DNA of 64,000 bases from Sphingobium arseniciresistens (lineage in GTDB: Bacteria; Pseudomonadota; Alphaproteobacteria; Sphingomonadales; Sphingomonadaceae): assembly GCA_029167225.1 (NCBI GenBank), contig JARFNK010000009.1, positions 62,001 through 126,000 on the forward strand, written 5' to 3'. A program made the position numbers and the translations under genes. Below are positions 1 through 64,000 of the stretch, one piece after another. The notes below the pieces were generated by a model that saw only the letters and a list, made by a program, of their open reading frames with translations, made no database searches and had not been told where the DNA came from. Numbering within the stretch: the first letter of the stretch is position 1; every line of letters begins with the position of its first letter.

Positions 1-108
1 CGCGACCGGCTGATGACCGCGATGCTGGCGCAAGGCATCGTCCCGCTTGCCGCGCCCGCCGCCGGATGCGAGCCGCAACGGGCTGCGCGACCGGGTGTCC
101 GATCGTGA
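1..108 (+). CDS. 3' end of an unidentified protein (partial)
   Basis: An open frame enters from the left edge and ends at TGA 106-108, giving 35 visible residues starting [16 protein letters not shown] and ending in an Arg/Ala/Pro-rich tail. The stop overlaps the GTG start of the chemoreceptor gene (GTGA at 105-108), the usual sign of translational coupling, which is the main support for this being a real gene end. No family can be named from so short a tail. Confidence 0.45.
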
Positions 109-1628
109 ACGAACTGAACGAGCTTCGTCGCCGAGGCGTTGCGCTGCTCGCCATCGCCGGATGGATCGCGGTGCTGTTGCTGCAACTGATTGGCATGGCC
201 CTGGGTGCGGAAAATCTGGGCATCATCTTCGGGATCGGCGCGCTCGCCAACCTCACGCCCACGGTCATGGCCATACGCCATCGCCATGACCTCGCCGCCC
301 GGATGACGGCAGGCACATTCGCCGCGGTCTATCCGGCGCTCGGGGTCTATCTGCTGTCCGGGCATCAATGGCAGCTCGACGGCCACATGTATTTCTTCGT
401 CGCGCTGGCCGCATTGACCGTGCTGTGCGACTGGCGACCGATCGCGCTCGCCTCCGGGCTGATCGCGCTGCATCACTTGCTGCTCGAATATGTCGCGCCA
501 TCCTGGGTCTTTACCGGCGAAGGCAATCTGATGCGCGTGGCGATCCACGCGATCGCCGTGATCCTCCAGTTCGCCGTACTGGGTTATCTGACAGTCCAGC
601 TGCGCGCGCTGATGCTGCGGCAGGCCGAGGCGCGCATCGAAAGTGAAAAACTGGCTGCCGAAGCCATCGAGCGGCAGCAGCAGATAGAAAGTGCGATGCA
701 CGCCACGCGCGAAGCGGAACGGCGGGAAGCGGACGAACGCCTGCGTCGCGAGGCGCTGGAGCGCGAGGCCAGCACCTCGCGCCGGGACGACATGCTGGCC
801 GTGGCCCACGCCTTCCATGCCTCCGTCGCCGAGGTCATCCAGTCCGTCAGCACCGCCTCCATCGCACTGGAGCAATCCGCGGTCTCGCTCAACCGGATCG
901 CCCACAAGGCCAGCCATGAAGCCACCGAGACGGCCGCGCACGCGCGCCAGTCCTCCGACGCGGCCGACATCCTGGCCGGGCGGATCAAGGATCTTTCCGG
1001 CTCGATCAGCGCGATTGCCGCCAGCGCGGAGCAGCAGGCGCTGCTCTCCGGCGATGCCCATGCGCTTTCGACCTCCGGCCATGATATCGTGCGCGACCTC
1101 GCCCGGCGCAGCTGCACCATCATGGACTTTGCCGAATCGATCCACGAGATCGCCTCGCGCACCAATCTGCTCGCGCTCAACGCGACGATCGAGGCTGCTC
1201 GCGCCGGCGATGTCGGCCGCGGCTTTGCCGTGGTCGCGGGCGAAGTGAAGCAGCTTGCCGGGCAGACGGCGAACGCCACCGGCGAGATCCGGCTGCTCTC
1301 CGATTCCGTCCAGACCAGCGCCGACAGCGCCGATGACACGCTCAACCGGATCGCGCGGATCATGGGCAATCTGGACGATTCGGCGCAGGCCATCCGCTCC
1401 ACGGTCGAGCTCCAGCGGGAAACCTCTCTGGTGATCGAGCAGACCGCGCGGGAGACCGCGACCGGCGCAACCCAGATCGCACACCAGATCGACGCCGTCG
1501 TCTCCATGGCCAGCGTGACAGAGGCGCTTTCGGGCAAGGTCTCCAACGCCGCCAGCGACCTGGCGCTGGGTGCCCGCACGCTGCAGCAGGCCTCGGACGA
1601 TTTCGTAAGCCGTATTCGTGCCGCCTGA
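105..1628 (+). CDS. Methyl-accepting chemotaxis protein, membrane-embedded type
   Basis: Chemoreceptor of about 507 residues. The N-terminal third (about residues 10-175) is a series of hydrophobic segments, probably five or six membrane helices, with no large periplasmic domain. It probably senses a membrane or intracellular signal. A charged Glu/Arg-rich coiled coil follows (about 180-245), then a signalling domain with the conserved hairpin tip [20 protein letters not shown] and downstream [11 protein letters not shown]. That tip normally contacts CheA and CheW. I prefer GTG at 105, which overlaps the upstream stop, over the in-frame ATG at 66, because the first 13 residues from the ATG look non-native. 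No che genes are in the window, so the ligand and pathway stay open. Confidence 0.88.
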
Positions 1629-1737
1629 CACAGGCATTGCGACATAGGCATTTCTGGCCCGATCTGGGAAGGCGCCTCCCACCGCCGCCCTGCCATTTGC
1701 ACCCGAACCCGCTTTCGTCTATGGGCGCGAGCTACCA

Positions 1738-1791
1738 GCCCCGGCATCGCTGATCCCCAAGAGATTCGCGTCGCCGGGGCGCCGTTTTTTG
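1738..1791 (+). terminator. Hairpin with T-tract between chemoreceptor and purC
   Basis: GCCCCGGC (1738-1745) pairs with GCCGGGGC (1773-1780) across a 27-base loop, and six Ts follow at 1785-1790. It ends only 20 bases before the purC ATG. It could be the terminator of the chemoreceptor transcript or an attenuator in the purC leader. The long loop makes it weaker than a typical terminator. Confidence 0.45.
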
Positions 1792-1810
1792 TCCAGACAG
1801 GAACACGCCC

Positions 1811-2599
1811 ATGGCCCGTCGCCGCCAGATCTACGAAGGCAAGGCAAAGATCCTCTACGAAGGCCCAGAGCCCGGCACGCTGATCCAGTATTTCAAGGAT
1901 GACGCGACCGCCTTCAATGCCCAGAAGAAGGGCACGATCAACGGCAAGGGCGTGCTCAACAACCGTATTTCCGAGCATATCTTCACGCTGCTCGGCAATA
2001 TCGGCGTGCCGACCCACTTCATCCGCCGCCTCAACATGCGCGAGCAGCTGATCCGCCAGGTCGAGATCGTGCCGATCGAGGTGATCGTGCGCAACGTCGC
2101 GGCCGGATCGCTCAGCAAGAAGCTGGGCATCGAGGAAGGCACCCCGCTGCCGCGCACCCTGATAGAATATTGCTACAAGGACGATGCGCTGGGCGACCCG
2201 CTGGTGTCCGAAGAGCATATCGCCTGCTTCGGCTGGGCCAGCCAGGAAGAGATGCACGACATCGCCGACATGGCGATCCGCGTGAACGACTTCATGAGCG
2301 GCCTCTTCGCGGGCATCGGCATCCGCCTGGTCGACTTCAAGCTGGAATTCGGCCGCGTGTGGGAAGGCGACTATAGCCGCATCATCCTGGCCGACGAAAT
2401 CAGCCCTGACGGCTGCCGCCTGTGGGACATGGCGACCGGCGAGAAACTGGACAAGGACCGCTTCCGCCGCGACCTCGGCGGCGAAGTCGAAGCCTATCAG
2501 GAAGTCGCCCGCCGCCTTGGCCTGATGCCCGAGGGCACGGACACGACCGTCCTCGACCTCGACACCCACCGCAAGAAGCGCGGCAGCAGCGACAGCTGA
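1811..2599 (+). CDS. purC: Phosphoribosylaminoimidazole-succinocarboxamide synthase (SAICAR synthase)
   Basis: Step of de novo purine synthesis that joins aspartate to CAIR with ATP to make SAICAR, in the cytoplasm. The 262-residue protein matches the family along its length: N-terminal [15 protein letters not shown], the [12 protein letters not shown] segment, the nucleotide/substrate loop VEVIVRN-type ([12 protein letters not shown]) and [10 protein letters not shown] followed by LADEISPD. The length is normal for alphaproteobacteria. The start is the ATG at 1811, with AGGA about 8 bases upstream. It stands apart from purS-purQ, being followed by its own terminator, a palindromic repeat and an orphan gene on the other strand. 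Confidence 0.97.
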
Positions 2600-2623
2600 C
2601 ACCGGCGAGACGAACGAAATGAC

Positions 2624-2652
2624 AAAGGGGGCTGAAAGGCCCCCTTTTCTTT
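2624..2652 (+). terminator. Rho-independent terminator of purC
   Basis: A nine-base-pair stem AAAGGGGGC/GCCCCCTTT (2624-2632 with 2639-2647), a six-base loop and a T-rich tail (TTTTCTTTT) lie 25 bases after the purC stop. This is a textbook intrinsic terminator. Confidence 0.9.
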
Positions 2653-2710
2653 TGGGATGCGTGGGTCAGGGCGCCGATGCGGCTACAGCTTCGAATAGCA
2701 ACCATGCGCT

Positions 2711-2801
2711 CGTCATTCCCGCGCAGGCGGGAATCCATCTCTCCTCACAAAGCGCTGGATGCCTCGTCAGGAGATGGGCTCCCGCCTGCGCGGGAGTGAC
2801 G
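2711..2801. repeat. Palindromic intergenic repeat element with 31-bp inverted ends
   Basis: The two ends (2711-2741 and 2771-2801) are inverted copies of each other over 31 bases with three mismatches. Each end contains its own smaller palindrome, core CCCGCGCAGGCGGGA. When translated such elements read VIPAQAGIH, a signature of palindromic repeats common in proteobacterial intergenic DNA. It sits directly after the purC terminator. It has no coding capacity and is likely a non-autonomous, REP/MITE-like element. Confidence 0.8.
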
Positions 2802-2862
2802 GCAATCGGCAGATTTCGCAAAGGCTGCTCTCGGAAATCCTCTCCTAAGGTTCATCTAGCGC

Positions 2863-3471
2863 CTATTCCGCAACCTTGCCATCGCGCTGATGATAGACCG
2901 ATCTGTCTACCTCAATAGCGTATTCAACGCTCTTATGGTTGGGATCAAGATCGCTATGCTTGCGCGACCATCGAGAAACGCACATCCAACTGTCATCGGG
3001 CCTGCCGGGCGCTACGAGAGTTACTACCCGATAATCTGTATTTCCAAGCCGTTGAAGCTCGCCAATGCGATACCATGCCGGGTCAGCCTCGCAGTATCGC
3101 AGTGCTTCGGCGAGCGAGCGTTTCGCGCAGGCTTGTTGTCGTTGATCGTCCAATCGGTTGAGAACAGCATGGAAGGACCAGAACAATAGAGGGACACCTA
3201 AGGCCCAAGCAAGACCCGTGGAGGATGGCCGTGCCATGACCCAGCCTTGAAATAAAATACCGATAAACAGGACTAGTGGGTTAAGCAGCCCAATATAATT
3301 TACTAGTTCACTCGATGGTTCGCAGCCCCCGCCCGTGAAGAGATGCATCAAACCCGTCCCAATGGCTCTCGATATGGCATATATCGTGACGACCATAGCA
3401 ACGACAGCCGCCGCCCTAATCACGTTAGATTGATTGCTGACAAAATCGCGCAAAATGTTATCCTTAAACAC
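2863..3471 (-). CDS. Hypothetical membrane protein, lower G+C
   Basis: A 202-residue protein of unknown function. The N-terminal half has about three or four hydrophobic helices: residues 18-36 (VIRAAAVVAMVVTIYAIS), about 60-80 around GLLNPLVLFIGILFQGW, and about 85-105 around AWALGVPLLFWSFHAVL. The C-terminal half is a charged soluble domain with several Trp and Cys residues (YCEADPAWYRIGEL, SWMCVSRW). I recognise no family. The gene and its flanks have visibly lower G+C (roughly half) than neighbouring purine genes, and it faces against them, suggesting recent acquisition. The start is the ATG at 3471. It is probably real because it reads as a coherent membrane protein, but it is unverified. 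Confidence 0.6.
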   Translation of the reverse strand: MFKDNILRDFVSNQSNVIRAAAVVAMVVTIYAISRAIGTGLMHLFTGGGCEPSSELVNYIGLLNPLVLFIGILFQGWVMARPSSTGLAWALGVPLLFWSFHAVLNRLDDQRQQACAKRSLAEALRYCEADPAWYRIGELQRLGNTDYRVVTLVAPGRPDDSWMCVSRWSRKHSDLDPNHKSVEYAIEVDRSVYHQRDGKVAE

Positions 3472-3775
3472 ACCGCTTCGTTTTTACGCGATACTGCTTA
3501 CGCCCGCTATAGAATGGTTGAGCATATCGTAGTGTCGGCAAATGGTTGCCTGCGGCCATCCTTCGTTCGTCATACTGAATCCGCTTCAGTCTCAACGTTC
3601 GAAATTGGTCCCTCCCCCACCCTCTCCGTCCCCTCACGAAAAATCTGCCTGCCCCGCTTCATCTTGCGGCAGAGTTCGGCTAGGGGGTGCGCGCAGCAAC
3701 TGCATGATGATTGCGATCGTCCGGTCGCCGGGGCATCTCCCCACGGCCGGCATCGCACCAGGGAGATCCGATCCG
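3472..3775. other. Intergenic region upstream of purS
   Basis: About 300 bases between the divergently oriented orphan membrane-protein gene and purS. The left half is AT-richer and continues the atypical composition of the orphan gene. The right half is typical. It presumably holds the promoters of both genes, but I see no convincing -35/-10 pair. A GGGAG ribosome-binding site lies about 9 bases before the purS ATG. Confidence 0.5.
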
Positions 3776-4009
3776 ATGAAAGCCCGCATCTTCATTACGC
3801 TCAAGGGCGGCGTGCTGGACCCTCAGGGCCGCGCCATCCACCATGCGCTGGAGGGGCTGGGCTTTGGCGGCGTCAACGACGTGCGCGCCGGCAAGCTGAT
3901 CGAGCTGGACCTGGCGGACGGCACCAGCGATGAAGAGATTGACGGCATGTGCCGCAAGCTGCTGGCCAACACCGTCATCGAAAACTACCGGATCGAAAAG
4001 GTCGCCTGA
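3776..4009 (+). CDS. purS: Phosphoribosylformylglycinamidine synthase, PurS subunit
   Basis: Small structural subunit (77 residues) that bridges the glutaminase PurQ and the synthetase PurL in the three-part FGAM synthase complex. The protein [21 protein letters not shown] with [18 protein letters not shown] is a clear PurS. The start is ATG 3776 with GGGAG just upstream; a longer reading frame upstream is not needed and lacks similarity. It ends one base before purQ, so the two are translated together. purL is not in the window. Confidence 0.96.
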
Positions 4010-4010
4010 C

Positions 4011-4685
4011 ATGAAAAGCGCGGTCATCGTCTTCCCCGGCTCCAATTGCGACCGCGACCTTGCCGTCGCCTTCGAGAAGGTTTCGGGCCGTGCCCCGACG
4101 ATGGTGTGGCACCGCGACACCGAATTGCCCGACGACATCGACCTGATCGGCGTGCCGGGCGGCTTTTCCTATGGCGATTACCTGCGCTCCGGCGCGATGG
4201 CGGCGCGGTCTCCGGTGATGCAGGCCGTGGCGAAGGCGGCCGAGCGCGGCGCCTATGTGCTGGGCATCTGCAACGGCTTCCAGGTGCTGACGGAGAGCGG
4301 CCTACTGCCCGGCGCGCTGCTGCGCAATGCCGGCGGCCATTTCGTCTGCCGCGACGTGGCGCTGAGCGTGGAGAACAGCCAGACCGCCTTCACCAGCCGC
4401 TATGACGCGGGCGAGGCGATCCGCTTCCCCGTCGCCCATCATGACGGCAATTATTTCGCCGATGCGGATACTCTGGACCGGCTGGAAGGCGAAGGCCGCG
4501 TGGCGCTGCGCTATGCCGAGAGCGTCAACGGATCGGCCCGCGACATCGCCGGCATCCTGAACGAGGGCGGCAATGTGCTGGGCATGATGCCCCACCCCGA
4601 GCGCGTCATCGAGCCCGCCCATGGCAGCACCGATGGCCGCCGCCTGTTCGAGGGTCTGGTGGAAGGGCTGCTGGCGAAGGCCTGA
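4011..4685 (+). CDS. purQ: Phosphoribosylformylglycinamidine synthase, glutaminase subunit PurQ
   Basis: Class I glutamine amidotransferase of 224 residues that releases ammonia from glutamine for FGAM synthesis. The visible triad is Cys87 in GICNGFQ, His195 and Glu197 in MMPHPER. The N-terminal [12 protein letters not shown] and [12 protein letters not shown] are diagnostic of PurQ. It starts one base after the purS stop. PurL would be needed for activity and must lie elsewhere in the genome. Confidence 0.97.
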
Positions 4686-4817
4686 GCCTTTCGCCCTGCT
4701 TTTCCGCAGCATCGCGCGCTATGGTATCGCGCCTCAAATAGGAACCATTCGGGCTGTTGGAACGAGGCGTGTGACTCGGTCCAATGCCGAAGCCTTGTCC
4801 CTTTTCAAGGAAGACGG

Positions 4818-4843
4818 CCCTTCGACAAGCTCAGGGCGAACGG
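4818..4843 (+). repeat. Dispersed short repeat, TTCGACAAGCTCAGGGCGAA family
   Basis: This 26-base unit lies in the otherwise empty 4686-4984 gap between purQ and the TSUP gene. Its core is TTCGACAAGCTCAGGGCGAA. Near-identical copies occur at 33144-33169, inverted at 33089-33115 and inverted at 47170-47195, always between genes. I see no gene in this gap. Confidence 0.8.
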
Positions 4844-4984
4844 GGAAAAGATATCTCGATAAAGGGCTCGATGCTATGAACGCGAGCGCTTCCCTGCCTG
4901 CCCCACGTTTATCGAGCCGAAAGGCGATGCGAACTCTTCCCGAAGCAAGCCCCGCCCAAGCGCCCCCCCTAAAGGCCCCCGGCC

Positions 4985-5764
4985 CTATCCGAACAAATAG
5001 ATGTGGATCGGGTTCTTCGGGTCGATCAGCATCTTGGCGGTCAGCGCCAGCGACATCACGATCAGCAGCGGCTTGATGAGATGGCGGCCGAAGCGCATCG
5101 CCATGTGCGATCCGATCTGCCCGCCGATCACGCTGCCGCAGGCCATGGCCAGCCCCGCGATCCACAGCACATGGCCGCCCTGGATGAGCGTGAGCAGCCC
5201 CGCGACATTGCTGGCAAGGTTCGCCGCCTTGGTCTGCGCAGTCGCGCGCAGAAGGCTGAGGCCGCCCAGCGCCAGGAAGATGGTGGCATAGAAGGCGCCG
5301 GCACCGGGGCCGAAAAAGCCGTCGTAAAAACCGATGATGCCAATGCCCAGGCTGAGCCCCAGCATCCCCACCCGGCTGTGGCGGTCGACGTCGCTGAGCT
5401 TGGGGGAGACGGTGAAATACACGGCAAGCGCGATCAGCAGCGCCGGCATCAGCGCGCCCAGTACCGCGGGGCTGACCCGTTGCAACAGCAAGGCGCCGCC
5501 CACCGAACCGATGAAGGCGGCGATCACCGGCCATTTATAGGTGGCAAGGTCCATATGCCCCTTGCGGGCATAGGCGACGCACGCGCCGAAGGTGCCGATC
5601 GCGGATTGCAGCTTGTTGGTGCCCACCGCCAGTACCGGCGGAATACCCGCAGCCATCAGCGCCGGAAGCGAGATCAGGCCGCCGCCGCCCGCCATCGCAT
5701 CAATGAAGCCCGCCAGCATCGCCGCCGCCATCAGGAAGGCGATCGTCTCCGGCGCCAGGATCAT
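4985..5764 (-). CDS. TSUP-family (TauE/SafE) membrane exporter
   Basis: A 259-residue integral membrane protein with about eight hydrophobic helices. It has the family's N-terminal glycine-rich signature AGFIDAMAGGGGLISLPAL and the repeated second-half motif GFYDGFFGPGAGAFY. The family (Pfam TauE, formerly DUF81) is proposed to move sulfite, sulfonates or other organosulfur anions across the inner membrane. Nothing in the neighbourhood (purQ and polyprenyl synthase) points to a substrate. The start is the ATG at 5764. Confidence 0.88.
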   Translation of the reverse strand: MILAPETIAFLMAAAMLAGFIDAMAGGGGLISLPALMAAGIPPVLAVGTNKLQSAIGTFGACVAYARKGHMDLATYKWPVIAAFIGSVGGALLLQRVSPAVLGALMPALLIALAVYFTVSPKLSDVDRHSRVGMLGLSLGIGIIGFYDGFFGPGAGAFYATIFLALGGLSLLRATAQTKAANLASNVAGLLTLIQGGHVLWIAGLAMACGSVIGGQIGSHMAMRFGRHLIKPLLIVMSLALTAKMLIDPKNPIHIYLFG

Positions 5765-5806
5765 GCGAGGGTCGTCTGGAGCTGTGTCGGCAGAAGGGCG
5801 AGCGCG

Positions 5807-6832
5807 TCAGTAGGCGCGCGCAACGGCAAACTCCACGGCCTCGATCAGCGCATCCTTCGCCTGCCCATTGGCGAAGCGACCGAGCGAATCGATCGCACGC
5901 TGGCCATAGTGGCGGGCGCGGGCGAGCGTGTCGGCAATCGCATCATGACGGTGCAGCACCTGCGTGGCGTGGGCAAGGTCTTCGTCCGACGTCTTGTGGC
6001 CGGTGATCGCGGCGCGCCAGAAGCTGCGCTCTTCCTCGCTGCCACGCGCATAGGCGAGGATGACGGGCAGCGTCACCTTGCCGTCGCGGAAGTCGTCGCC
6101 GGTATCCTTGCCCATGGTCGCGCCGTCCGACTCATAGTCGATGGCGTCGTCCACCAGCTGGAAGGCGATGCCGAGGTTCCGGCCATAGCTGTCCAGCGCC
6201 TCTTCCTGGGCGATGTCGCGTTCCGCCACGACCGCGGCGATGCGGCAGGCGGCGGCGAACAGCGCGGCCGTCTTGGCGCCGATGATGTCGAGATACTGTT
6301 CCTCGCTGGTGTCGATCCGGCGCTGGGCGGTCAGCTGGTTCACCTCGCCCTCGGCGATCACGGCGGAGGCGTTGGAGAGGATCTTCAGAACCTTGAGCGA
6401 GCCGTCCTCGACCATCAGCTCGAAGGAGCGCGAGAAGAGGAAGTCGCCCACCAGCACACTGGCGCTGTTGCCCCAGATGATGTTGGCGGTCTTGCGGCCA
6501 CGGCGCAGGCCGGAGCCGTCGACGACATCGTCGTGCAGCAGCGTGGCGGTGTGGATGAACTCCACGGACGCGGCGAGCTTGTGGTGGCGGGTGCCGGGAT
6601 AATCGAGCAGCTTGGCGCAGGCCAGCGTCAGCATCGGGCGCATCCGCTTGCCGCCGCCGGCGATCAGATGGCCGGCCAGTTCCGGAATCAAGGGGATACG
6701 CGATTGCATCCGGTCAAGGATCACCGCGTTTATGCTGTTCATGTCCTGCGCCACCAGCGCGATCATCGGTTCAAGCGAAGGCGCGGTGTCGCGGCGCAAA
6801 GGCACGACATTGGCTGGGGTCGTAACGGTCAT
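5807..6832 (-). CDS. ispB: Polyprenyl (octa/decaprenyl) diphosphate synthase
   Basis: Trans-isoprenyl chain-elongating enzyme that makes the side-chain precursor of ubiquinone from FPP and IPP. The 341-residue protein has the first Asp-rich motif DDVVD at 101-105 followed by GSGLRRG, and the second motif DDAID at 228-232, both needed for Mg-diphosphate binding. The start is the ATG at 6832 (MTVTTPANVV). An upstream TTG-type start at 6931 would add 33 unrelated residues and run into the leader of the divergent chorismate mutase gene, so I reject it. Chain length cannot be read with certainty; decaprenyl is usual in sphingomonads. Confidence 0.92.
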   Translation of the reverse strand: MTVTTPANVVPLRRDTAPSLEPMIALVAQDMNSINAVILDRMQSRIPLIPELAGHLIAGGGKRMRPMLTLACAKLLDYPGTRHHKLAASVEFIHTATLLHDDVVDGSGLRRGRKTANIIWGNSASVLVGDFLFSRSFELMVEDGSLKVLKILSNASAVIAEGEVNQLTAQRRIDTSEEQYLDIIGAKTAALFAAACRIAAVVAERDIAQEEALDSYGRNLGIAFQLVDDAIDYESDGATMGKDTGDDFRDGKVTLPVILAYARGSEEERSFWRAAITGHKTSDEDLAHATQVLHRHDAIADTLARARHYGQRAIDSLGRFANGQAKDALIEAVEFAVARAY

Positions 6833-6932
6833 GACAGCGCACAAGTGGCGATTGAAAACCAGATTGGCAAGCGGAATAGCTTGCCTAAGTGGCCCGATCC
6901 GGCAAAAAGCGCCCCAGTTGAGGGAGACCACA

Positions 6933-7211
6933 GTGGACGAGACGTTGCAACGCTACCGCCAGAGCATCGACAATATCGACGCAGCGCTGGTTTTCATGCT
7001 GGCGGAGCGCTTCAAGATCACCCAGGCCGTGGGCGAATATAAGGCGACGCACGCCCTGCCCCCGGCCGATCCTGGCCGCGAGGACCGCCAGGTCGCGCGC
7101 CTGCGACAGCTTGCCGCCGACGCGCAACTCGACCCCGACTTCACCGAAAAATTCCTGCGCTTCATCATCGACGAAGTGATCCGCCATCATGAGCGGCTGC
7201 GCGAGGGCTGA
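6933..7211 (+). CDS. Chorismate mutase, AroQ class
   Basis: Converts chorismate to prephenate for phenylalanine and tyrosine synthesis. It is a stand-alone 92-residue all-helical AroQ domain. Visible signatures are RQSIDNIDAALVFMLAERFKI near the N-terminus (Arg and Asp of the active site), VGEYKA (active-site Lys) and REDRQVARL. The start is GTG at 6933, chosen because AGGGAG stands 6 bases upstream. It is divergent from ispB, with about 100 bases between the two start codons to hold both promoters. Confidence 0.9.
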   Translation: MDETLQRYRQSIDNIDAALVFMLAERFKITQAVGEYKATHALPPADPGREDRQVARLRQLAADAQLDPDFTEKFLRFIIDEVIRHHERLREG

Positions 7212-7249
7212 GAGCGAGGATTGGGGCCGATTCGGCTTACCTCATCGCG

Positions 7250-7723
7250 TCATCGCGTCATCGCATAGACGGTCAGCACGGCCACCCACGGCACCACCGC
7301 CGCGACCAGGATCGCGGGCAGCGAGACCTTCCGGGGCTCGGACAGGTCCTTGGGCGCGCCATTGGGGTGAAAGCGCTCCAGGTCGATCGTCTCGCCCTGC
7401 ACGCTCGGGCTCCTGAGCAGCGCCGCGCTGACCGATCCCGTCGTGATGGAATCGGTGAAGCGACAGCCATAATAGTCGCCGCTGTTCCAGACGACCGTGG
7501 CTTCGGCCATCGCGTCCTCGACCAGCGTGACGGAGAAGACATCGCCCAGCGCCAGCTCGTTTCCCGCCTCCAGCAACATGCCGGTGGTCGAGATGTCGCG
7601 GACGATGACGCCCGCGGTGAAATCCGCCGTGCCGATCGCTGCCGTCAGGTTCAGCCGACGACGTGGGGCACAGCGCTCCATCTCGGCGGGCCTTGGCCTG
7701 TGTTCCATCGATCCGTGCGGCAT
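7250..7723 (-). CDS. PilZ-domain protein with C-terminal membrane helix
   Basis: A 157-residue protein. Residues about 15-110 form a PilZ-type beta-barrel with a basic stretch (CAPRRRLNL) and the DISTTG version of the D/NxSxxG motif, which in this family binds cyclic di-GMP. The last 25 residues (VSLPAILVAAVVPWVAVLTV) form a membrane helix, so it may report c-di-GMP at the inner membrane. ATG 7723 is preferred over the adjacent TTG because a purine-rich GGGAGCAGGG lies just upstream. A diguanylate cyclase is encoded at 13.5 kb, but a link is only an inference. Confidence 0.78.
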   Translation of the reverse strand: MPHGSMEHRPRPAEMERCAPRRRLNLTAAIGTADFTAGVIVRDISTTGMLLEAGNELALGDVFSVTLVEDAMAEATVVWNSGDYYGCRFTDSITTGSVSAALLRSPSVQGETIDLERFHPNGAPKDLSEPRKVSLPAILVAAVVPWVAVLTVYAMTR

Positions 7724-7834
7724 CAACCCTGCTCCCTTCCCTCATACTATAGGGGCGCAGGCATTGAGAAAGCGTTATATCCGTTTTGGAATTGATGGAA
7801 CCGAACCAGATTTCCGCCGATTTTCGTCCCTTCG

Positions 7835-8893
7835 CTAAGCGACTGCGGCTTCCAATATCCTGATCGTCCCGGCGCTCGCGTCGATCTCCGCCGGGATGCC
7901 GAGAGGCAGGCTCACCTGATTGGCGACATGGCCGAAGAGCGCGCCCTGAAAGGCCGGAACGCCAAGCGGCGCCAGATGCTGGTCGAGCACCTGCGACAGG
8001 GTGAAGCCGCCATAATTGGTGCCGACCGCCTTGCAATCGGTACACTGGCCAAAGGCGACGCCCGCGACCTTGCCCAATAGGCCCGCCAGCGACAGCTGCG
8101 TCAGCATCCGGTCGATGCGATATTCCGCCTCGTCCGTGTCCTCGATGAACAGGATCGCGCCGTCGAAATCCGGCAGATAGGCCGTGCCGACCAGCGCGGA
8201 GAGTACGGTCAGGTTGCCGCCGAGCAGCCGCCCGCTGGCCTTGCCGGGGCGGAAGGTGCGGATGCCGTTGCGCGGCGCCAGCCTGTCCTCGGCCAGCACC
8301 GAAGGCGTATAGAGCGGCGTGCCGCCATCGAAGGCGACGCTGCGGAACGCATCCCAGGACAGCTTGCCCCAGCTGCTCGCGGCGTTCGGCCCGTGGATGG
8401 TGGTGAACCCGGCCTTCGCCGCGATCGCCAGATGCAGCGCGGTGATGTCGCTGAAGCCGACTAGCAGCTTGGGATTGGCGCGAATCACGTCCCAGTCGAG
8501 CAGCGGCAGGATGCGGGCACAGCCCCAGCCGCCACGGATCGCGAAGATCGCGCGCACATCCCTGTCGGCGAACATGGCGCTCACGTCCGCCGCGCGCGCC
8601 TTGTCCTCTCCCGCGAGATAGCCGTAGCGCGCGGCGACATGCGGCGCGATCCTGGGCACCAGCCCCATGGCGCGAATGCTCTCCGTCAGCATCGCCAGGT
8701 CGAACATGTCGTTGGTGAAGCCCGCCGGCTCGATCAGCCCCACCGTGTCGCCGGGGCGCAGGCGGGGCGATTTGCGCACTGCACGGACGGGCGCGGCGGC
8801 AGCGGAGAACGACTCCATCGGCAACGCCATCGCCGCAGCCAGCCCGCCAAGTCCGGCCATGGTCGCCTGCATGGCTGTGCGTCGGTCCATCAT
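7835..8893 (-). CDS. LD-carboxypeptidase family protein (peptidase S66), exported
   Basis: Serine peptidase of the LdcA/MccF family that trims murein tetrapeptides or related L,D- or amide bonds. From the preferred start the protein is about 352 residues. There is an N-terminal export signal (about 5-36, with an RR pair in MMDRRTAM suggestive of Tat), then GDTVGLIEPAG, AIRGGWGCAR, and the nucleophile Ser148 in VGFSDITAL. A later Glu/His region is IEDTDEAEYRIDRM...FGH. ATG 8893 is chosen because GGAGGA lies 10 bases upstream; an upstream ATG pair at 8917/8914 lacks a ribosome site. The Tat reading is uncertain. Confidence 0.85.
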   Translation of the reverse strand: MMDRRTAMQATMAGLGGLAAAMALPMESFSAAAAPVRAVRKSPRLRPGDTVGLIEPAGFTNDMFDLAMLTESIRAMGLVPRIAPHVAARYGYLAGEDKARAADVSAMFADRDVRAIFAIRGGWGCARILPLLDWDVIRANPKLLVGFSDITALHLAIAAKAGFTTIHGPNAASSWGKLSWDAFRSVAFDGGTPLYTPSVLAEDRLAPRNGIRTFRPGKASGRLLGGNLTVLSALVGTAYLPDFDGAILFIEDTDEAEYRIDRMLTQLSLAGLLGKVAGVAFGQCTDCKAVGTNYGGFTLSQVLDQHLAPLGVPAFQGALFGHVANQVSLPLGIPAEIDASAGTIRILEAAVA

Positions 8894-8948
8894 TCCCGGC
8901 TCTTCCTCCGCCATCATGCCGCCATCGCCCGCCCCGGCAATGCGGCCG

Positions 8949-10403
8949 CTATTCCCCCGCCGCCGTGCTCAGCCCCAGATCGGGCACGCCGATCGAGCGC
9001 CGCCCGCCAAAGTCGATGCGCGCCACGACGACACCCTGTTTTTCCATATATTCGATCAGGCGGCGCACGCGGCCGGGCGAACTGGTGCCATAGGCCCGGC
9101 CCAGCGCCTCGTCATCCGGGCAGGCCCGCCCCTCCATCGCCGCGCGGGCGATCAGCAGGAACGGCGCGAGCATGTCCTCGGGCAGGCGGGATGAGACGCG
9201 CAGGGCATCTTCCCAGCGCGGATCCTGCTCGTCGAACAGCCCGGCACGCGCCATCGCCATGCGCCGGCGGAAAGCGGTGAGGTCCAGCGGCACCTTGGCC
9301 AGGCGCTGCATCCGGCAACGCACGGCGAAATCCTGATACAGCACCGAATCGGATGGCGCGTTCGCGCCCAGATCCTGCACCATCTCCGCCAGCACCGCGC
9401 GGATCACGCCCTCGCGCTCCTCCGCATCGGGCGGCGGCGGCCCGTCATCCCTTGTGATCGGCACCGACAGGTCGGGCGCGAGCGAGCGGATCAGTTCATC
9501 GGCGGCGGGGGCACGCTGTTCCGGCTCGGCACGCGGCGGCGGCGCGTCCTCGATCTGGGTGAAGAGCATCGCCTGCACATCGTCGCTCGACGCCGTGGGC
9601 AGCGGCATCAGCTTGTGCGTGCCGCCCTTGCCCCCGGTCTTCACGTCCCCGATCTTCACGGACACCGGGCGGCGGCAGACGGCGGGGCCGAGCGCCAGGA
9701 AGCGCCCGCGCTCAAGATCGCGGATCTGCTCGGCCTGCCGGCGCTCCATGCCCAGGAGATCCGCGGCGCGGGCCATGTCGATATCCAGAAAGGTGCGGCC
9801 CATCAGGAAGTTCGACGCCTCGGCCGCGACATTCTTCGCGAGCTTCGCCAGCCGCTGAGTCGCAATGACGCCGGCCAGCCCGCGCTTGCGGCCACGGCAC
9901 ATCAGGTTGGTCATTGCCGACAGGCTGACCCGGCGGGCCTCGTCCGACACGTCGCCGGCCGCTGCGGGCGCGAACATCTGCGCCTCGTCCACCACCACGA
10001 GCGCGGGATACCAATGCTCGCGCGGCGCATCGAACAGGGCATTGAGGAAGATCGCGGCGCATTTCATCTGCGCGTCGACCTCAAGCTGCTCCAGATTGAG
10101 CACGACGGAGGCCCGATGCTCGCGGATGCGCGTGGCGATTCGGCCGATCTCGCGCTCATTATAGCTGCCCGCGTCGATGGCGATGTGGCCGAAGGCATCG
10201 CACAGCGAGACGAAGTCGCCCTCCGGGTCGATCACCACCTGCTGCACCAGGGCGGCGCTTTCCTCCAGCAGGCGGCGCAGCAGATGCGATTTTCCCGACC
10301 CCGAATTGCCCTGCACCAGCAGGCGGGTCGCGAGCAATTCTTCCACGTCCACGCGCACTGGAGTACCCGTGGCGTCCGTTCCTATCTCGATTCCGGCTGT
10401 CAC
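8949..10403 (-). CDS. HerA-like ATP-binding protein (DUF87-type ATPase)
   Basis: A 484-residue P-loop ATPase. Walker A is GNSGSGKS at 32-39; Walker B is VVVDEAQ with Asp139 and Glu140. It also has IDPEGDF after the first strand and an ATQR sensor-like segment, all typical of the HerA/FtsK branch. The C-terminal third (about 290-480) is helical, with a possible winged-helix segment near PGRVRRLIEYMEKQGVVVARI. No NurA nuclease is adjacent, so a HerA-NurA DNA end-processing pair is not indicated. The start is GTG 10403. The substrate (DNA translocation or other) is unknown. Confidence 0.8.
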   Translation of the reverse strand: MTAGIEIGTDATGTPVRVDVEELLATRLLVQGNSGSGKSHLLRRLLEESAALVQQVVIDPEGDFVSLCDAFGHIAIDAGSYNEREIGRIATRIREHRASVVLNLEQLEVDAQMKCAAIFLNALFDAPREHWYPALVVVDEAQMFAPAAAGDVSDEARRVSLSAMTNLMCRGRKRGLAGVIATQRLAKLAKNVAAEASNFLMGRTFLDIDMARAADLLGMERRQAEQIRDLERGRFLALGPAVCRRPVSVKIGDVKTGGKGGTHKLMPLPTASSDDVQAMLFTQIEDAPPPRAEPEQRAPAADELIRSLAPDLSVPITRDDGPPPPDAEEREGVIRAVLAEMVQDLGANAPSDSVLYQDFAVRCRMQRLAKVPLDLTAFRRRMAMARAGLFDEQDPRWEDALRVSSRLPEDMLAPFLLIARAAMEGRACPDDEALGRAYGTSSPGRVRRLIEYMEKQGVVVARIDFGGRRSIGVPDLGLSTAAGE

Positions 10404-10708
10404 CGCTTCGCTTTGCCGGGCGATGCGCCGTCAGGCAAGGGGCTGCGATCATCCGATGCGTTATCGCGGGCCATGGGCGACATTCCGGCATCGGCCCGGC
10501 GAGCCCCTGCCGCCCGGCCGCGACGCCGTGATAGCCGGTTGGCAAACGGAATGTCCCACGTTGTCATATAATTATGCGCAGGAGGCCTCCCATCGCGGTC
10601 GCCAGACGGCCGTTCCGGCGCAAAATGCTTGAAAATCCGCTCCACACAAAAGCGGCGCAAACGCCCTGCACCCTTGACCGCAGCCCTGTTGCGATGCAGC
10701 ATCCAGGC
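10404..10708. promoter_or_regulatory. Divergent promoter region of HerA-like gene and ppc
   Basis: About 305 bases without a supported gene. A perfect TATAAT lies at 10567-10572 on the plus strand, about 136 bases before the ppc start, in an AT-rich patch that stands out from the surrounding G+C. A TTGGCA at 10539-10544 is 22 bases upstream, too far for a standard -35, so only the -10 element is suggested. I see no riboswitch or RNA gene here. Confidence 0.35.
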
Positions 10709-13393
<2,685 letters not shown>

Positions 13394-13404
13394 CGGATAG
13401 CTGG

Positions 13405-13438
13405 CAGAGCCGGTCGACTCTGTGTTCGGCCGGCTCTG
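13405..13438 (+). terminator. Inverted repeat after ppc, possible terminator
   Basis: CAGAGCCGG (13405-13413) and CCGGCTCTG (13430-13438) can form a nine-pair stem with a 16-base loop, 12 bases after the ppc stop and between convergent genes. No T-tract follows, so it may act as a 3'-end-stabilising hairpin instead of an intrinsic terminator. Confidence 0.4.
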
Positions 13439-13554
13439 GACCCTGATGCAGAAGTCTGGGCGGTTCATCCAAGCGACCGAGCGGCGCGGAGATGCCTGTT
13501 TCCGCGCGTCTAGAACAAGATCACTTTTCTCCGTCTGATTTAAGGCTTGATGCT

Positions 13555-14784
13555 CTATGCCCGTGCGCGAACGAGGCTGAGTTCGGGGACGATCGGCATC
13601 GCAACCTTGCTCTCGGCCACGACTTCGGAGGGCACGGACGTCCAGATACACAGCTGGTTGCGGCCACGACGCTTGGCTTCGTAGAGCGCGGCGTCGGCCC
13701 GTTCCATCAATGTGGAAAGATCAAGCTCGCCATCGGTGATCAACGCGGCGCCGATGCTCACCGATGTCCGCACCTGAACATTCCTGAACGGCCCGGCAAG
13801 CTCGGCGAACTCGGCGCAGATCGCATTGCCCAGGCGCGCAGCCGCGCTGCTGTCCAGCTCCGGCAGCAGCACGACAAATTCGTCGCCGCCCAGGCGGGCG
13901 ATCATCGCCCGCTCGGGCAGGACGCTGTTCAGGACGGTTGCCAGCGCGATCAGCAGCCTGTCGCCAAAGCCATGGCCCAGCGTGTCGTTGACCGACTTGA
14001 ACCGATCGACATCGAGCAGCATCAATGCGCCCGCGCTCTGATGGAGGGCAGTGGCGCGCAGGAACATCTTCGCGCGGCTTTCAAAGGCGCGGCGATTGAG
14101 CAGCCCGGTCAGCGGATCGCGGTCCGCCAGCGCGGCAATCTCATATTCCCGGCGCAAGCGGACGGATGCGGCCATCAACAATGCCAGCAGCACCTCCACC
14201 ATGATCCCCTCGAACAGCGAGACATGGACGAGATAGCCGGTGAAGTGGACGATGTTGACGAAGGCGCCGGGTGCAAAGGCCACCCCCACCTTCACGCAGT
14301 AGAACATGCCGTGGATCAGAAACACGATGCCAAGCGGCTTGGCTGCCGGCATCTTCTCCCGCGCTGCAGCGGCCAGCAGCAATTCCGCACTCCTCAACGC
14401 ATAAATGCCCACCAATATCGAATTGGCCGTCACGAACAGTGGCGTGCGGTCGCCCTGCGCCGGCACCAGCAGCAGCGCCGGCCAGGCGATCAACGGCACC
14501 AGCCACCCGCTGGAAATCCGCTGGCCGACGAAGCGCGAGGAACCATGGAGGAAACAGACATGCGCGATAACCAGCAGGCCGTTGGCAACCCACACGCCCA
14601 GCAGGAACGCGCCCCCCAGGCGGAGCGGCGTGAGCGAGCATCCGATCGTGATCGACGCAAAGCCGGCGCTCCAGAAGAGCAGCGAATTATCCTGCAGCAC
14701 GCGCCATTCAAACGCGAGAAACCCGGCAGCGATCATCGCTATGCCAAGGGTCAGCATCAGCATTGTGATTACGGTGAACAGCAT
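13555..14784 (-). CDS. Membrane-bound diguanylate cyclase (GGDEF)
   Basis: Predicted to make cyclic di-GMP from two GTP. The 409-residue protein has a membrane sensor of about seven or eight helices (residues 3-205), then a GGDEF domain starting at DRDPLTGLLNRR, with the intact signature LGGDEF at 298-303. The metal-binding Asp is in LLDVDRFKSVND. The inhibitory I-site RxxD that would precede the signature is absent (sequence ERAMIAR), so product inhibition by the classical route is unlikely. The gene is convergent to ppc. The ligand of the membrane domain is unknown. Confidence 0.9.
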   Translation of the reverse strand: MLFTVITMLMLTLGIAMIAAGFLAFEWRVLQDNSLLFWSAGFASITIGCSLTPLRLGGAFLLGVWVANGLLVIAHVCFLHGSSRFVGQRISSGWLVPLIAWPALLLVPAQGDRTPLFVTANSILVGIYALRSAELLLAAAAREKMPAAKPLGIVFLIHGMFYCVKVGVAFAPGAFVNIVHFTGYLVHVSLFEGIMVEVLLALLMAASVRLRREYEIAALADRDPLTGLLNRRAFESRAKMFLRATALHQSAGALMLLDVDRFKSVNDTLGHGFGDRLLIALATVLNSVLPERAMIARLGGDEFVVLLPELDSSAAARLGNAICAEFAELAGPFRNVQVRTSVSIGAALITDGELDLSTLMERADAALYEAKRRGRNQLCIWTSVPSEVVAESKVAMPIVPELSLVRARA

Positions 14785-14978
14785 GGGAAAATTCGCGTTG
14801 GTAAGGATGTTATAAATGCATATCCGACTGATCTAAATAAACTCTTTCAGAAAGCCATTCAGTAACGATACTTTCCATATTGTGCAGACGATAGCGGGCA
14901 TCACGCCAGCCAGAACCCAGCCGGCAGCGCAGGATCAGCCCCGGTTCATGGCAATCATGCACAAGAAACATGCACAGG

Positions 14979-15013
14979 AAAAAGCCGGGCCCGGCATGGT
15001 CGCCGGCCCGGCT
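14979..15013 (-). terminator. Intrinsic terminator of the patatin/3-hydroxybutyrate dehydrogenase operon
   Basis: Read on the minus strand, AGCCGGGCC pairs with GGCCCGGCT (15005-15013 with 14983-14991) and is followed by a T-run (AAAAA on the plus strand at 14979-14983). It sits about 30 bases past the dehydrogenase stop codon. Confidence 0.85.
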
Positions 15014-15041
15014 CATCTTGTTCACCAATCAGCCGATGGCG

Positions 15042-15827
15042 TTATTGCGCCGTCCAGCCGCCATCGACGGAGATGTTCGCGCCGGTGATGTTCGCAGCGG
15101 CATCGCTGCACAGGAACATCGCGGTCGCCGCGATCTGCTCGACGGTCACGAACTGCTTGGTCGGCTGGCCGGCGAGCAGCACGTCGTTCATCACCTGCTC
15201 GCGGGTCATCCCCCGCGCCTTCATGGTGTCCGGGATCTGGTTTTCCACCAGCGGGGTCCAGACATAGCCGGGCGAGATGCAGTTGGCGGTGATGCCGAAA
15301 GTCGCGGTTTCCAGCGCCACGGTCTTGGTGAAGCCGGCAAGGCCATGTTTCGCCGTCACATAGGCGCTCTTGAAGGGCGATGCCGCGAGCGAATGAGCGG
15401 AGGCGGTCTGGATGATCCGGCCCCATTTCTGGCCCTTCATATAGGGTACCGCAAGGCGCGTGGTGTGGAAGGCCGCGTTCAGGTTGAGCGCGATGATGAG
15501 GTTCCACTTGTCGACCGGAAACTCCTCCACCGGCGCGACATGCTGCATCCCGGCATTGTTGATGAGGATGTCGACGCCGCCGAACGTCTCGGCCGCCTCC
15601 TTCATCATCGCCTCGATCTCGTCGACCTTGGTGAGGTCATGGCCGCTGTAGAGCGCCTTCGCCCCGCTCGCGGCCTCCAGCGCCAGCCGTTCCTTCTCGA
15701 TCGCATCGGCATCGCCAAAACCGTTGATGACGATGTTGACGCCCTCGGCCGCCAGCGCCTTGGCATAAGCCAGCCCGATGCCGGAGGTGGAGCCGGTGAT
15801 GAGCGCAGTCTTGCCTTTCAGGGTCAT
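15042..15827 (-). CDS. bdhA: D-3-hydroxybutyrate dehydrogenase (SDR family)
   Basis: NAD-dependent oxidation of 3-hydroxybutyrate to acetoacetate, the last step in recovering carbon from polyhydroxybutyrate. The 261-residue short-chain dehydrogenase has the Rossmann loop TGSTSGIG at 11-18, NNAG at 90-93 and the catalytic Ser143, Tyr156 and Lys160 (YVTAK). The QHVAPVEEFP segment and IPDTMKARGMTREQV C-terminal part fit the 3-hydroxybutyrate dehydrogenase subfamily. ATG 15827 overlaps the patatin stop (ATGA) and has AGGAGA upstream. A longer open frame to 16739 is just the shadow of the patatin gene. Confidence 0.9.
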   Translation of the reverse strand: MTLKGKTALITGSTSGIGLAYAKALAAEGVNIVINGFGDADAIEKERLALEAASGAKALYSGHDLTKVDEIEAMMKEAAETFGGVDILINNAGMQHVAPVEEFPVDKWNLIIALNLNAAFHTTRLAVPYMKGQKWGRIIQTASAHSLAASPFKSAYVTAKHGLAGFTKTVALETATFGITANCISPGYVWTPLVENQIPDTMKARGMTREQVMNDVLLAGQPTKQFVTVEQIAATAMFLCSDAAANITGANISVDGGWTAQ

Positions 15828-17011
15828 GCCTGTTTCTCCTTGAGATGATCGGGCCGGTCGAGGTCGAAGCTGGCGCTCGATCCGTCCAGGATATTGCGGG
15901 CGATCAGGTCGCCCTTGTGCATCACGTCGTCCACCGCGTCGCGGCCCTGCCCCCAATGGTCGAGCATCGTCGCGCGCGAAAATTCGAAATCGCGCGCGCC
16001 GCTTTCCCAGGCGCGGCTGCGATAGATGAGGTGGACGATATTGACCGCGCCATCGTCCAGCAGCGCCCGCACCCGCTTCACTTCCGGGTCTTCGCACATG
16101 TCGGCGGGCAGATGGTTGAGCACGGCGCGGATCGCCTTGTGCTCGCGGCGCAGGCGCAGATAGATGTCCGTCACCTGCCGCGTACGGCTCGAAAACTGAA
16201 TATCCTTCTGTCGGGAATAGACATCCGTCATCTGCCGGGGCAACGGCCCCTCGGCGGGGAACAGGTCGACCTGGAACACCAGCATGTCGTGTCGCTGGCA
16301 ATCGAGCACATGGGCGAGCGGCGTGTTCGACACGATGCCGCCATCCCAATAATAGCGCCCGTCGATCTCCACCGCCGGCAGGCCCGGCGGCAGCGCGCCC
16401 GACGCCATGATGTGCCGGGCGTCGATGCGCGTGTTCACGCCCCGCCCGCCATCGGCGCCGCGCGTGTCGAAATAGGCGAAATTGCCGCTTTCCACGTCCA
16501 CCGCGCCCACCGACAGGCGCACCGGGCCATCGTTCAGCAGATCCCAGTCGATCAGTTCGTCCAGCGTCTGACGCAGCGGATCGGCATCGTAGAAACTGGT
16601 CGCGCCCTTCGTTCCCTCCGCCATGAACGGCGCGGGGATCAGGTGCGGACGGAAGAACCCCGGCACCCCGAACATCGTGACCGCACTGGCCGCCGCGAGA
16701 TGGGCAGCCTCGCGGATATGATCGTTCTCCGGCAGCCACAGATTGGGCATCCCGCCCGAAACCTTGTCCCAGAAGCGGCGGAGCTTTGCCATCCGCTGCT
16801 CGGGCGGATTGCCCGCGATGATGGCGGCATTGACGGCGCCGATCGAGATGCCGGCCACCCAGTCAATCTCTATCCCGAGTTCGTCCAGCTTCTCATAGAC
16901 GCCGGCCTGGAACGAGCCCAGTGCGCCGCCGCCCTGCAGCAGCAACGCGACCTGCTCCGGCAGGGGCAGGGACGATTTGGCCTTGCGGCGACTCTGAGCG
17001 GGCATATCCAT
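15824..17011 (-). CDS. Patatin-like phospholipase/esterase with DUF3734 tail
   Basis: A 395-residue hydrolase. The patatin core shows the oxyanion-hole loop QGGGALGSF at about 26-34, the nucleophile elbow GISIG with Ser56, and the Asp of the Ser-Asp dyad in YWDGGIVSNTP. The C-terminal 120 residues (LRLRREHKAIRAVLNHLP onward) match what I know as DUF3734. Its stop overlaps the 3-hydroxybutyrate dehydrogenase start, so the two are coupled. This suggests a role in PHB granule or 3-hydroxyacyl ester turnover, by inference from context. ATG 17011 is used; the frame could open earlier at a TTG. Confidence 0.86.
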   Translation of the reverse strand: MDMPAQSRRKAKSSLPLPEQVALLLQGGGALGSFQAGVYEKLDELGIEIDWVAGISIGAVNAAIIAGNPPEQRMAKLRRFWDKVSGGMPNLWLPENDHIREAAHLAAASAVTMFGVPGFFRPHLIPAPFMAEGTKGATSFYDADPLRQTLDELIDWDLLNDGPVRLSVGAVDVESGNFAYFDTRGADGGRGVNTRIDARHIMASGALPPGLPAVEIDGRYYWDGGIVSNTPLAHVLDCQRHDMLVFQVDLFPAEGPLPRQMTDVYSRQKDIQFSSRTRQVTDIYLRLRREHKAIRAVLNHLPADMCEDPEVKRVRALLDDGAVNIVHLIYRSRAWESGARDFEFSRATMLDHWGQGRDAVDDVMHKGDLIARNILDGSSASFDLDRPDHLKEKQA

Positions 17012-17176
17012 ATTGCGGTGCAATATAGCAAAGCATGTTGCACGCGCTATTGTTCCCGGCCGATCATGGACAAGATTTCATTCATTGCACGAACGCAACC
17101 ACTGCCCCGCTTGACCGTTTCCACTTCCACGCAATTCGCCTAGACCCATTCAAAGCCGCGACGTGAGGAGACGACA

Positions 17177-18076
17177 ATGCGCCTGGACGACGAACAGGAA
17201 AGCAGCAATTTCGAGGTTCAGGATGGTCGTGGCGGCGGGATGGGCTTTGGCGGCGGCGGTGGCGGGATGCTGGGCCTGCTGCTCCCGCTGATCGGCAGCC
17301 GCTTTGGGTGCGGCGGCATTGTGGTGGTGCTCGTCATCATGGTGGTGATGGGCATCAATCCGCTGTCGCTGATCGGCGGCATGCAGGGCGGGGCGCCCAC
17401 CAGCCAGACACAACCGCAAATCCAGGGCAGCAGCGATCCTGCGAAGCTGACCGAAATCCAGCACTGGTCGCTCAAGGTCTTGGGATCGACCGAGCGGGTG
17501 TGGGGCAAGGTGTTCCAGCAGTCCGGCCAGACCTATCAGCCGACCGTCCTGTCCTTCTACAGCCAGAACGGTTCCTCGGGCTGCGGGGCGGCGCAATCGG
17601 CGATGGGGCCGTTCTACTGCCCCAACGACCAGAAAGTGTATCTGGACACCGATTTCTTCATCGAACTGCGTGACCGCTTCGGCGCGCCAGGCGATTTTGC
17701 CCAGGCCTATGTGATCGCGCATGAGGTGGGTCATCATATCCAGGATCTGGAAGGCACGCTGGGCGAGGTGAACAAGCGCCAGCGCGCCGTCAGCGAGGAA
17801 CAGGGCAATGCGCTGCAGGTCCGTGTCGAGCTGCAGGCGGACTGCTATGCCGGCGTCTGGGCCAAGCAGACGGGCCTGATGGAAGCAGGCGACCTGGAGG
17901 AAGGGATGAAGGCCGCGCAGTCGATTGGCGACGATACGCTGCAAAAGGCCGCCGGCCGCCGCCCTGTGCCGGAAAGCTTCACCCATGGCAGCAGCGAGCA
18001 GCGGATGGAATGGCTGCGCAAGGGGCTCGACAGCGGCAACCCGGCCCAGTGCGACACCTTCAAGGCCGGCATCTGA
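17177..18076 (+). CDS. Neutral zinc metallopeptidase, YpfJ family
   Basis: A 299-residue membrane-anchored protein. A Gly-rich cytoplasmic N-terminus (about 1-30) is followed by hydrophobic segments (about 30-70) and a peptidase domain with the zinc motif HEVGH at 182-186 plus a downstream ELQADCYAGVWA, whose acidic residue is the likely third ligand. Pairs of cysteines (GCGAAQ, FYCPN) lie in the periplasmic domain. The family is widespread but its substrate is unknown. It is divergent from the patatin gene. Confidence 0.9.
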   Translation: MRLDDEQESSNFEVQDGRGGGMGFGGGGGGMLGLLLPLIGSRFGCGGIVVVLVIMVVMGINPLSLIGGMQGGAPTSQTQPQIQGSSDPAKLTEIQHWSLKVLGSTERVWGKVFQQSGQTYQPTVLSFYSQNGSSGCGAAQSAMGPFYCPNDQKVYLDTDFFIELRDRFGAPGDFAQAYVIAHEVGHHIQDLEGTLGEVNKRQRAVSEEQGNALQVRVELQADCYAGVWAKQTGLMEAGDLEEGMKAAQSIGDDTLQKAAGRRPVPESFTHGSSEQRMEWLRKGLDSGNPAQCDTFKAGI

Positions 18077-18197
18077 CGCGGACAGCAGGCAGCACACGGC
18101 TGGGCAAGTCACATATCCGATTGCGGCTTTTGCGTGTTGCCTCGGCCCGGTACATGCGGGATGCACGCATTCCAATGCATCCGGGGGGACGCTCATC

Positions 18198-18899
18198 ATG
18201 GTTAGGTCATCATTGCATCCCGAACGCCATGCCGTGTCGCGCATCGGCTGGTTGCGCGCTGCAGTGCTCGGCGCCAATGACGGCATCGTCTCGACCGCCA
18301 GCCTGATCGTCGGCGTGGCGGCGGCGCAGTCCGCGCGGGGCGATGTCCTGATTGCCGGCTTCGCCGCGCTGGTCGCGGGGGCCATGTCGATGGCGGCGGG
18401 CGAATATGTCTCCGTCAGTTCGCAGGCCGACGCGGAAAGGGCGGATCTGGCGACGGAACGGCGCGAGCTGGAGGAACAGCCCGATTTCGAACTGGACGAG
18501 CTGACCGCCATCTATGTCGCGCGCGGCCTGAACCCGGCGCTGGCGCGGCAGGTGGCGGAGGAACTGACCGATCATGACGCGCTGGCGACCCATGCGCGGG
18601 ACGAACTGGGCATGTCCGACCATGTCTCCGCCCGTCCGCTACAGGCCGCCTTTACCTCCGCCCTCACCTTTTCGACCGGCGCCGCCGTGCCGCTGCTGTC
18701 GGTTGCGCTTGCGCCGAATGTGCCGATCGTTCCGCTGGTCTCGATCGTCGCACTGCTATGCCTTGCGCTGCTCGGCTATCTGGGCGCCCGGGGCGGCGGC
18801 GCGGCACCGGGCAAGTCGGTATGGCGCGTGATCTTCTGGGGCGTGCTCGCCATGGCGCTGACCGCCGGTATCGGGCATGTCTTCGGCACGGCGGTCTGA
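18198..18899 (+). CDS. VIT1/CCC1 family membrane transporter
   Basis: A 233-residue protein of the vacuolar iron transporter/nodulin-21 family, proposed to export Fe(II) or Mn(II). It has an N-terminal helix with the family signature AAVLGANDGIVSTASLIVGV and a second segment AGAMSMAAGEYVSVSSQ. A Glu/Asp-rich cytoplasmic helix pair (about 75-130) follows, which in the family binds metal. Three C-terminal helices complete it. ATG 18198 has GGGGGGA upstream. It converges on the MFS gene with a 41-base gap. Confidence 0.88.
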   Translation: MVRSSLHPERHAVSRIGWLRAAVLGANDGIVSTASLIVGVAAAQSARGDVLIAGFAALVAGAMSMAAGEYVSVSSQADAERADLATERRELEEQPDFELDELTAIYVARGLNPALARQVAEELTDHDALATHARDELGMSDHVSARPLQAAFTSALTFSTGAAVPLLSVALAPNVPIVPLVSIVALLCLALLGYLGARGGGAAPGKSVWRVIFWGVLAMALTAGIGHVFGTAV

Positions 18900-18940
18900 T
18901 ACGGCTTTCCGGTCGGGCATATCGCCCGGGATATCATTGT

Positions 18941-20473
18941 TCAGGCCGCGGCCCGTGCGTCTTCCTCCTCAGGTGCCGTTACGGCATGGCCGCTGATCTC
19001 TGCCCCTGCGTCCGGCGCAAAGCGCAGGTTCCAGATCGTCGCGCTCAGCGAAATCGCCGTCACCACCCAGAAGGCGGCCGAAAAATCCCCGAGCGAAGGC
19101 GCCTCATGCCCCCGCGCCATCATCGCCAGATGCAGGGCGATGGCGCCGACGCAGATCCCCAGCGACAGCATCAACTGCTGGAAGGTGGAGTAGAAGGCCG
19201 TCGCACTGCTCATCTTCGCTTTGTCCACGCCATCATAGGCGATGGTGTTGTAGGCGGTGAACTGGAACGACATGAAGAAGCCGCACAGGCAAAGCACGGT
19301 GAACATCGCCCAGATCGGCCAGTCCGGCTTGAACAGGCCGCAAACGGCATAGCCAAGCGTCGCGACAATCCCATTCCACACCAGCGCCCGGCGGAAGCCG
19401 AATCGGCGCAGGAGGCGGGGCGCCACGCTCTTCATCGCCAGTGATCCCACGGAGACGGCCACCGTGATCGCGCCGCTGCGCGCTGCGGAAAAGCCGAAGC
19501 CCACCTGCATCATCAGTGGCAGCAGGAACGGCTGCGCGCCCTGGGTGATACGGGTGATCGAGCCAGCGACAACAGAGAGGCGGAAGGTCTGGTCGCGCAT
19601 CAGCGAGAGGTCGAGGATCGCCCCTTCGCGCCCGCGCGCATGGCGGATGTAGAATGCGCCCGCGACCAGCCCGACTGCCACCAGCAGCGCCGCGGCGCCG
19701 CCCTCACCGGGGCGGCTCACCATTTCGAAACCGAACAGCAGGCAGCCCAGCGACACGCCGCTCAGCACGAAGCCGGGCGTATCGAAGCGCGCCGGCTTGT
19801 CTTCCCGGAAGTTGGCGATGAAGCGCCCGACAAGCCAGAAGCCGATCAGGCCGATCGGCAGGTTGATGTAGAAGATCCAGCGCCAGTCGAGATAGGTGAC
19901 AATGAAGCCGCCCAGGGGCGGGCCCACGATCGGCCCGATCAGCGCCGGCACGAGCAGCCAGGACATCGCGTTCACCAGATCCTGTTTGGCGACTGATCGC
20001 AGCAGGACGAGCCGCCCCACCGGAATCATCATCGCCCCGCCAATGCCCTGCACGAAGCGCGATATCACCATCAGCTCCAGCGTTGGCGACTGGCCGCAGG
20101 CAAGGCTGCCCAGCATGAACAGCAGGATCGCGGCCCGAAACACGGTGCGCGATCCAAACCTGTCGGCCAGCGACCCCGAGGCCGGGATGAAGATCGCCAG
20201 CGCCAGCAGATAGGAGGTAAGCGCAACGCTCATTTCCGGCGGGCGAACGCTGAAATCGCTCGCCATGGTCGGCAATGCGGTGGCCAGCACCGTTGCGTCC
20301 ACAAACTCCATGAACAGGGCGCAGGCGATGATGAGCGCGACCAGGCGGTAGTTGGAACCGGGCGTCGGCTGGCCAAGGTCGCTCGTCTGGGCGAGTGAGC
20401 CGGCGGCAGGCACGATGCCGTCGCGTACCTCGGCATTCACCGATGCGATACCACGCCGCCGCGGCCTCAACAT
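18941..20473 (-). CDS. MFS transporter, DHA2 (EmrB/QacA) family
   Basis: A proton-coupled drug/metabolite exporter of 510 residues with about 14 membrane helices. The first helix carries the DHA2 motif FMEFVDATVLATALPTM (embedded Asp), and the loop after helix 2 has the MFS motif A, SGSLADRFGSR. The helix-5 antiporter region is LVPALIGPIVGPPLGGFI. There is no adjacent membrane-fusion protein or TetR regulator, so the substrate and regulation are unknown. The 234 bases upstream (20474-20707), before the tamB stop, hold its likely promoter and no gene I can support. Confidence 0.92.
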   Translation of the reverse strand: MLRPRRRGIASVNAEVRDGIVPAAGSLAQTSDLGQPTPGSNYRLVALIIACALFMEFVDATVLATALPTMASDFSVRPPEMSVALTSYLLALAIFIPASGSLADRFGSRTVFRAAILLFMLGSLACGQSPTLELMVISRFVQGIGGAMMIPVGRLVLLRSVAKQDLVNAMSWLLVPALIGPIVGPPLGGFIVTYLDWRWIFYINLPIGLIGFWLVGRFIANFREDKPARFDTPGFVLSGVSLGCLLFGFEMVSRPGEGGAAALLVAVGLVAGAFYIRHARGREGAILDLSLMRDQTFRLSVVAGSITRITQGAQPFLLPLMMQVGFGFSAARSGAITVAVSVGSLAMKSVAPRLLRRFGFRRALVWNGIVATLGYAVCGLFKPDWPIWAMFTVLCLCGFFMSFQFTAYNTIAYDGVDKAKMSSATAFYSTFQQLMLSLGICVGAIALHLAMMARGHEAPSLGDFSAAFWVVTAISLSATIWNLRFAPDAGAEISGHAVTAPEEEDARAAA

Positions 20474-20707
20474 GGGGTCTCGTCGGGCGTAGGAAGAGCA
20501 AACATGCGAACGGCCTTCTGGTGAGCGATGGAAAAGGGCTCTCCGATTTCAGGCCGTCCATCTCTCCCGCGGGCGTGCCGGTACAAGCGCCATATAGGCA
20601 CGACATGGCTTAATTGGAACCGCTTGAACCACGGGGCGCACTGAGAGGTCGCCAGGCGGACAATCGGGATGACGTCGCTCCGCAGCATCCCCGACGCGCG
20701 CGCGCCG

Positions 20708-23700
20708 TCAATAATCCTTCGACACCCGGACGTTGGCGCTCTGTCGGCCAAGCGTCGAGACGCTCGCCAGCAGCGCCAGCCAGCGGGTCACCTGATATTC
20801 GATGCGCGTGGCGGAATAGCCCTGCCCGTCGGTAATCAGCTCCACATAGGTCTTGCGGGTGATATATTTGCCCGCCGCGATCGACGTGCCCTGGTCGTTC
20901 GCCGGATCGGCCGCGATGATGCGCAGCCGGTCCAGCCCCGCCGCCTTGCGCACCGCGTTGATCGGGTCGAGCCCGCCGCCGCCACCCTGCAGCGCCGCCA
21001 CGGCCGAGGCGAGTTGCAGCGCCTCGGGTGCCGACAGGTTGGTGATGGATGTACCGAAGAGGATGCGGGAGAGCAGCTCGTCCTCGGGCATGGCCGGGAT
21101 GCTGGTGAAGCCGATGATCGGCTTGAGGCCGGTGCCCGTCACGTTGATCGTTGCCGTCAGGTCGGAGAGGTTCGCCTCCGCCACGATGTCCAGCGTCGGG
21201 TTCACCGGCGTCTCACCCTGGAAGCGGATATGCCCTTCGCGCAGGTCGAACCGCCGCCCGGCAAATTCATAGCCGCCGCGCACCAGTTCGGTCGTGCCGG
21301 TGATGGTCGGGTTGACCACCGTGCCGCCCAGCGTCAGGTCCGCCCGCCATTCGCTGTCGAGGCCAAGGCCGTCGACCATCAGGCGATTGCGCGCCTTCGC
21401 CTTGATCGCGAGCGCCCAGGGCGCGGGCGGCGCCGCCCGCGCGAACTCCTCGCCGCGACGGTTCACCTCGATCACACGCAGTTCGGGGATCTGCGCCACG
21501 GCGGCGGCGCGTCCCATGGTGAAGCGGCTGCGGTTGAGCGTCACCTCCCCGCCCACGGTGCCGCCGACGCCGTTCGAGCGGATGGTGATCGGCCCGGTCA
21601 CGGTCGCGGCGATGTCGTCACGCTCCAGCAGCGATGCGTTTTCGGCCTTGAGGTTGAGATCCATGCCCACCCCGCCATTGCTCGTGGCGAAGTCGAAGCG
21701 GCCGGTGCCGGTCACGGTCCCACCGCCCTTCGCCGTGCCGGAGAAACCGGTAATGACGAGCTGCGACCCGGAAAACCGGCCCCGCGCCTTTACGCCGGTC
21801 AGCCGCATGCCGGTGATCGGGCTCTCGATCGCGGCATTGTCGGTCGCGAGCGATCCGGCGATGCGGGGATCGGCGAAGGTGCCGCGCACGTCGGCGCCGA
21901 TGGCGACCGGGCCGGACAGGTCGACGATCTCCACCCCGGTCAGCCGCCAAAGGGTATCCGCCGTCCCGTCATAGCGCAGCTGCGCGAACAGCGGGGCATT
22001 GCGCAGGCGTGGCATCAGGTCGCCCGCGCCCAGAGGCGTCAGCAGCGCCTGGCCCCGGCCGATCGTCTTGCCCTGGCTGACGACGACCGCGCGGCCCGCC
22101 AGCCGATCCGGCGTCAGCACCGCGTTGACGCCAAGGTCGATCGGCGTGGAGCTGAGCGCCAGCCCCGATCGGGTGAGGTTGCGGATGCGGATATTGGCGG
22201 CGCCGGTCGGCACCCCGCCACGGGGCTTGGCATAGCTGACCGATCCGGTGATCGCCCCGCCCAGCCCCAGATCGTCCTTCACCAGATCGAGCAGCGACAG
22301 CGGCAGGCGATTGAGCCGTGCCTCGATCCGCGTCGTCTCCCCGCCCAGTTCGCCGGCCAGTTGCGCCGTGCCGCCGGCATAGCTGATCGTCGCTGGCGCA
22401 AGCCGCCAGCCATCCTCCGTCCGCGAGAAGACGGCGGCGCGTTCGAGCTTGATCGGCTTGCGGTCCAGCGTCCCGTTGCCGGTCACGCGCACGCGATCCG
22501 GTGTCACATTCGCGTCCATCTGCAGCGCGATCAGGCGGTTGCGCTGGCCGTTGACGTTTACCTTCGCCGTGCCGCTGCCGTTCACCAGCTTTGCAGTGGC
22601 GGTCAATCGGCCGATCCGCATGGAGCCGACCTGCAGGCCGCGCATCTGCATGGTCGCGTCCACCGACGCGCCATCGGGGTGGAGCAGGATCGTGGCGTTG
22701 AGCGCCCCTTGCCGCATGGCGATGACCGCCGGGCCATCGAACTGCGCATCCCTTGCCTTCAGGTCGACGGCGATCTGCTGGATGCCGTTCACCGGCTGCA
22801 GGGTGACGGCGCCCGTCACCGGGCCGGTCACGTCCAGCTTCCCGTCCAGCCCCTCCGGCAAGGCGCGGATGTCGCCCCGCGCAATCGTGCCGGACACGGC
22901 GAGCCGATCGACCTGGATCACGGTTTCACCGCCCGGCGGCATCAGGATGGCGCCATCGCCATCGAACGGCCCCAGCGTCGATCCGCCCGATACCGTCATG
23001 GCATAGCCGCGCGGATCGGGGATCAGCACCACATGCACGTCGCGCAGCCCGGCAGCATCCATCGGTCGCGCCAGGACCAGGTCGACCTTCGGCCGTTCGA
23101 TCCGCCCGTCCAGCGTCAGCTTCAGCGGGCCATAGCGCTGGTGCGTACCGGTCGCGTCGAAATGGACGCTCTCGTCCGGCAGGCGATATCCGGTCGCGCG
23201 CAGCGAGATGAGCGGCGCGTTCAAGGTCAGGCCGATGAAGTTGAGCCGCCCGTCAGGCCCCAGCGCCAGGCCCGACTGCACCACCGGCAGCCCGCCGCCC
23301 AAGGTGCGGAAGAAGGGGTTGTCGAGCCGCCGCACGCTCGCGCGGGCATTGCCCTTGAGCGTGAAGGCGCCGCGCGCGCCGGGCACGGCCTGTACCTTCG
23401 ACCGGACGTCGACGATGCCGAGCCCCGGTATCGCCAGCCCATTGACGTCGCCGGTCAGGCCGAGGTCATAACGGCCGGTCCTGAGGTCCGCGACCGCGAC
23501 CAGGGTGCCGCGCAGCTTGTCCGCGCGCACCTGCATCGGGTTACTGACGATCTTCTGGTCCTGAAGCTGCAGGATGCCGTTCAGGCTGAAATTGCGCAGG
23601 ATCGCGCCGACCATGTCACCCTGCCCGTCCAGCTGCTTTGCCGACAGCGCGACCGGGATGATGACCGGCCGGCCCCGGCCAGCCGGACCATCGGCCACAT

Positions 23701-24952
23701 GCCCCTTGCCCGCCGCCCGCACGCCGCTCAGCATCGTCTTACCGAAGGTCAGCGACCGCGCGGTCATCAGATATTCGAACGCCGGGGCGTGGAACAGGCC
23801 ATCCAGCCGCACCTTCGCACCGACATCACGGCCGCTGACGCCCTTCAGCAAGGCGCCGGGACGCGTCAACTGCAGGTCGAGCAGCAGATTGTCGAAGCTG
23901 TTGGCGCGCAGGTCGATACCGCCGTCCGCCTTCAGCGTGACAGCGTTGGACCGCAGGGTGAGCACGCCGTCGAGCACGCGTTTCTCGAAGCTGCCATTGC
24001 CCTCGATGCTCAGCTGCGGCGCGGACATGCGCTGGATCAGGCTGTTGCCCGCGATTGCGGCGCCCTCGACCGTGCCGGACAGGCGATATTGCCCAGCCCG
24101 CGCCGCCAGCTTGAGCGCGAGCGCCGGCTTGCCGTCCAGGCTGGCCATCGCCTGCCCGTTCCACTGCTGCCAGCTGCCCAGCCCCTCGACCCGCAGATTG
24201 GCATCCTGCCGCAGCCCGGCCATCGCCGCGATCACGCCGCCCTTGGGCGCGTTGACGGTCACGTCGACATCGAATTGATTGTCGTCGGGCCGGCTGTCGA
24301 GCGCGAGCAGGATCGAATCGTCGCCATCGATCGTGCGGGCGGAAAGGTCGATCACCGCCCGACCGGAACGGATGTCGGCATCGCCCTTCAGCGTCGCCAG
24401 CTGCTGGCGGCCGGTGACAGGCTTCTCGACCGTCAGCCGGTCGATACGGAATTCCATCAGGCGGATGTCGAAATCGGGGAGCAGCGGCCCCTGCCGGCTG
24501 GTCGGCCTCAGCGCCGGCAGGCGGTGCAGCGTCGCGCGCGGGATCACCAGCCGGTCGATGTCCAGCCGGTTGGAGAGCCAGGCGAAGGGAAACCAGTCGA
24601 GCGCGATGTCCGGCGCGCTGAAGAAGCGCCCCTTGGGATCGGCGAGTTCGACGTCATGCAGCCGCGCCTTGCTGTAGATGCTGCCGTCGATCCGGCCGAC
24701 CTTGATGCGCAGGCCCGATGTCGGCGCGATCCGATCGATCCGCGCGACCAGGAAGCGATGGCCCGGCCCCGTATCGAGCCACAGCAGCGCGCCCGCGACG
24801 ATCAGGACGAGCCCGACCACGCCCCCCAGCAGCCATGCCTGCCATCCGCCCTGCCACCAGCGACGACGGCGCCGCGCGGGAGGCGCGGCTTCCTCGCGCA
24901 GCGGCGCGCCATCCTCTGGCGGGGTCGCGTCTGGCGGCATGTCTTCCGCCAT
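20708..24952 (-). CDS. tamB: Translocation and assembly module inner-membrane protein TamB
   Basis: A 1414-residue AsmA/TamB-type protein. It has a basic Pro/Arg N-terminus, one membrane anchor (about 36-58, AWLLGGVVGLVLIVAGALLW), then more than 1200 residues of beta-rich repeats forming the periplasm-spanning groove. The conserved C-terminal DUF490 domain ends in RVSKDY. It works with TamA in outer-membrane protein assembly and/or phospholipid transfer to the outer membrane. The start codon overlaps the tamA stop by one base (TGATG), so the two are coupled. Confidence 0.95.
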   Translation of the reverse strand: MAEDMPPDATPPEDGAPLREEAAPPARRRRRWWQGGWQAWLLGGVVGLVLIVAGALLWLDTGPGHRFLVARIDRIAPTSGLRIKVGRIDGSIYSKARLHDVELADPKGRFFSAPDIALDWFPFAWLSNRLDIDRLVIPRATLHRLPALRPTSRQGPLLPDFDIRLMEFRIDRLTVEKPVTGRQQLATLKGDADIRSGRAVIDLSARTIDGDDSILLALDSRPDDNQFDVDVTVNAPKGGVIAAMAGLRQDANLRVEGLGSWQQWNGQAMASLDGKPALALKLAARAGQYRLSGTVEGAAIAGNSLIQRMSAPQLSIEGNGSFEKRVLDGVLTLRSNAVTLKADGGIDLRANSFDNLLLDLQLTRPGALLKGVSGRDVGAKVRLDGLFHAPAFEYLMTARSLTFGKTMLSGVRAAGKGHVADGPAGRGRPVIIPVALSAKQLDGQGDMVGAILRNFSLNGILQLQDQKIVSNPMQVRADKLRGTLVAVADLRTGRYDLGLTGDVNGLAIPGLGIVDVRSKVQAVPGARGAFTLKGNARASVRRLDNPFFRTLGGGLPVVQSGLALGPDGRLNFIGLTLNAPLISLRATGYRLPDESVHFDATGTHQRYGPLKLTLDGRIERPKVDLVLARPMDAAGLRDVHVVLIPDPRGYAMTVSGGSTLGPFDGDGAILMPPGGETVIQVDRLAVSGTIARGDIRALPEGLDGKLDVTGPVTGAVTLQPVNGIQQIAVDLKARDAQFDGPAVIAMRQGALNATILLHPDGASVDATMQMRGLQVGSMRIGRLTATAKLVNGSGTAKVNVNGQRNRLIALQMDANVTPDRVRVTGNGTLDRKPIKLERAAVFSRTEDGWRLAPATISYAGGTAQLAGELGGETTRIEARLNRLPLSLLDLVKDDLGLGGAITGSVSYAKPRGGVPTGAANIRIRNLTRSGLALSSTPIDLGVNAVLTPDRLAGRAVVVSQGKTIGRGQALLTPLGAGDLMPRLRNAPLFAQLRYDGTADTLWRLTGVEIVDLSGPVAIGADVRGTFADPRIAGSLATDNAAIESPITGMRLTGVKARGRFSGSQLVITGFSGTAKGGGTVTGTGRFDFATSNGGVGMDLNLKAENASLLERDDIAATVTGPITIRSNGVGGTVGGEVTLNRSRFTMGRAAAVAQIPELRVIEVNRRGEEFARAAPPAPWALAIKAKARNRLMVDGLGLDSEWRADLTLGGTVVNPTITGTTELVRGGYEFAGRRFDLREGHIRFQGETPVNPTLDIVAEANLSDLTATINVTGTGLKPIIGFTSIPAMPEDELLSRILFGTSITNLSAPEALQLASAVAALQGGGGGLDPINAVRKAAGLDRLRIIAADPANDQGTSIAAGKYITRKTYVELITDGQGYSATRIEYQVTRWLALLASVSTLGRQSANVRVSKDY

Positions 24953-27261
24953 CAGAAGGCCTGCCCCAGCGAGACATAGACGGCGACGCGGGGATCACCC
25001 CTTTGCGGGTTGATCGGCGTGCCGACATCGACGCGGATCGGCCCGAAATTGCTGTAATAACGCACGCCCACGCCCGCGCCGATCCGCAGGTCGCGGAAGC
25101 GCGGCAGAAAACTGGTCGAGATGTTGCCCGCGTCCACAAAGGGCACAACGCCGAAATTGCCGAAGCGCACCCGCGCCTCCAGCGAAAATTCCGCCAGGCT
25201 CTTGCCGCCGATCGGATCATTGTTCGCGTCGCGCGGGCCGATGTCCTGATAGCCATAGCCGCGCACCGATCCGCCGCCACCAGCATAGAAACGGCGGGAG
25301 GGCGCGATACGATCGGCGCTGGAACCAAGGATCGAGCCGAGCCGGGTGCGCGCCGCCAGCACGACCCGGTCGCTCATCGGCCGGTAGATGCTGCCGTCCA
25401 CCTGGGTCACGAAATAGCCGAAGGTGCTGCCCTGGAAGGACAGCTCCGGGCTGACCCGCGCGCCCAGGCGAAAGCCCTTGGTCGGGTTCAGCAGGTCATC
25501 GCTGCCGTCATAGGTCAGGCTGCTCGGCAGCGCGCCGATGAAATAGGTCCGCCGTCCGCCGCCGGCGATCTTCGACACGCCGTCGCTTTCATTGGTCGCC
25601 AGCAGTTCGGCGCCGACGCTCCACACCCATTTCTTCTGGAAGATGATGTTGGTCTGCCGCTCGATCGTGCCGGACACCTGCACGGTGCGCGCCGAATAGG
25701 CATTGCGGTTGAGGTTGGAGATGGCGAACAGCCCGGTCAGCACCTGGTCGCGCTTGCGGAAATTGCCGCGCCGATAGGTGAGCGAGCCCGACTGTTCCTG
25801 CGTCGCGGCCACGCCGCGCACGGTGATCGCGCCTTCGGGCGGGAAGAAATTGCGGTGCTGCCAGCTACCCTCGAGGCGGAAGCCTTCGCCGGTGCCGTAG
25901 CCGATTTCGCCGGCGACCGTACGATAGGGGGCTGGCGTCACATCCACCAGCGTATCGACATGGGTGCCGTCGCCCGCATCCTTGGGCGTCAGCGTCACCG
26001 AGGAGACCAGCCCGGTCTGGACGAGCGCCCGGCGCAGATCCTGCAGGTCCGACGCCATAAAGGGATCGCCCGGATCGAAGCGGGCGATACCCTGCACATG
26101 GCGGGCGCTGAAGATGCTTTCGTCGCTGACGATGATCTTCCCGAAGCTGCGATAGCCGCCCGGCGCGATGACGATGTCGAGATCGCCCTTCTGCTCTTCA
26201 TGGTCGACGCGGATTTCGGGGTCGTTCACCTTCGCGAAGGGGAAGCCATTTTCGCCCAGCGCCGTCGTCAGCGTCGTCTGCGCCGTCACGATGGCGTCGG
26301 CGTTGATCGGGTCGCCGACCTTCACCGTGAAGCTGTCGCGCAGCTTGCCGGCCTTGTCGCCCGCACCCTCCAGTCCCTCGACATCGACGGAAGCAAGCGT
26401 GTAGAGCGTGCCGGGCACCACATCCATGCGGACGAGCAGCCTGTCGCTGCCAGCGTCCGGCAGGGACACCGATCCGCGGATACGGGCGTCATAATAGCCC
26501 TTCGCGCGCATCAGCCGATCCAGCACATCCTGGTCTTCCTTGATGCGCCGGTTGATCTGGGCGAGGTTCGCGGGCTTGCCCTCGCCCTGCCTCAGCACCG
26601 AAAGTTCGTGGAAGCGCTGGTTGAACTGCGCGTCGGCGATCTCGTCCAGACCACTCAGCCGCACGCTGTAGCGTCGCTCGGCGTTCATCGTCTCGCTGTC
26701 CGTGGCGGTGGCGGCCGGCTGGATCGTATCGGGCGTATCGTCATCGGCCGCATTCTCGACCGGCGCCGCGGGGTTTGGCGCGCCGTTGGAAGCGCCTTCT
26801 CCCGCAACACCGCCGGGGCTGGTCGCCGTCTCGGCACCGGCATTCCCCCCGGCATTCCCGGCTGTCGCTTCAGCCGCTGTGCGGGTTGCGGCGTCTGCGT
26901 CCGACGCGGCCTGCGCGGCCACGTCATCGGCGGTCGGGACGATCGGCTGGATGCTGTCGGCCTGCCCCATGTCGGGCCAGGCGACGCCAATATCCGGCAT
27001 GTCCTGCAGCGGCGATTGCGGATCGGGCGCTGGGCCGCTGAGGACCGGCTCAGGCGCGATCGGCGTTATGGTGGGCAGCACCGGAGGCGGCGTGACGGTG
27101 TCCTGCTGGGCCTGATCCTGCGGGGCTTGATCCTGTTGGGCCTGGGCAACGCCCGGTACGAAAAGGCCGCAAGGCACCAGTGCCGCGATCCAGGCCGCGC
27201 GGCACAGAAGCGAAAGACGGCGCCCGCAAAGACGGGATGAGGACCGCGGGCCAGCCAGCAT
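24952..27261 (-). CDS. tamA: Outer-membrane translocation and assembly module TamA (BamA-like)
   Basis: A 769-residue Omp85-family protein. The signal peptide ends near GVAQA (about residue 41). A Gln/Asp then Ala/Pro/Thr-rich low-complexity spacer runs to about residue 190, followed by POTRA domains (about 195-410, including YYDARIRGSV and GENGFPFAKV). A 16-strand barrel has FYAGGGGSVRGYGYQ (the L6 VRGY motif) and ends in the terminal Phe of SLGQAF. ATG 27261 is used; a TTG two codons earlier is possible. The long disordered spacer is unusual next to the E. coli protein, which starts POTRA directly after the signal. Confidence 0.94.
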   Translation of the reverse strand: MLAGPRSSSRLCGRRLSLLCRAAWIAALVPCGLFVPGVAQAQQDQAPQDQAQQDTVTPPPVLPTITPIAPEPVLSGPAPDPQSPLQDMPDIGVAWPDMGQADSIQPIVPTADDVAAQAASDADAATRTAAEATAGNAGGNAGAETATSPGGVAGEGASNGAPNPAAPVENAADDDTPDTIQPAATATDSETMNAERRYSVRLSGLDEIADAQFNQRFHELSVLRQGEGKPANLAQINRRIKEDQDVLDRLMRAKGYYDARIRGSVSLPDAGSDRLLVRMDVVPGTLYTLASVDVEGLEGAGDKAGKLRDSFTVKVGDPINADAIVTAQTTLTTALGENGFPFAKVNDPEIRVDHEEQKGDLDIVIAPGGYRSFGKIIVSDESIFSARHVQGIARFDPGDPFMASDLQDLRRALVQTGLVSSVTLTPKDAGDGTHVDTLVDVTPAPYRTVAGEIGYGTGEGFRLEGSWQHRNFFPPEGAITVRGVAATQEQSGSLTYRRGNFRKRDQVLTGLFAISNLNRNAYSARTVQVSGTIERQTNIIFQKKWVWSVGAELLATNESDGVSKIAGGGRRTYFIGALPSSLTYDGSDDLLNPTKGFRLGARVSPELSFQGSTFGYFVTQVDGSIYRPMSDRVVLAARTRLGSILGSSADRIAPSRRFYAGGGGSVRGYGYQDIGPRDANNDPIGGKSLAEFSLEARVRFGNFGVVPFVDAGNISTSFLPRFRDLRIGAGVGVRYYSNFGPIRVDVGTPINPQRGDPRVAVYVSLGQAF

Positions 27262-27340
27262 CAGCAACGTCTAGACCAACTCGACCGCGCGACGCCAGCG
27301 CCGAAGCGCATGAAAAGCCATTTCCCGGCTCAGAAATGCG

Positions 27341-27874
27341 TCAGAAACTCTGTTCCAGCCGGTCGATGAGTTGCCGGGCGGGGCTTTGCGGGATGGCTTG
27401 CGTCGATCGGTCGGCGCTGAGCCCCATGGCCGCCTGCAATCGCGCGACCCGATCGTACAGGTCGGTGCTGCCATCGACCAGCGCGCGGGCGGCGAAGGAG
27501 AAGCCGGCAATGGCGTCTCTGTCGCTCGCCGACGCATCCCCCAGATGATATTTGGGATCGGCCAGCGCCTCGGTCGAAATCTCGCCGCGCTGCCACGCCC
27601 GCTGGGTCAGCAGCCAGGCGATGACATGCATCAGCCGGGTCGTCACCTTGAGCGATTCGCACGAGAAGGAGACGCGATCGACTACCTGCAGCATGTCCCG
27701 GTCGGCATTGCCCTGGCCATCGAAATAGGCACGCGCTTCGTCGGCCATCACCATGGCTTCGACATAGAGGCTGTCGGTCAGTCGGCGGTGCAGGCCGCGG
27801 TCGAGGATGCGGGCAGAAGGCATGGCCATGTGCTGCCACAGCGAGGCGATCTTGTCAGGCGCGTTAAGGATCAT
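27341..27874 (-). CDS. DUF1465 protein, RcdA-like (regulator of CtrA degradation)
   Basis: A 177-residue helical protein. The central stretch SLKVTTRLMHVIAWLLTQRA matches the DUF1465 signature, the family that includes RcdA of Caulobacter, an adaptor for ClpXP degradation of the cell-cycle regulator CtrA. The first helix region SLYVEAMVMADEARAYFDG also fits. Whether this protein serves the same adaptor role is inference. An internal ATG at codon 16 (MAMPSARIL) is an alternative start. It lies 79 bases upstream of tamA on the same strand, so cotranscription is possible. Confidence 0.82.
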   Translation of the reverse strand: MILNAPDKIASLWQHMAMPSARILDRGLHRRLTDSLYVEAMVMADEARAYFDGQGNADRDMLQVVDRVSFSCESLKVTTRLMHVIAWLLTQRAWQRGEISTEALADPKYHLGDASASDRDAIAGFSFAARALVDGSTDLYDRVARLQAAMGLSADRSTQAIPQSPARQLIDRLEQSF

Positions 27875-27997
27875 TTCCGCGCATTAAGCATGAAGCACCG
27901 ACCATTGGGGAATGCGCGGCCATCCCTCCCGCGGCGGCATTTTTTTGCGTGACAACCGCGGGGCGTCGCTGCGCGCCCACCCCCTCAAGGCGATCCC

Positions 27998-28195
27998 TCA
28001 GGCAATGATGTCCGGGATCAGCGCATCCTCCAGCGTCGCCATCTCGTCGCGCAGGCGGAGCTTGCGTTTCTTGAGGCGGGCGAGTTGCAGCTGGTCTGCC
28101 GTGCTGCTCTCGACCAGCGCCAGAATCGCCACGTCCAGATCGCGATGTTCGAGTCGCAGGATTTCCAGCCGACGCATGATGTCTTCGGGGTTCAT
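27998..28195 (-). CDS. YdcH family (DUF465) small protein
   Basis: A 65-residue charged helical-hairpin protein with the family pattern LRLEHRDLDVAI then DQLQLARLKKRKLRLRDEM. The function of DUF465 proteins is unknown. The start is ATG 28195 (MNPEDIMRRLEIL); the longer frame beyond it does not resemble the family. It is upstream of the RcdA-like gene on the same strand and divergent from a second DUF465 gene about 200 bases away. Confidence 0.85.
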   Translation of the reverse strand: MNPEDIMRRLEILRLEHRDLDVAILALVESSTADQLQLARLKKRKLRLRDEMATLEDALIPDIIA

Positions 28196-28402
28196 CGCGA
28201 TAGCAATCCGTTCATCAGGCGTCCGTTCCCCCCGTGACACATCATCTCGCAAATTGCGGAAAAACAACGGAAATCCGTCATCCTCCACAACGGACCGTCG
28301 CAAGCATCCATGCAACTATCGCAAGCCGTGATTCGACGGAAGACAGTCCGCCAGATTCATGATCTATTCTTTTTCCCGACACACTCAAGCAAGGAGAATG
28401 TC

Positions 28403-28561
28403 ATGGACAATAGCCATATTTCTGCCCTTCAAGCGAAACATGCCGGACTCGACGCCCGCATCAGGTCCGAGAATAGCCGCCCCATGCCGGACACCTCCCT
28501 CCTTGCGACGCTGAAGAAGCAGAAGCTGAGGCTGAAGGAAGAATTATCCTCGGCGCATTGA
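28403..28561 (+). CDS. YdcH family (DUF465) small protein, second copy
   Basis: A 52-residue protein with the same pattern as its divergent neighbour: LQAKHAGLDARI, then LLATLKKQKLRLKEEL, the conserved Lys-rich helix of DUF465. The start is ATG 28403 with a strong AAGGAG 7 bases upstream. The function is unknown. The two copies probably arose by duplication, but the sequences have diverged well beyond the conserved helix. Confidence 0.85.
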   Translation: MDNSHISALQAKHAGLDARIRSENSRPMPDTSLLATLKKQKLRLKEELSSAH

Positions 28562-28576
28562 GCGACCGAGAGTGAC

Positions 28577-28620
28577 GGGTACGGAGCGTCGATCCCCCAG
28601 ACACAGCTCCGTACCCTTCC
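28577..28620 (+). terminator. Long-stem hairpin after the DUF465 gene
   Basis: A perfect 11-base inverted repeat, GGGTACGGAGC (28577-28587) with GCTCCGTACCC (28606-28616), starts 16 bases after the DUF465 stop. Only two Ts follow, so termination is plausible but not textbook. Confidence 0.55.
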
Positions 28621-28750
28621 CCGCTACGGCACCGATCCGCTGGCGCACACGCCTGCCACGCCATGAGAGGTTGGGGAGGCTGGAACGAAGGCCCAGGCGG
28701 CATTTCCTGAACTGGAAATCCCCGGCGCCCAAAATCCCCTGAACTTGAAA

Positions 28751-29125
28751 TCAGCCGCGGCGAAACTGCTGTGGCACGCGCAGATAGACGGGAAGCGCGG
28801 GTTCCCCGCGATTCTGGCTGACGGGCTTGCGGGCCTGCTGCGGATCGATGCGCTGGTCGAACGCAATGCCGATGCGCTCCCCCTTCGTCCAGGCGATCGC
28901 CCCGTCCACCTTGCCGAGCCCGCGCAATTCGACGCGCACGCGCTCCCCAACACGGAAGGGTCGCTCCGAATCGGCCATGAGGCCGCTGGCGGAAAGATTG
29001 CGGATTCGGGCCTTGCCCAGGTCCACGCCCTCGGGCGAGGAAATGACGGTCAACAGGAACAGGCTGTCCCGCGCGGCACCGCGCGCCGGTCCACGATCCG
29101 CGGCGCCGTCTGATCCATGTTCCAT
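28751..29125 (-). CDS. PilZ-domain protein
   Basis: A 124-residue soluble protein that is essentially one PilZ-type barrel. It has ARDSLFLLTV at the start, GKARIRNLSASGLMADSE carrying the NxSxxG motif (NLSASG), and VDGAIAWTKGERIGIAFD at the end. The N-terminal RxxxR half of the c-di-GMP site is degenerate (RGAARDS), so ligand binding is uncertain. The 190-base gap downstream (28562-28750) contains a hairpin and two near-copies of CTGAACTTGAAATC. Confidence 0.72.
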   Translation of the reverse strand: MEHGSDGAADRGPARGAARDSLFLLTVISSPEGVDLGKARIRNLSASGLMADSERPFRVGERVRVELRGLGKVDGAIAWTKGERIGIAFDQRIDPQQARKPVSQNRGEPALPVYLRVPQQFRRG

Positions 29126-29191
29126 CGTTCAGGGTTGTCCGTCATCAAGAATGTCGCTGACGGAAAATCCCTGAATTTCATGGAAAAAGGA

Positions 29192-29656
29192 TTAATCGTC
29201 GCGCGAAACTTTTTCCTGCCGCTCGTGGCGTTCCTGCGCCTCGACGGTCATCGTCGCGATCGGGCGGGCTTCCAGCCGGCCGAGCGAGATCGGCTCGCCG
29301 GTCACTTCGCAATAGCCATATTCGCCATCGTCGATTCGGCGGAGCGCCGCGTCGATCTTGGAGATCAGCTTGCGCTGCCGGTCGCGGGTCCGCAGTTCGA
29401 TCGACCAGTCGGTCTCGCTCGACGCGCGGTCGTTGAGATCGGGCTCGCGCAACGGCTCGTTCTGCAGAACCGCCAGCGTGCCTTCCGATTCCGTCAGGAT
29501 CTGTTTCTTCCAGTCCAGCAGGCGCTGCCTGAAATATTCGAGCTGGCGGGGGTTCATGAACTCCTCGTCGGCCGAGGGTCGATAATCTTCCGGCAACGCA
29601 ATCGCTGGCTTGCGAGCGAGGTCGTCGCCATTCTCAGAATTGGGGACCGATGCCAT
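29192..29656 (-). CDS. dksA: RNA polymerase-binding transcription factor DksA
   Basis: A 154-residue DksA. It has a coiled-coil hairpin (about 38-105) and a globular C-terminal domain GEYGYCEVTGEPISLGRLEARP. It enters the RNA polymerase secondary channel and, with ppGpp, tunes stringent-response promoters. Only one of the four canonical zinc-finger cysteines is present (Cys116); the others are replaced, as in zinc-independent DksA variants of alphaproteobacteria. ATG 29656 has GGAGAG 6 bases upstream; 31 residues of longer frame upstream are not native. Confidence 0.93.
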   Translation of the reverse strand: MASVPNSENGDDLARKPAIALPEDYRPSADEEFMNPRQLEYFRQRLLDWKKQILTESEGTLAVLQNEPLREPDLNDRASSETDWSIELRTRDRQRKLISKIDAALRRIDDGEYGYCEVTGEPISLGRLEARPIATMTVEAQERHERQEKVSRDD

Positions 29657-29952
29657 TTGGCTCTCCGGCAGGGGCGTTCCGGGCGGGTGCCCTTTGGCCC
29701 TCGACTGTTGGTTGACGGGGCCTATAGCCAGCGGCGCGATCCTGCACAAGCGGACAATCCATTCTGCTCGTCATCTGCACTGACATTTCAGACCTTTCCT
29801 ATAGGTCAAGATCAGGAAAAACTCCGGTGCCGCCGGATTGTTTCTCGGCAATCACCGAAAAACCGCCACTTAATCGCCCAAGGGCATATTTCCAGTACCG
29901 CCATGAAACGATCAATCATTCATGCCATCGCAGCATATCGTTTCATTAAGAC

Positions 29953-30022
29953 ACGTTAACCACAACCCTTAAAACGAAGAACGTTAACCTGTCACTTTTG
30001 GGCGCGTATTCAGGGTTAACGT
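29953..30022. promoter_or_regulatory. Triple ACGTTAACC motif upstream of the Ser-rich protein gene
   Basis: The 466-base gap 29657-30122 holds the dksA promoter at its left and an AT-rich patch at its right. In that patch the nine-base motif ACGTTAACC occurs three times: 29953-29961, 29981-29989, and inverted at 30014-30022. Additional TTAA tetramers lie at 29946, 29969 and 30031. GTTAAC is the kind of half-site used by CtrA (TTAACCAT or TTAA-N7-TTAA), but none of the spacings is exactly N7. A cluster of operator sites 100-170 bases upstream of the ATG is the likely reading. Confidence 0.5.
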
Positions 30023-30122
30023 CGTTGCGGTTAAGACTTTATTTTGCGTTTGTGCGCATAGGGAAAGCGGCAGAACACCATGTCTGGCTGCTCAACGGAC
30101 AAAGCGAACAAGAGTAGAAAAT

Positions 30123-31178
30123 ATGTCGGTTCGGATGGCGATGGCAAAATTATGCGCCTGCGCATGCGGCGGCGCGATCATCGGCGGGGGCGCCGTCCAT
30201 GTCGCGGATGCACCGCGCGCTGCCGTGCTGCAGCCGCTGAAGAAGGCACGCCCGGTCGTCGTCCGCAAGCGCTATGCCGTCCGCACCATCAATCGCCGGG
30301 TCGTCACCTCCTGCGCGCCATCGACCGTGACCGTCACCAGCCAGGCAGCGCCCATCCCGATGCCCCTGCCCCCCGCCCCTGCGGGCGAGATGCCGGTCGT
30401 CTCGGGCGGCGGCTTGCCCGTCGTCCTTGGCGGCAGCGGCGGTTTCGTGGGCGGCAGCGGCGGCTTTTTCGGCGGCTTCTTCGGCGGCAGCGGTGGCGGA
30501 GGCGGCAGCAGCGTCGTCATTTCCTCGACCAGCAGCGGCGGCTCCTCCTCGACCAGCTCGGGCGGATCGTCCACCTCGACGGGCGGGGTCTCGACCTCGA
30601 CGGGCGGCGTCAGCTCCACCAGCAGCACGACTTCGGGCGGCGTGTCCACCTCCACCGGCGGGGTGAGCACCTCCACGGGTGGCGTGAGCACATCGACGGG
30701 TGGCGTTTCCACCTCGTCCGGCAATGTGTCTACCTCGTCGGGCAACGTCTCCACGTCGTCCGGCAATGTCTCGACATCCACCGGCGGCAGTTCATCCTCA
30801 TCGTCCAGCTCGTCCTCATCAAGCTCTTCGTCCAGCTCCTCTTCCTCGTCGAGCAGCAGCGGCGGTTCGAGCGGCCATCATGGCGGATCGAACGGCGGAT
30901 CGAACGGGGGCAGCTCCAGTTCGTCTTCGAGCGGCAGTAGCTCCTCGTCCAGTTCATCCAGCGGCGGATCGTCAAGCTTCGGCACGACGTCCAGCGGCAG
31001 CTCGTCGTCGTCCTCGTCCAGTTCCTCCTCGTCGAGCAGTTCGTCGTCGGGCGGATCGTCCAGCAGCAGCGGCGGAACCGACGTCCCCGCGCCGCCGATG
31101 GTCCTGCTGTTCGGCGCCGCCGCAGCCGCGCTCATCGCGCGCAGCCGCTTCGCCAGGAAGGGCAAGCCCCCCGCATGA
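30123..31178 (+). CDS. Ser/Gly-repeat surface protein with PEP-CTERM-like sorting signal
   Basis: A 351-residue exported protein. The N-terminus (about 1-28) resembles a signal peptide with two Cys. A short basic and Pro-rich linker follows (about 35-90), then Gly-rich blocks and a repeat region with seven-residue units GGVSTST and GNVSTSS (about 150-215). After that come Ser runs of 20 or more, broken by Gly/His/Asn. The last 31 residues begin VPAPP, continue as one hydrophobic helix and end in Arg/Lys, the three-part layout of PEP-CTERM exosortase signals. The protein is probably cell-surface or matrix material. Serine codons are mixed. Confidence 0.75.
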   Translation: MSVRMAMAKLCACACGGAIIGGGAVHVADAPRAAVLQPLKKARPVVVRKRYAVRTINRRVVTSCAPSTVTVTSQAAPIPMPLPPAPAGEMPVVSGGGLPVVLGGSGGFVGGSGGFFGGFFGGSGGGGGSSVVISSTSSGGSSSTSSGGSSTSTGGVSTSTGGVSSTSSTTSGGVSTSTGGVSTSTGGVSTSTGGVSTSSGNVSTSSGNVSTSSGNVSTSTGGSSSSSSSSSSSSSSSSSSSSSSSSGGSSGHHGGSNGGSNGGSSSSSSSGSSSSSSSSSGGSSSFGTTSSGSSSSSSSSSSSSSSSSSGGSSSSSGGTDVPAPPMVLLFGAAAAALIARSRFARKGKPPA

Positions 31179-31212
31179 GGCCAGCCGGACCACATGCATA
31201 CCAAGGATAGAC

Positions 31213-31243
31213 GAAGGCCGGGCGACCATGTTGCCCGGCCTTC
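31213..31243. terminator. Hairpin between convergent genes
   Basis: A perfect 11-base inverted repeat GAAGGCCGGGC / GCCCGGCCTTC (31213-31223 and 31233-31243) with a nine-base loop lies 34 bases after the Ser-rich gene and 30 bases past the host-attachment-type gene. It could serve both strands. No T-tract on the plus strand. Confidence 0.6.
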
Positions 31244-31273
31244 ACGCATTCATCCCTGTCGGCGCACCTCACC

Positions 31274-31714
31274 CTAGCTGGCGATGATGATCTTCTCGAT
31301 CTCCGGCAGCGGGTGATTTGACAGATCCTTGGCGATCTCTCCCACCAGCCGATCCGTCACCACCTTGTGATAATGGCGGCGCATTTCGCCCAGCGTCGTG
31401 GGCGGCGCGACGATGATGAGCTTTTCATAGTCATTGGCGAAGGCCCGGCGCTTCAGCAGTTCGGCGGCCTCCGCGGCGAAGCGTGCTTCCTCCAGGTCGT
31501 GGAAGTCGGTCTGCTCCATGCTGCTGCGATGACTGCCGACGGAATTGAAGGCCCGGCCCGGCGCGTCGGACGCCTGATCGCGATCGGCGGGATTATCCTG
31601 CTGCCGCACGGACTCGGTCTCCAGATTGGGATAGAGCCCGTCGCCGGCATTGCGGAAAACCATCATCTTCCGGCCGTCGGCGACCATCACCAGCGTATCA
31701 TGATCGATCTGCAT
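31274..31714 (-). CDS. Host-attachment family protein
   Basis: A 146-residue soluble protein of the family annotated as 'required for attachment to host cells' (Pfam Host_attach), which includes a plant-associated Agrobacterium protein. The visible features are [19 protein letters not shown] at the start, [18 protein letters not shown], and [20 protein letters not shown] with its conserved APP. The biochemical role is unknown, and the fold resembles tRNA-release-factor-like domains. It is convergent with the Ser-rich surface protein; no functional link is shown. Confidence 0.8.
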
Positions 31715-31803
31715 GTCGTGCGTCCTCTCATCTTGGATTGCCTCTTCAACGGATGAGGGGGCGGAGGGTTGCGCGGCTGCCCGCGCGGCGGCATAGGGCG
31801 AGC

Positions 31804-33084
31804 ATGCACGACATCCGTTTCATCCGCGAAAATCCTGCCGCCTTCGACACCGCGCTCGCGCGCCGCGGAGCGGAGCCGCTGAGCGCCACCATCCTTGAGC
31901 TGGACGAGCGCCGCCGCGCCATCGCCACCGAGCTGCAGCAGGGCCTCGCCCGCCGCAACGAGGCGAGCAAGGAGATCGGCAAGGCCATGGCCGCCAAGGA
32001 CATGGCCTTTGCCGAGCAGATCAAGCTGGAAGTGGCGAGCCTGAAGGAGCGCATCGCCGACCTGGAGAATGAGGACCGCAGCGCCGGCGAGGCGCTGGAC
32101 GGCGTCCTCGCGGCCATCCCCAACCTGCCCGCCGACGATGTGCCGCAGGGCGCGGACGAGGCGGACAATGTCGAGGTCTCGCGCTGGGGCAATATCCGCA
32201 CTTTCGACTTCACGCCGCAGGACCATGCCGATTTCGGCCCGGCGCTCGGCCTCGATTTCGAAGGCGGCGCCGACCTTTCGGGCGCGCGCTTCACTGCGCT
32301 GCGCGGCCAGATGGCCCGCCTGCACCGCGCCCTCGCCCAGTTCATGCTGAACACGCAGACGGGCGAGAATGGCTATGAGGAGGTCAACCCGCCGCTGCTG
32401 GTGCGCGACGAGGCGCTGTACGGCACCGGCCAGCTGCCCAAATTCGCCGAAGATCTGTTCCGCACCACCGACGGTCGCTGGCTGATCCCCACGGCCGAGG
32501 TCAGCCTGACCAACCTTGTGCGCGAGCAGATCGTCGCGGCCGACACGCTGCCGACGCGCCTCACCGCGCTGACGCCCTGTTTCCGCTCGGAAGCGGGATC
32601 GGCCGGGCGCGACACGCGCGGCTTCATCCGCCAGCATCAGTTCGAGAAGGTCGAGCTGGTCACGATCTGCCGTCCCGAGGAGTCTGAGGCCGAGCATGAA
32701 CGCATGTGCGCGGCGGCCGAAGGCATATTGCAGGCGCTTGAACTGCCCTATCGCAAGGTGCTGCTGTGTACCGGCGACATGGGTTTCGGCGCGCGCAAGA
32801 CCTGGGATCTGGAAGTCTGGCTGCCCAGCCAGAACACCTATCGCGAGATCAGCTCCGTCTCCAACTGCGGCGATTTCCAGGCGCGGCGGATGAACGCGCG
32901 CTATCGCCCCGAAGGCGAGAAGAGTACGCGTTTCCTGCATACGCTCAACGGATCGGGCCTCGCGGTCGGCCGCACGCTGGTCGCCGTGCTGGAGAATTAC
33001 CAGCAGGCCGATGGCAGCGTCACCGTGCCAGCGGTCCTCGCGCCCTATATGGGCGGCATCGAGACATTGACGCCCAAGGGATAA
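31804..33084 (+). CDS. serS: Serine--tRNA ligase
   Basis: Charges tRNA-Ser (and the selenocysteine tRNA where present). The 426-residue class II enzyme starts [18 protein letters not shown]. It has the long tRNA-binding coiled coil (about 28-105), the motif 2 region [23 protein letters not shown] and motif 3 [22 protein letters not shown] 31804 is chosen because upstream residues in the same frame are low-complexity Arg-rich and not conserved. surE follows about 110 bases later, across an inverted repeat. Confidence 0.97.
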
Positions 33085-33088
33085 CCGT

Positions 33089-33169
33089 CCGTTCGGGCTG
33101 AGCCTGTCGAAACCCTGTGCTGCTCTCCAAGAGGGAAGGACAGCCCTTCGACAAGCTCAGGGCGAACGG
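33089..33169. repeat. Inverted pair of the dispersed TTCGACAAGC repeat
   Basis: Two copies of the 26-base repeat face each other in the serS-surE gap. The left copy (33089-33115, inverted, three or four changes) and the right copy (33144-33169, identical to the one at 4818) flank a 28-base spacer. Transcribed, the pair would fold into a long hairpin. The first copy starts five bases after the serS stop. Confidence 0.8.
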
Positions 33170-33193
33170 ACAACCAACAAGGTCTGCCTGCCC

Positions 33194-33958
33194 ATGCGCA
33201 TCCTCCTCACCAATGACGATGGCTATCATGCGCCGGGCATGGCGGTGCTGGAGGAGATTGCCCGCACCCTCTCCGACGACATCTGGATCGTCGCGCCGGC
33301 GGAGGAACAGTCGGGCGCGGGGCACAGCCTTACCCTCACCCGCCCGCTGCGCCTGCGCCAGCATGGCGAGCGGCGCTTCAGCGTCTCCGGCACGCCCACC
33401 GACGCGGTGATGATGGCGATGCGGCAGGTGATGCAGGATGGCCCGCCCGACCTCATCCTCTCCGGCGTCAATCGCGGCGCGAACCTGGCCGAGGACATCA
33501 CCTATTCCGGCACCGTCGCCGCCGCCATGGAAGGCGCGATCTCCGGTGTCCGCTCGATCGCGCTCAGCCAGGTCTATGCCAAGGAAGGCATGGGCGACGA
33601 AGTGCCCTTCGCCGTCGCCCGCGCCTGGGGCGAGCGCGTGCTGCGCCCGCTGATCGCGCAGCCGGCCGGACGGCGGATGCTGGTGAACATCAACTTCCCC
33701 GCCATCGCACCGGACGAGGTGAAGGGCATCAAGGTCGTGCGGCAGGGCTTCCACGACGTCGACCGCACCCGCATCGTCAAGGGGCGCGATCCGCGCGGCT
33801 ATGACTATTATTGGCTGACCCTGGGCAATAGCGACGCCCTGCCCGAACATAGCGATCTGGCCGCCATCGCGCAGGGCTATGTCACGGTCACGCCGCTGCA
33901 TTACGACCTGACGCTGGACGGATCGATGGCCGCGCTCTCGGCGATCTTCCCCGGCTGA
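33194..33958 (+). CDS. surE: 5'/3'-nucleotidase SurE
   Basis: A metal-dependent nucleoside monophosphatase of 254 residues, active on nucleoside 5'- and 3'-monophosphates and linked to stationary-phase survival. The metal site is visible: Asp8 and Asp9 in LLTNDDGY, Ser40 in EEQSGAGHS, and Asn93 in SGVNRGAN. In many proteobacteria surE is followed by pcm and nlpD, but here a potassium channel gene follows. Confidence 0.96.
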   Translation: MRILLTNDDGYHAPGMAVLEEIARTLSDDIWIVAPAEEQSGAGHSLTLTRPLRLRQHGERRFSVSGTPTDAVMMAMRQVMQDGPPDLILSGVNRGANLAEDITYSGTVAAAMEGAISGVRSIALSQVYAKEGMGDEVPFAVARAWGERVLRPLIAQPAGRRMLVNINFPAIAPDEVKGIKVVRQGFHDVDRTRIVKGRDPRGYDYYWLTLGNSDALPEHSDLAAIAQGYVTVTPLHYDLTLDGSMAALSAIFPG

Positions 33959-34067
33959 CCCCACGCGCATTGGCGTTGCCGCCGACAGCGGCTATCACCT
34001 CTTCGGACGCTGCATGGCCGCGCAGGAAGGAACAGGCGAACCCGATGCCGCTGGGCACTTCTGAACG

Positions 34068-35108
34068 ATGAGGCTGGACAAGAGCCGCACACCCATGGCG
34101 ACCGGCTTCCTGCGGCGACGCTCGTCCCTGCCCGTCTGGGCCGACCTGTTGTGGCGGGTCGCGCTCGTCTTCGGGCTGTTCGGCGCGGTCCTCATCCTTC
34201 ACTGGGTCGGGCGCGACGGGCTGAAGGACAATCTGGACAACCAGATCAGCTTCATCGACGTGCTCTACTTCACCACCGTCACCGTGACGACCGTCGGCTA
34301 TGGCGACATCGTGCCAGTGAGCCCGGAAGCCCGGCTGCTGGAAGCGCTGCTGGTCACGCCGATACGGCTGGTCGTGTGGCTGATCTTCCTGGGCACGGCC
34401 TATAACCTCTTTTTCCGCAACATCGTCTACAGGTGGCGCATGGCACGCATTCAGGCCGATCTGCACAATCACATCGTCGTCACCGGCTTTGGCACCAGCG
34501 GCGCGGAAGCGGTGCGCGAGATGCTGGCGCGCGGCACCAACCCGCATGAGATCGTGGTGATCGACACGGGCGAACATGCGCTCGCAGATGCGGAGGAGAT
34601 GGGCTGCAACATCCTGTGCGGCGATGCCACACGCGACAGGACGCTGAAGGACGTCGCCATCCACCGCGCCCGCGCCATGATCGTCTCTGCCGGGCGCGAC
34701 GATACCTCCATCCTCATCACGCTCACCGCCCGCCACCTCGCCCCGCGACTGCCGATCAGCATCGTCGTGCGCAACGAGGACAATGAACTGCCCGCGCGGC
34801 AGGCGGGCGCCACCACCGTCATCAACCCGGTCAGCTTCGCCGGGCTGCTGCTGGCCGGCAGCACCACCGGGCCGCACATTGCCGACTATATGGCGGACCT
34901 CGCGGCATCCGGCGGCCGGGTGAAGCTCAACGAACGCGCGGTATTGCCGCAGGAGATCGGAGGCCCCCTCGCCGCCATCGCCACCGGCCTGGGCGTCCGC
35001 ATCTACCGCCAGGACCGCCCGATCGGCTTCTGGGAAGACGGCGCCAAGACGCTGGAGACGGGCGACAAGATCGTGGAGATCGTCGAGGAGCGGGAGAAGC
35101 GAGAATGA
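34068..35108 (+). CDS. Potassium channel with RCK/TrkA-N domain
   Basis: A 346-residue ion-channel protein. Two membrane helices (about 27-47 and 93-115) flank a pore loop with the K+ selectivity filter TVGYGD at 75-80. A Rossmann-type RCK domain (IVVTGFGTSGAEAVREML) and a C-terminal RCK/TrkA-C-like region follow, the standard layout of a ligand-gated KtrA/MthK-like channel. The RCK glycine loop is GFGTSG, not the canonical GxGxxG, but close. It probably forms a tetramer. The start ATG 34068 lies 109 bases after the surE stop. Confidence 0.9.
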   Translation: MRLDKSRTPMATGFLRRRSSLPVWADLLWRVALVFGLFGAVLILHWVGRDGLKDNLDNQISFIDVLYFTTVTVTTVGYGDIVPVSPEARLLEALLVTPIRLVVWLIFLGTAYNLFFRNIVYRWRMARIQADLHNHIVVTGFGTSGAEAVREMLARGTNPHEIVVIDTGEHALADAEEMGCNILCGDATRDRTLKDVAIHRARAMIVSAGRDDTSILITLTARHLAPRLPISIVVRNEDNELPARQAGATTVINPVSFAGLLLAGSTTGPHIADYMADLAASGGRVKLNERAVLPQEIGGPLAAIATGLGVRIYRQDRPIGFWEDGAKTLETGDKIVEIVEEREKRE

Positions 35109-35134
35109 CGGCTTTCTGACATCGAGATGCCATC

Positions 35135-35155
35135 ACCCTGAACCTGTTTCAGGGT
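35135..35155. repeat. Short palindrome ACCCTGAA...TTTCAGGGT
   Basis: Perfect eight-base arms with a four-base centre, 27 bases after the K+ channel stop. It is the first of three palindromic units in the 276-base gap 35109-35384, which contains no gene. It may double as a 3' hairpin. Confidence 0.65.
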
Positions 35156-35196
35156 TCATCCTGCCGAAATGAACGAAGGCCTGTGTAGCACGATGG

Positions 35197-35217
35197 ATGC
35201 TGAACCGAGTTCAGCAT
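35197..35217. repeat. Short palindrome ATGCTGAA...TTCAGCAT
   Basis: Perfect eight-base arms (35197-35204, 35210-35217) around a five-base loop. The same CTGAAnnnnnTTCAG core as the palindrome at 35135 shows both are members of one repeat type. Confidence 0.65.
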
Positions 35218-35250
35218 GACGAGGGAGGGATGGCGGCAAGCGCCCTTCCT

Positions 35251-35380
35251 TCTCCCCTCCCTTCCAGGGAGGGGCCGGGGGTGGGTGCGCCGCGTGAGCG
35301 GCGTTCCATTCCCACGATGCCGGAAACTCGCTGCGCTCGCCACCCACCCCTAACCCCTCCCTAAAAGGGAGGGGAATGAC
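35251..35380. repeat. Large imperfect inverted repeat between K+ channel gene and comEC
   Basis: The left arm (about 35251-35289) and right arm (about 35339-35380) share CCCCTCCCTT-AGGGAGGGG followed by a GGGGTGGGTG block in inverted orientation. Each arm is itself a palindrome. The approximately 50-base centre is ordinary sequence. It has the structure of a non-autonomous palindromic element and ends just before the comEC stop. Confidence 0.7.
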
Positions 35381-35384
35381 TTGC

Positions 35385-37586
35385 TTACCCCCTATGTGCC
35401 GCACCCCGCCGGGTCGGCCGGGCGATCCAAGGATGCATGTCGCCGGCCTTTCGCACCGTTCGCACATCGCCGCGCCGCAGGAACAGCGCGACGCCGCCGG
35501 TTCTGGACAGCGCCTTGCGGTCCAGCTTCAGCCAGCCGGGGCGGCAGGCGCGCGGCAGCCAGCGATCGCTGACGACGATATCGGCGCTGGCGCAGGCCCT
35601 GATCAGCGCGCCGGCATCCAGATGGGTGGCGCTGCGCGTCGCCAGCAGCCGCCAGCGCCGCCCCGCTTCGTCCGTGATCGTGACGGCGCACAGGTCCGGG
35701 TTGCAGCGGGCCTGATCGAGCGCGGACAATGCCTGCATCTCGCCCTCTTCCCCCGCAGCCTCGCTCAGCGTGTCGCGGACATAGTCGCCCGCGCGTTCCC
35801 TCAGTGTCGCCATGCCGCTGGCCGTGCGGATCGCGACATGGCGGCCATCGCCCGTCACGAGGATGTCGGGCGCCGGCGCAAGCGCCATCAGCGCCACGCC
35901 CGCCGCCACCGGCGCCATGCCGAGCCAGCGCAGCCTGCTACGCCACAGCAGGCACCAGAGCAGCCCCGCCATCGTCATGCCGAAGATCCACGCCGAAAAG
36001 GGCGGCGCCAGCGCCACGGACCAGGGCAAGGCGGCCACAGCGTGGGCAATGGCAAGAAGGAGCGACAGGGCCTTGCCCACCATCCACCAAGCCGGTGCGC
36101 CCAGGCCCGCCGCGTCGAGGAGCAACGCGACCGCCTCGAACGGCATGACGACGAAGGTGGTCAGCGGTATCGCGACGAGATTGGCGAGCGACCCCAGCAT
36201 CCCGGCCTTGTGGAAATGGAACAGCGCGATCGGCGCCAGCGCCAGTTCCACCGCCAGACCGGTGAGCAGCAGGCCCAGGATGTTCCGCCCGATCTTGCGT
36301 GGCCAGCCCTCGTCGCGCGACATGGTGAGCGCCCGGAACCAGCGCATCTCCGACAATGCGATGATCGCCGTGACCGCCGCAAAGCTCATCTGGAAGCTCG
36401 GCCCCACCAGCGCGTCCGGCCAGAAGAGCAGCACGAACAGCGCGCCGGCCGCCACCAGGCGCAGGGTCAGCGCCTCCCGCCCAAGCGCCAGCGCGCCGAG
36501 CACCAGCAGCGCGGCGACGCATGACCGGATGGTCGGCACCTCGGCCCCGGTCAGCAGCGTGTAGCCGATACCCGCCAGCGCGCCCGCACCGGCGGAAATC
36601 AGCATCAGCGGCGCATGCAGCGCCAGCCGGGGAGACAAGGCCAGCAGGCGGAAGACGATGAAGATCACCGCGCCGACCAGCGCCGTCACATGCAGGCCGC
36701 TGATGGAGAGCAGATGCGCCAGCCCGCTGCGCCGCATCGCGTCCGCATCCGCCTCGCTGATCGCGCCCTGGTCTCCGGTCGCGAAGGCGGCGGCGATCGC
36801 ACCCTCGCCGCCGGGCAGCCGGGCGCGGACATGCTCCGACAAGCGCTGGCGGACGGGCGCTACCGACGATGGCGCGGGGCGCTCGACCGCGACCGGCGGC
36901 AATGCCCTGCCCGTCGCGCCGATCCCCATGAAATAGGCGCGGGCGGCGAAGTCATAGGCGCCAGGCACGGCCGGCGGCGCCGGCGGCATCAGCCTTGCCC
37001 GCAACCGGACCACCGCGCCCGCCCCCAGCCCGGCCGGCACATCCTTTTCCATGATGTTCACGCGGATATGCCGGGGCAGGTCGGGTCGCTCCTGCGGCGA
37101 CAGGATCACCCGCACCATGTCCTGCGCCGGCACGGGCGCGACGCTCTCCACCCGCCCGCTCATCTGCGTGAAGACAGGGCGCGCCAGCGGCCGCTCGCCG
37201 ACCAGCATGGCCTTGCCCCAGATCAGCAGGCAGCCGATGCCGGCGAGAAGCACGCCGCGCACGCAGACCTGCCGCAACCTGCCCCCTTGCGGCAGCCAGA
37301 GCGCGGCGCCACCGGAAAACAGCGCGCAGATCAGGGTCCAGCCGCCCCATTGCCAGCGATCGGCCAGGCTGTACCAGGCGAAAATACCGACCCCCAGCAT
37401 GACCGGCGCCCAGAGCGGGATCTGCGCCCGCTCTCCCTCCAGCCATGTCTCGATCATGTCCGCAGCGCGCGCCGAAATGGCCCGGACGTTGCGCGTCGAC
37501 AGGCCATGAAGAGCGCCGTCAACAGGGTGATCTACGACCTTCGTCGCCTCAATCTCAGCAGAGGTTTGTCGTGGCCGAAAAGCCAT
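35385..37586 (-). CDS. comEC: ComEC/Rec2 family DNA-uptake channel protein
   Basis: A 733-residue membrane protein. An N-terminal DUF4131-type OB-fold region (about 100-215) is followed by a competence domain of about eight helices, including the signature LLSISGLHVTALVG. The C-terminal part (about 560-730) is a reduced metallo-beta-lactamase-like domain without an obvious HxHxDH metal motif. It is predicted to bring single-stranded DNA across the inner membrane, although ComEC of alphaproteobacteria is seldom tested. It is divergent from gltX. ATG 37586 is annotated; an internal ATG at 37457 (MIETWLEGE) is an alternative that removes 43 poorly conserved residues. Confidence 0.9.
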   Translation of the reverse strand: MAFRPRQTSAEIEATKVVDHPVDGALHGLSTRNVRAISARAADMIETWLEGERAQIPLWAPVMLGVGIFAWYSLADRWQWGGWTLICALFSGGAALWLPQGGRLRQVCVRGVLLAGIGCLLIWGKAMLVGERPLARPVFTQMSGRVESVAPVPAQDMVRVILSPQERPDLPRHIRVNIMEKDVPAGLGAGAVVRLRARLMPPAPPAVPGAYDFAARAYFMGIGATGRALPPVAVERPAPSSVAPVRQRLSEHVRARLPGGEGAIAAAFATGDQGAISEADADAMRRSGLAHLLSISGLHVTALVGAVIFIVFRLLALSPRLALHAPLMLISAGAGALAGIGYTLLTGAEVPTIRSCVAALLVLGALALGREALTLRLVAAGALFVLLFWPDALVGPSFQMSFAAVTAIIALSEMRWFRALTMSRDEGWPRKIGRNILGLLLTGLAVELALAPIALFHFHKAGMLGSLANLVAIPLTTFVVMPFEAVALLLDAAGLGAPAWWMVGKALSLLLAIAHAVAALPWSVALAPPFSAWIFGMTMAGLLWCLLWRSRLRWLGMAPVAAGVALMALAPAPDILVTGDGRHVAIRTASGMATLRERAGDYVRDTLSEAAGEEGEMQALSALDQARCNPDLCAVTITDEAGRRWRLLATRSATHLDAGALIRACASADIVVSDRWLPRACRPGWLKLDRKALSRTGGVALFLRRGDVRTVRKAGDMHPWIARPTRRGAAHRG

Positions 37587-37654
37587 GCTAGGGGGGCGAC
37601 CGTTTTACAGGGGCGAGCGAGACTCGAACCGCAGGAATGTCGAGGAATCCGATT

Positions 37655-39094
37655 GTGAGTGCAACCGCAGACAACACCAACGTTGTGACGCGCTTTGCCC
37701 CCTCGCCTACCGGATTCCTGCATATCGGCGGCGCCCGCACCGCGCTGTTCAACTGGCTCTTCGCCCGCCACCATGGCGGCAAGTTCCTGCTGCGGATCGA
37801 GGATACCGACCGGGCGCGTTCCACCGAGGAAGCCATCGCCGCGATTTTCGACGGGCTGAACTGGCTTGGCCTGTCGGGCGACGAGGAGCCCGTGTTCCAG
37901 TTCGCCCGCGCCGCCCGCCATGCCGAGGTCGCGCACCAAATGCTGGCGCAGGGCGATGCCTATCGCTGTTATGCGACGCCCGAGGAGCTTGCCGAATTGC
38001 GCGAGCAGCAGCGCGCCGCCAAGCAGCCGATGCGCTATGACGGCCGCTGGCGCGACCGCGACCCCTCCGAGGCGCCCGAGGGTGCGCCCCATGTGATCCG
38101 CATGAAGGCCCCGCGCACGGGCGAAACGGTGATCGAGGATGCCGTGCAGGGCCGCGTCGTCGTGCAGAACAGCGAGCTGGACGACATGATCCTGCTGCGT
38201 TCGGACGGCACGCCCACCTACATGCTGGCGGTCGTGGTCGACGACAATGACATGGGCGTCACCCATGTCATCCGCGGCGACGATCACCTCAACAACGCCT
38301 TCCGCCAGCTGTGCATCATCCGCGCGATGGGATGGCGCGAGCCGGTCTATGCCCATATCCCGCTGATCCATGGCGCGGACGGCGCGAAGCTCTCCAAGCG
38401 CCATGGCGCGCTGGGCGTCGATGCCTATCGCGACGAGATGGGGATGCTGCCCGAAGCGGTCGGCAACTATCTGTTGCGCCTGGGCTGGGGCCATGGCGAC
38501 GAGGAGACCATCTCGCGCGAGCGCGCGGTCGAGCTGTTCGACCTCGCCGGCGTGGGCCGTTCGCCCTCCCGCTTCGACCTCAAGAAGCTGGAAAGCCTGA
38601 ACGCCCATTACATCCGGGAGGCCGACGACGACCGGCTCTCCGCCCTGGTCGCGCCGCGCATCGCCGCGCTGGTGGATCGGGAATTGACACAGGCCGAAGG
38701 CACCCTGCTCGCCGCGGCGATGCCCTCGCTCAAACCCCGCGCCAAGACTCTCAATGAGCTGGCGGACGGTGCCCTCTTCCTCTTCAAGAATCGTCCTCTT
38801 GATTTTGACGACAAGGCCATCGCTCTGCTAGACGCGGACGCAAAGATCCTGCTGGGAACAACCATCGATGCGCTCACCGGCGTCCAGCCCTGGACGCTTG
38901 AAGGCATCGAAGAACAGATACGCAGGGTAGCAGAGGACGCCGGACTAGGCCTTGGCAAGGTAGCACAGCCCCTTCGCGCAGCGTTGACGGGGCGAACCAC
39001 CTCGCCGGGAATATTCGACGTGCTCTTCCTTCTTGGAAAAGACGAAACCCTATCAAGACTATCGGATGCCCGGCGTGCAGGTCAGGGCGCTTAA
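37655..39094 (+). CDS. gltX: Glutamate--tRNA ligase
   Basis: Charges tRNA-Glu (and possibly tRNA-Gln, if the amidotransferase route is used). The class I enzyme of about 479 residues has the HIGH-type motif [10 protein letters not shown], the ATP loop AKLSKRHG (KMSKS motif), and the C-terminal anticodon-binding region. GTG 37655 is chosen because GAGGA sits 8 bases upstream; an in-frame ATG at 37637 would add six residues but abuts its own AGGA. It is followed after 11 bases by gltA, so the two are probably cotranscribed. Confidence 0.96.
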
Positions 39095-39105
39095 AGGAGA
39101 ACAAT

Positions 39106-40392
39106 ATGGCGGATAACAAAGCCTCGCTGACCATCGCCGATGGCAGCAGCCAGTACGGTATTCTGGATGGTACGGTCGGCCCGCAGGTCATCGATATCCG
39201 CAAGCTGTATGCCCAGACGGGCATGTTCACCTATGATCCGGGCTTTACGTCCACCGCGAGCTGCGACTCCGCCATCACCTATATCGATGGCGACCAGGGC
39301 ATCCTGCTCCACCGCGGCTATCCCATCGACCAGCTGGCCGAACAGTCCAGCTTCATGGAAGTGTCCTACCTGCTGCTGAACGGCGAGCTGCCGTCCAAGA
39401 AGGATCTGGACGATTTCAGCTACACCATCTCGCGCCACACCATGGTGCATGAGCAGCTGTCCACCTTCTACCGCGGCTTCCGCCGCGACGCGCACCCGAT
39501 GGCCATCCTGTGCGGCGTGGTCGGCGCGCTGTCGTCCTTCTACCACGACTCGACCGACATCAACGATCCCGAGCAGCGCAAGATCGCCAGCCACCGGCTG
39601 ATCGCGAAGATGCCGACGATCGCGGCGATGGCGTATAAATATTCGGTCGGCCAGCCCTTCCTCTATCCGCAGAACAACCTGAGCTACACGGGCAACTTCC
39701 TGCGCATGACCTTCGGCGTCCCCGCCGAGGAATATGAGGTCGATCCGGTCATCGAATCGGCGATGGACAAGATCTTCATCCTCCATGCCGACCATGAGCA
39801 GAACGCATCGACCTCGACCGTGCGCCTTGCCGGTTCGTCGGGCGCCAATCCGTTCGCCTGCATCGCGGCCGGCATCGCCTGCCTGTGGGGTCCGGCGCAT
39901 GGCGGCGCCAACGAAGCCGCGCTCAACATGCTGCGCGAGATCGGCACCAAGGACCGCATACCCGAGTTCATCGCCCGCGCGAAGAACAAGGACGATCCGT
40001 TCCGCCTGATGGGCTTTGGCCACCGCGTCTACAAGAACTTCGATCCGCGCGCGAAGGTGCTCTCGAAGGCGGCCTCCGAAGTGCTCGACAAGCTGGGCAT
40101 CGACGATCCGGTGCTGGAAGTCGCCCGCGAACTGGAGCAGATCGCGCTCAGCGACCCCTATTTCGTCGAGAAGAAGCTCTACCCGAACGTAGACTTCTAT
40201 TCGGGCGTCATCCTCTCGGCCATCGGCTTCCCGACCGAGATGTTCACCGTGCTCTTCGCCCTTGCCCGCACCGTCGGCTGGGTCGCGCAGTGGAACGAGA
40301 TGATCTCCGATCCAGCACAGAAGATCGGCCGTCCGCGTCAGCTCTACACGGGCGAACCGATGCGCGACTATGTGCCGGTCGACAAGCGCTGA
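39106..40392 (+). CDS. gltA: Citrate synthase
   Basis: Condenses acetyl-CoA and oxaloacetate at entry to the TCA cycle. The 428-residue type II enzyme has the catalytic segments [14 protein letters not shown] (His) and [14 protein letters not shown] (His/Arg, with Asp later). A strong AAGGAG lies 7 bases before ATG 39106. It follows gltX by 11 bases and ends in a terminator. The long N-terminal domain (first 100 residues) is typical of the hexameric, NADH-regulated Gram-negative form; regulation is not shown by this sequence. Confidence 0.97.
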
Positions 40393-40422
40393 TCGCGCCT
40401 GGAAACACGGACAAGCAGAATG

Positions 40423-40450
40423 CGGCGCTCCCTTCGGGGGGCGCCGTTTT
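40423..40450 (+). terminator. Intrinsic terminator after gltA
   Basis: A ten-pair stem of CGGCGCTCCC with GGGGGCGCCG (one G-T pair), closed by a TTCG tetraloop at 40433-40436 and followed by TTTT. It begins 30 bases after the gltA stop. Confidence 0.9.
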
Positions 40451-40462
40451 CATATGGGGGTG

Positions 40463-41836
40463 TCAGGGCTCTGCTGCGGGCAGCGAAAGCATGAAGTCGG
40501 CGCCCTGCCCCGGCGCGCTTTCCACGGCGATGTCGCCCTTCATCGCGCGGGCCAGTCGCCGGGAGATATAGAGGCCAAGGCCGCTGCCGCCCGCTTCATC
40601 CCGGCCAAGCCGCTCGAACTTCTCGAAAATCCGTTCCTGGTCCTCGGAAGCGATCCCGCGCCCCTCGTCGGCCACGATCGCGCGCCCGACATTCTCGCCC
40701 AGGTCGACCTGCACCCGGATGGTTGAGCCGTCAGGCGAATAGCGCACGGCATTGCCGATCAGGTTGACGAGAATCTGGAGCACCCGGCGGAATTCGGCGC
40801 GCACCAGCACGCTCTGGGACGGGTCCGGCGGCACGATCTCTATCTGCCGGTCGCGCGCGCGCATCCCCAGCAAGCCCACCGCCCGGCGCGCGACATCGGC
40901 CAGGTCGACATCCTCCACGATCGTCGTGAAATCGGCGCGCTCGACCGCCTGCAGGTCCGCCAGATCATTGACCAGTTCCAGCAGATGGCGCCCGGCAGCA
41001 GCGATATCGGCGGCGTAGGCGGCATAGTCCGGCCGCAGCGGCCCTTCCAGCTGGCCGCTGATCGTGTCGGCATTGGCGATGATCCGCCCCAGCGGCTGCT
41101 TGAGCGCCCGGTCCAGCCGCCGGCCGAATAGCGAAGACATGCCGGCAGGCACGCTCGCCTGATCCTCGCGAGAGAGATGCAGGCCCTCTTCGGACATTTC
41201 CGGCACGGCAACGCCGCGATAGCCGATCAGCCCACCCGCCATGTCGAACATCGGCACCGCATCCAGCCGGTAGGACGCCTGCGACGGCGCGATCAGCAAG
41301 GCCCGCTGCCCGGCAAAGGGCCGCTGCAGCGCCAGCGCGCGCAGGAAGGGAATGTCGCCATTGGCGTCCGGCAGCAGCTGGAACCATGCCGCCAGCGCCG
41401 ATCCAGCGGCGGGGAGCTGCGCTTCGTCCTGATCGGCTGCCTGTATGTCGACAAAGCGCATCTGCGTATCGACCCGCCATGTCCATCCGCCCTCGGCGAG
41501 CGCGGCGGTCTCCGGCGAGACCGTCTCGGCGGACTTGGCGACGGCCGCGCGCTCGCGCCAGTCGGTGATGGACAGGTCGACCCCATCCTCGTGGGGGCGG
41601 GCGTGGACCCACATGTCGATGTCGCGATGATCGCCGCCGGCGACGACCGGGCGCGACACCAGCACCCGCAGCTTTCCGGCAAGGCGAACGAGCGCCGCGA
41701 TCTGCGGCACCAGCAACGGCATGTCGAGGCCGCCGCCCGCCAGCATCTGCAGCGCCAGCAGCGGCGGATCGGCGGATCGCAGCATGCCTTCGCGATCCAC
41801 CGTCGCGCGCACGACACGCTGTTCCAGAGCGGTCAT
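40463..41836 (-). CDS. Histidine-kinase-like protein lacking the phospho-accepting His
   Basis: A 457-residue soluble protein. An N-terminal sensory region of unknown fold (1-230) is followed by a HisKA-type dimerisation helix whose H-box reads DRALKQPLGRII, with Arg243 where the phospho-accepting His should be. The ATPase domain is intact: N-box NLIGNAVRYSP, G1 DEGRGI, F-box IFEKFERL, G2 GGSGLGLYI. Without the His it cannot autophosphorylate at the standard place. It may be a pseudokinase, a scaffold, or may phosphorylate by another route. The start ATG overlaps the upstream stop (ATGA). The GTG at 41845 is a second choice. Confidence 0.82.
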   Translation of the reverse strand: MTALEQRVVRATVDREGMLRSADPPLLALQMLAGGGLDMPLLVPQIAALVRLAGKLRVLVSRPVVAGGDHRDIDMWVHARPHEDGVDLSITDWRERAAVAKSAETVSPETAALAEGGWTWRVDTQMRFVDIQAADQDEAQLPAAGSALAAWFQLLPDANGDIPFLRALALQRPFAGQRALLIAPSQASYRLDAVPMFDMAGGLIGYRGVAVPEMSEEGLHLSREDQASVPAGMSSLFGRRLDRALKQPLGRIIANADTISGQLEGPLRPDYAAYAADIAAAGRHLLELVNDLADLQAVERADFTTIVEDVDLADVARRAVGLLGMRARDRQIEIVPPDPSQSVLVRAEFRRVLQILVNLIGNAVRYSPDGSTIRVQVDLGENVGRAIVADEGRGIASEDQERIFEKFERLGRDEAGGSGLGLYISRRLARAMKGDIAVESAPGQGADFMLSLPAAEP

Positions 41837-42927
41837 GCCGGGCACCCGCCGTCCCCGTCCAATATCCCCAGCGGGCCACGCAATTCCGCTGGGCGACGCA
41901 GCGGCGCAAGCGCCGTCCTCGCATCCTCGAGCGTCATCGCTTCGAAACTGGCGGCGGCCGCCAGCAGCGCCATGTCGTCAAGCCCGCGCACGGGCTGCAG
42001 CCGGAGCAGCAGATGGCGAAAATCGGAAACGGAGCCGCCCAGCACATGGCAAAGCCCGGCAAGGACAGGCAGCGGTTGCTGGATCAGTGCATCGAGCACC
42101 GCCTCCATGCCGATCTCCGCGCGCTCGGCCGCCAGCGCGGCGAACAGCAGCGTCCGCCCTTGCGACAAGGCGCGACCCAGATGTTCGGCATGATCGGGAC
42201 GAATGCGAAGCAGCCGCGCCAGTGCCATGGCACCGGCCAGCGCGCCCGTCCCCTCGTCATGGCGCGCAAGCAGCCGTAGCGCCGCCGCATCGACCGCCGC
42301 GACCGCCTGCCCCTTTGCCAAGGCGCCCGAACGGGACAGGACGGTGCCCAGCACCGCCGCGACCACCCAGATGAGATCGGCGAAATGTTCGGCCGGCAGG
42401 TCCGGTCGCATCGGCATATCCTCGCCGCCGACCGCCGACCATCGCCCTTCCGCCAGTGCCAGCGCGACGGCCGCCTGCGCCACCGGGCCATCCGCCGCGT
42501 CCATCAGCCAGCCATCCTCGGCGGCAGGCGCGATGGCATCGCCGTTCGCCGCTCCGCTGGTCCGCGCCAGCAACGCCACGCCCGCGCGCAGCCGCATGTG
42601 AGCGAGCAGCGCGGGACCGATCAGGTGCGGGCGGGATTGCAAGATAGGCCAGGCGAGACGGTCGGCACCGCTTCCCGGCAGGGCCGCTGCGATGTCATGG
42701 TCCAGCTCCACCATCAGCGCGGTTTCCACCGCATTGGTGCATCCCGCCAGTTGCCGGCGGGTCTCGCTGATCATCATGTCGGACCAGTGCAGGCCGGCAA
42801 CGGGGAAAAAGCGCGACAGGTCGAGCACATGCCAGGTCGCCGCGCTTACCGGCTCCCAAATACGTGCGGCCGGCGACCACAGGCCGCCGGCTGTGCCCGC
42901 ACCATTGCTGAACGACAGTTCTGCCAT
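41833..42927 (-). CDS. Helical protein of unknown function, possibly DUF2336
   Basis: A 364-residue, Ala/Leu-rich, all-helical protein with repeated short helices (ALLARTSG, LARLLRIRPDHAEHLGRALSQGR, DALIQQPLPVLAGLCHVLGG). This pattern recalls the DUF2336 helical repeats of alphaproteobacteria, but I cannot confirm the family by eye. The start ATG 42927 has GGGGTG upstream; GTG 42933 is possible. Its stop overlaps the start of the kinase-like gene, indicating a functional pair. The 34-base gap to the upstream membrane gene suggests one operon. Confidence 0.72.
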   Translation of the reverse strand: MAELSFSNGAGTAGGLWSPAARIWEPVSAATWHVLDLSRFFPVAGLHWSDMMISETRRQLAGCTNAVETALMVELDHDIAAALPGSGADRLAWPILQSRPHLIGPALLAHMRLRAGVALLARTSGAANGDAIAPAAEDGWLMDAADGPVAQAAVALALAEGRWSAVGGEDMPMRPDLPAEHFADLIWVVAAVLGTVLSRSGALAKGQAVAAVDAAALRLLARHDEGTGALAGAMALARLLRIRPDHAEHLGRALSQGRTLLFAALAAERAEIGMEAVLDALIQQPLPVLAGLCHVLGGSVSDFRHLLLRLQPVRGLDDMALLAAAASFEAMTLEDARTALAPLRRPAELRGPLGILDGDGGCPA

Positions 42928-42961
42928 GCTCACCCCTATAAGTGAGCGCGGTTAATTTGAG

Positions 42962-44185
42962 CTAAACCGTGCCTGTGCCGGCGGTATCGGCGGCGCCTTC
43001 GCCCTTTTGCGGCCCGGTTCCGCCAAGCCCCCATGCGATGCTGCCGATCGCCCACAGGTTGCCCGCGACCAGCGCGACGATACCCTGACCCAGGACGACA
43101 CCGACAAACAGCATGATGAGCGCGGTCGTCGGCGAGAAAATCGCCCAGCGCGGCACGCCGCGCAGTCGCCCCTTCCAGCCCGCCGCGGCGATGATGCCCA
43201 GCAGTAGTGCCAGATACAGGCCATCGGCGTCCCGGCCGATGCCCCGGCCGATCAGCGCGATACCCACCAGCACCAGCACCGGGGCCGCCAATGTCACCGC
43301 CCGGTCATGCCCGTCGCGCCGGGCCAGCCGGACCAGCCGCTGCCCGCTATGGGCCAATAATGTCGCCGCCAACAGCAGCAGGATGGCGATGCCCATCCAC
43401 GACAGCAGCGCCGCGACGATGCCGATCGCCGCGACCGTGGCCGCGCCGATCTGCACCTGGATCGCGGGCACCTGCCCACGCAGCATCAGCCCGGAAAGCC
43501 ATGACGCGAGCGGCGCGATGGCCAATGCGTCCACGATCCCCGTCGCATCATGACCATGCGCAGGCGTTGCGAGCAGCGCGGCGCCGACGATATCGGCCTC
43601 CTCCTGCGTCTCGATCAGCGCGATGCGGCCATCCAGCACGTCATTATCGCGAACCTCGCGATAATGCGCCCCGGCCTGAACGGCGGCGCGCACCAGCGTC
43701 AGTTCCAGATCCCAGTCGCCGATCATGTCGAGCGTGGAAAATAGCAGTTCCGGCGTCAGTCGCGCGAGCCCCGCCCAGCGCCGGGTCGCGTCGATCCGTT
43801 CGAACCGCTCGCTTTCGCGGCCGTCCTTCGCGGCGAGCAGCCAGTTGCCCTCTTCCTCGGCCATGGCGTGGAAATGCTGCTGCGGCGCGATCAGGCCGTC
43901 GGCCACCAGCAGCAGGTCGCGATCGCGCGGCGCGCCCCGCACGATGCTCACCATGTCGCGAATCAGGGTGACGGCAATGCCGTCCGCCGTCAGATTGTCG
44001 ACGGCGCGGGAAATCGGCTGGGTCACGGCGGATACCACGATCATCACCGTTTCGGCGCCCGCCGCCGCCGCCTGTCGCGCCTGATATTCGATGATGCTCT
44101 GGCCGGCAAAATGCAGCTGTCCTCGCAGGAGGCCACTGGCCCCTCCGGCAGTGCGGCTGGCATTCAATATCGCCGAAAATGGCAT
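42962..44185 (-). CDS. Membrane protein with N-terminal nucleotidyltransferase-like domain
   Basis: A 407-residue fusion. Residues 1-230 look like a degenerate sugar-nucleotidyltransferase fold: ILNASRTAGGASGLLRGQ, then SIIEYQARQAAAAGAETVMIVVS and LLLVADGLIAP. Residues about 230-390 hold five or six membrane helices. The arrangement recalls the inositol-phosphate cytidylyltransferase/CDP-alcohol phosphotransferase fusions, but neither the N-terminal signature loop nor the DGxxAR motif of CDP-alcohol transferases is visible, so catalysis is doubtful. It is the second gene of the leftward Hpt-like to kinase-like run. Confidence 0.68.
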   Translation of the reverse strand: MPFSAILNASRTAGGASGLLRGQLHFAGQSIIEYQARQAAAAGAETVMIVVSAVTQPISRAVDNLTADGIAVTLIRDMVSIVRGAPRDRDLLLVADGLIAPQQHFHAMAEEEGNWLLAAKDGRESERFERIDATRRWAGLARLTPELLFSTLDMIGDWDLELTLVRAAVQAGAHYREVRDNDVLDGRIALIETQEEADIVGAALLATPAHGHDATGIVDALAIAPLASWLSGLMLRGQVPAIQVQIGAATVAAIGIVAALLSWMGIAILLLLAATLLAHSGQRLVRLARRDGHDRAVTLAAPVLVLVGIALIGRGIGRDADGLYLALLLGIIAAAGWKGRLRGVPRWAIFSPTTALIMLFVGVVLGQGIVALVAGNLWAIGSIAWGLGGTGPQKGEGAADTAGTGTV

Positions 44186-44318
44186 TGCTGTTATGGACCC
44201 GGCTCTCTTTTACCGATGGCCTTCATCGCAACAGTGCGGGATGCTGGCAAGTGATGCTTTGTCGCAGCGCGGCAATCCTGTCCGATACGGCCGTCATCCT
44301 TGTCGAGCGGGCCCGATG

Positions 44319-44621
44319 TCAGTCGTGCGACAGCCCGGCCAGCGCCGCCTGCAAGCGGCGGATGACACGCGGGTCGCCGGGCGCGGACGCCGACGCCTCG
44401 TCGGCCAGCAGCATCAGGCCGGCCATGCCGAAACTGGCCGCCAATCCCTTCAGCCGCCAGGCCGCCAGCTGCCAGTTGGCATCGCAGCGCGCGCGCTGGA
44501 GCAGGTCCAGCTGCCGCTCCGCGCTTTCCAGGAAGGCCATGCGCAGGTCCGCGACGAGCGCCGCATCGTCGCCCACCGCAGCGGCCAGCGCCGCGTCCAA
44601 AGCTCCCGGATCATAGGACAT
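44319..44621 (-). CDS. Hpt-like helical domain protein lacking the phospho-His
   Basis: A 100-residue four-helix protein resembling a stand-alone histidine phosphotransfer domain. The expected motif AHxLKGxAxxxG reads AWRLKGLAASFG, with Trp55 at the position of the phosphorylated His. The Lys and Gly after it are retained. It cannot carry phosphate on the standard residue. It is the first gene of the leftward cluster that ends in the kinase-like gene with its own His missing. The gap to the next gene is 133 bases, so cotranscription is possible but unproven. Confidence 0.75.
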   Translation of the reverse strand: MSYDPGALDAALAAAVGDDAALVADLRMAFLESAERQLDLLQRARCDANWQLAAWRLKGLAASFGMAGLMLLADEASASAPGDPRVIRRLQAALAGLSHD

Positions 44622-44702
44622 GCTGCACGCTATGTCGCGATCGGTTAAGGTTTCGTTGCAAAAGGCATTTCAGCCTTCCGAAAACATGATACAGCAGCGC
44701 CC

Positions 44703-47024
44703 ATGAGCGGGGGGAACAACATTGTCGGCTTCAGGCGCGACACCGATCCAGTGGCCGACCAGGCTATGACCATCCAAGACGAACTGGTGCTGGGCGATGC
44801 CCACAAACAGCCGGAAGCGTTATCGGAGCTGCAACTGCCCGAATGGGACGAGAATGAAGGGCCATCGGAGCGCCGGATCGCGGTAACGCGCGGCATCCTG
44901 ATCGCGCTGGGCGTGCTGTGGCTCGGCTTCAACCTGTGGCTGCTGTTGTCGCGGAGCGCCGCTCCCTCGATCGATTCCATACCCGGCATCGTGACGGGCG
45001 TTGCCGCGCCGCTGATCCTGCTCGGCCTTGCCTATCTGCTGCTCCTGCGCAACAGCGCGAGCGAGGCATCGCGCTTCGCCCGCACCGCGCAACTGCTCCG
45101 CACCGAAAGCGAGGCGTTGGAATTCCGCCTCAGCCTCATTACCGCCAGCCTGGCGGCCGCCCGGCAGGACATGCAGGAACAGGCCACCCTGCTCGAAAGC
45201 TATGGCGCGGCGACGAGCGCCAATCTGGAGGCGTCCGCCCGGATCATCGCGGGGCATTCCGCCGAAGTGCAGGAAAAATCGGGCGCGACCGAACGTTCGG
45301 CAACGGCCCTTGCCCGCGAATTCAACACGATCGCCGAGCTGATGCCGACGCTGGAGGAACGCGCGGCCAGCATGTCCGCCCAGCTGATGGACGGCGGCCA
45401 CGCGCTGTCCGAACGAATCGACACGCTGGAGGCCCGGCTGCACAGCATCGCCGAACTCTCCGACGATGCACGCTCGCGCACCTTGACGGCGACCAAGAGC
45501 CTCGCCGGCCAGCTGATCCAGATGCAGGACGCGACGCGCAGCGCCAGCGAGGAAGTCACCGGACTTGCGGACCTTGCCGCCAACCGGATCGACAACGCAC
45601 TGGAGCGCGCCCGCACCGCGATGAGCGAGAGCAGCGAGGGGCTGTCCCGTCAGGCAAGCGATCTCGCGGCCCTGATCGCGCAGTCGCAGAGCGCCGTCGG
45701 CCAGATCGGCAGCCAGACCGTCGCAGGCTATGTCGAGCATCTGGGCGAGATCGAAAGCCGCCTGAGCGACCTGCGCATCATGATCGAGGAGCAGGACCGC
45801 CTGGCCGGACGATTGAACGCCGGGCTCGCGGACAAATTCGCGGCGCTGGAAACACAGTTTGCCGATATCGAACGCGACGGCATCGCCCGCAATGCGCGGC
45901 TGGCCGATGCGCTCTCCCGCCTGACGCTCGAGGCAGAGCGGATGGACGGCGCGCTGCACAATGGCAATGACGCGGCCGAGCGGCTGATCGCGAAGTCGGA
46001 GACATTGCTGCTCGCCATCGATTCGGGCGTCCGCGAAATGGACGAGACCTTCCCGCTCGCCTTCAACCGGCTGGACAACCGCGTGCACGATACGCGCGCG
46101 CTGCTCACCGCCGCCGGGCCGGAAATCGAGAAGCTGGAGGTCATTTCCGAAGCGATTCTCGGCCGCACGCTGGAGGTCGAGGAACTGCTGCGCGGCCAGA
46201 GCCGCAAGCTGACCGAATGGCTGGAAAGCACGGAAAGCGGGCTGATCGCCAATCGCGACCAGGTGCAGGCGCTGCAGGATGCGCTCAAGACCGCGGACGA
46301 GGGCGCGTCACGCCTGACCGAAAGCGCCGCGCCGCTGCTCATCACCGCGCTGCTGCGGGTGAAGGAAACCGCCGACCAGGCCGCCGAGCGTGCCCGCCAG
46401 GCGCTGGCCCGCGCGATCCCCGACGCCGCGCAGGCGCTGGGCGACGCCAGCGAAAAGGCTATGCAGAAGGCCATTGGCGAGCGCGTAACCGCACAGATCG
46501 CAGAGGTGGCGGAGGTGGCCGAGCGTGCCGTGAAGGCCGCGCATCTCGCCTCCGATCGCCTGATGCGGCAATTGCTGACCATCGCCGACACCAGCACCAC
46601 GATCGAGGAACGCATCGCCCAGGCCGAGCGCGCCGCCGAGGACCGGGATCGCGACAATTTCGCCCGCCGTTCCGCATTGCTGATCGAATCGCTCAACAGC
46701 ACCGCGATCGACGTCACCAAGATCCTGTCGACCGAGGTGACGGACTCCCATTGGGCCGCCTATCTGAAGGGTGATCGCGGCGTCTTCACCCGCCGGGCCG
46801 TGAAGCTGCTCGACGCCGGCGAAGCGCGCGAGATCATGCAGCATTATGACGACAATGCAGAGTTCCGCGAACATGTGAACCGCTACATCCACGATTTCGA
46901 GGGAATGCTGCGGATCATCCTGTCGGCGCGCGATGGCAGCGCATTGGCGGTCACGATGCTCTCGTCCGACATGGGCAAGCTCTATGTGGCGCTGGCGCAG
47001 GCCATCGAGCGGCTTCGGCAGTAA
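44703..47024 (+). CDS. Membrane-anchored long coiled-coil protein
   Basis: A 773-residue protein of unknown function. Two adjacent membrane helices (about 58-80 and 95-118) follow a short acidic cytoplasmic tail. Residues about 120-650 are Ala/Glu/Arg-rich heptads forming long coiled coils. The final 120 residues form a conserved-looking globular end (SALLIESLNSTAIDVTKIL, HWAAYLKGDRGVFTRRAVKLL, SSDMGKLYVALAQAIERL). Two N-terminal helices plus a giant coiled coil recall the pole-organiser TipN of Caulobacter in layout only. It is divergent from the Hpt-like gene by 81 bases, so it may share regulation with that cluster. Confidence 0.75.
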   Translation: MSGGNNIVGFRRDTDPVADQAMTIQDELVLGDAHKQPEALSELQLPEWDENEGPSERRIAVTRGILIALGVLWLGFNLWLLLSRSAAPSIDSIPGIVTGVAAPLILLGLAYLLLLRNSASEASRFARTAQLLRTESEALEFRLSLITASLAAARQDMQEQATLLESYGAATSANLEASARIIAGHSAEVQEKSGATERSATALAREFNTIAELMPTLEERAASMSAQLMDGGHALSERIDTLEARLHSIAELSDDARSRTLTATKSLAGQLIQMQDATRSASEEVTGLADLAANRIDNALERARTAMSESSEGLSRQASDLAALIAQSQSAVGQIGSQTVAGYVEHLGEIESRLSDLRIMIEEQDRLAGRLNAGLADKFAALETQFADIERDGIARNARLADALSRLTLEAERMDGALHNGNDAAERLIAKSETLLLAIDSGVREMDETFPLAFNRLDNRVHDTRALLTAAGPEIEKLEVISEAILGRTLEVEELLRGQSRKLTEWLESTESGLIANRDQVQALQDALKTADEGASRLTESAAPLLITALLRVKETADQAAERARQALARAIPDAAQALGDASEKAMQKAIGERVTAQIAEVAEVAERAVKAAHLASDRLMRQLLTIADTSTTIEERIAQAERAAEDRDRDNFARRSALLIESLNSTAIDVTKILSTEVTDSHWAAYLKGDRGVFTRRAVKLLDAGEAREIMQHYDDNAEFREHVNRYIHDFEGMLRIILSARDGSALAVTMLSSDMGKLYVALAQAIERLRQ

Positions 47025-47169
47025 CCGATCCTCCGCGCGCCACCTGCGCGATGGCCCGCGGCGATGACATCCCATTGGATTGCGCCAGGACCATCGTTAG
47101 CGCCAGTCAGGTAAGCCGCCTGCTGACATGCGACTTCGGCGTCTTTGGAACAGCTCAGCTCAGCTCGAT

Positions 47170-47195
47170 CCGTTCGCCCCGAGCCTGTCGAAGGG
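47170..47195 (-). repeat. Dispersed short repeat, inverted copy
   Basis: Fourth copy of the TTCGACAAGC family (reverse orientation, few mismatches), in the 276-base gap 47025-47300 between convergent genes. No gene is visible in this gap. Confidence 0.75.
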
Positions 47196-47300
47196 CTGCA
47201 CGTCATTTTCAGAGCGATACGGGCTGACTGAGGCCGTCCTCCATAGATCGAAGACGCAGTCCCATTCGGGGTGGTAGATCAGGATTTAGCGCAAAAACCG

Positions 47301-47756
47301 CTATAGACGCTTGCGGAAAAACACGACCCGCTCGGTCTCTTCAAAGCCGATGGCGGCATGGAGCGCATGGCTCTCCTGATTGGCGATCTCCGCGTCGGAG
47401 CCAAGCTCCGTGCAGCCATGCGCCCTGCCCCATGTCTCGACCGCCGCGCAGAGCGCTCGTCCGACGCCGGTGCGGCGATCCTCCGGCCGGACATACAGCC
47501 CCTCCAGAAAGGCCACGGGGCTGCTCTCGCACCCGTTCACATAATCATGGCGCAGCGACGCCTCGACGAAGCCAACAGCCCGTCCGGCCGCGTCCAGGGC
47601 GATGAAGGCGACCAGTTGGCCGGAGCCCCCGGAAATGTTCGAAAGCATTTCGGTGACGTCCACCAGATGCTCGCCCTGTGATCCATCCGGCCACAGTGCC
47701 GCCCGCATCGCCGCCCATGCACCGGCATGCTCCGGCTCGGGCAGGATGATCCTCAT
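47301..47756 (-). CDS. AAC(6')-I-like aminoglycoside 6'-N-acetyltransferase (GNAT)
   Basis: A 151-residue GNAT protein. It has the acetyl-CoA loop RPEDRRTGVGRALCAAV and, diagnostically, RHDYVNGCESSPVAFLEG and the C-terminal GFEETERVVFFRKRL. These are near-identical in my memory to the aminoglycoside 6'-N-acetyltransferase AAC(6')-I subfamily of Enterobacteria, including the early ALWPDGSQGEHL (allowing for changes). It could acetylate aminoglycosides or an unknown amine. ATG 47756 overlaps the DUF1467 stop (ATGA), so the gene is embedded in the housekeeping operon nuo-birA-coaX-rnj. Confidence 0.82.
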   Translation of the reverse strand: MRIILPEPEHAGAWAAMRAALWPDGSQGEHLVDVTEMLSNISGGSGQLVAFIALDAAGRAVGFVEASLRHDYVNGCESSPVAFLEGLYVRPEDRRTGVGRALCAAVETWGRAHGCTELGSDAEIANQESHALHAAIGFEETERVVFFRKRL

Positions 47757-48022
47757 TTGACGCGGAAATAGGCGGCGATCTGTTCGGCGGTGATCCAGCC
47801 GCAGACATAATTGGCGTAATAGAGGCCAAAGAGCACCGCCGACAGGATCGTCGCGCGTAGCACGACGATCCATGGCCGGAAATTCACCGGCGCGCTGTCG
47901 GCATGGCCGCTCTTCACCGCCTCGCCCGTCTCGTCCGGCGTGCGCAGGCCGAAGGGCAGCACGATGAACGCGCTGATGACCCAGAACAGCACGTAGATGG
48001 CGATGATCGCGTAGCTGTTCAT
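47753..48022 (-). CDS. DUF1467 family membrane protein
   Basis: An 89-residue protein with two membrane helices (about 5-25 and 55-75) and a short charged loop carrying RTPDETGEAVKSGHADSAP. The family is found in alphaproteobacteria, commonly beside rnj, and has no known function. It starts 10 bases after the rnj stop and its own stop overlaps the acetyltransferase start. Confidence 0.86.
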   Translation of the reverse strand: MNSYAIIAIYVLFWVISAFIVLPFGLRTPDETGEAVKSGHADSAPVNFRPWIVVLRATILSAVLFGLYYANYVCGWITAEQIAAYFRVK

Positions 48023-48032
48023 GCCCGAGCCC

Positions 48033-49670
48033 TTATGCGTTCACGATCAGCACGTCGACCACCGGCTTCTTGCCGGTCCAGCGGGTAGCCGTGCGGCGGA
48101 CCGCAAGGCGGACCCGTTCGCGCAGTGCATCCAGCTCGCGCGATCCCTTGTCGATCACCGCAGCGGCCTCGTCCGACGCTTCGTTCAGGAAGGCCTCGCG
48201 GTCTTCCTCCACGGGCACGCCCTGCACGCGGACGGCAGGCTCGCCCAGCAGGCGGCCCCTGCGGTCCAGCGCCACCGCAACGCTGATCTGGCCATGCAGC
48301 GCGATCTTGCGGCGCTCGTTCATGGTCGTGCCGTCCGCCGGCAGGATGACATCGCCGTCCAGCACCAGGCGCCCGGCCGTTTCCCGACCGATGATCTTGG
48401 GCGCACCCGGTGCCAGCCGCAACACGTCGCCGTTGCCCTGCACCACCGCGTGACGAATGCCCGATGTAATGCCCAGCCGCGCCTGCTCGGCCATGTGGCG
48501 CATCTCGCCATGCACCGGCAGCAGGATTTCCGGCCTGATCCAGCGATACATGGCCTCCAGCTCGGGCCGGCCGGGATGACCCGACACATGCACTTCGGCC
48601 TGGCGGTCCGTCACCATCACGATGCCGTCCGTGGCGAGGCGGTTCTGGATGCGGCCGATGGCGATTTCATTGCCGGGGATCTGCTTGGAGGAGAAGACGA
48701 CCATGTCGCCTTCGCTCAGCTTGATCGGGTGGGAATCGAACGCCACGCGGGAGAGCGCGGCGCGTGCCTCGCCCTGGCCGCCGGTGGCGATGATCATCAC
48801 CTTGTCGCGCGGCATGGCCATCGCCGCGTCCCAATCGACCATCGGCGGGAAATCCTTGAGATATCCCGCGCCCTTCGCATTGCTGATGATCCGGTCGAGC
48901 GAACGGCCAGCGACACACAGAGCGCGGCCCGTCGCATTGGCGACCTCCCCCAGCGTCTGCAGGCGGGCAGCATTGGAGGCAAAGGTGGTGACGAGCACCC
49001 GCGCCTTCGCGCCGGCGACGACCTCCATCAACCCCTCGCGCACATCGCCCTCGGAGCCGCTGGGCTGCGCGTTGAAGACGTTGGTGCTGTCGCACACCAG
49101 CGCCAAAATGCCCCGGTCGCCAATGGCAGTCAGCTGCTCCGGAGTGGAGGGTACGCCGAGCAGCGGCCGCTCGTCGAGCTTCCAGTCGCCGGTGTGGAAG
49201 ATGCGGCCATAGGGCGTCTCGATCAGCAGGGCGTTGCCCTCGGGGATCGAATGGGCCAGCGGCACATAGCGGAAGCCGAAGGGGCCAAGGGCGAAGCTGC
49301 CCTCATTGTCGATGACGTTGAGCTTGACCTCGTCGGCCAGCCCTTCCTCGTCCAGCTTCGCGCGGATCAGGCTTGCGGTGAAGGGCGTCGCGTAGAGCGG
49401 CACGCCAAGGTCGGCCGCCAGATAGGGGATGGCGCCGATATGGTCCTCATGCCCATGGGTCAGGACGATGCCGAGCAGGTCGTCCTTGCGCTCCTCGATG
49501 AAGGTGAGGTCCGGCAGCACCAGTTCCACGCCGGGATAGGCCGGATCGGCAAAGGTCAGGCCGAGATCGACCATCACCCACTTACCCTGGGTGCCGTAAA
49601 GGTTCACGTTCATGCCGATTTCACCCGACCCGCCAAGGGCCAGGAAAATCAGCTCATCTTTAGGTGTCAT
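48033..49670 (-). CDS. rnj: Ribonuclease J
   Basis: A 545-residue metallo-beta-lactamase/beta-CASP RNase with 5'-to-3' exo- and endonuclease activity in RNA decay and rRNA maturation. The zinc motif is HGHEDH at 72-77 (THGHEDHIGAIPYL), and the beta-CASP region contains MIIATGGQGEARAAL and HVSGHPGRPEL. The C-terminal domain after about 450 is present. The start overlaps the coaX stop by one base (TAATG). Confidence 0.96.
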   Translation of the reverse strand: MTPKDELIFLALGGSGEIGMNVNLYGTQGKWVMVDLGLTFADPAYPGVELVLPDLTFIEERKDDLLGIVLTHGHEDHIGAIPYLAADLGVPLYATPFTASLIRAKLDEEGLADEVKLNVIDNEGSFALGPFGFRYVPLAHSIPEGNALLIETPYGRIFHTGDWKLDERPLLGVPSTPEQLTAIGDRGILALVCDSTNVFNAQPSGSEGDVREGLMEVVAGAKARVLVTTFASNAARLQTLGEVANATGRALCVAGRSLDRIISNAKGAGYLKDFPPMVDWDAAMAMPRDKVMIIATGGQGEARAALSRVAFDSHPIKLSEGDMVVFSSKQIPGNEIAIGRIQNRLATDGIVMVTDRQAEVHVSGHPGRPELEAMYRWIRPEILLPVHGEMRHMAEQARLGITSGIRHAVVQGNGDVLRLAPGAPKIIGRETAGRLVLDGDVILPADGTTMNERRKIALHGQISVAVALDRRGRLLGEPAVRVQGVPVEEDREAFLNEASDEAAAVIDKGSRELDALRERVRLAVRRTATRWTGKKPVVDVLIVNA

Positions 49671-50449
49671 TATCTATTCAAACTCCGTTCGTGCATCAGC
49701 GCCAGCCCCTGGATCGTCAGGTCGGGCGCGATGGCATCGAAAATATCGCTGTGCGTGTCGAACAGGACGGCGAGGCCGCCTGTGGATATTACCCTGGCTG
49801 GACGGCCGATCTGGCTGCGGATCCGCGCGACCAGGCCTTCCATCATCGCCACATAGCCCCAAAAGACGCCGATGTGCATCTGTTCTTCCGTCGTCCGGCC
49901 GATGACTGACCGTGTTTCCGGCGCCGAAATGGCGATCTTGGGCAGTTTTGCCGCCGCGCTCACCAGCGCGTCGAGCGACAGGTTGATGCCCGGCGCGATG
50001 ATCCCGCCCTTGTAGGTGCCCTGATAGTCCACGACGTCATAGGTCGTCGCCGTACCGAAATCGATGACGATCAGGTCGCCATCGAACAGATGGTGCGCCG
50101 CGATGGCATTTACAACGCGGTCCGCGCCGACGGAGGCCGGTTCCGCAACATCCAGTTCGATGCCCCATTCGACCGGCGCCTGCCCGGCGATCAGCGGATC
50201 GACCTTGAAATATTTCGTCGCCAGCACTTCCAGATTGTGAAGCGCGCGCGGGACCACGGTCGCGATGATGACCGCATCGACATCCTTGAGCGCGAAGCCC
50301 TCCAGCATCAGAAGCTGGTTCAGCCAGACGGCATATTCATCCGCCGTGCGGCGCGGATCGGTCGCGATCCGCCAGCGCGCGCGGATATCCCGGCCCTCGA
50401 CGAGCGCGAAAACGACATTGGTGTTGCCGGCATCAATGGCAAGCAGCAT
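49670..50449 (-). CDS. coaX: Type III pantothenate kinase
   Basis: First step of coenzyme A synthesis, ATP-dependent phosphorylation of pantothenate. The 259-residue protein has the N-terminal phosphate loop DAGNTN at 6-11, then [15 protein letters not shown] and [11 protein letters not shown], all characteristic of CoaX. It lies between birA and rnj, a conserved arrangement in alphaproteobacteria. The stop overlaps the rnj start. Confidence 0.96.
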
Positions 50450-50467
50450 GGACCTGTGTCCCTTGTG

Positions 50468-51175
50468 TCAGATCAGGAAGACGTCGCCGGCATGAATGGC
50501 ACGGGTGTCTCCATTCGCCAAGCGCAGGATCAGCGCGCCCATCTCGTCCAGCGTGACAAAGGCGCCCTCGACAATGCTTGCATCGGGCAGGGTGACGCGC
50601 AGCGGCGTGCCGGCGGGATGGGCGTTGGCGAGCCAGTGGGCACGGACCGGCGCGATCCCCTGCGCGCGCCAGATCCCCAGCCAGTGCGCGAAGATTTCGG
50701 ACAGGCGCGTGAGCAAGGCTCCAGCGTCGGCATCCACCCCGCCCTGCGCCCAGAGCGATGTCACGGGGCGGTCGAGGCCCGATGGCGCGCCCGTCACGTT
50801 GACGCCGATGCCGATGACGACGGCATCGCCCGTGCGCTCAAGCAGCATGCCGCTGAGCTTGGCGTCGCCGACCATGATGTCATTGGGCCATTTGATCCGG
50901 GCCTGCCCCGCGCAGAGCGGCGCCACCACGGCATGGACGGCAACTGCGGCCACCAGCGCCAAGGTCGGCGCAATCGGGTCGCCGGGGCGAACCCGGACGA
51001 GGGTGGAGCAATGGAGATTGCCGTCCGGGCTTTCCCAAGCCCTGCCCATGCGGCCCCGCCCGCCGGTCTGGCGCAAGGCGCGCAGCCAGCTTCCCTCGGC
51101 TACGCCCTCGCCTACCAGTGCGATCAGATCGGCGTTGGTCGATCCTGTTTCGGCAACGGTGCGGATATCGGTCAG
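50468..51175 (-). CDS. birA: Biotin--[acetyl-CoA-carboxylase] ligase, probable CTG start
   Basis: Attaches biotin to the carrier of acetyl-CoA carboxylase via biotinyl-AMP. The 235-residue protein has no N-terminal helix-turn-helix, so it is a ligase only. Motifs are ETGSTN near the N-terminus, GGRGRMGRAW, and IKWPNDIMVGDAKLSGML. The frame upstream of the ETGSTN motif holds no ATG, GTG or TTG after the nuoN stop; a CTG at 51175, 12 bases past the nuoN stop, gives a normal N-terminus (LTDIRTVAETGS). The TTG at 51076 would delete ETGSTN and is unlikely. Confidence 0.88.
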   Translation of the reverse strand: MTDIRTVAETGSTNADLIALVGEGVAEGSWLRALRQTGGRGRMGRAWESPDGNLHCSTLVRVRPGDPIAPTLALVAAVAVHAVVAPLCAGQARIKWPNDIMVGDAKLSGMLLERTGDAVVIGIGVNVTGAPSGLDRPVTSLWAQGGVDADAGALLTRLSEIFAHWLGIWRAQGIAPVRAHWLANAHPAGTPLRVTLPDASIVEGAFVTLDEMGALILRLANGDTRAIHAGDVFLI

Positions 51176-51186
51176 TGCGGCCCCGA

Positions 51187-52623
51187 TCAGAACAGCGCCG
51201 CTGCGGCCGCCGCGCTGGCCTTGTCCAGCATCGGGTTCAGCAGATAGCCGAGCACGATCACCACGGCACAGGCGGTCATGATGCCGCTCTCCAGCCAGCC
51301 GCCACGCGCTTCAAAGGGCGCTGCCGGCTCGTCGAAATAGATCGTCTTGATGATCTTGAGATAATAGAAGGCGCCGATCACCGAGGCGGCGATACCGATG
51401 GCGGCCAGCGCCGTCAGATGCGCGGCCACAGCGGCATCGAACACCAGGAACTTCGCCCAGAAGCCGAAGAGCGGCGGGATGCCGGCCAGGCTGAACATGA
51501 AGATCGCGAACGCAGCGGCCAGGCCCTTGCGCGACTGCGACAGGCCCGAAAGGCTCGCGATCGTCTCGACCGGCTTGCCGTCTGCATCGCGCATCTGCAG
51601 CACGCAGGCGAAGCTGCCGATGGTCATCAGCACGTAGATCGCCATGTAGCTCATCGTCGCGGCGACACCGGCGGGCGTACCGGCGGCAAGGCCGATCAGC
51701 GCGAAGCCAACATTGTTGATCGACGAATAGGCGAGCAGGCGCTTGATGTTCGTCTGGCCGATGGCCGCGACCGCGCCGAAGATGATCGAGGCGAGCGCCA
51801 CGAAGATCACGATCTGCTGCCATGCCATGCCGCCGGGGCCGAGCGCTTCCACTGCGACGCGGATGGTGAGGCCCATGGCCGCGACCTTGGGCGCGCTGGC
51901 GAAGAAGGCGGTGACGGGCGTCGGCGCGCCTTCATAGACGTCCGGCGTCCACATGTGGAACGGCACGGCGCTGATCTTGAAGGCAAGGCCGGCGAGCACG
52001 AACACCAGGCCGAAGAGCTCACCCTTCGACAGGCCATCGCCGATGGCGATCGCGATGCCGTCATAGGCGGTGGTGCCGGTGAAGCCGTAGAGCAGCGACA
52101 CGCCATAGAGCAGGATGCCGCTCGCGAGCGAACCCAGCACGAAATATTTCAGGCCCGCTTCCGAGGAACGCTCGTCCTGCCGCATGAAGCTCGCCAGCAC
52201 ATAGCCCGCAAGGCTGTTCATCTCGAGGCCGACATAGAGCGTCATCAGGTCGCCCGAGGAGACCATCATGCCCATGCCGATGCAGGCGAACAGGATGAGC
52301 ACCGGATATTCGGCGCGCATCTGGCCATCGACCGTGAACCAGCGGGGCGCGAGCAGGATGGAGACACCGGCGGCCAGATAGATCAGCACCTTGGCGAAGG
52401 CCGCAAAGGCATCGGCGCGATACAGGCCGTCAAAGGCGTTGCCGCCATGGCCGGGAAGTCCGGTCAAGGTCAGGCCGGCCGACAGCAGCGCCGCGGCGGA
52501 AAGCCAGCCGACGACACGCGCGCTGCCATCGCCGCCAAAGGCCGCGACGAGCATCAGGACGAGGCCGGCAACGGTCAGCACCAGTTCGGGCATGACCATC
52601 ATGAGGGAAGCGGAATCAAACAT
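51187..52623 (-). CDS. nuoN: NADH-quinone oxidoreductase subunit N
   Basis: A 478-residue antiporter-like membrane subunit of complex I with about 14 helices. Visible conserved residues include the Lys in helix 5-8 region (FAKVLIYLAAGVSILL) and the broken-helix stretch FKISAVPFHMWTPDVYEG, with the proton-path Lys. It shares a junction with nuoM (stop/start overlap of one base) and ends 12 bases before birA. Confidence 0.97.
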   Translation of the reverse strand: MFDSASLMMVMPELVLTVAGLVLMLVAAFGGDGSARVVGWLSAAALLSAGLTLTGLPGHGGNAFDGLYRADAFAAFAKVLIYLAAGVSILLAPRWFTVDGQMRAEYPVLILFACIGMGMMVSSGDLMTLYVGLEMNSLAGYVLASFMRQDERSSEAGLKYFVLGSLASGILLYGVSLLYGFTGTTAYDGIAIAIGDGLSKGELFGLVFVLAGLAFKISAVPFHMWTPDVYEGAPTPVTAFFASAPKVAAMGLTIRVAVEALGPGGMAWQQIVIFVALASIIFGAVAAIGQTNIKRLLAYSSINNVGFALIGLAAGTPAGVAATMSYMAIYVLMTIGSFACVLQMRDADGKPVETIASLSGLSQSRKGLAAAFAIFMFSLAGIPPLFGFWAKFLVFDAAVAAHLTALAAIGIAASVIGAFYYLKIIKTIYFDEPAAPFEARGGWLESGIMTACAVVIVLGYLLNPMLDKASAAAAAALF

Positions 52624-54224
52624 CAGTGCGCCTCCCCCGACGCGTCATGGGTTTCGGTATGGGTTTCAGTCTGCGTTTCGCTCGCGGCGGCCTCGCCATG
52701 GCCTTCGCCATGATGCGCGGCGGGCGCGGGATGACCGGCAGTGACCTTCGCATCACCGGCAGGCTTGGCCTGGGCGAGGCGCGCTTCCAGCGCGGTCACG
52801 TCGGCGCGCATCGGCTTGAGGAAGCTCTCGGGATAGACGCCCATCCACAGCACGGCGGCGGCGATCGGCGCGAGCAGCCACATTTCGCGGGCCGACAGGT
52901 CGGGCATCGCGGCGGCATCGGCATTCAGCTGATCGCCATAGCAGACCCGGCGATAGAGATAGAGCATATAGGCCGCGCCCAGGATGATGCCGGTCGTGGA
53001 GACCAGGGCGACCCAGCTCGACGCCTGATAGACACCCATCAGCGCAAGAAACTCGCCCACGAAGTTGCTGGTGCCCGGCAGGCCGACGGAGGCCATGGTG
53101 AATAGCAGGAACAGCACCGCATATTTCGGCATGTTGATCGACAGGCCGCCATAGCGGCTGATCTCACGGGTGTGCAGCCGATCGTAGATGACGCCGACGC
53201 ACAGGAAGAGCGCGCCCGACACAAGGCCGTGGCCCAGCATCACCATCATCGCGCCTTCGATACCCGCCTGGTTGAAGGCGAACAGGCCGACGGTCACGAT
53301 CGCCATATGCGCGACCGAGGAATAGGCGATCAGTTTCTTCATGTCCTGCTGCACCAGCGCGACGAGGCTGGTGTAGACCACCGCCACCATCGAGAGGCCG
53401 AAGACCAGCGGCGCGAACTGCGCGGAGGCTTCCGGGAACATCGGCAGCGAGAAGCGGATGAAACCATAGCCGCCCATCTTCAGCAGCACGCCCGCCAGAA
53501 TGACCGAACCGGCGGTCGGCGCCTGAACGTGCGCGTCGGGCAGCCAGGTGTGGACCGGCCACATCGGCATCTTCACCGCAAAGCTCGCGAAGAAGGCCAG
53601 CCACAGCCAGGTCTGCACCTTCGGATCGAAGCTGTAGGCCATCAGCGTCGGGATGTCGGTCGTGCCCGCCTCATGCACCATCCACATCATCGCGATCAGC
53701 ATCAGCACGGAGCCGAGCAGCGTGTAGAGGAAGAATTTGTACGAGGCGTAGATGCGGTCCGCACCGCCCCAGATGCCGATGATGAGATACATCGGGATCA
53801 GGCCGGCTTCGAACATGATGTAGAAGAGGAACAGATCCTGCGCGGTGAAGACGCCGATCATCAGCACCTCCATCAGCAGGAAGGCCGCCATATATTCGCC
53901 GACGCGCTTCTCGATCGCCTGCCAGCTGGCGCCGATGCAGATCGGCATCAGGAAGACGGTGAGCGCGATCAGCATCAGGGCGATGCCGTCGATCCCCAGC
54001 GCCCAGGCAAAGCGGCCGAAGATCGGCGCATATTCCTGGAACTGCCACTGCGCGGCGGAGGCCGACTGATCGAACTGGGTCCACAGGACGATGCCCAGCA
54101 CCAGGTCCACCAGCGTCGCCAGCAGCGCGATCCAGCGGGCCGTGTTGGCGCCAGAGAACAGGCAGGCGATGGCACCCGCCATCGGCACCGCCATCATCAG
54201 CGAAAGTATGGGAAAGCCCGCCAT
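52623..54224 (-). CDS. nuoM: NADH-quinone oxidoreductase subunit M, His-rich C-tail
   Basis: A 533-residue antiporter-like subunit of complex I. The core (about 1-490) includes FFASFAVKMPMWPVHTWLPDAH and GVLLKMGGYGFIRF, the usual helix-7 and -8 motifs. The last 45 residues are an added hydrophilic tail, rich in His, Glu and Thr (HPAPAAHHGEGHGEAAA, then TQTETHTETHDASGEAH). This tail has no counterpart in the core family. It overlaps nuoL and nuoN by one base each. Confidence 0.96.
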   Translation of the reverse strand: MAGFPILSLMMAVPMAGAIACLFSGANTARWIALLATLVDLVLGIVLWTQFDQSASAAQWQFQEYAPIFGRFAWALGIDGIALMLIALTVFLMPICIGASWQAIEKRVGEYMAAFLLMEVLMIGVFTAQDLFLFYIMFEAGLIPMYLIIGIWGGADRIYASYKFFLYTLLGSVLMLIAMMWMVHEAGTTDIPTLMAYSFDPKVQTWLWLAFFASFAVKMPMWPVHTWLPDAHVQAPTAGSVILAGVLLKMGGYGFIRFSLPMFPEASAQFAPLVFGLSMVAVVYTSLVALVQQDMKKLIAYSSVAHMAIVTVGLFAFNQAGIEGAMMVMLGHGLVSGALFLCVGVIYDRLHTREISRYGGLSINMPKYAVLFLLFTMASVGLPGTSNFVGEFLALMGVYQASSWVALVSTTGIILGAAYMLYLYRRVCYGDQLNADAAAMPDLSAREMWLLAPIAAAVLWMGVYPESFLKPMRADVTALEARLAQAKPAGDAKVTAGHPAPAAHHGEGHGEAAASETQTETHTETHDASGEAH

Positions 54225-56302
54225 TATCGTGTCATCGCCCAGGTTGCGGCTGCAGCGAGGCCCAGGAGCATCACCAGCGCATAAGTGTAGAGATAGCCAG
54301 ACTGGAGCCTGCGGGTGATCTTGCCGCCCTGGACAACCAGGCTGGCAAGGCCGTTCGGCCCGAAGCGATCGATGAAGCCGACATCGCCGAACTTCCAGAA
54401 GAAGCGGCCGATTGCGAAGGCCGGCTTCACGAAGATCACGTCATACAGCTCGTCGAAATACCATTTGTTCAGCAGGAAGCGGTACAGCACGCCGAACTGC
54501 GCAACGAACTGCGACGGCCATTGCGGGTTCTTCAGATAGCTGAGCCATGCGATCAGCAGGCCGGTCAACATCACCGTGAACGGCGCGAACTTGACCCACA
54601 CGGGCACTTCATGCGCCGCGTGCATCAGGTGGCTGTTGAACGCCACCGCGCTCTTCCAGAACTCGATGCCGCCTTCGGGGCCGATGAACTGGTCGTGGAA
54701 GATGAAGCCCGCAAACACCGCGCCCAGGCTGAGCACGATCAGCGGAACCAGCATGACCCAGGGGCTCTCATGCGGATGATAGCCCGCCGTGCCGGTCGCG
54801 GCATGATGATCGTCATGGCCATGGTCGTCGTGGCCATGGGGCGCATGACCGTGCCCATCATGGGCATGATCGTCATCACCATGGGCATCATGGCCATGGG
54901 CATCATGCACCGCGTGCTGGATATGCTCCGAAGCAGCCCAGCGCGGCTTGCCGAAGAAGGTCAGAAACACCAGGCGCCAGCTGTAGAAGCTGGTGAGCAG
55001 CGCCGCGAACACGCCGACATAGAAGGCGCCGACGCCGCCACCACCCGAAGCGTAAGCCGCTTCGAGAATGCCGTCCTTCGAGAAGAAGCCGGCGAAACCG
55101 AAGGTGGTGAGCGGAATGCCGACGCCGGTGATCGCCAGCGTCCCCATGGTCATCGCCCAGAAGGTGATCGGGATTTCCTTCCGCAGGCCGCCGTAATAGC
55201 GCATGTCCTGCTCATGGTGCATCGCATGGATCACCGAGCCGGCACCCAGGAACAGCAGCGCCTTGAAGAAGGCATGTGTGAACAGGTGGAACATCGCCGC
55301 GCCATAGGCGCCGACGCCGGCGGCGAAGAACATGTAGCCCAGCTGCGAACAGGTGGAATAGGCGATCACGCGCTTGATGTCGTTCTGCACCGTGCCGACG
55401 GTCGCGGCGAACAGGCAGGTCGCGGCGCCGATGAAGGTCACGAAGCCGAGCGCCGTGGGCGACGCTTCGAACATCGGCGACAGGCGGCACACCATGAACA
55501 CGCCGGCCGTCACCATGGTCGCGGCGTGGATCAGCGCCGACACCGGGGTCGGGCCTTCCATCGCGTCCGGCAGCCAGGTGTGGAGGCCGAGCTGCGCCGA
55601 CTTGCCCATGGCGCCCACGAACAGCAACAGGCAGAGCACGGTCATCGTGTCGAAGCGGTGGCCCAGGAACCCGATGGTCGAACCGGCCATGTTCGGCGCG
55701 GCGGCCAGGATTTCCGGGATCGAGATGGTGTTGAACACCAGATAGGTGCCGAAGATGCCGAGCATGAAGCCAAGGTCGCCTACGCGGTTGACCACGAAGG
55801 CCTTGATCGCGGCGGCATTGGCGCTGGGCTTGCGGAACCAGAAACCGATCAGCAGGTAGGAGGCAAGGCCCACGCCTTCCCAGCCGAAGAACATCTGCAG
55901 CAGGTTGTTCGCCGTCACGAGCATCAGCATCGCGAAGGTGAAGAGCGAGAGATAGGCGAAGAAGCGCGGCTGATCCGGCTCCTCATCCATATAGCCCCAG
56001 CTGTAGAGGTGGACGAGCGCCGAGACGCTGGTGATGACGACCAGCATCACCGCCGTCATCGTATCGACCCGGAGCGCCCACTGGGCGTCGAAGCTGCCCG
56101 ACTGGATCCAGGTAAAGGCCGGCTGCACATAGGGTTCGGCATGGCCGGTGACGAAGGCGAGGAAGATCGGCCAGCTCATCGCGCAGGAGGCGAAGAGCGC
56201 GCCGGTGGTGATGATCTTGGCGGGCAGCTTGCCCAGCGCCTTGTTGCCAAGGCCGGCGATGATGGCAGCAAGCAGCGGAAGAAGGACGATATACTGGATC
56301 AT
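54224..56302 (-). CDS. nuoL: NADH-quinone oxidoreductase subunit L with His/Asp-rich segment
   Basis: A 692-residue membrane subunit of complex I with the long lateral helix at its C-terminus. Core motifs include [18 protein letters not shown] and [36 protein letters not shown]. Residues 463-500 form an extra hydrophilic segment with 15 His and 10 Asp in 38 residues (pattern HxHDxHG), after the core helix 13 region and before [13 protein letters not shown]. The metal-binding look is striking but its function is unknown. The start is ATG 56302, ten bases after nuoK. Confidence 0.96.
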
Positions 56303-56312
56303 GTCGCTGGTC

Positions 56313-56618
56313 TCAGCCCTTCATCCGGTTGACATCGTCGACGGCAATCGTGCCGCGACCACGGAAGTAAATGACAAGGATCGCAAGGCCGATGGCGGCT
56401 TCACCCGCCGCAACGGTCAGCACGAACATGCTGAACACCTGGCCGACCAGATCGCCCAGGAAGGCGCTGAAGGCGACGAGGTTGATGTTCACGCTGAGCA
56501 GGATCAGCTCGATCGCCATCAGGATGATGATGACATTCTTGCGGTTGATGAAGATGCCGAGCACCCCCATCACGAACAGGATGGCGCTGACCACCAGATA
56601 ATGCTGAAGGCCGATCAC
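56313..56618 (-). CDS. nuoK: NADH-quinone oxidoreductase subunit K
   Basis: A 101-residue, three-helix proton-channel subunit. The conserved Glu residues lie in [18 protein letters not shown] and [14 protein letters not shown]. It overlaps nuoJ by four bases (ATGA). Confidence 0.97.
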
Positions 56619-57226
56619 AGCTCCACCCCCTGCCCCACGGGCTGATTGACGTTACGCACGGCGTCCTGCGGACGGCGGCGGTTCTGCTTGGCGATGTTCT
56701 GGCCACGGACGCCGCCGCGTGCGCGGTGGGTCAGCACGATCGCGCCGATCATGGCGACCAGCAGGACGATGCCCGCCGCTTCGAACAGGAAGATGTAGCG
56801 CGTGTAGAGAAGCTGGCCGATCGCCTCGATGTTCGGCACATCGCTCGCCGCGGGCGCGGCGCGCTGGGCGAGTTCGAGCGGCCCGACCTTCCAGATGCCG
56901 ATGCCGAGCACGATTTCGGCGAGCAGCACCAATGCCATCAGCACGCCGAAGGGCAGGTAGGACACGAAGCCCGCCCGCAATTCGGCGAAGTCGATGTCGA
57001 GCATCATGACGACGAACAGGAACAGCACCGCGACCGCGCCGACATAGACGATGACGAGCAGCATCGCGATGAATTCAGCGCCCAGCAGCACCATCAGGCC
57101 CGCGGCGTTGAAAAAGGCGAGGATCAGCCACAGCACCGAATGAACCGGATTGCGTGACAGGATCGTCATCGCACCGCTCGCGATCACGACGCAAGCGAAG
57201 AGATAGAAGGCGAAGACGTGAATCAC
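56615..57226 (-). CDS. nuoJ: NADH-quinone oxidoreductase subunit J
   Basis: A 203-residue membrane subunit with five helices, including the conserved QLGAEF-like [29 protein letters not shown]. The C-terminal 35 residues after the last helix are basic ([19 protein letters not shown]) and cytoplasmic. The start is ATG 57226, 31 bases after nuoI. Confidence 0.97.
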
Positions 57227-57257
57227 AGGTAACTATCCCCCTCGGACGGGTGGCGGC

Positions 57258-57743
57258 TTAACGGTAGGGCGCGTCGGCGGCAAGGTTCGCGGCAATCGCG
57301 CGCTCCCACTTGTCGCCATTTTCAAGAAGCTTGGCCTTGTCGTAGATCAGCTCCTCGCGCGTTTCCGTCGCGAATTCGAAATTGGGGCCTTCCACGACGG
57401 CATCCACCGGGCAGGCTTCCTGGCAGAAGCCGCAATAGATGCACTTGGTCATGTCGATGTCGTAGCGCGTGGTGCGGCGGCTGCCATCGTCGCGAGGCTG
57501 CGCCTCGATGGTGATCGCCTGCGCCGGGCACACCGCCTCGCACAGCTTGCACGCGATGCAGCGCTCTTCCCCATTGGGATAGCGGCGCAGCGCATGCTCA
57601 CCCCGGAAGCGCGGCGAGATCGGGTTCTTCTCATAGGGATAGTTGATCGTCGCCTTGGGCTTGAAGAAATACTTCAAGGTCAGCCAGTGCGCCTTCACGA
57701 ACTCCCAGAGGGTGAAAGACTTGACGTAATAACCGAGGCTCAT
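57258..57743 (-). CDS. nuoI: NADH-quinone oxidoreductase subunit I
   Basis: A 161-residue ferredoxin-like peripheral subunit holding clusters N6a and N6b. It has two four-cysteine motifs, [12 protein letters not shown] and [12 protein letters not shown], with ERC and TKC leads. ATG 57743 ([12 protein letters not shown]) overlaps the nuoH stop (ATGA). A longer open frame upstream is a shadow of nuoH. Confidence 0.98.
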
Positions 57744-58789
57744 TGTGCGCCTCCATAGCGCGTCAGCATGAGGAAGCCCGACACCAGGAACACGAACAGC
57801 AGCGAGGTCGGCAGGAAGATCTTCCAGCCCAGCCGCATCAGCTGGTCGTAACGGTAGCGGGGCACCGTCGCCTTCACCCAGGAGAAGACGAAGAAGAAGA
57901 ACAGGATCTTGGCGAACAGCCAGATGATGCCGGGCACCAGATACAGCGGCGCCCAGTCGAAGGGCGGCAGGTATCCGCCCCAGAACAGGATGGCGTTCAG
58001 CGCGCACATCAGGATGACGTTGGCATATTCGCCAAGCCAGTAGAGCGCGAAGGCCATGGACGAATATTCGGTCTGGTAGCCCGCGACCAGCTCGCTTTCC
58101 GCTTCGGTCAGGTCGAAGGGCGCGCGCGCGGTTTCCGCCATGGCGGAGATCAGGAACATGATCGCCATCGGGAAGAGCAGCGGGTTGAAGCCGTTACCGT
58201 TGATGAAGCCGTAATAGCCCTTCTGGCTCTCGACGATGGTCGAGATGTTGAAGCTGCCGGCCCACAGCACGACGGTGATCAGGATGAAGCCGATCGAGAC
58301 TTCATAGGAGATCATCTGCGCCGATGCGCGGATCGCCGAATAGAAGGGATATTTGGAGTTCGACGCCCAGCCCGCCAGCACCACGCCATACACGCCCAGC
58401 GAACTGATCGCGAGAATGTAAAGCAGGCCGACATTGATGTCCGCCAGCACCACGCCCACGTCGAAGGGCACCACCGCCCACGCCATCAGCGCGACGGTGA
58501 AGGTGATGATCGGCGCGATCAGGAACAGCGCGCGGTTGGCGGCCGACGGGATGATGGTTTCCTGCAGGAACACCTTGGCGCCGTCCGCGAAGGACTGAAG
58601 CAGGCCGAAGGGACCGACGACGTTGGGACCACGGCGCAGCGCCATCGCCGCCCAGATCTTGCGGTCGGCATAGATGATCATCGCGACCGCCAGCATCAGC
58701 GGCAGCGCGATCACCAATATGCCGATGATCGTCGAGAGGAACCAGGCAAGGCCGAACGGCGCGCCCCAGGATTGAAAAAGCGCCGTCAC
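57740..58789 (-). CDS. nuoH: NADH-quinone oxidoreductase subunit H
   Basis: A 349-residue, eight-helix subunit that forms the quinone-binding chamber with NuoB and NuoD. Signatures are [25 protein letters not shown] and [26 protein letters not shown]. It is coupled at both ends by four-base overlaps, with nuoG upstream and nuoI downstream. Confidence 0.98.
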
Positions 58790-60792
58790 TCTGCGGCCTC
58801 CGCAAGCGTTTCACCATGGACCAGTTCGGCTGAGCAGCGCTGCATCGTCGGGCTTGCCCGGCAGATCGCGTTGGTGAGGTAGAAATCCTTGATCGGCGAA
58901 CCGAACTCACCGGTCGCGCCGGTCGGCAGCGAGGGCGGCGCCCAGTCATAGGTTGCAAGCCCAAGCTCGCCAAGCGCGGGAACGGCCTTTGCCATCTCGG
59001 CGCGCAGCGCTTCGAAGCTGTCGAACGGCAGGGTCGCGCCCATCACGTCGGACAGGGCACGCAGGATCGACCAGTCCTCGCGGGCGTCGCCCGGCGCGAA
59101 CACGGCCTTTTCGCCGCGCTGGACCCGGCCCTCCAGATTGACATAGGTGCCGGCCTTTTCGGCATAGCTCGCACCCGGCAGGATGACATCGGCGGCATGT
59201 GCGCCCTTGTCACCATGATGACCGATATAGACGGTGAAACTGTCCTCGAAGGCGGCATAGTCGACTTCGTCGGCACCCAGCGCGAAGAGCAGCTTCGGCT
59301 TGGCCGCAGCCACCGCCTTGATACCGCCCTGCGTCGCATAGCCCAGCATCAGCCCGCCCATGCGCGCCGCCGCGAAATGCAGCACATTATAGCCGTTCCA
59401 GCCATCCTTCACGAGGCCGAGCGTATCGACCAGCGCCAGCGTGTCGCCATGCGCGCCGTCCTTGGCGAGTGCGCCGCCACCGACGATCACCGCCGGGCGG
59501 GCCGCGCCCTTGAACGCATCGACCACGGCCGCGGGCAGATTGGCGACGAGCGAAGCGTCGTTGCCCAGCCACTCGACCTTGTAGGTCAGGTCCGTTTCCG
59601 GCCCGATCGCGAACACCTTGGCGCCCTTGCGCACGGCCTTGCGGACGCGCGTGTTCACCAGCGGGGCTTCCCAGCGCAGGTTGCTGTTGACCAGCAGGAT
59701 GACGTCCGCCGTCTCGATGCCCGGCAGGGTCGTGTTGAAATTGACCGCAGCGATGTTCGACACGTCATAGGAAAGGCCCGTCTGACGCCCTTCCAGCATC
59801 GTGCCGCCCAGCTTCTGTACCAGCAGCTTGGCCGCGAACATCGTCTCGCAATCGAGCAGGTCGCCGGCCACCGCCGCGACGCTGCCGCCATGCTGGACCG
59901 CAGCGATCGCCGCGAATGCTTCGTTCCAGCTCGCTTCCACCAGCTTGCCGTCCTTGCGGACATAGGGCTTGTCGAGCCGCTTGCGCACCAGACCGTCCAC
60001 CGCATGGCGAGTCTTGTCCGACGCCCATTCCTCGTTCACGTCGTCATTGACGCGCGGCAGCGCGCGCAGCACCTGGCGGCCACGGCTGTCGAGGCGGATG
60101 TTGGTGCCGACCGCGTCCATCACGTCGATGGCGAAGGTCTTCTTCAGCTCCCAGGGCCGCGCCTCGAAGGCATAGGGCTTGCTGGTGAGCGCGCCGACCG
60201 GGCACAGATCAACCACATTGCCCGAAAGCTCGCTCTTGGCGGCGCGCTCCAGATAGGTGGTGATCTGCATGTTCTCGCCGCGATAGATCGCGCCGATCTC
60301 CTCGACGCCGGCGACTTCCTCGGCAAAGCGCACGCAGCGGGTGCACTGGATGCAGCGGGTCATCACCGTCTTGACGATGGGGCCCATATATTTCTCGGTG
60401 ACGGCGCGCTTGTTCTCGTGGAAGCGGCTGGCACCCTTGCCATAGGCGATCGACTGGTCCTGCAGGTCGCACTCGCCGCCCTGGTCGCAGATCGGGCAAT
60501 CGAGCGGATGGTTGATGAGGAGGAACTCCATCACCCCTTCGCGCGCCTTCTTGACCATCTGGCTGTCGGTGCGGATTTCCTGGCCCTCGGCGGCCGGCAG
60601 CGCGCAGCTTGCCTGCGGCTTGGGCGGCCCGGGCTTCACCTCGACCAGGCACATGCGGCAGTTGCCGGCGATGCTCAGCCGCTCATGATAGCAGAAACGC
60701 GGAATTTCCTTCCCCGCAAGCTCGCACGCCTGCAGGACGGTGGCGCCCGCCGGGACTTCCAGTTCTACGCCGTCTACGGTGACTTTTGGCAT
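58786..60792 (-). CDS. nuoG: NADH-quinone oxidoreductase subunit G
   Basis: A 668-residue iron-sulfur subunit of the peripheral arm. The N-terminal [2Fe-2S] domain has [39 protein letters not shown] follows, then the [4Fe-4S] region [14 protein letters not shown] and CPVGALTSK, and a molybdopterin-oxidoreductase-like region. ATG 60792 ([20 protein letters not shown]) begins one base after the stop of the inserted exported-protein gene. Upstream residues in frame are not native. Confidence 0.97.
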
Positions 60793-60793
60793 C

Positions 60794-61477
60794 TCAGTTT
60801 CTCGTTCCAGTCGCCACCGCCGCATAAAGCGTCGATGCGATACGGGTGCGTACATCATCTATGACGATGCGATATCGGGTGCCCAACGCCATGCAATCCT
60901 TAAGAGCATCCGTCATCGAAAGCAGCGCTTCGCGCTCTTCCTTGGTTTCGATCGCCGTGTTCAGCAGCTGGAAAGCGCGAACAGGATCAGCGCGGGCGAT
61001 GCAGGCGCCATAATCGCGCACAAACTGATCGTCAGTCACATAAACCGGACGCACTGCAGGAGCAGCAGAGAGATGGGTGATCCGTTCACGCAATTCCGAA
61101 TTTTCACGCAATGCCACTTCTGAAAGAGCGCCCCTGAAGGCTCCCTTATTAAGTATCAGCATATCCATTCTCATGGTGCCCATGCATACATCGCGACCGG
61201 AAACCAGCTGGCTCCCCAAAACAGCCTCACCTTTGCTACCCGGCTCGCTCGCGAGGAACTGCAAAGACATGGCATTTGCATTTTTCCACGCGCAGCCGGC
61301 AAATTCAGCGACCTTCACGCGGTTCTTCACAAGCTGCTGCGCAGACAGCGGACCTGCTGGAAGCAAAAGCCCCGCAGACAGCAAAATCGCTGATATACCG
61401 CGACCATACAGCCGAAAGCCAGCATTCCGTCGAACGGCCCTTTCGGCAATTCTGATCCGCCGGCGCACGAAACTCAT
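60794..61477 (-). CDS. Exported protein with duplicated Cys-X35-Cys module, inside nuo operon
   Basis: A 227-residue protein of unknown function between nuoF and nuoG. A very basic n-region (1-27) leads into a hydrophobic signal stretch [15 protein letters not shown], with likely cleavage after SA near residue 46. The mature part has four Cys, 62, 98, 159 and 195, in two pairs each separated by exactly 35 residues; the regions around them align, indicating an internal duplication of about 97 residues. The start overlaps the nuoF stop (ATGA), and the stop is one base before the nuoG ATG. The G+C is visibly lower than in nuo genes. It is not a known complex I subunit. Confidence 0.78.
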
Positions 61478-62772
61478 TCCGCCGCCTCCATGATGGGAGC
61501 GCCGCCCTTGTTGTCATTGATCCGCCGTTCGATTTCCGGGCGGAAATGGCGGATGAGGCCCTGGATCGGCCATGCGGCCGCATCGCCCAGGGCGCAGATG
61601 GTGTGGCCTTCGACCTGCTTGGTCACTTCCTGCAGCATGTCGATCTCGCGGATGTCCGCCTCGCCCGAGCGCAGGCGTTCCATCACGCGCCACATCCAGC
61701 CGGTGCCCTCGCGGCACGGCGTGCATTGGCCGCAGCTCTCATGCTTGTAGAAATAGCTGAGGCGCGAAATGGCGCGGACGATGTCGGTGGACTTGTCCAT
61801 CACGATGACCGCTGCGGTGCCGAGGCCGGAGCCGAGCGCGCGCAGGCCGTCGAAATCCATCGGCGCGTCCATGATCTGCGCCGCCGGCACCAGCGGCACG
61901 GAGGAGCCGCCGGGGATGACCGCGAGCAGATTGTCCCAGCCGCCGCGAATGCCGCCGCAATGCTTGTCGATCAGTTCCTTGAACGGGATCGACATCGACT
62001 CCTCGACGACGCAGGGCTTGTTCACATGGCCGCTGATCTGGAACAGCTTCGTGCCGGCGTTGTTCTCCCGCCCGAAGCTCTTGAACCAGGGCGCGCCACG
62101 GCGGAGGATCGTCGGCGCAACCGCGATGCTCTCCACATTGTTCACCGTCGTCGGGCAGCCATAGAGGCCGGCGCCGGCCGGGAACGGCGGCTTCAGGCGC
62201 GGCTGGCCCTTCTTGCCTTCAAGGCTCTCGATCTGCGCGGTTTCCTCGCCGCAGATGTATGCGCCCGCACCGCGATGCACGAACACGTCGAAATCATAGC
62301 CGGAGCCGCAGGCATTCTTGCCCAGGAAGCCCTTTTCATAGGCCTGCTCGACAGCGGCGAAGAGCACCTTCGCCTCATAGATGAACTCGCCGCGGATGTA
62401 GATATAGGCGGCGCGCGCGCGCATCGCGAAGCCGGCGACCAGCGCGCCCTCGATCAGCTTGTGCGGATCGTGGCGGATGATCTCGCGGTCCTTGCACGAA
62501 CCCGGCTCGGATTCGTCCGCGTTGATGACGAGGAAGCTCGGGCGGCCATCCTTGCTTTCCTTGGGCATGAAGCTCCACTTCATGCCGGTCGGGAAGCCGG
62601 CGCCACCGCGCCCGCGCAGGCCGGATGCCTTCATCTCCTCGATGATCGCGTCCTGGCCGCGTTCCAGCAGCGCCTTGGTATTGTCCCAGTCACCACGCTT
62701 CATCGCGGCGTCTATGCCCCAGTCCTGGAAGCCATAGACGTTGGTGAAGATGCGGTCCTTGTCAGCCAGCAT
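61474..62772 (-). CDS. nuoF: NADH-quinone oxidoreductase subunit F
   Basis: A 432-residue flavoprotein that oxidises NADH via FMN and cluster N3. Features are the NADH/FMN loops [13 protein letters not shown] and [35 protein letters not shown] and the [4Fe-4S] motif [13 protein letters not shown]. The start ATG 62772 is one base after the stop of the 49-residue peptide gene. Confidence 0.98.
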
Positions 62773-62773
62773 C

Positions 62774-62923
62774 CTAGCGGCCCTTCCCGATAATCTTTTC
62801 AGCGAGGAAATATGCGCCCACGGCCAGCGCCAGCCCGATCACCACGCCAAGAACGGCACCGATGATCTTGATGGCCAGCACGAGCACGATCAGGCCGATG
62901 ATGATGGCGACGATCGCGCTCAT
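62774..62923 (-). CDS. 49-residue hydrophobic peptide between nuoE and nuoF
   Basis: A short gene missed by typical length cut-offs. It encodes [19 protein letters not shown], continues [20 protein letters not shown] and ends with basic GKGR. It is one very long hydrophobic span or two short helices with glycine-zipper spacing (IGxxxGxxxG-like). The ATG overlaps the nuoE stop (ATGA), and TAG is one base before the nuoF ATG, so it is placed exactly as an operon member. It may be a small complex I accessory or assembly factor. No family was recognised. Confidence 0.7.
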
Positions 62924-63588
62924 CCCCACTGGCTCCGATAGTCGTGGTTCTCGTCGACCATCTCGACCAGCGAGGTCGGGCCGCCCTCGGGGCAGCTCGT
63001 CTGGCGCTCGATCTGCGGGCCGATCTTGGGCTGGCGACCAGCGGCAAGATCCTCCAGCACGGCGCTCATGCTGTCGTAGGTCAGGTCTTCGTAATTATCG
63101 TCGTTGATCTGGACCATCGGCGCGTTGGCGCAGGCGCCCAGGCATTCAACCTCGGTCAGCGTGAACAGGCCGTCCGGGGTGGTATGCCCCTTCACCAGGC
63201 CACGGTTCTTGCAGGCGGCAAGCACATCGTCCGACCCGCGCAGCATGCACGGCGTCGTGCCGCACACCTGCACATGGTAACGGCCGACCGGCGCGAGGTT
63301 GTACATGGTGTAGAAGGTCGCGACCTCGTACACGCGCATATAGGCCATGCCGAGCTGCTTGCCGATATATTCCATCACCGGAACCGGCAGCCAGCCCTGC
63401 GTCTGCGTCTCGGCGCCGACCTGCCGCTGGGCAAGGTCGAGCAGCGGCATCACGGCGGACTGCTGGCGACCGGCCGGATAGCGCGCGATGACCTTCTCGG
63501 CCTGGATCGCGTTGGCGGGCGTCCATTCGAAATCGCCCCAGCGCGCGCGGGTCTCGGCCTCGTCTGGGATGTGGGGTGCGTCAGCCAT
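62920..63588 (-). CDS. nuoE: NADH-quinone oxidoreductase subunit E
   Basis: A 222-residue thioredoxin-fold subunit holding the [2Fe-2S] cluster N1a. Its cysteine ligands are in QVCGTTPCMLRGSDD and EVECLGACANAPMVQI. It continues past the core with about 50 extra residues. The start overlaps the nuoD stop by one base (TAATG). Confidence 0.97.
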   Translation of the reverse strand: MADAPHIPDEAETRARWGDFEWTPANAIQAEKVIARYPAGRQQSAVMPLLDLAQRQVGAETQTQGWLPVPVMEYIGKQLGMAYMRVYEVATFYTMYNLAPVGRYHVQVCGTTPCMLRGSDDVLAACKNRGLVKGHTTPDGLFTLTEVECLGACANAPMVQINDDNYEDLTYDSMSAVLEDLAAGRQPKIGPQIERQTSCPEGGPTSLVEMVDENHDYRSQWG

Positions 63589-64000
63589 TAGCGATCACAT
63601 TCTCCGAAAACGATGTCCATCGCGCCGAGGACGGCGGTGGTGTCGGCGAGCATGTGGCCCTTCATCATGAAGTCCATCGCCTGAAGGTGGGAAAAGGCGG
63701 TCGGGCGGATCTTGCAGCGATAGGGCTTGTTGCTGCCGTCGCTGACCAGATAGACGCCGAACTCGCCCTTGGGGCTTTCCGTGGCGACATAGACTTCGCC
63801 GGCCGGAACGTGGAAACCCTCGGTATAGAGCTTGAAGTGGTGGATGAGCGCCTCCATCGAGCGCTTCATCTCGCCGCGCTTGGGCGGGGAGACCTTGCGG
63901 TCGAAGCTGGCGATCGGCCCTTCGGGCATTTCGTTGAGGCACTGCTTCATGATCCGCGCGGACTGGCGGACCTCTTCCACGCGCACCATGAACCGGTCGT
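63588..64000 (-). CDS. nuoD: NADH-quinone oxidoreductase subunit D (3' part)
   Basis: The C-terminal 136 or so residues of NuoD, cut by the right edge of the window. It shows [21 protein letters not shown] and the family's last stretch [23 protein letters not shown], then [12 protein letters not shown] at the end. NuoD forms part of the quinone pocket. The rest of the operon (nuoA-C) lies beyond the window. Confidence 0.98.

Follow-up and report, generated by a model that had tools for sequence, protein, structure and literature searches.

We identified a gene, here called X, that lies between nuoF and nuoG in the complex I operon of Sphingobium arseniciresistens, within the 64,000-nucleotide stretch of DNA that was analyzed (the window). 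Comparison with related genomes showed that X is a real, selected, nuo-linked gene with a patchy distribution. Its product is probably exported, disulfide bonded, and produced together with NuoF. As the best explanation, held tentatively and at slightly less than an even chance, we propose that X is a periplasmic accessory protein of the respiratory membrane, dispensable and subject to fast turnover, that is made together with complex I. A sequence-only reading of the locus had proposed translational coupling, export, domain duplication, and a later arrival of the gene; coupling and duplication gained support and export appears likely, whereas the later arrival is not supported as stated. What that reading lacked is that most congeners have an empty nuoF-nuoG slot, which also accepts unrelated ORFs and has a fast turnover.

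Gene X is on the minus strand (61477..60794, stop codon included), as identified by its ORF and by homologues at the same place, and its product is a 227-aa two-module protein with predicted export. It is flanked on the same strand by nuoF upstream (61474..62772; NCBIfam NF010120, E = 1.8e-250, also TIGR01959) and nuoG downstream (58786..60792; NCBIfam TIGR01973, E = 2.9e-207). The nuoF stop codon (TGA, 61476-61474) overlaps the ATG of X (61477-61475) as ATGA (61474..61477, minus strand), and a single base separates the X stop codon from the nuoG ATG. The coordinates thus bear out the four-base overlap and one-base gap described earlier. We took the nuoG start to be 60792 (MPKVTV), which is also used in the relatives examined; a longer nuoG ORF from 60858 was rejected as merely an upstream extension of nuoG. 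The last nuoF codons contain a GGAGG (61485..61489, minus strand), a likely Shine-Dalgarno sequence seven bases 5' of the X start, and this motif and the overlap argue that translation of X would be coupled to that of nuoF, as had been claimed. The coupled start recurs across the family, with RTGA at the same place in 67 of 71 nonredundant first family copies. The nuoE-nuoF junction of the window is a 147-nt gap (62773-62919).

The G+C content of X (0.556) is below that of nuoF (0.651) and nuoG (0.658), as is its G+C content at third codon positions (GC3 of 0.57 versus 0.873 and 0.843, respectively). The sequence-only reading had taken the low G+C as a sign of later arrival. The low values stand, but they do not support the conclusion as stated: all 18 intact family inserts in the genus have a G+C content below that of their nuo flanks (X of the window ranks 7th of 18), and the position is held in at least 20 genera. 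Since the family occurs at this position in so many genera, the position itself is old, although individual occupants may be gained and lost. In 52 of 71 cases, the G+C content of the slot gene was below that of nuoF. A search of the window genome gave one copy of the X family; a second, weak match (E = 0.317, in a different frame context) was rejected as a nonmember, and its ORF reads as dehydrogenase-like.

Residues 1 to 46 of X (61340..61477, minus strand) comprise a long lead and a hydrophobic segment, a probable signal peptide whose cleavage site was guessed. Judged by a hydropathy heuristic alone, a hydrophobic stretch at about residues 28 to 45 is consistent with a signal peptide, although the 26-residue lead before it is unusually long, and on this basis the periplasmic export claimed earlier is likely. 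The remainder, divided on the basis of sequence, profile comparison, and predicted fold, consists of module 1 (residues 47 to 140; 61058..61339, minus strand) with Cys62 and Cys98 and module 2 (residues 141 to 227; 60797..61057, minus strand) with Cys159 and Cys195. The spacing is 36 positions in both pairs, exactly as had been noted. Checking the homologues, we found all four cysteines to be invariant in alignments of 18 and of 38 members (38/38); in a third alignment, of 23 members, three of the four Cys columns were invariant and the C98 column was smeared by aligner gaps. This invariance across family alignments places the Cys pattern beyond chance. When the 38-member alignment was split, the two halves matched each other (hhalign probability of 99.1, E = 7e-19, score of 93.6), while 30 column shuffles reached at most a probability of 1.41 and a score of 13.5 and a reversed half scored 12.0. 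In an alignment of single modules (23 C-terminal and 12 of 23 N-terminal modules), the two cysteines were kept in 35/35 and were the sole invariant positions. These comparisons support the view that the halves derive from one ancient duplicated module with two cysteines each. The duplication proposed by the sequence-only reading therefore stands, and the two disulfides proposed with it are what we infer from the conserved Cys pairs and export.

The AlphaFold2 model of X, made with 22 named homologues, is all helical (mean pLDDT of 84.2; pTM of 0.76), with residues 1 to 45 poorly modeled at low confidence. Helices are predicted at residues 46-66, 68-76, 82-93, and 111-125 in the N-terminal half and at residues 149-163, 165-172, 179-186, 189-195, and 206-223 in the C-terminal half, which has one additional short helix; the helix order is otherwise similar, so the predicted folds of the two halves do not differ in the way that would speak against a duplication. 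The C-terminal module modeled alone reached a pLDDT of 91.5. Pfam and NCBIfam returned no family for X at E values up to 1. Across the 38 members, Pfam gave scattered matches in one or two members each (best E = 0.0034) and NCBIfam gave a best E value of 4.6e-05, to RlmH models in 2/38 members; both were taken as chance. Fold searches (Foldseek/VIA) gave no convincing PDB relative and no viral fold match.

We then examined the slot in Sphingobium, where 93 of the 94 genomes gave a nuoF match (E up to 1e-100). The downstream side was examined for 93 of the 95 listed nuoF matches (G057 and G070, cut by contig ends, were left out), and 92 loci had both nuoF and nuoG (G080 counted twice). The slot was empty in 58 of these 92 loci and occupied in 34. 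The X family filled 19 of the occupied slots (the G020 copy being broken in two pieces), and other ORFs filled 15, among them 122-aa membrane proteins, 76-aa coiled-coil-like proteins, repeat-derived ORFs, and an aspartyl-protease-like ORF with a weak Pfam match below its cutoff. G067 has a further family copy, which lies beside a nuoF that is cut by the contig end. By profile, the family was present in 31 of 94 genomes, in 20 of them in the slot. Thirteen family matches in the genus lay outside nuo, and at least five of these adjoin an aconitase-like gene (gene names read from sequence). In five such loci (L200, L201, L202, L205, and L196), the copy lies beside the aconitase-like gene, in several with a glycosidase-like gene opposite. 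Across the loci surveyed, within and beyond the genus, several short slot ORFs (L118, L122, L123, L089, L063, and L076) resemble translated palindromic repeats, with recurrent peptide phrases, and in L122 the insert is followed by a duplicate of the nuoF end, GGAGG included. In L124, L063, and L100, the same slot is used by another exported family, whose members carry a single early Cys-Trp motif; a Pfam search with L124 gave no match. One further nuoF (L104, G030:C3), a second copy of 71% identity, had no nuoG start in the stretch examined.

The state of the slot can be read from the end of nuoF. In the genus, nuoF ends in TAA in 58/58 empty slots, and in the 34 occupied slots it ends in RTGA overlapping the next start (32 loci) or in TAATG (2 loci). 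GGAGG is present within the last 15 coding bases of nuoF in 92/92 genus loci, empty slots included. We extended the comparison to named nuoG loci, taking the best 80 of a larger number; the 50 closest are Sphingomonadales or metagenome-assembled genomes (MAGs) near them, and at least five are from genomes also in the genus survey. Among the named Sphingomonadales within these best 80, TAA was found in 17/17 empty slots and RTGA in 27/29 occupied slots, the two exceptions coming from the two organisms that also deviate in the genus set. The GGAGG was found in 25/29 occupied and 6/17 empty slots of the named Sphingomonadales and in 0/30 other alphaproteobacteria, again among the best 80 loci. 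Given the TAA/RTGA pattern and the GGAGG, the nuoF end looks like a ready-made coupled reinitiation or expression site and may work as one.

Slot lengths were compared in the same best 80 loci: 46 of the 50 closest loci were measurable, with slots of ≤60 nt in 17, 61 to 299 nt in 8, and ≥300 nt in 21, and the family was in 17 of the 46, four or more with two copies. In the remaining 30 of the best 80, the slot was ≤60 nt in 25 and the family was found in 0/30. As control junctions in the 50 closest of these best 80 loci, nuoE-nuoF was ≥300 nt in 8/42 and nuoG-nuoH in 0/50. The nuoE-nuoF junction, too, often contains short, mostly membrane-protein-like ORFs (L109, L115, L124, L127, L130, L137, L145, and others).

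Beyond the genus, we defined the X family as the nuo-linked exported double Cys module. X matched the family profiles at E values of 5.2e-46 (alignment A1) and 1.6e-41 (A3), X itself being a row of both alignments. An independent match came from BLASTP of X against the second copy of L148 (34% identity over 205 columns, E = 4e-28), and single-sequence matches to X were found in 9 other genus genomes (E = 2.3e-8 to 6.4e-4). In the order sample, the family was present in 46 of 147 genomes and 20 of 55 genera, and all 46 carriers belong to the window organism's own taxonomic family (f1); in the class sample, it was present in 3 of 241 genomes, all in f1. The search for homologues in other nuo operons placed the family inside the operon in 44 of the 46 order-sample carriers, with the proviso that slot members supplied 35/38 rows of the search profile, which may therefore favor slot copies. 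The family follows nuoF in 42/46 carriers, lies between nuoG and nuoH in 2/46 (G156 and G222), and is away from nuo in 2/46 (G098 and G218, so counted as there was no nuo gene within 1.5 kb). Because two carriers place the family between nuoG and nuoH, its link is to the nuo operon and not to one junction alone. Those two carriers belong to one genus (L245 and L251), and in them NuoH begins where X ends. Two genomes counted as following nuoF have unusual surroundings: G203 has no nuoG within about 6 kb downstream, and in G219 additional ORFs spanning 2.6 kb precede nuoG. In the latter locus (L293), the interval between the family copies and nuoG contains polysaccharide pyruvyl transferase-like and nitroreductase-like ORFs, named from sequence. 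Elsewhere, a 534-aa ORF with 10 cysteines (L218, G191) matches the family profile over its length, as if two copies had fused.

To follow turnover, we built a quick tree from nuoF-end and nuoG-start DNA and compared label changes on it with 500 shuffles. The family label required 17 changes versus a shuffled mean of 17.6 (216/500 shuffles as low) and did not cluster. The empty label required 18 changes versus 27.8 (0/500 as low) and was clustered, indicating that large groups stayed empty. In a quick family tree of 109 rows, X grouped with the second of the tandem copies in Sphingomonas sp. 35-24ZXX and in G150 (SH-aLRT of 99), away from other Sphingobium occupants; tandem copies from one genome were often in different deep groups, and seven nonslot Sphingobium copies formed one group (98) inside the slot copies. 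This arrangement suits an old multicopy slot with repeated loss, exchange, or both. Family members are only about 20% alike, versus above 85 to 90% for NuoF. The synonymous divergence of X was below that of its flanks in 4/4 pairs (NG86). At fourfold sites, one close pair differed at 10/122 positions in X versus 72/333 in the nuoF and nuoG flanks (P = 0.00084); the other three pairs gave P values of 0.046, 0.16, and 0.78, and three of the four pairs share members. Since the signal is clear in one of four pairs, interspecies transfer of X is shown, with reasonable strength, for that pair only. Purifying selection is indicated by dN/dS values of 0.015 to 0.33 in 8/8 close pairs.

In the proposed mechanism, ribosomes ending NuoF would restart on X and continue to NuoG, which would tie the production of X to that of complex I. 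The signal peptide would direct X to the periplasm, where one disulfide per module (C62-C98 and C159-C195) may staple a small bundle of helices. There, at the periplasmic face of either complex I or the respiratory membrane, X could act as an optional stabilizer or could help with assembly; its slot would lose, regain, and swap its occupant. Because the slot swaps occupants, X would belong to a pool of diverged versions, and because most close relatives are without X (58/92 genus slots empty), it is not a core subunit. We lean toward a periplasmic helper since the family keeps to nuo even after the junction has changed (G156 and G222). The placement of 44/46 carriers in nuo, coupled starts, invariant cysteines, purifying selection, and the confident helical model count for this reading. 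Against it count the occupancy that does not follow the nuo tree, the unrelated ORFs in 15/34 occupied genus slots, the larger ORFs of G219, the roughly 20% likeness of members, and the 13 genus copies outside nuo. We consider it unlikely that X stands for a full new class: a periplasmic, disulfide-stapled complex I accessory protein, made in step with NuoF and NuoG, analogous but not homologous to the mitochondrial CX9C subunits of the intermembrane space, and passed between sphingomonads as an optional cassette that behaves like an allele and adjusts complex I to the habitat.

Contact of X with complex I is a candidate role, and a passenger that merely uses the site is nearly as likely. According to this alternative, to which we give appreciable but clearly less than even weight, X would be unrelated to complex I and the junction would be a good expression site (Shine-Dalgarno sequence and steady transcription) where an exported family and small ORFs are parked and spread by recombination in the nuoF and nuoG flanks. 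Patchy presence without clustering on the nuo tree would be expected of such a passenger, as would unrelated ORFs that occupy this slot and share its RTGA start, and the incidence of GGAGG (25/29 occupied and 6/17 empty named Sphingomonadales; 0/30 other alphaproteobacteria). The close pair with 10/122 versus 72/333 fourfold differences (P = 0.00084) also looks as it would after interspecies transfer, but the signal is significant in only 1/4 pairs. A passenger is harder to reconcile with a family that sits in nuo in 44/46 order-sample genomes and that moved within nuo in one genus, and vertical inheritance with loss would likewise keep the place.

An envelope conflict protein is improbable in our view. 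Versions of X would then be swapped for protection or action against a phage, bacteriocin, or rival, with nuo supplying expression only. The strong divergence of versions and the empty alleles found between close species, tandem copies that belong to different deep clades, and a putatively exported protein with probable disulfides are all in line with this idea; on the other side are the purifying selection in 8/8 close pairs, a window slot with no defense or toxin gene neighbor seen, and fold searches without a structural match to immunity or phage proteins. We give hardly any credence to X as nonfunctional filler, in which case its frame would be open for mechanical reasons only and would be decaying because the slot tolerates it. 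The broken genus copy (G020), the low GC3 of the window copy, and the palindromic-repeat-like ORFs that also occupy slots would fit, but the invariant cysteines, coupled starts, and dN/dS values well below 1 argue against it.

The accessory protein explanation has a possible parallel in mitochondria, where, in the part of the structural account cited here, the CX9C subunits of complex I are on the intermembrane-space side and NDUFA8 consists of two disulfide-linked helix-turn-helix motifs (PMC8762328). As far as that part goes, the CX9C (CHCH) subunits NDUFA8, NDUFS5, NDUFB7, and NDUFB10 resemble X in being small and helical, with paired cysteines, on the outer side. Unlike them, X has a Cys spacing of 36 (cysteines at 62, 98, 159, and 195, with CX9C spacing absent) and one Cys pair per module, gave no sequence or Foldseek match to them (the CHCH fold was not among the Foldseek/VIA rows), and is optional within the genus. 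The analogy may serve as a lead; it is not evidence. Closer in phylogeny, the portion of the Paracoccus complex I description used here lists NDUFS4, NDUFS6, NDUFA12, and CI-PIMT as extra subunits and assigns the periplasmic side to beta-hairpins of core subunits (PMC11522691). These supernumerary subunits, like X, stand outside the 14 core subunits in an alphaproteobacterial complex I setting, but in that description they are on the hydrophilic cytoplasmic part or heel, whereas X would be periplasmic and is unrelated to them by the searches run. Should X act on complex I, a bacterial complex I would have an optional accessory protein on its periplasmic side, the side on which mitochondria have helical subunits with disulfide bonds. 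Otherwise, the locus remains a clear example of a coupled expression site at a conserved operon junction, repeatedly filled and emptied among close species. Its state can be read from the sequence: TAA marks an empty slot and RTGA an occupied one, with GGAGG in the codons of the upstream gene.

Unidentified reading frames (URFs) in alphaproteobacterial nqo/nuo operons are extra ORFs between complex I genes, as X is. In Brevundimonas (L182) and related MAGs (L176 and L178), we observed a lipoprotein-like ORF in the same nuoF-nuoG slot. These ORFs have no recognizable similarity to X, lack a repeated Cys module, and are unmatched by the family profile, but those of L178 and L182 share with X the RTGA overlap.
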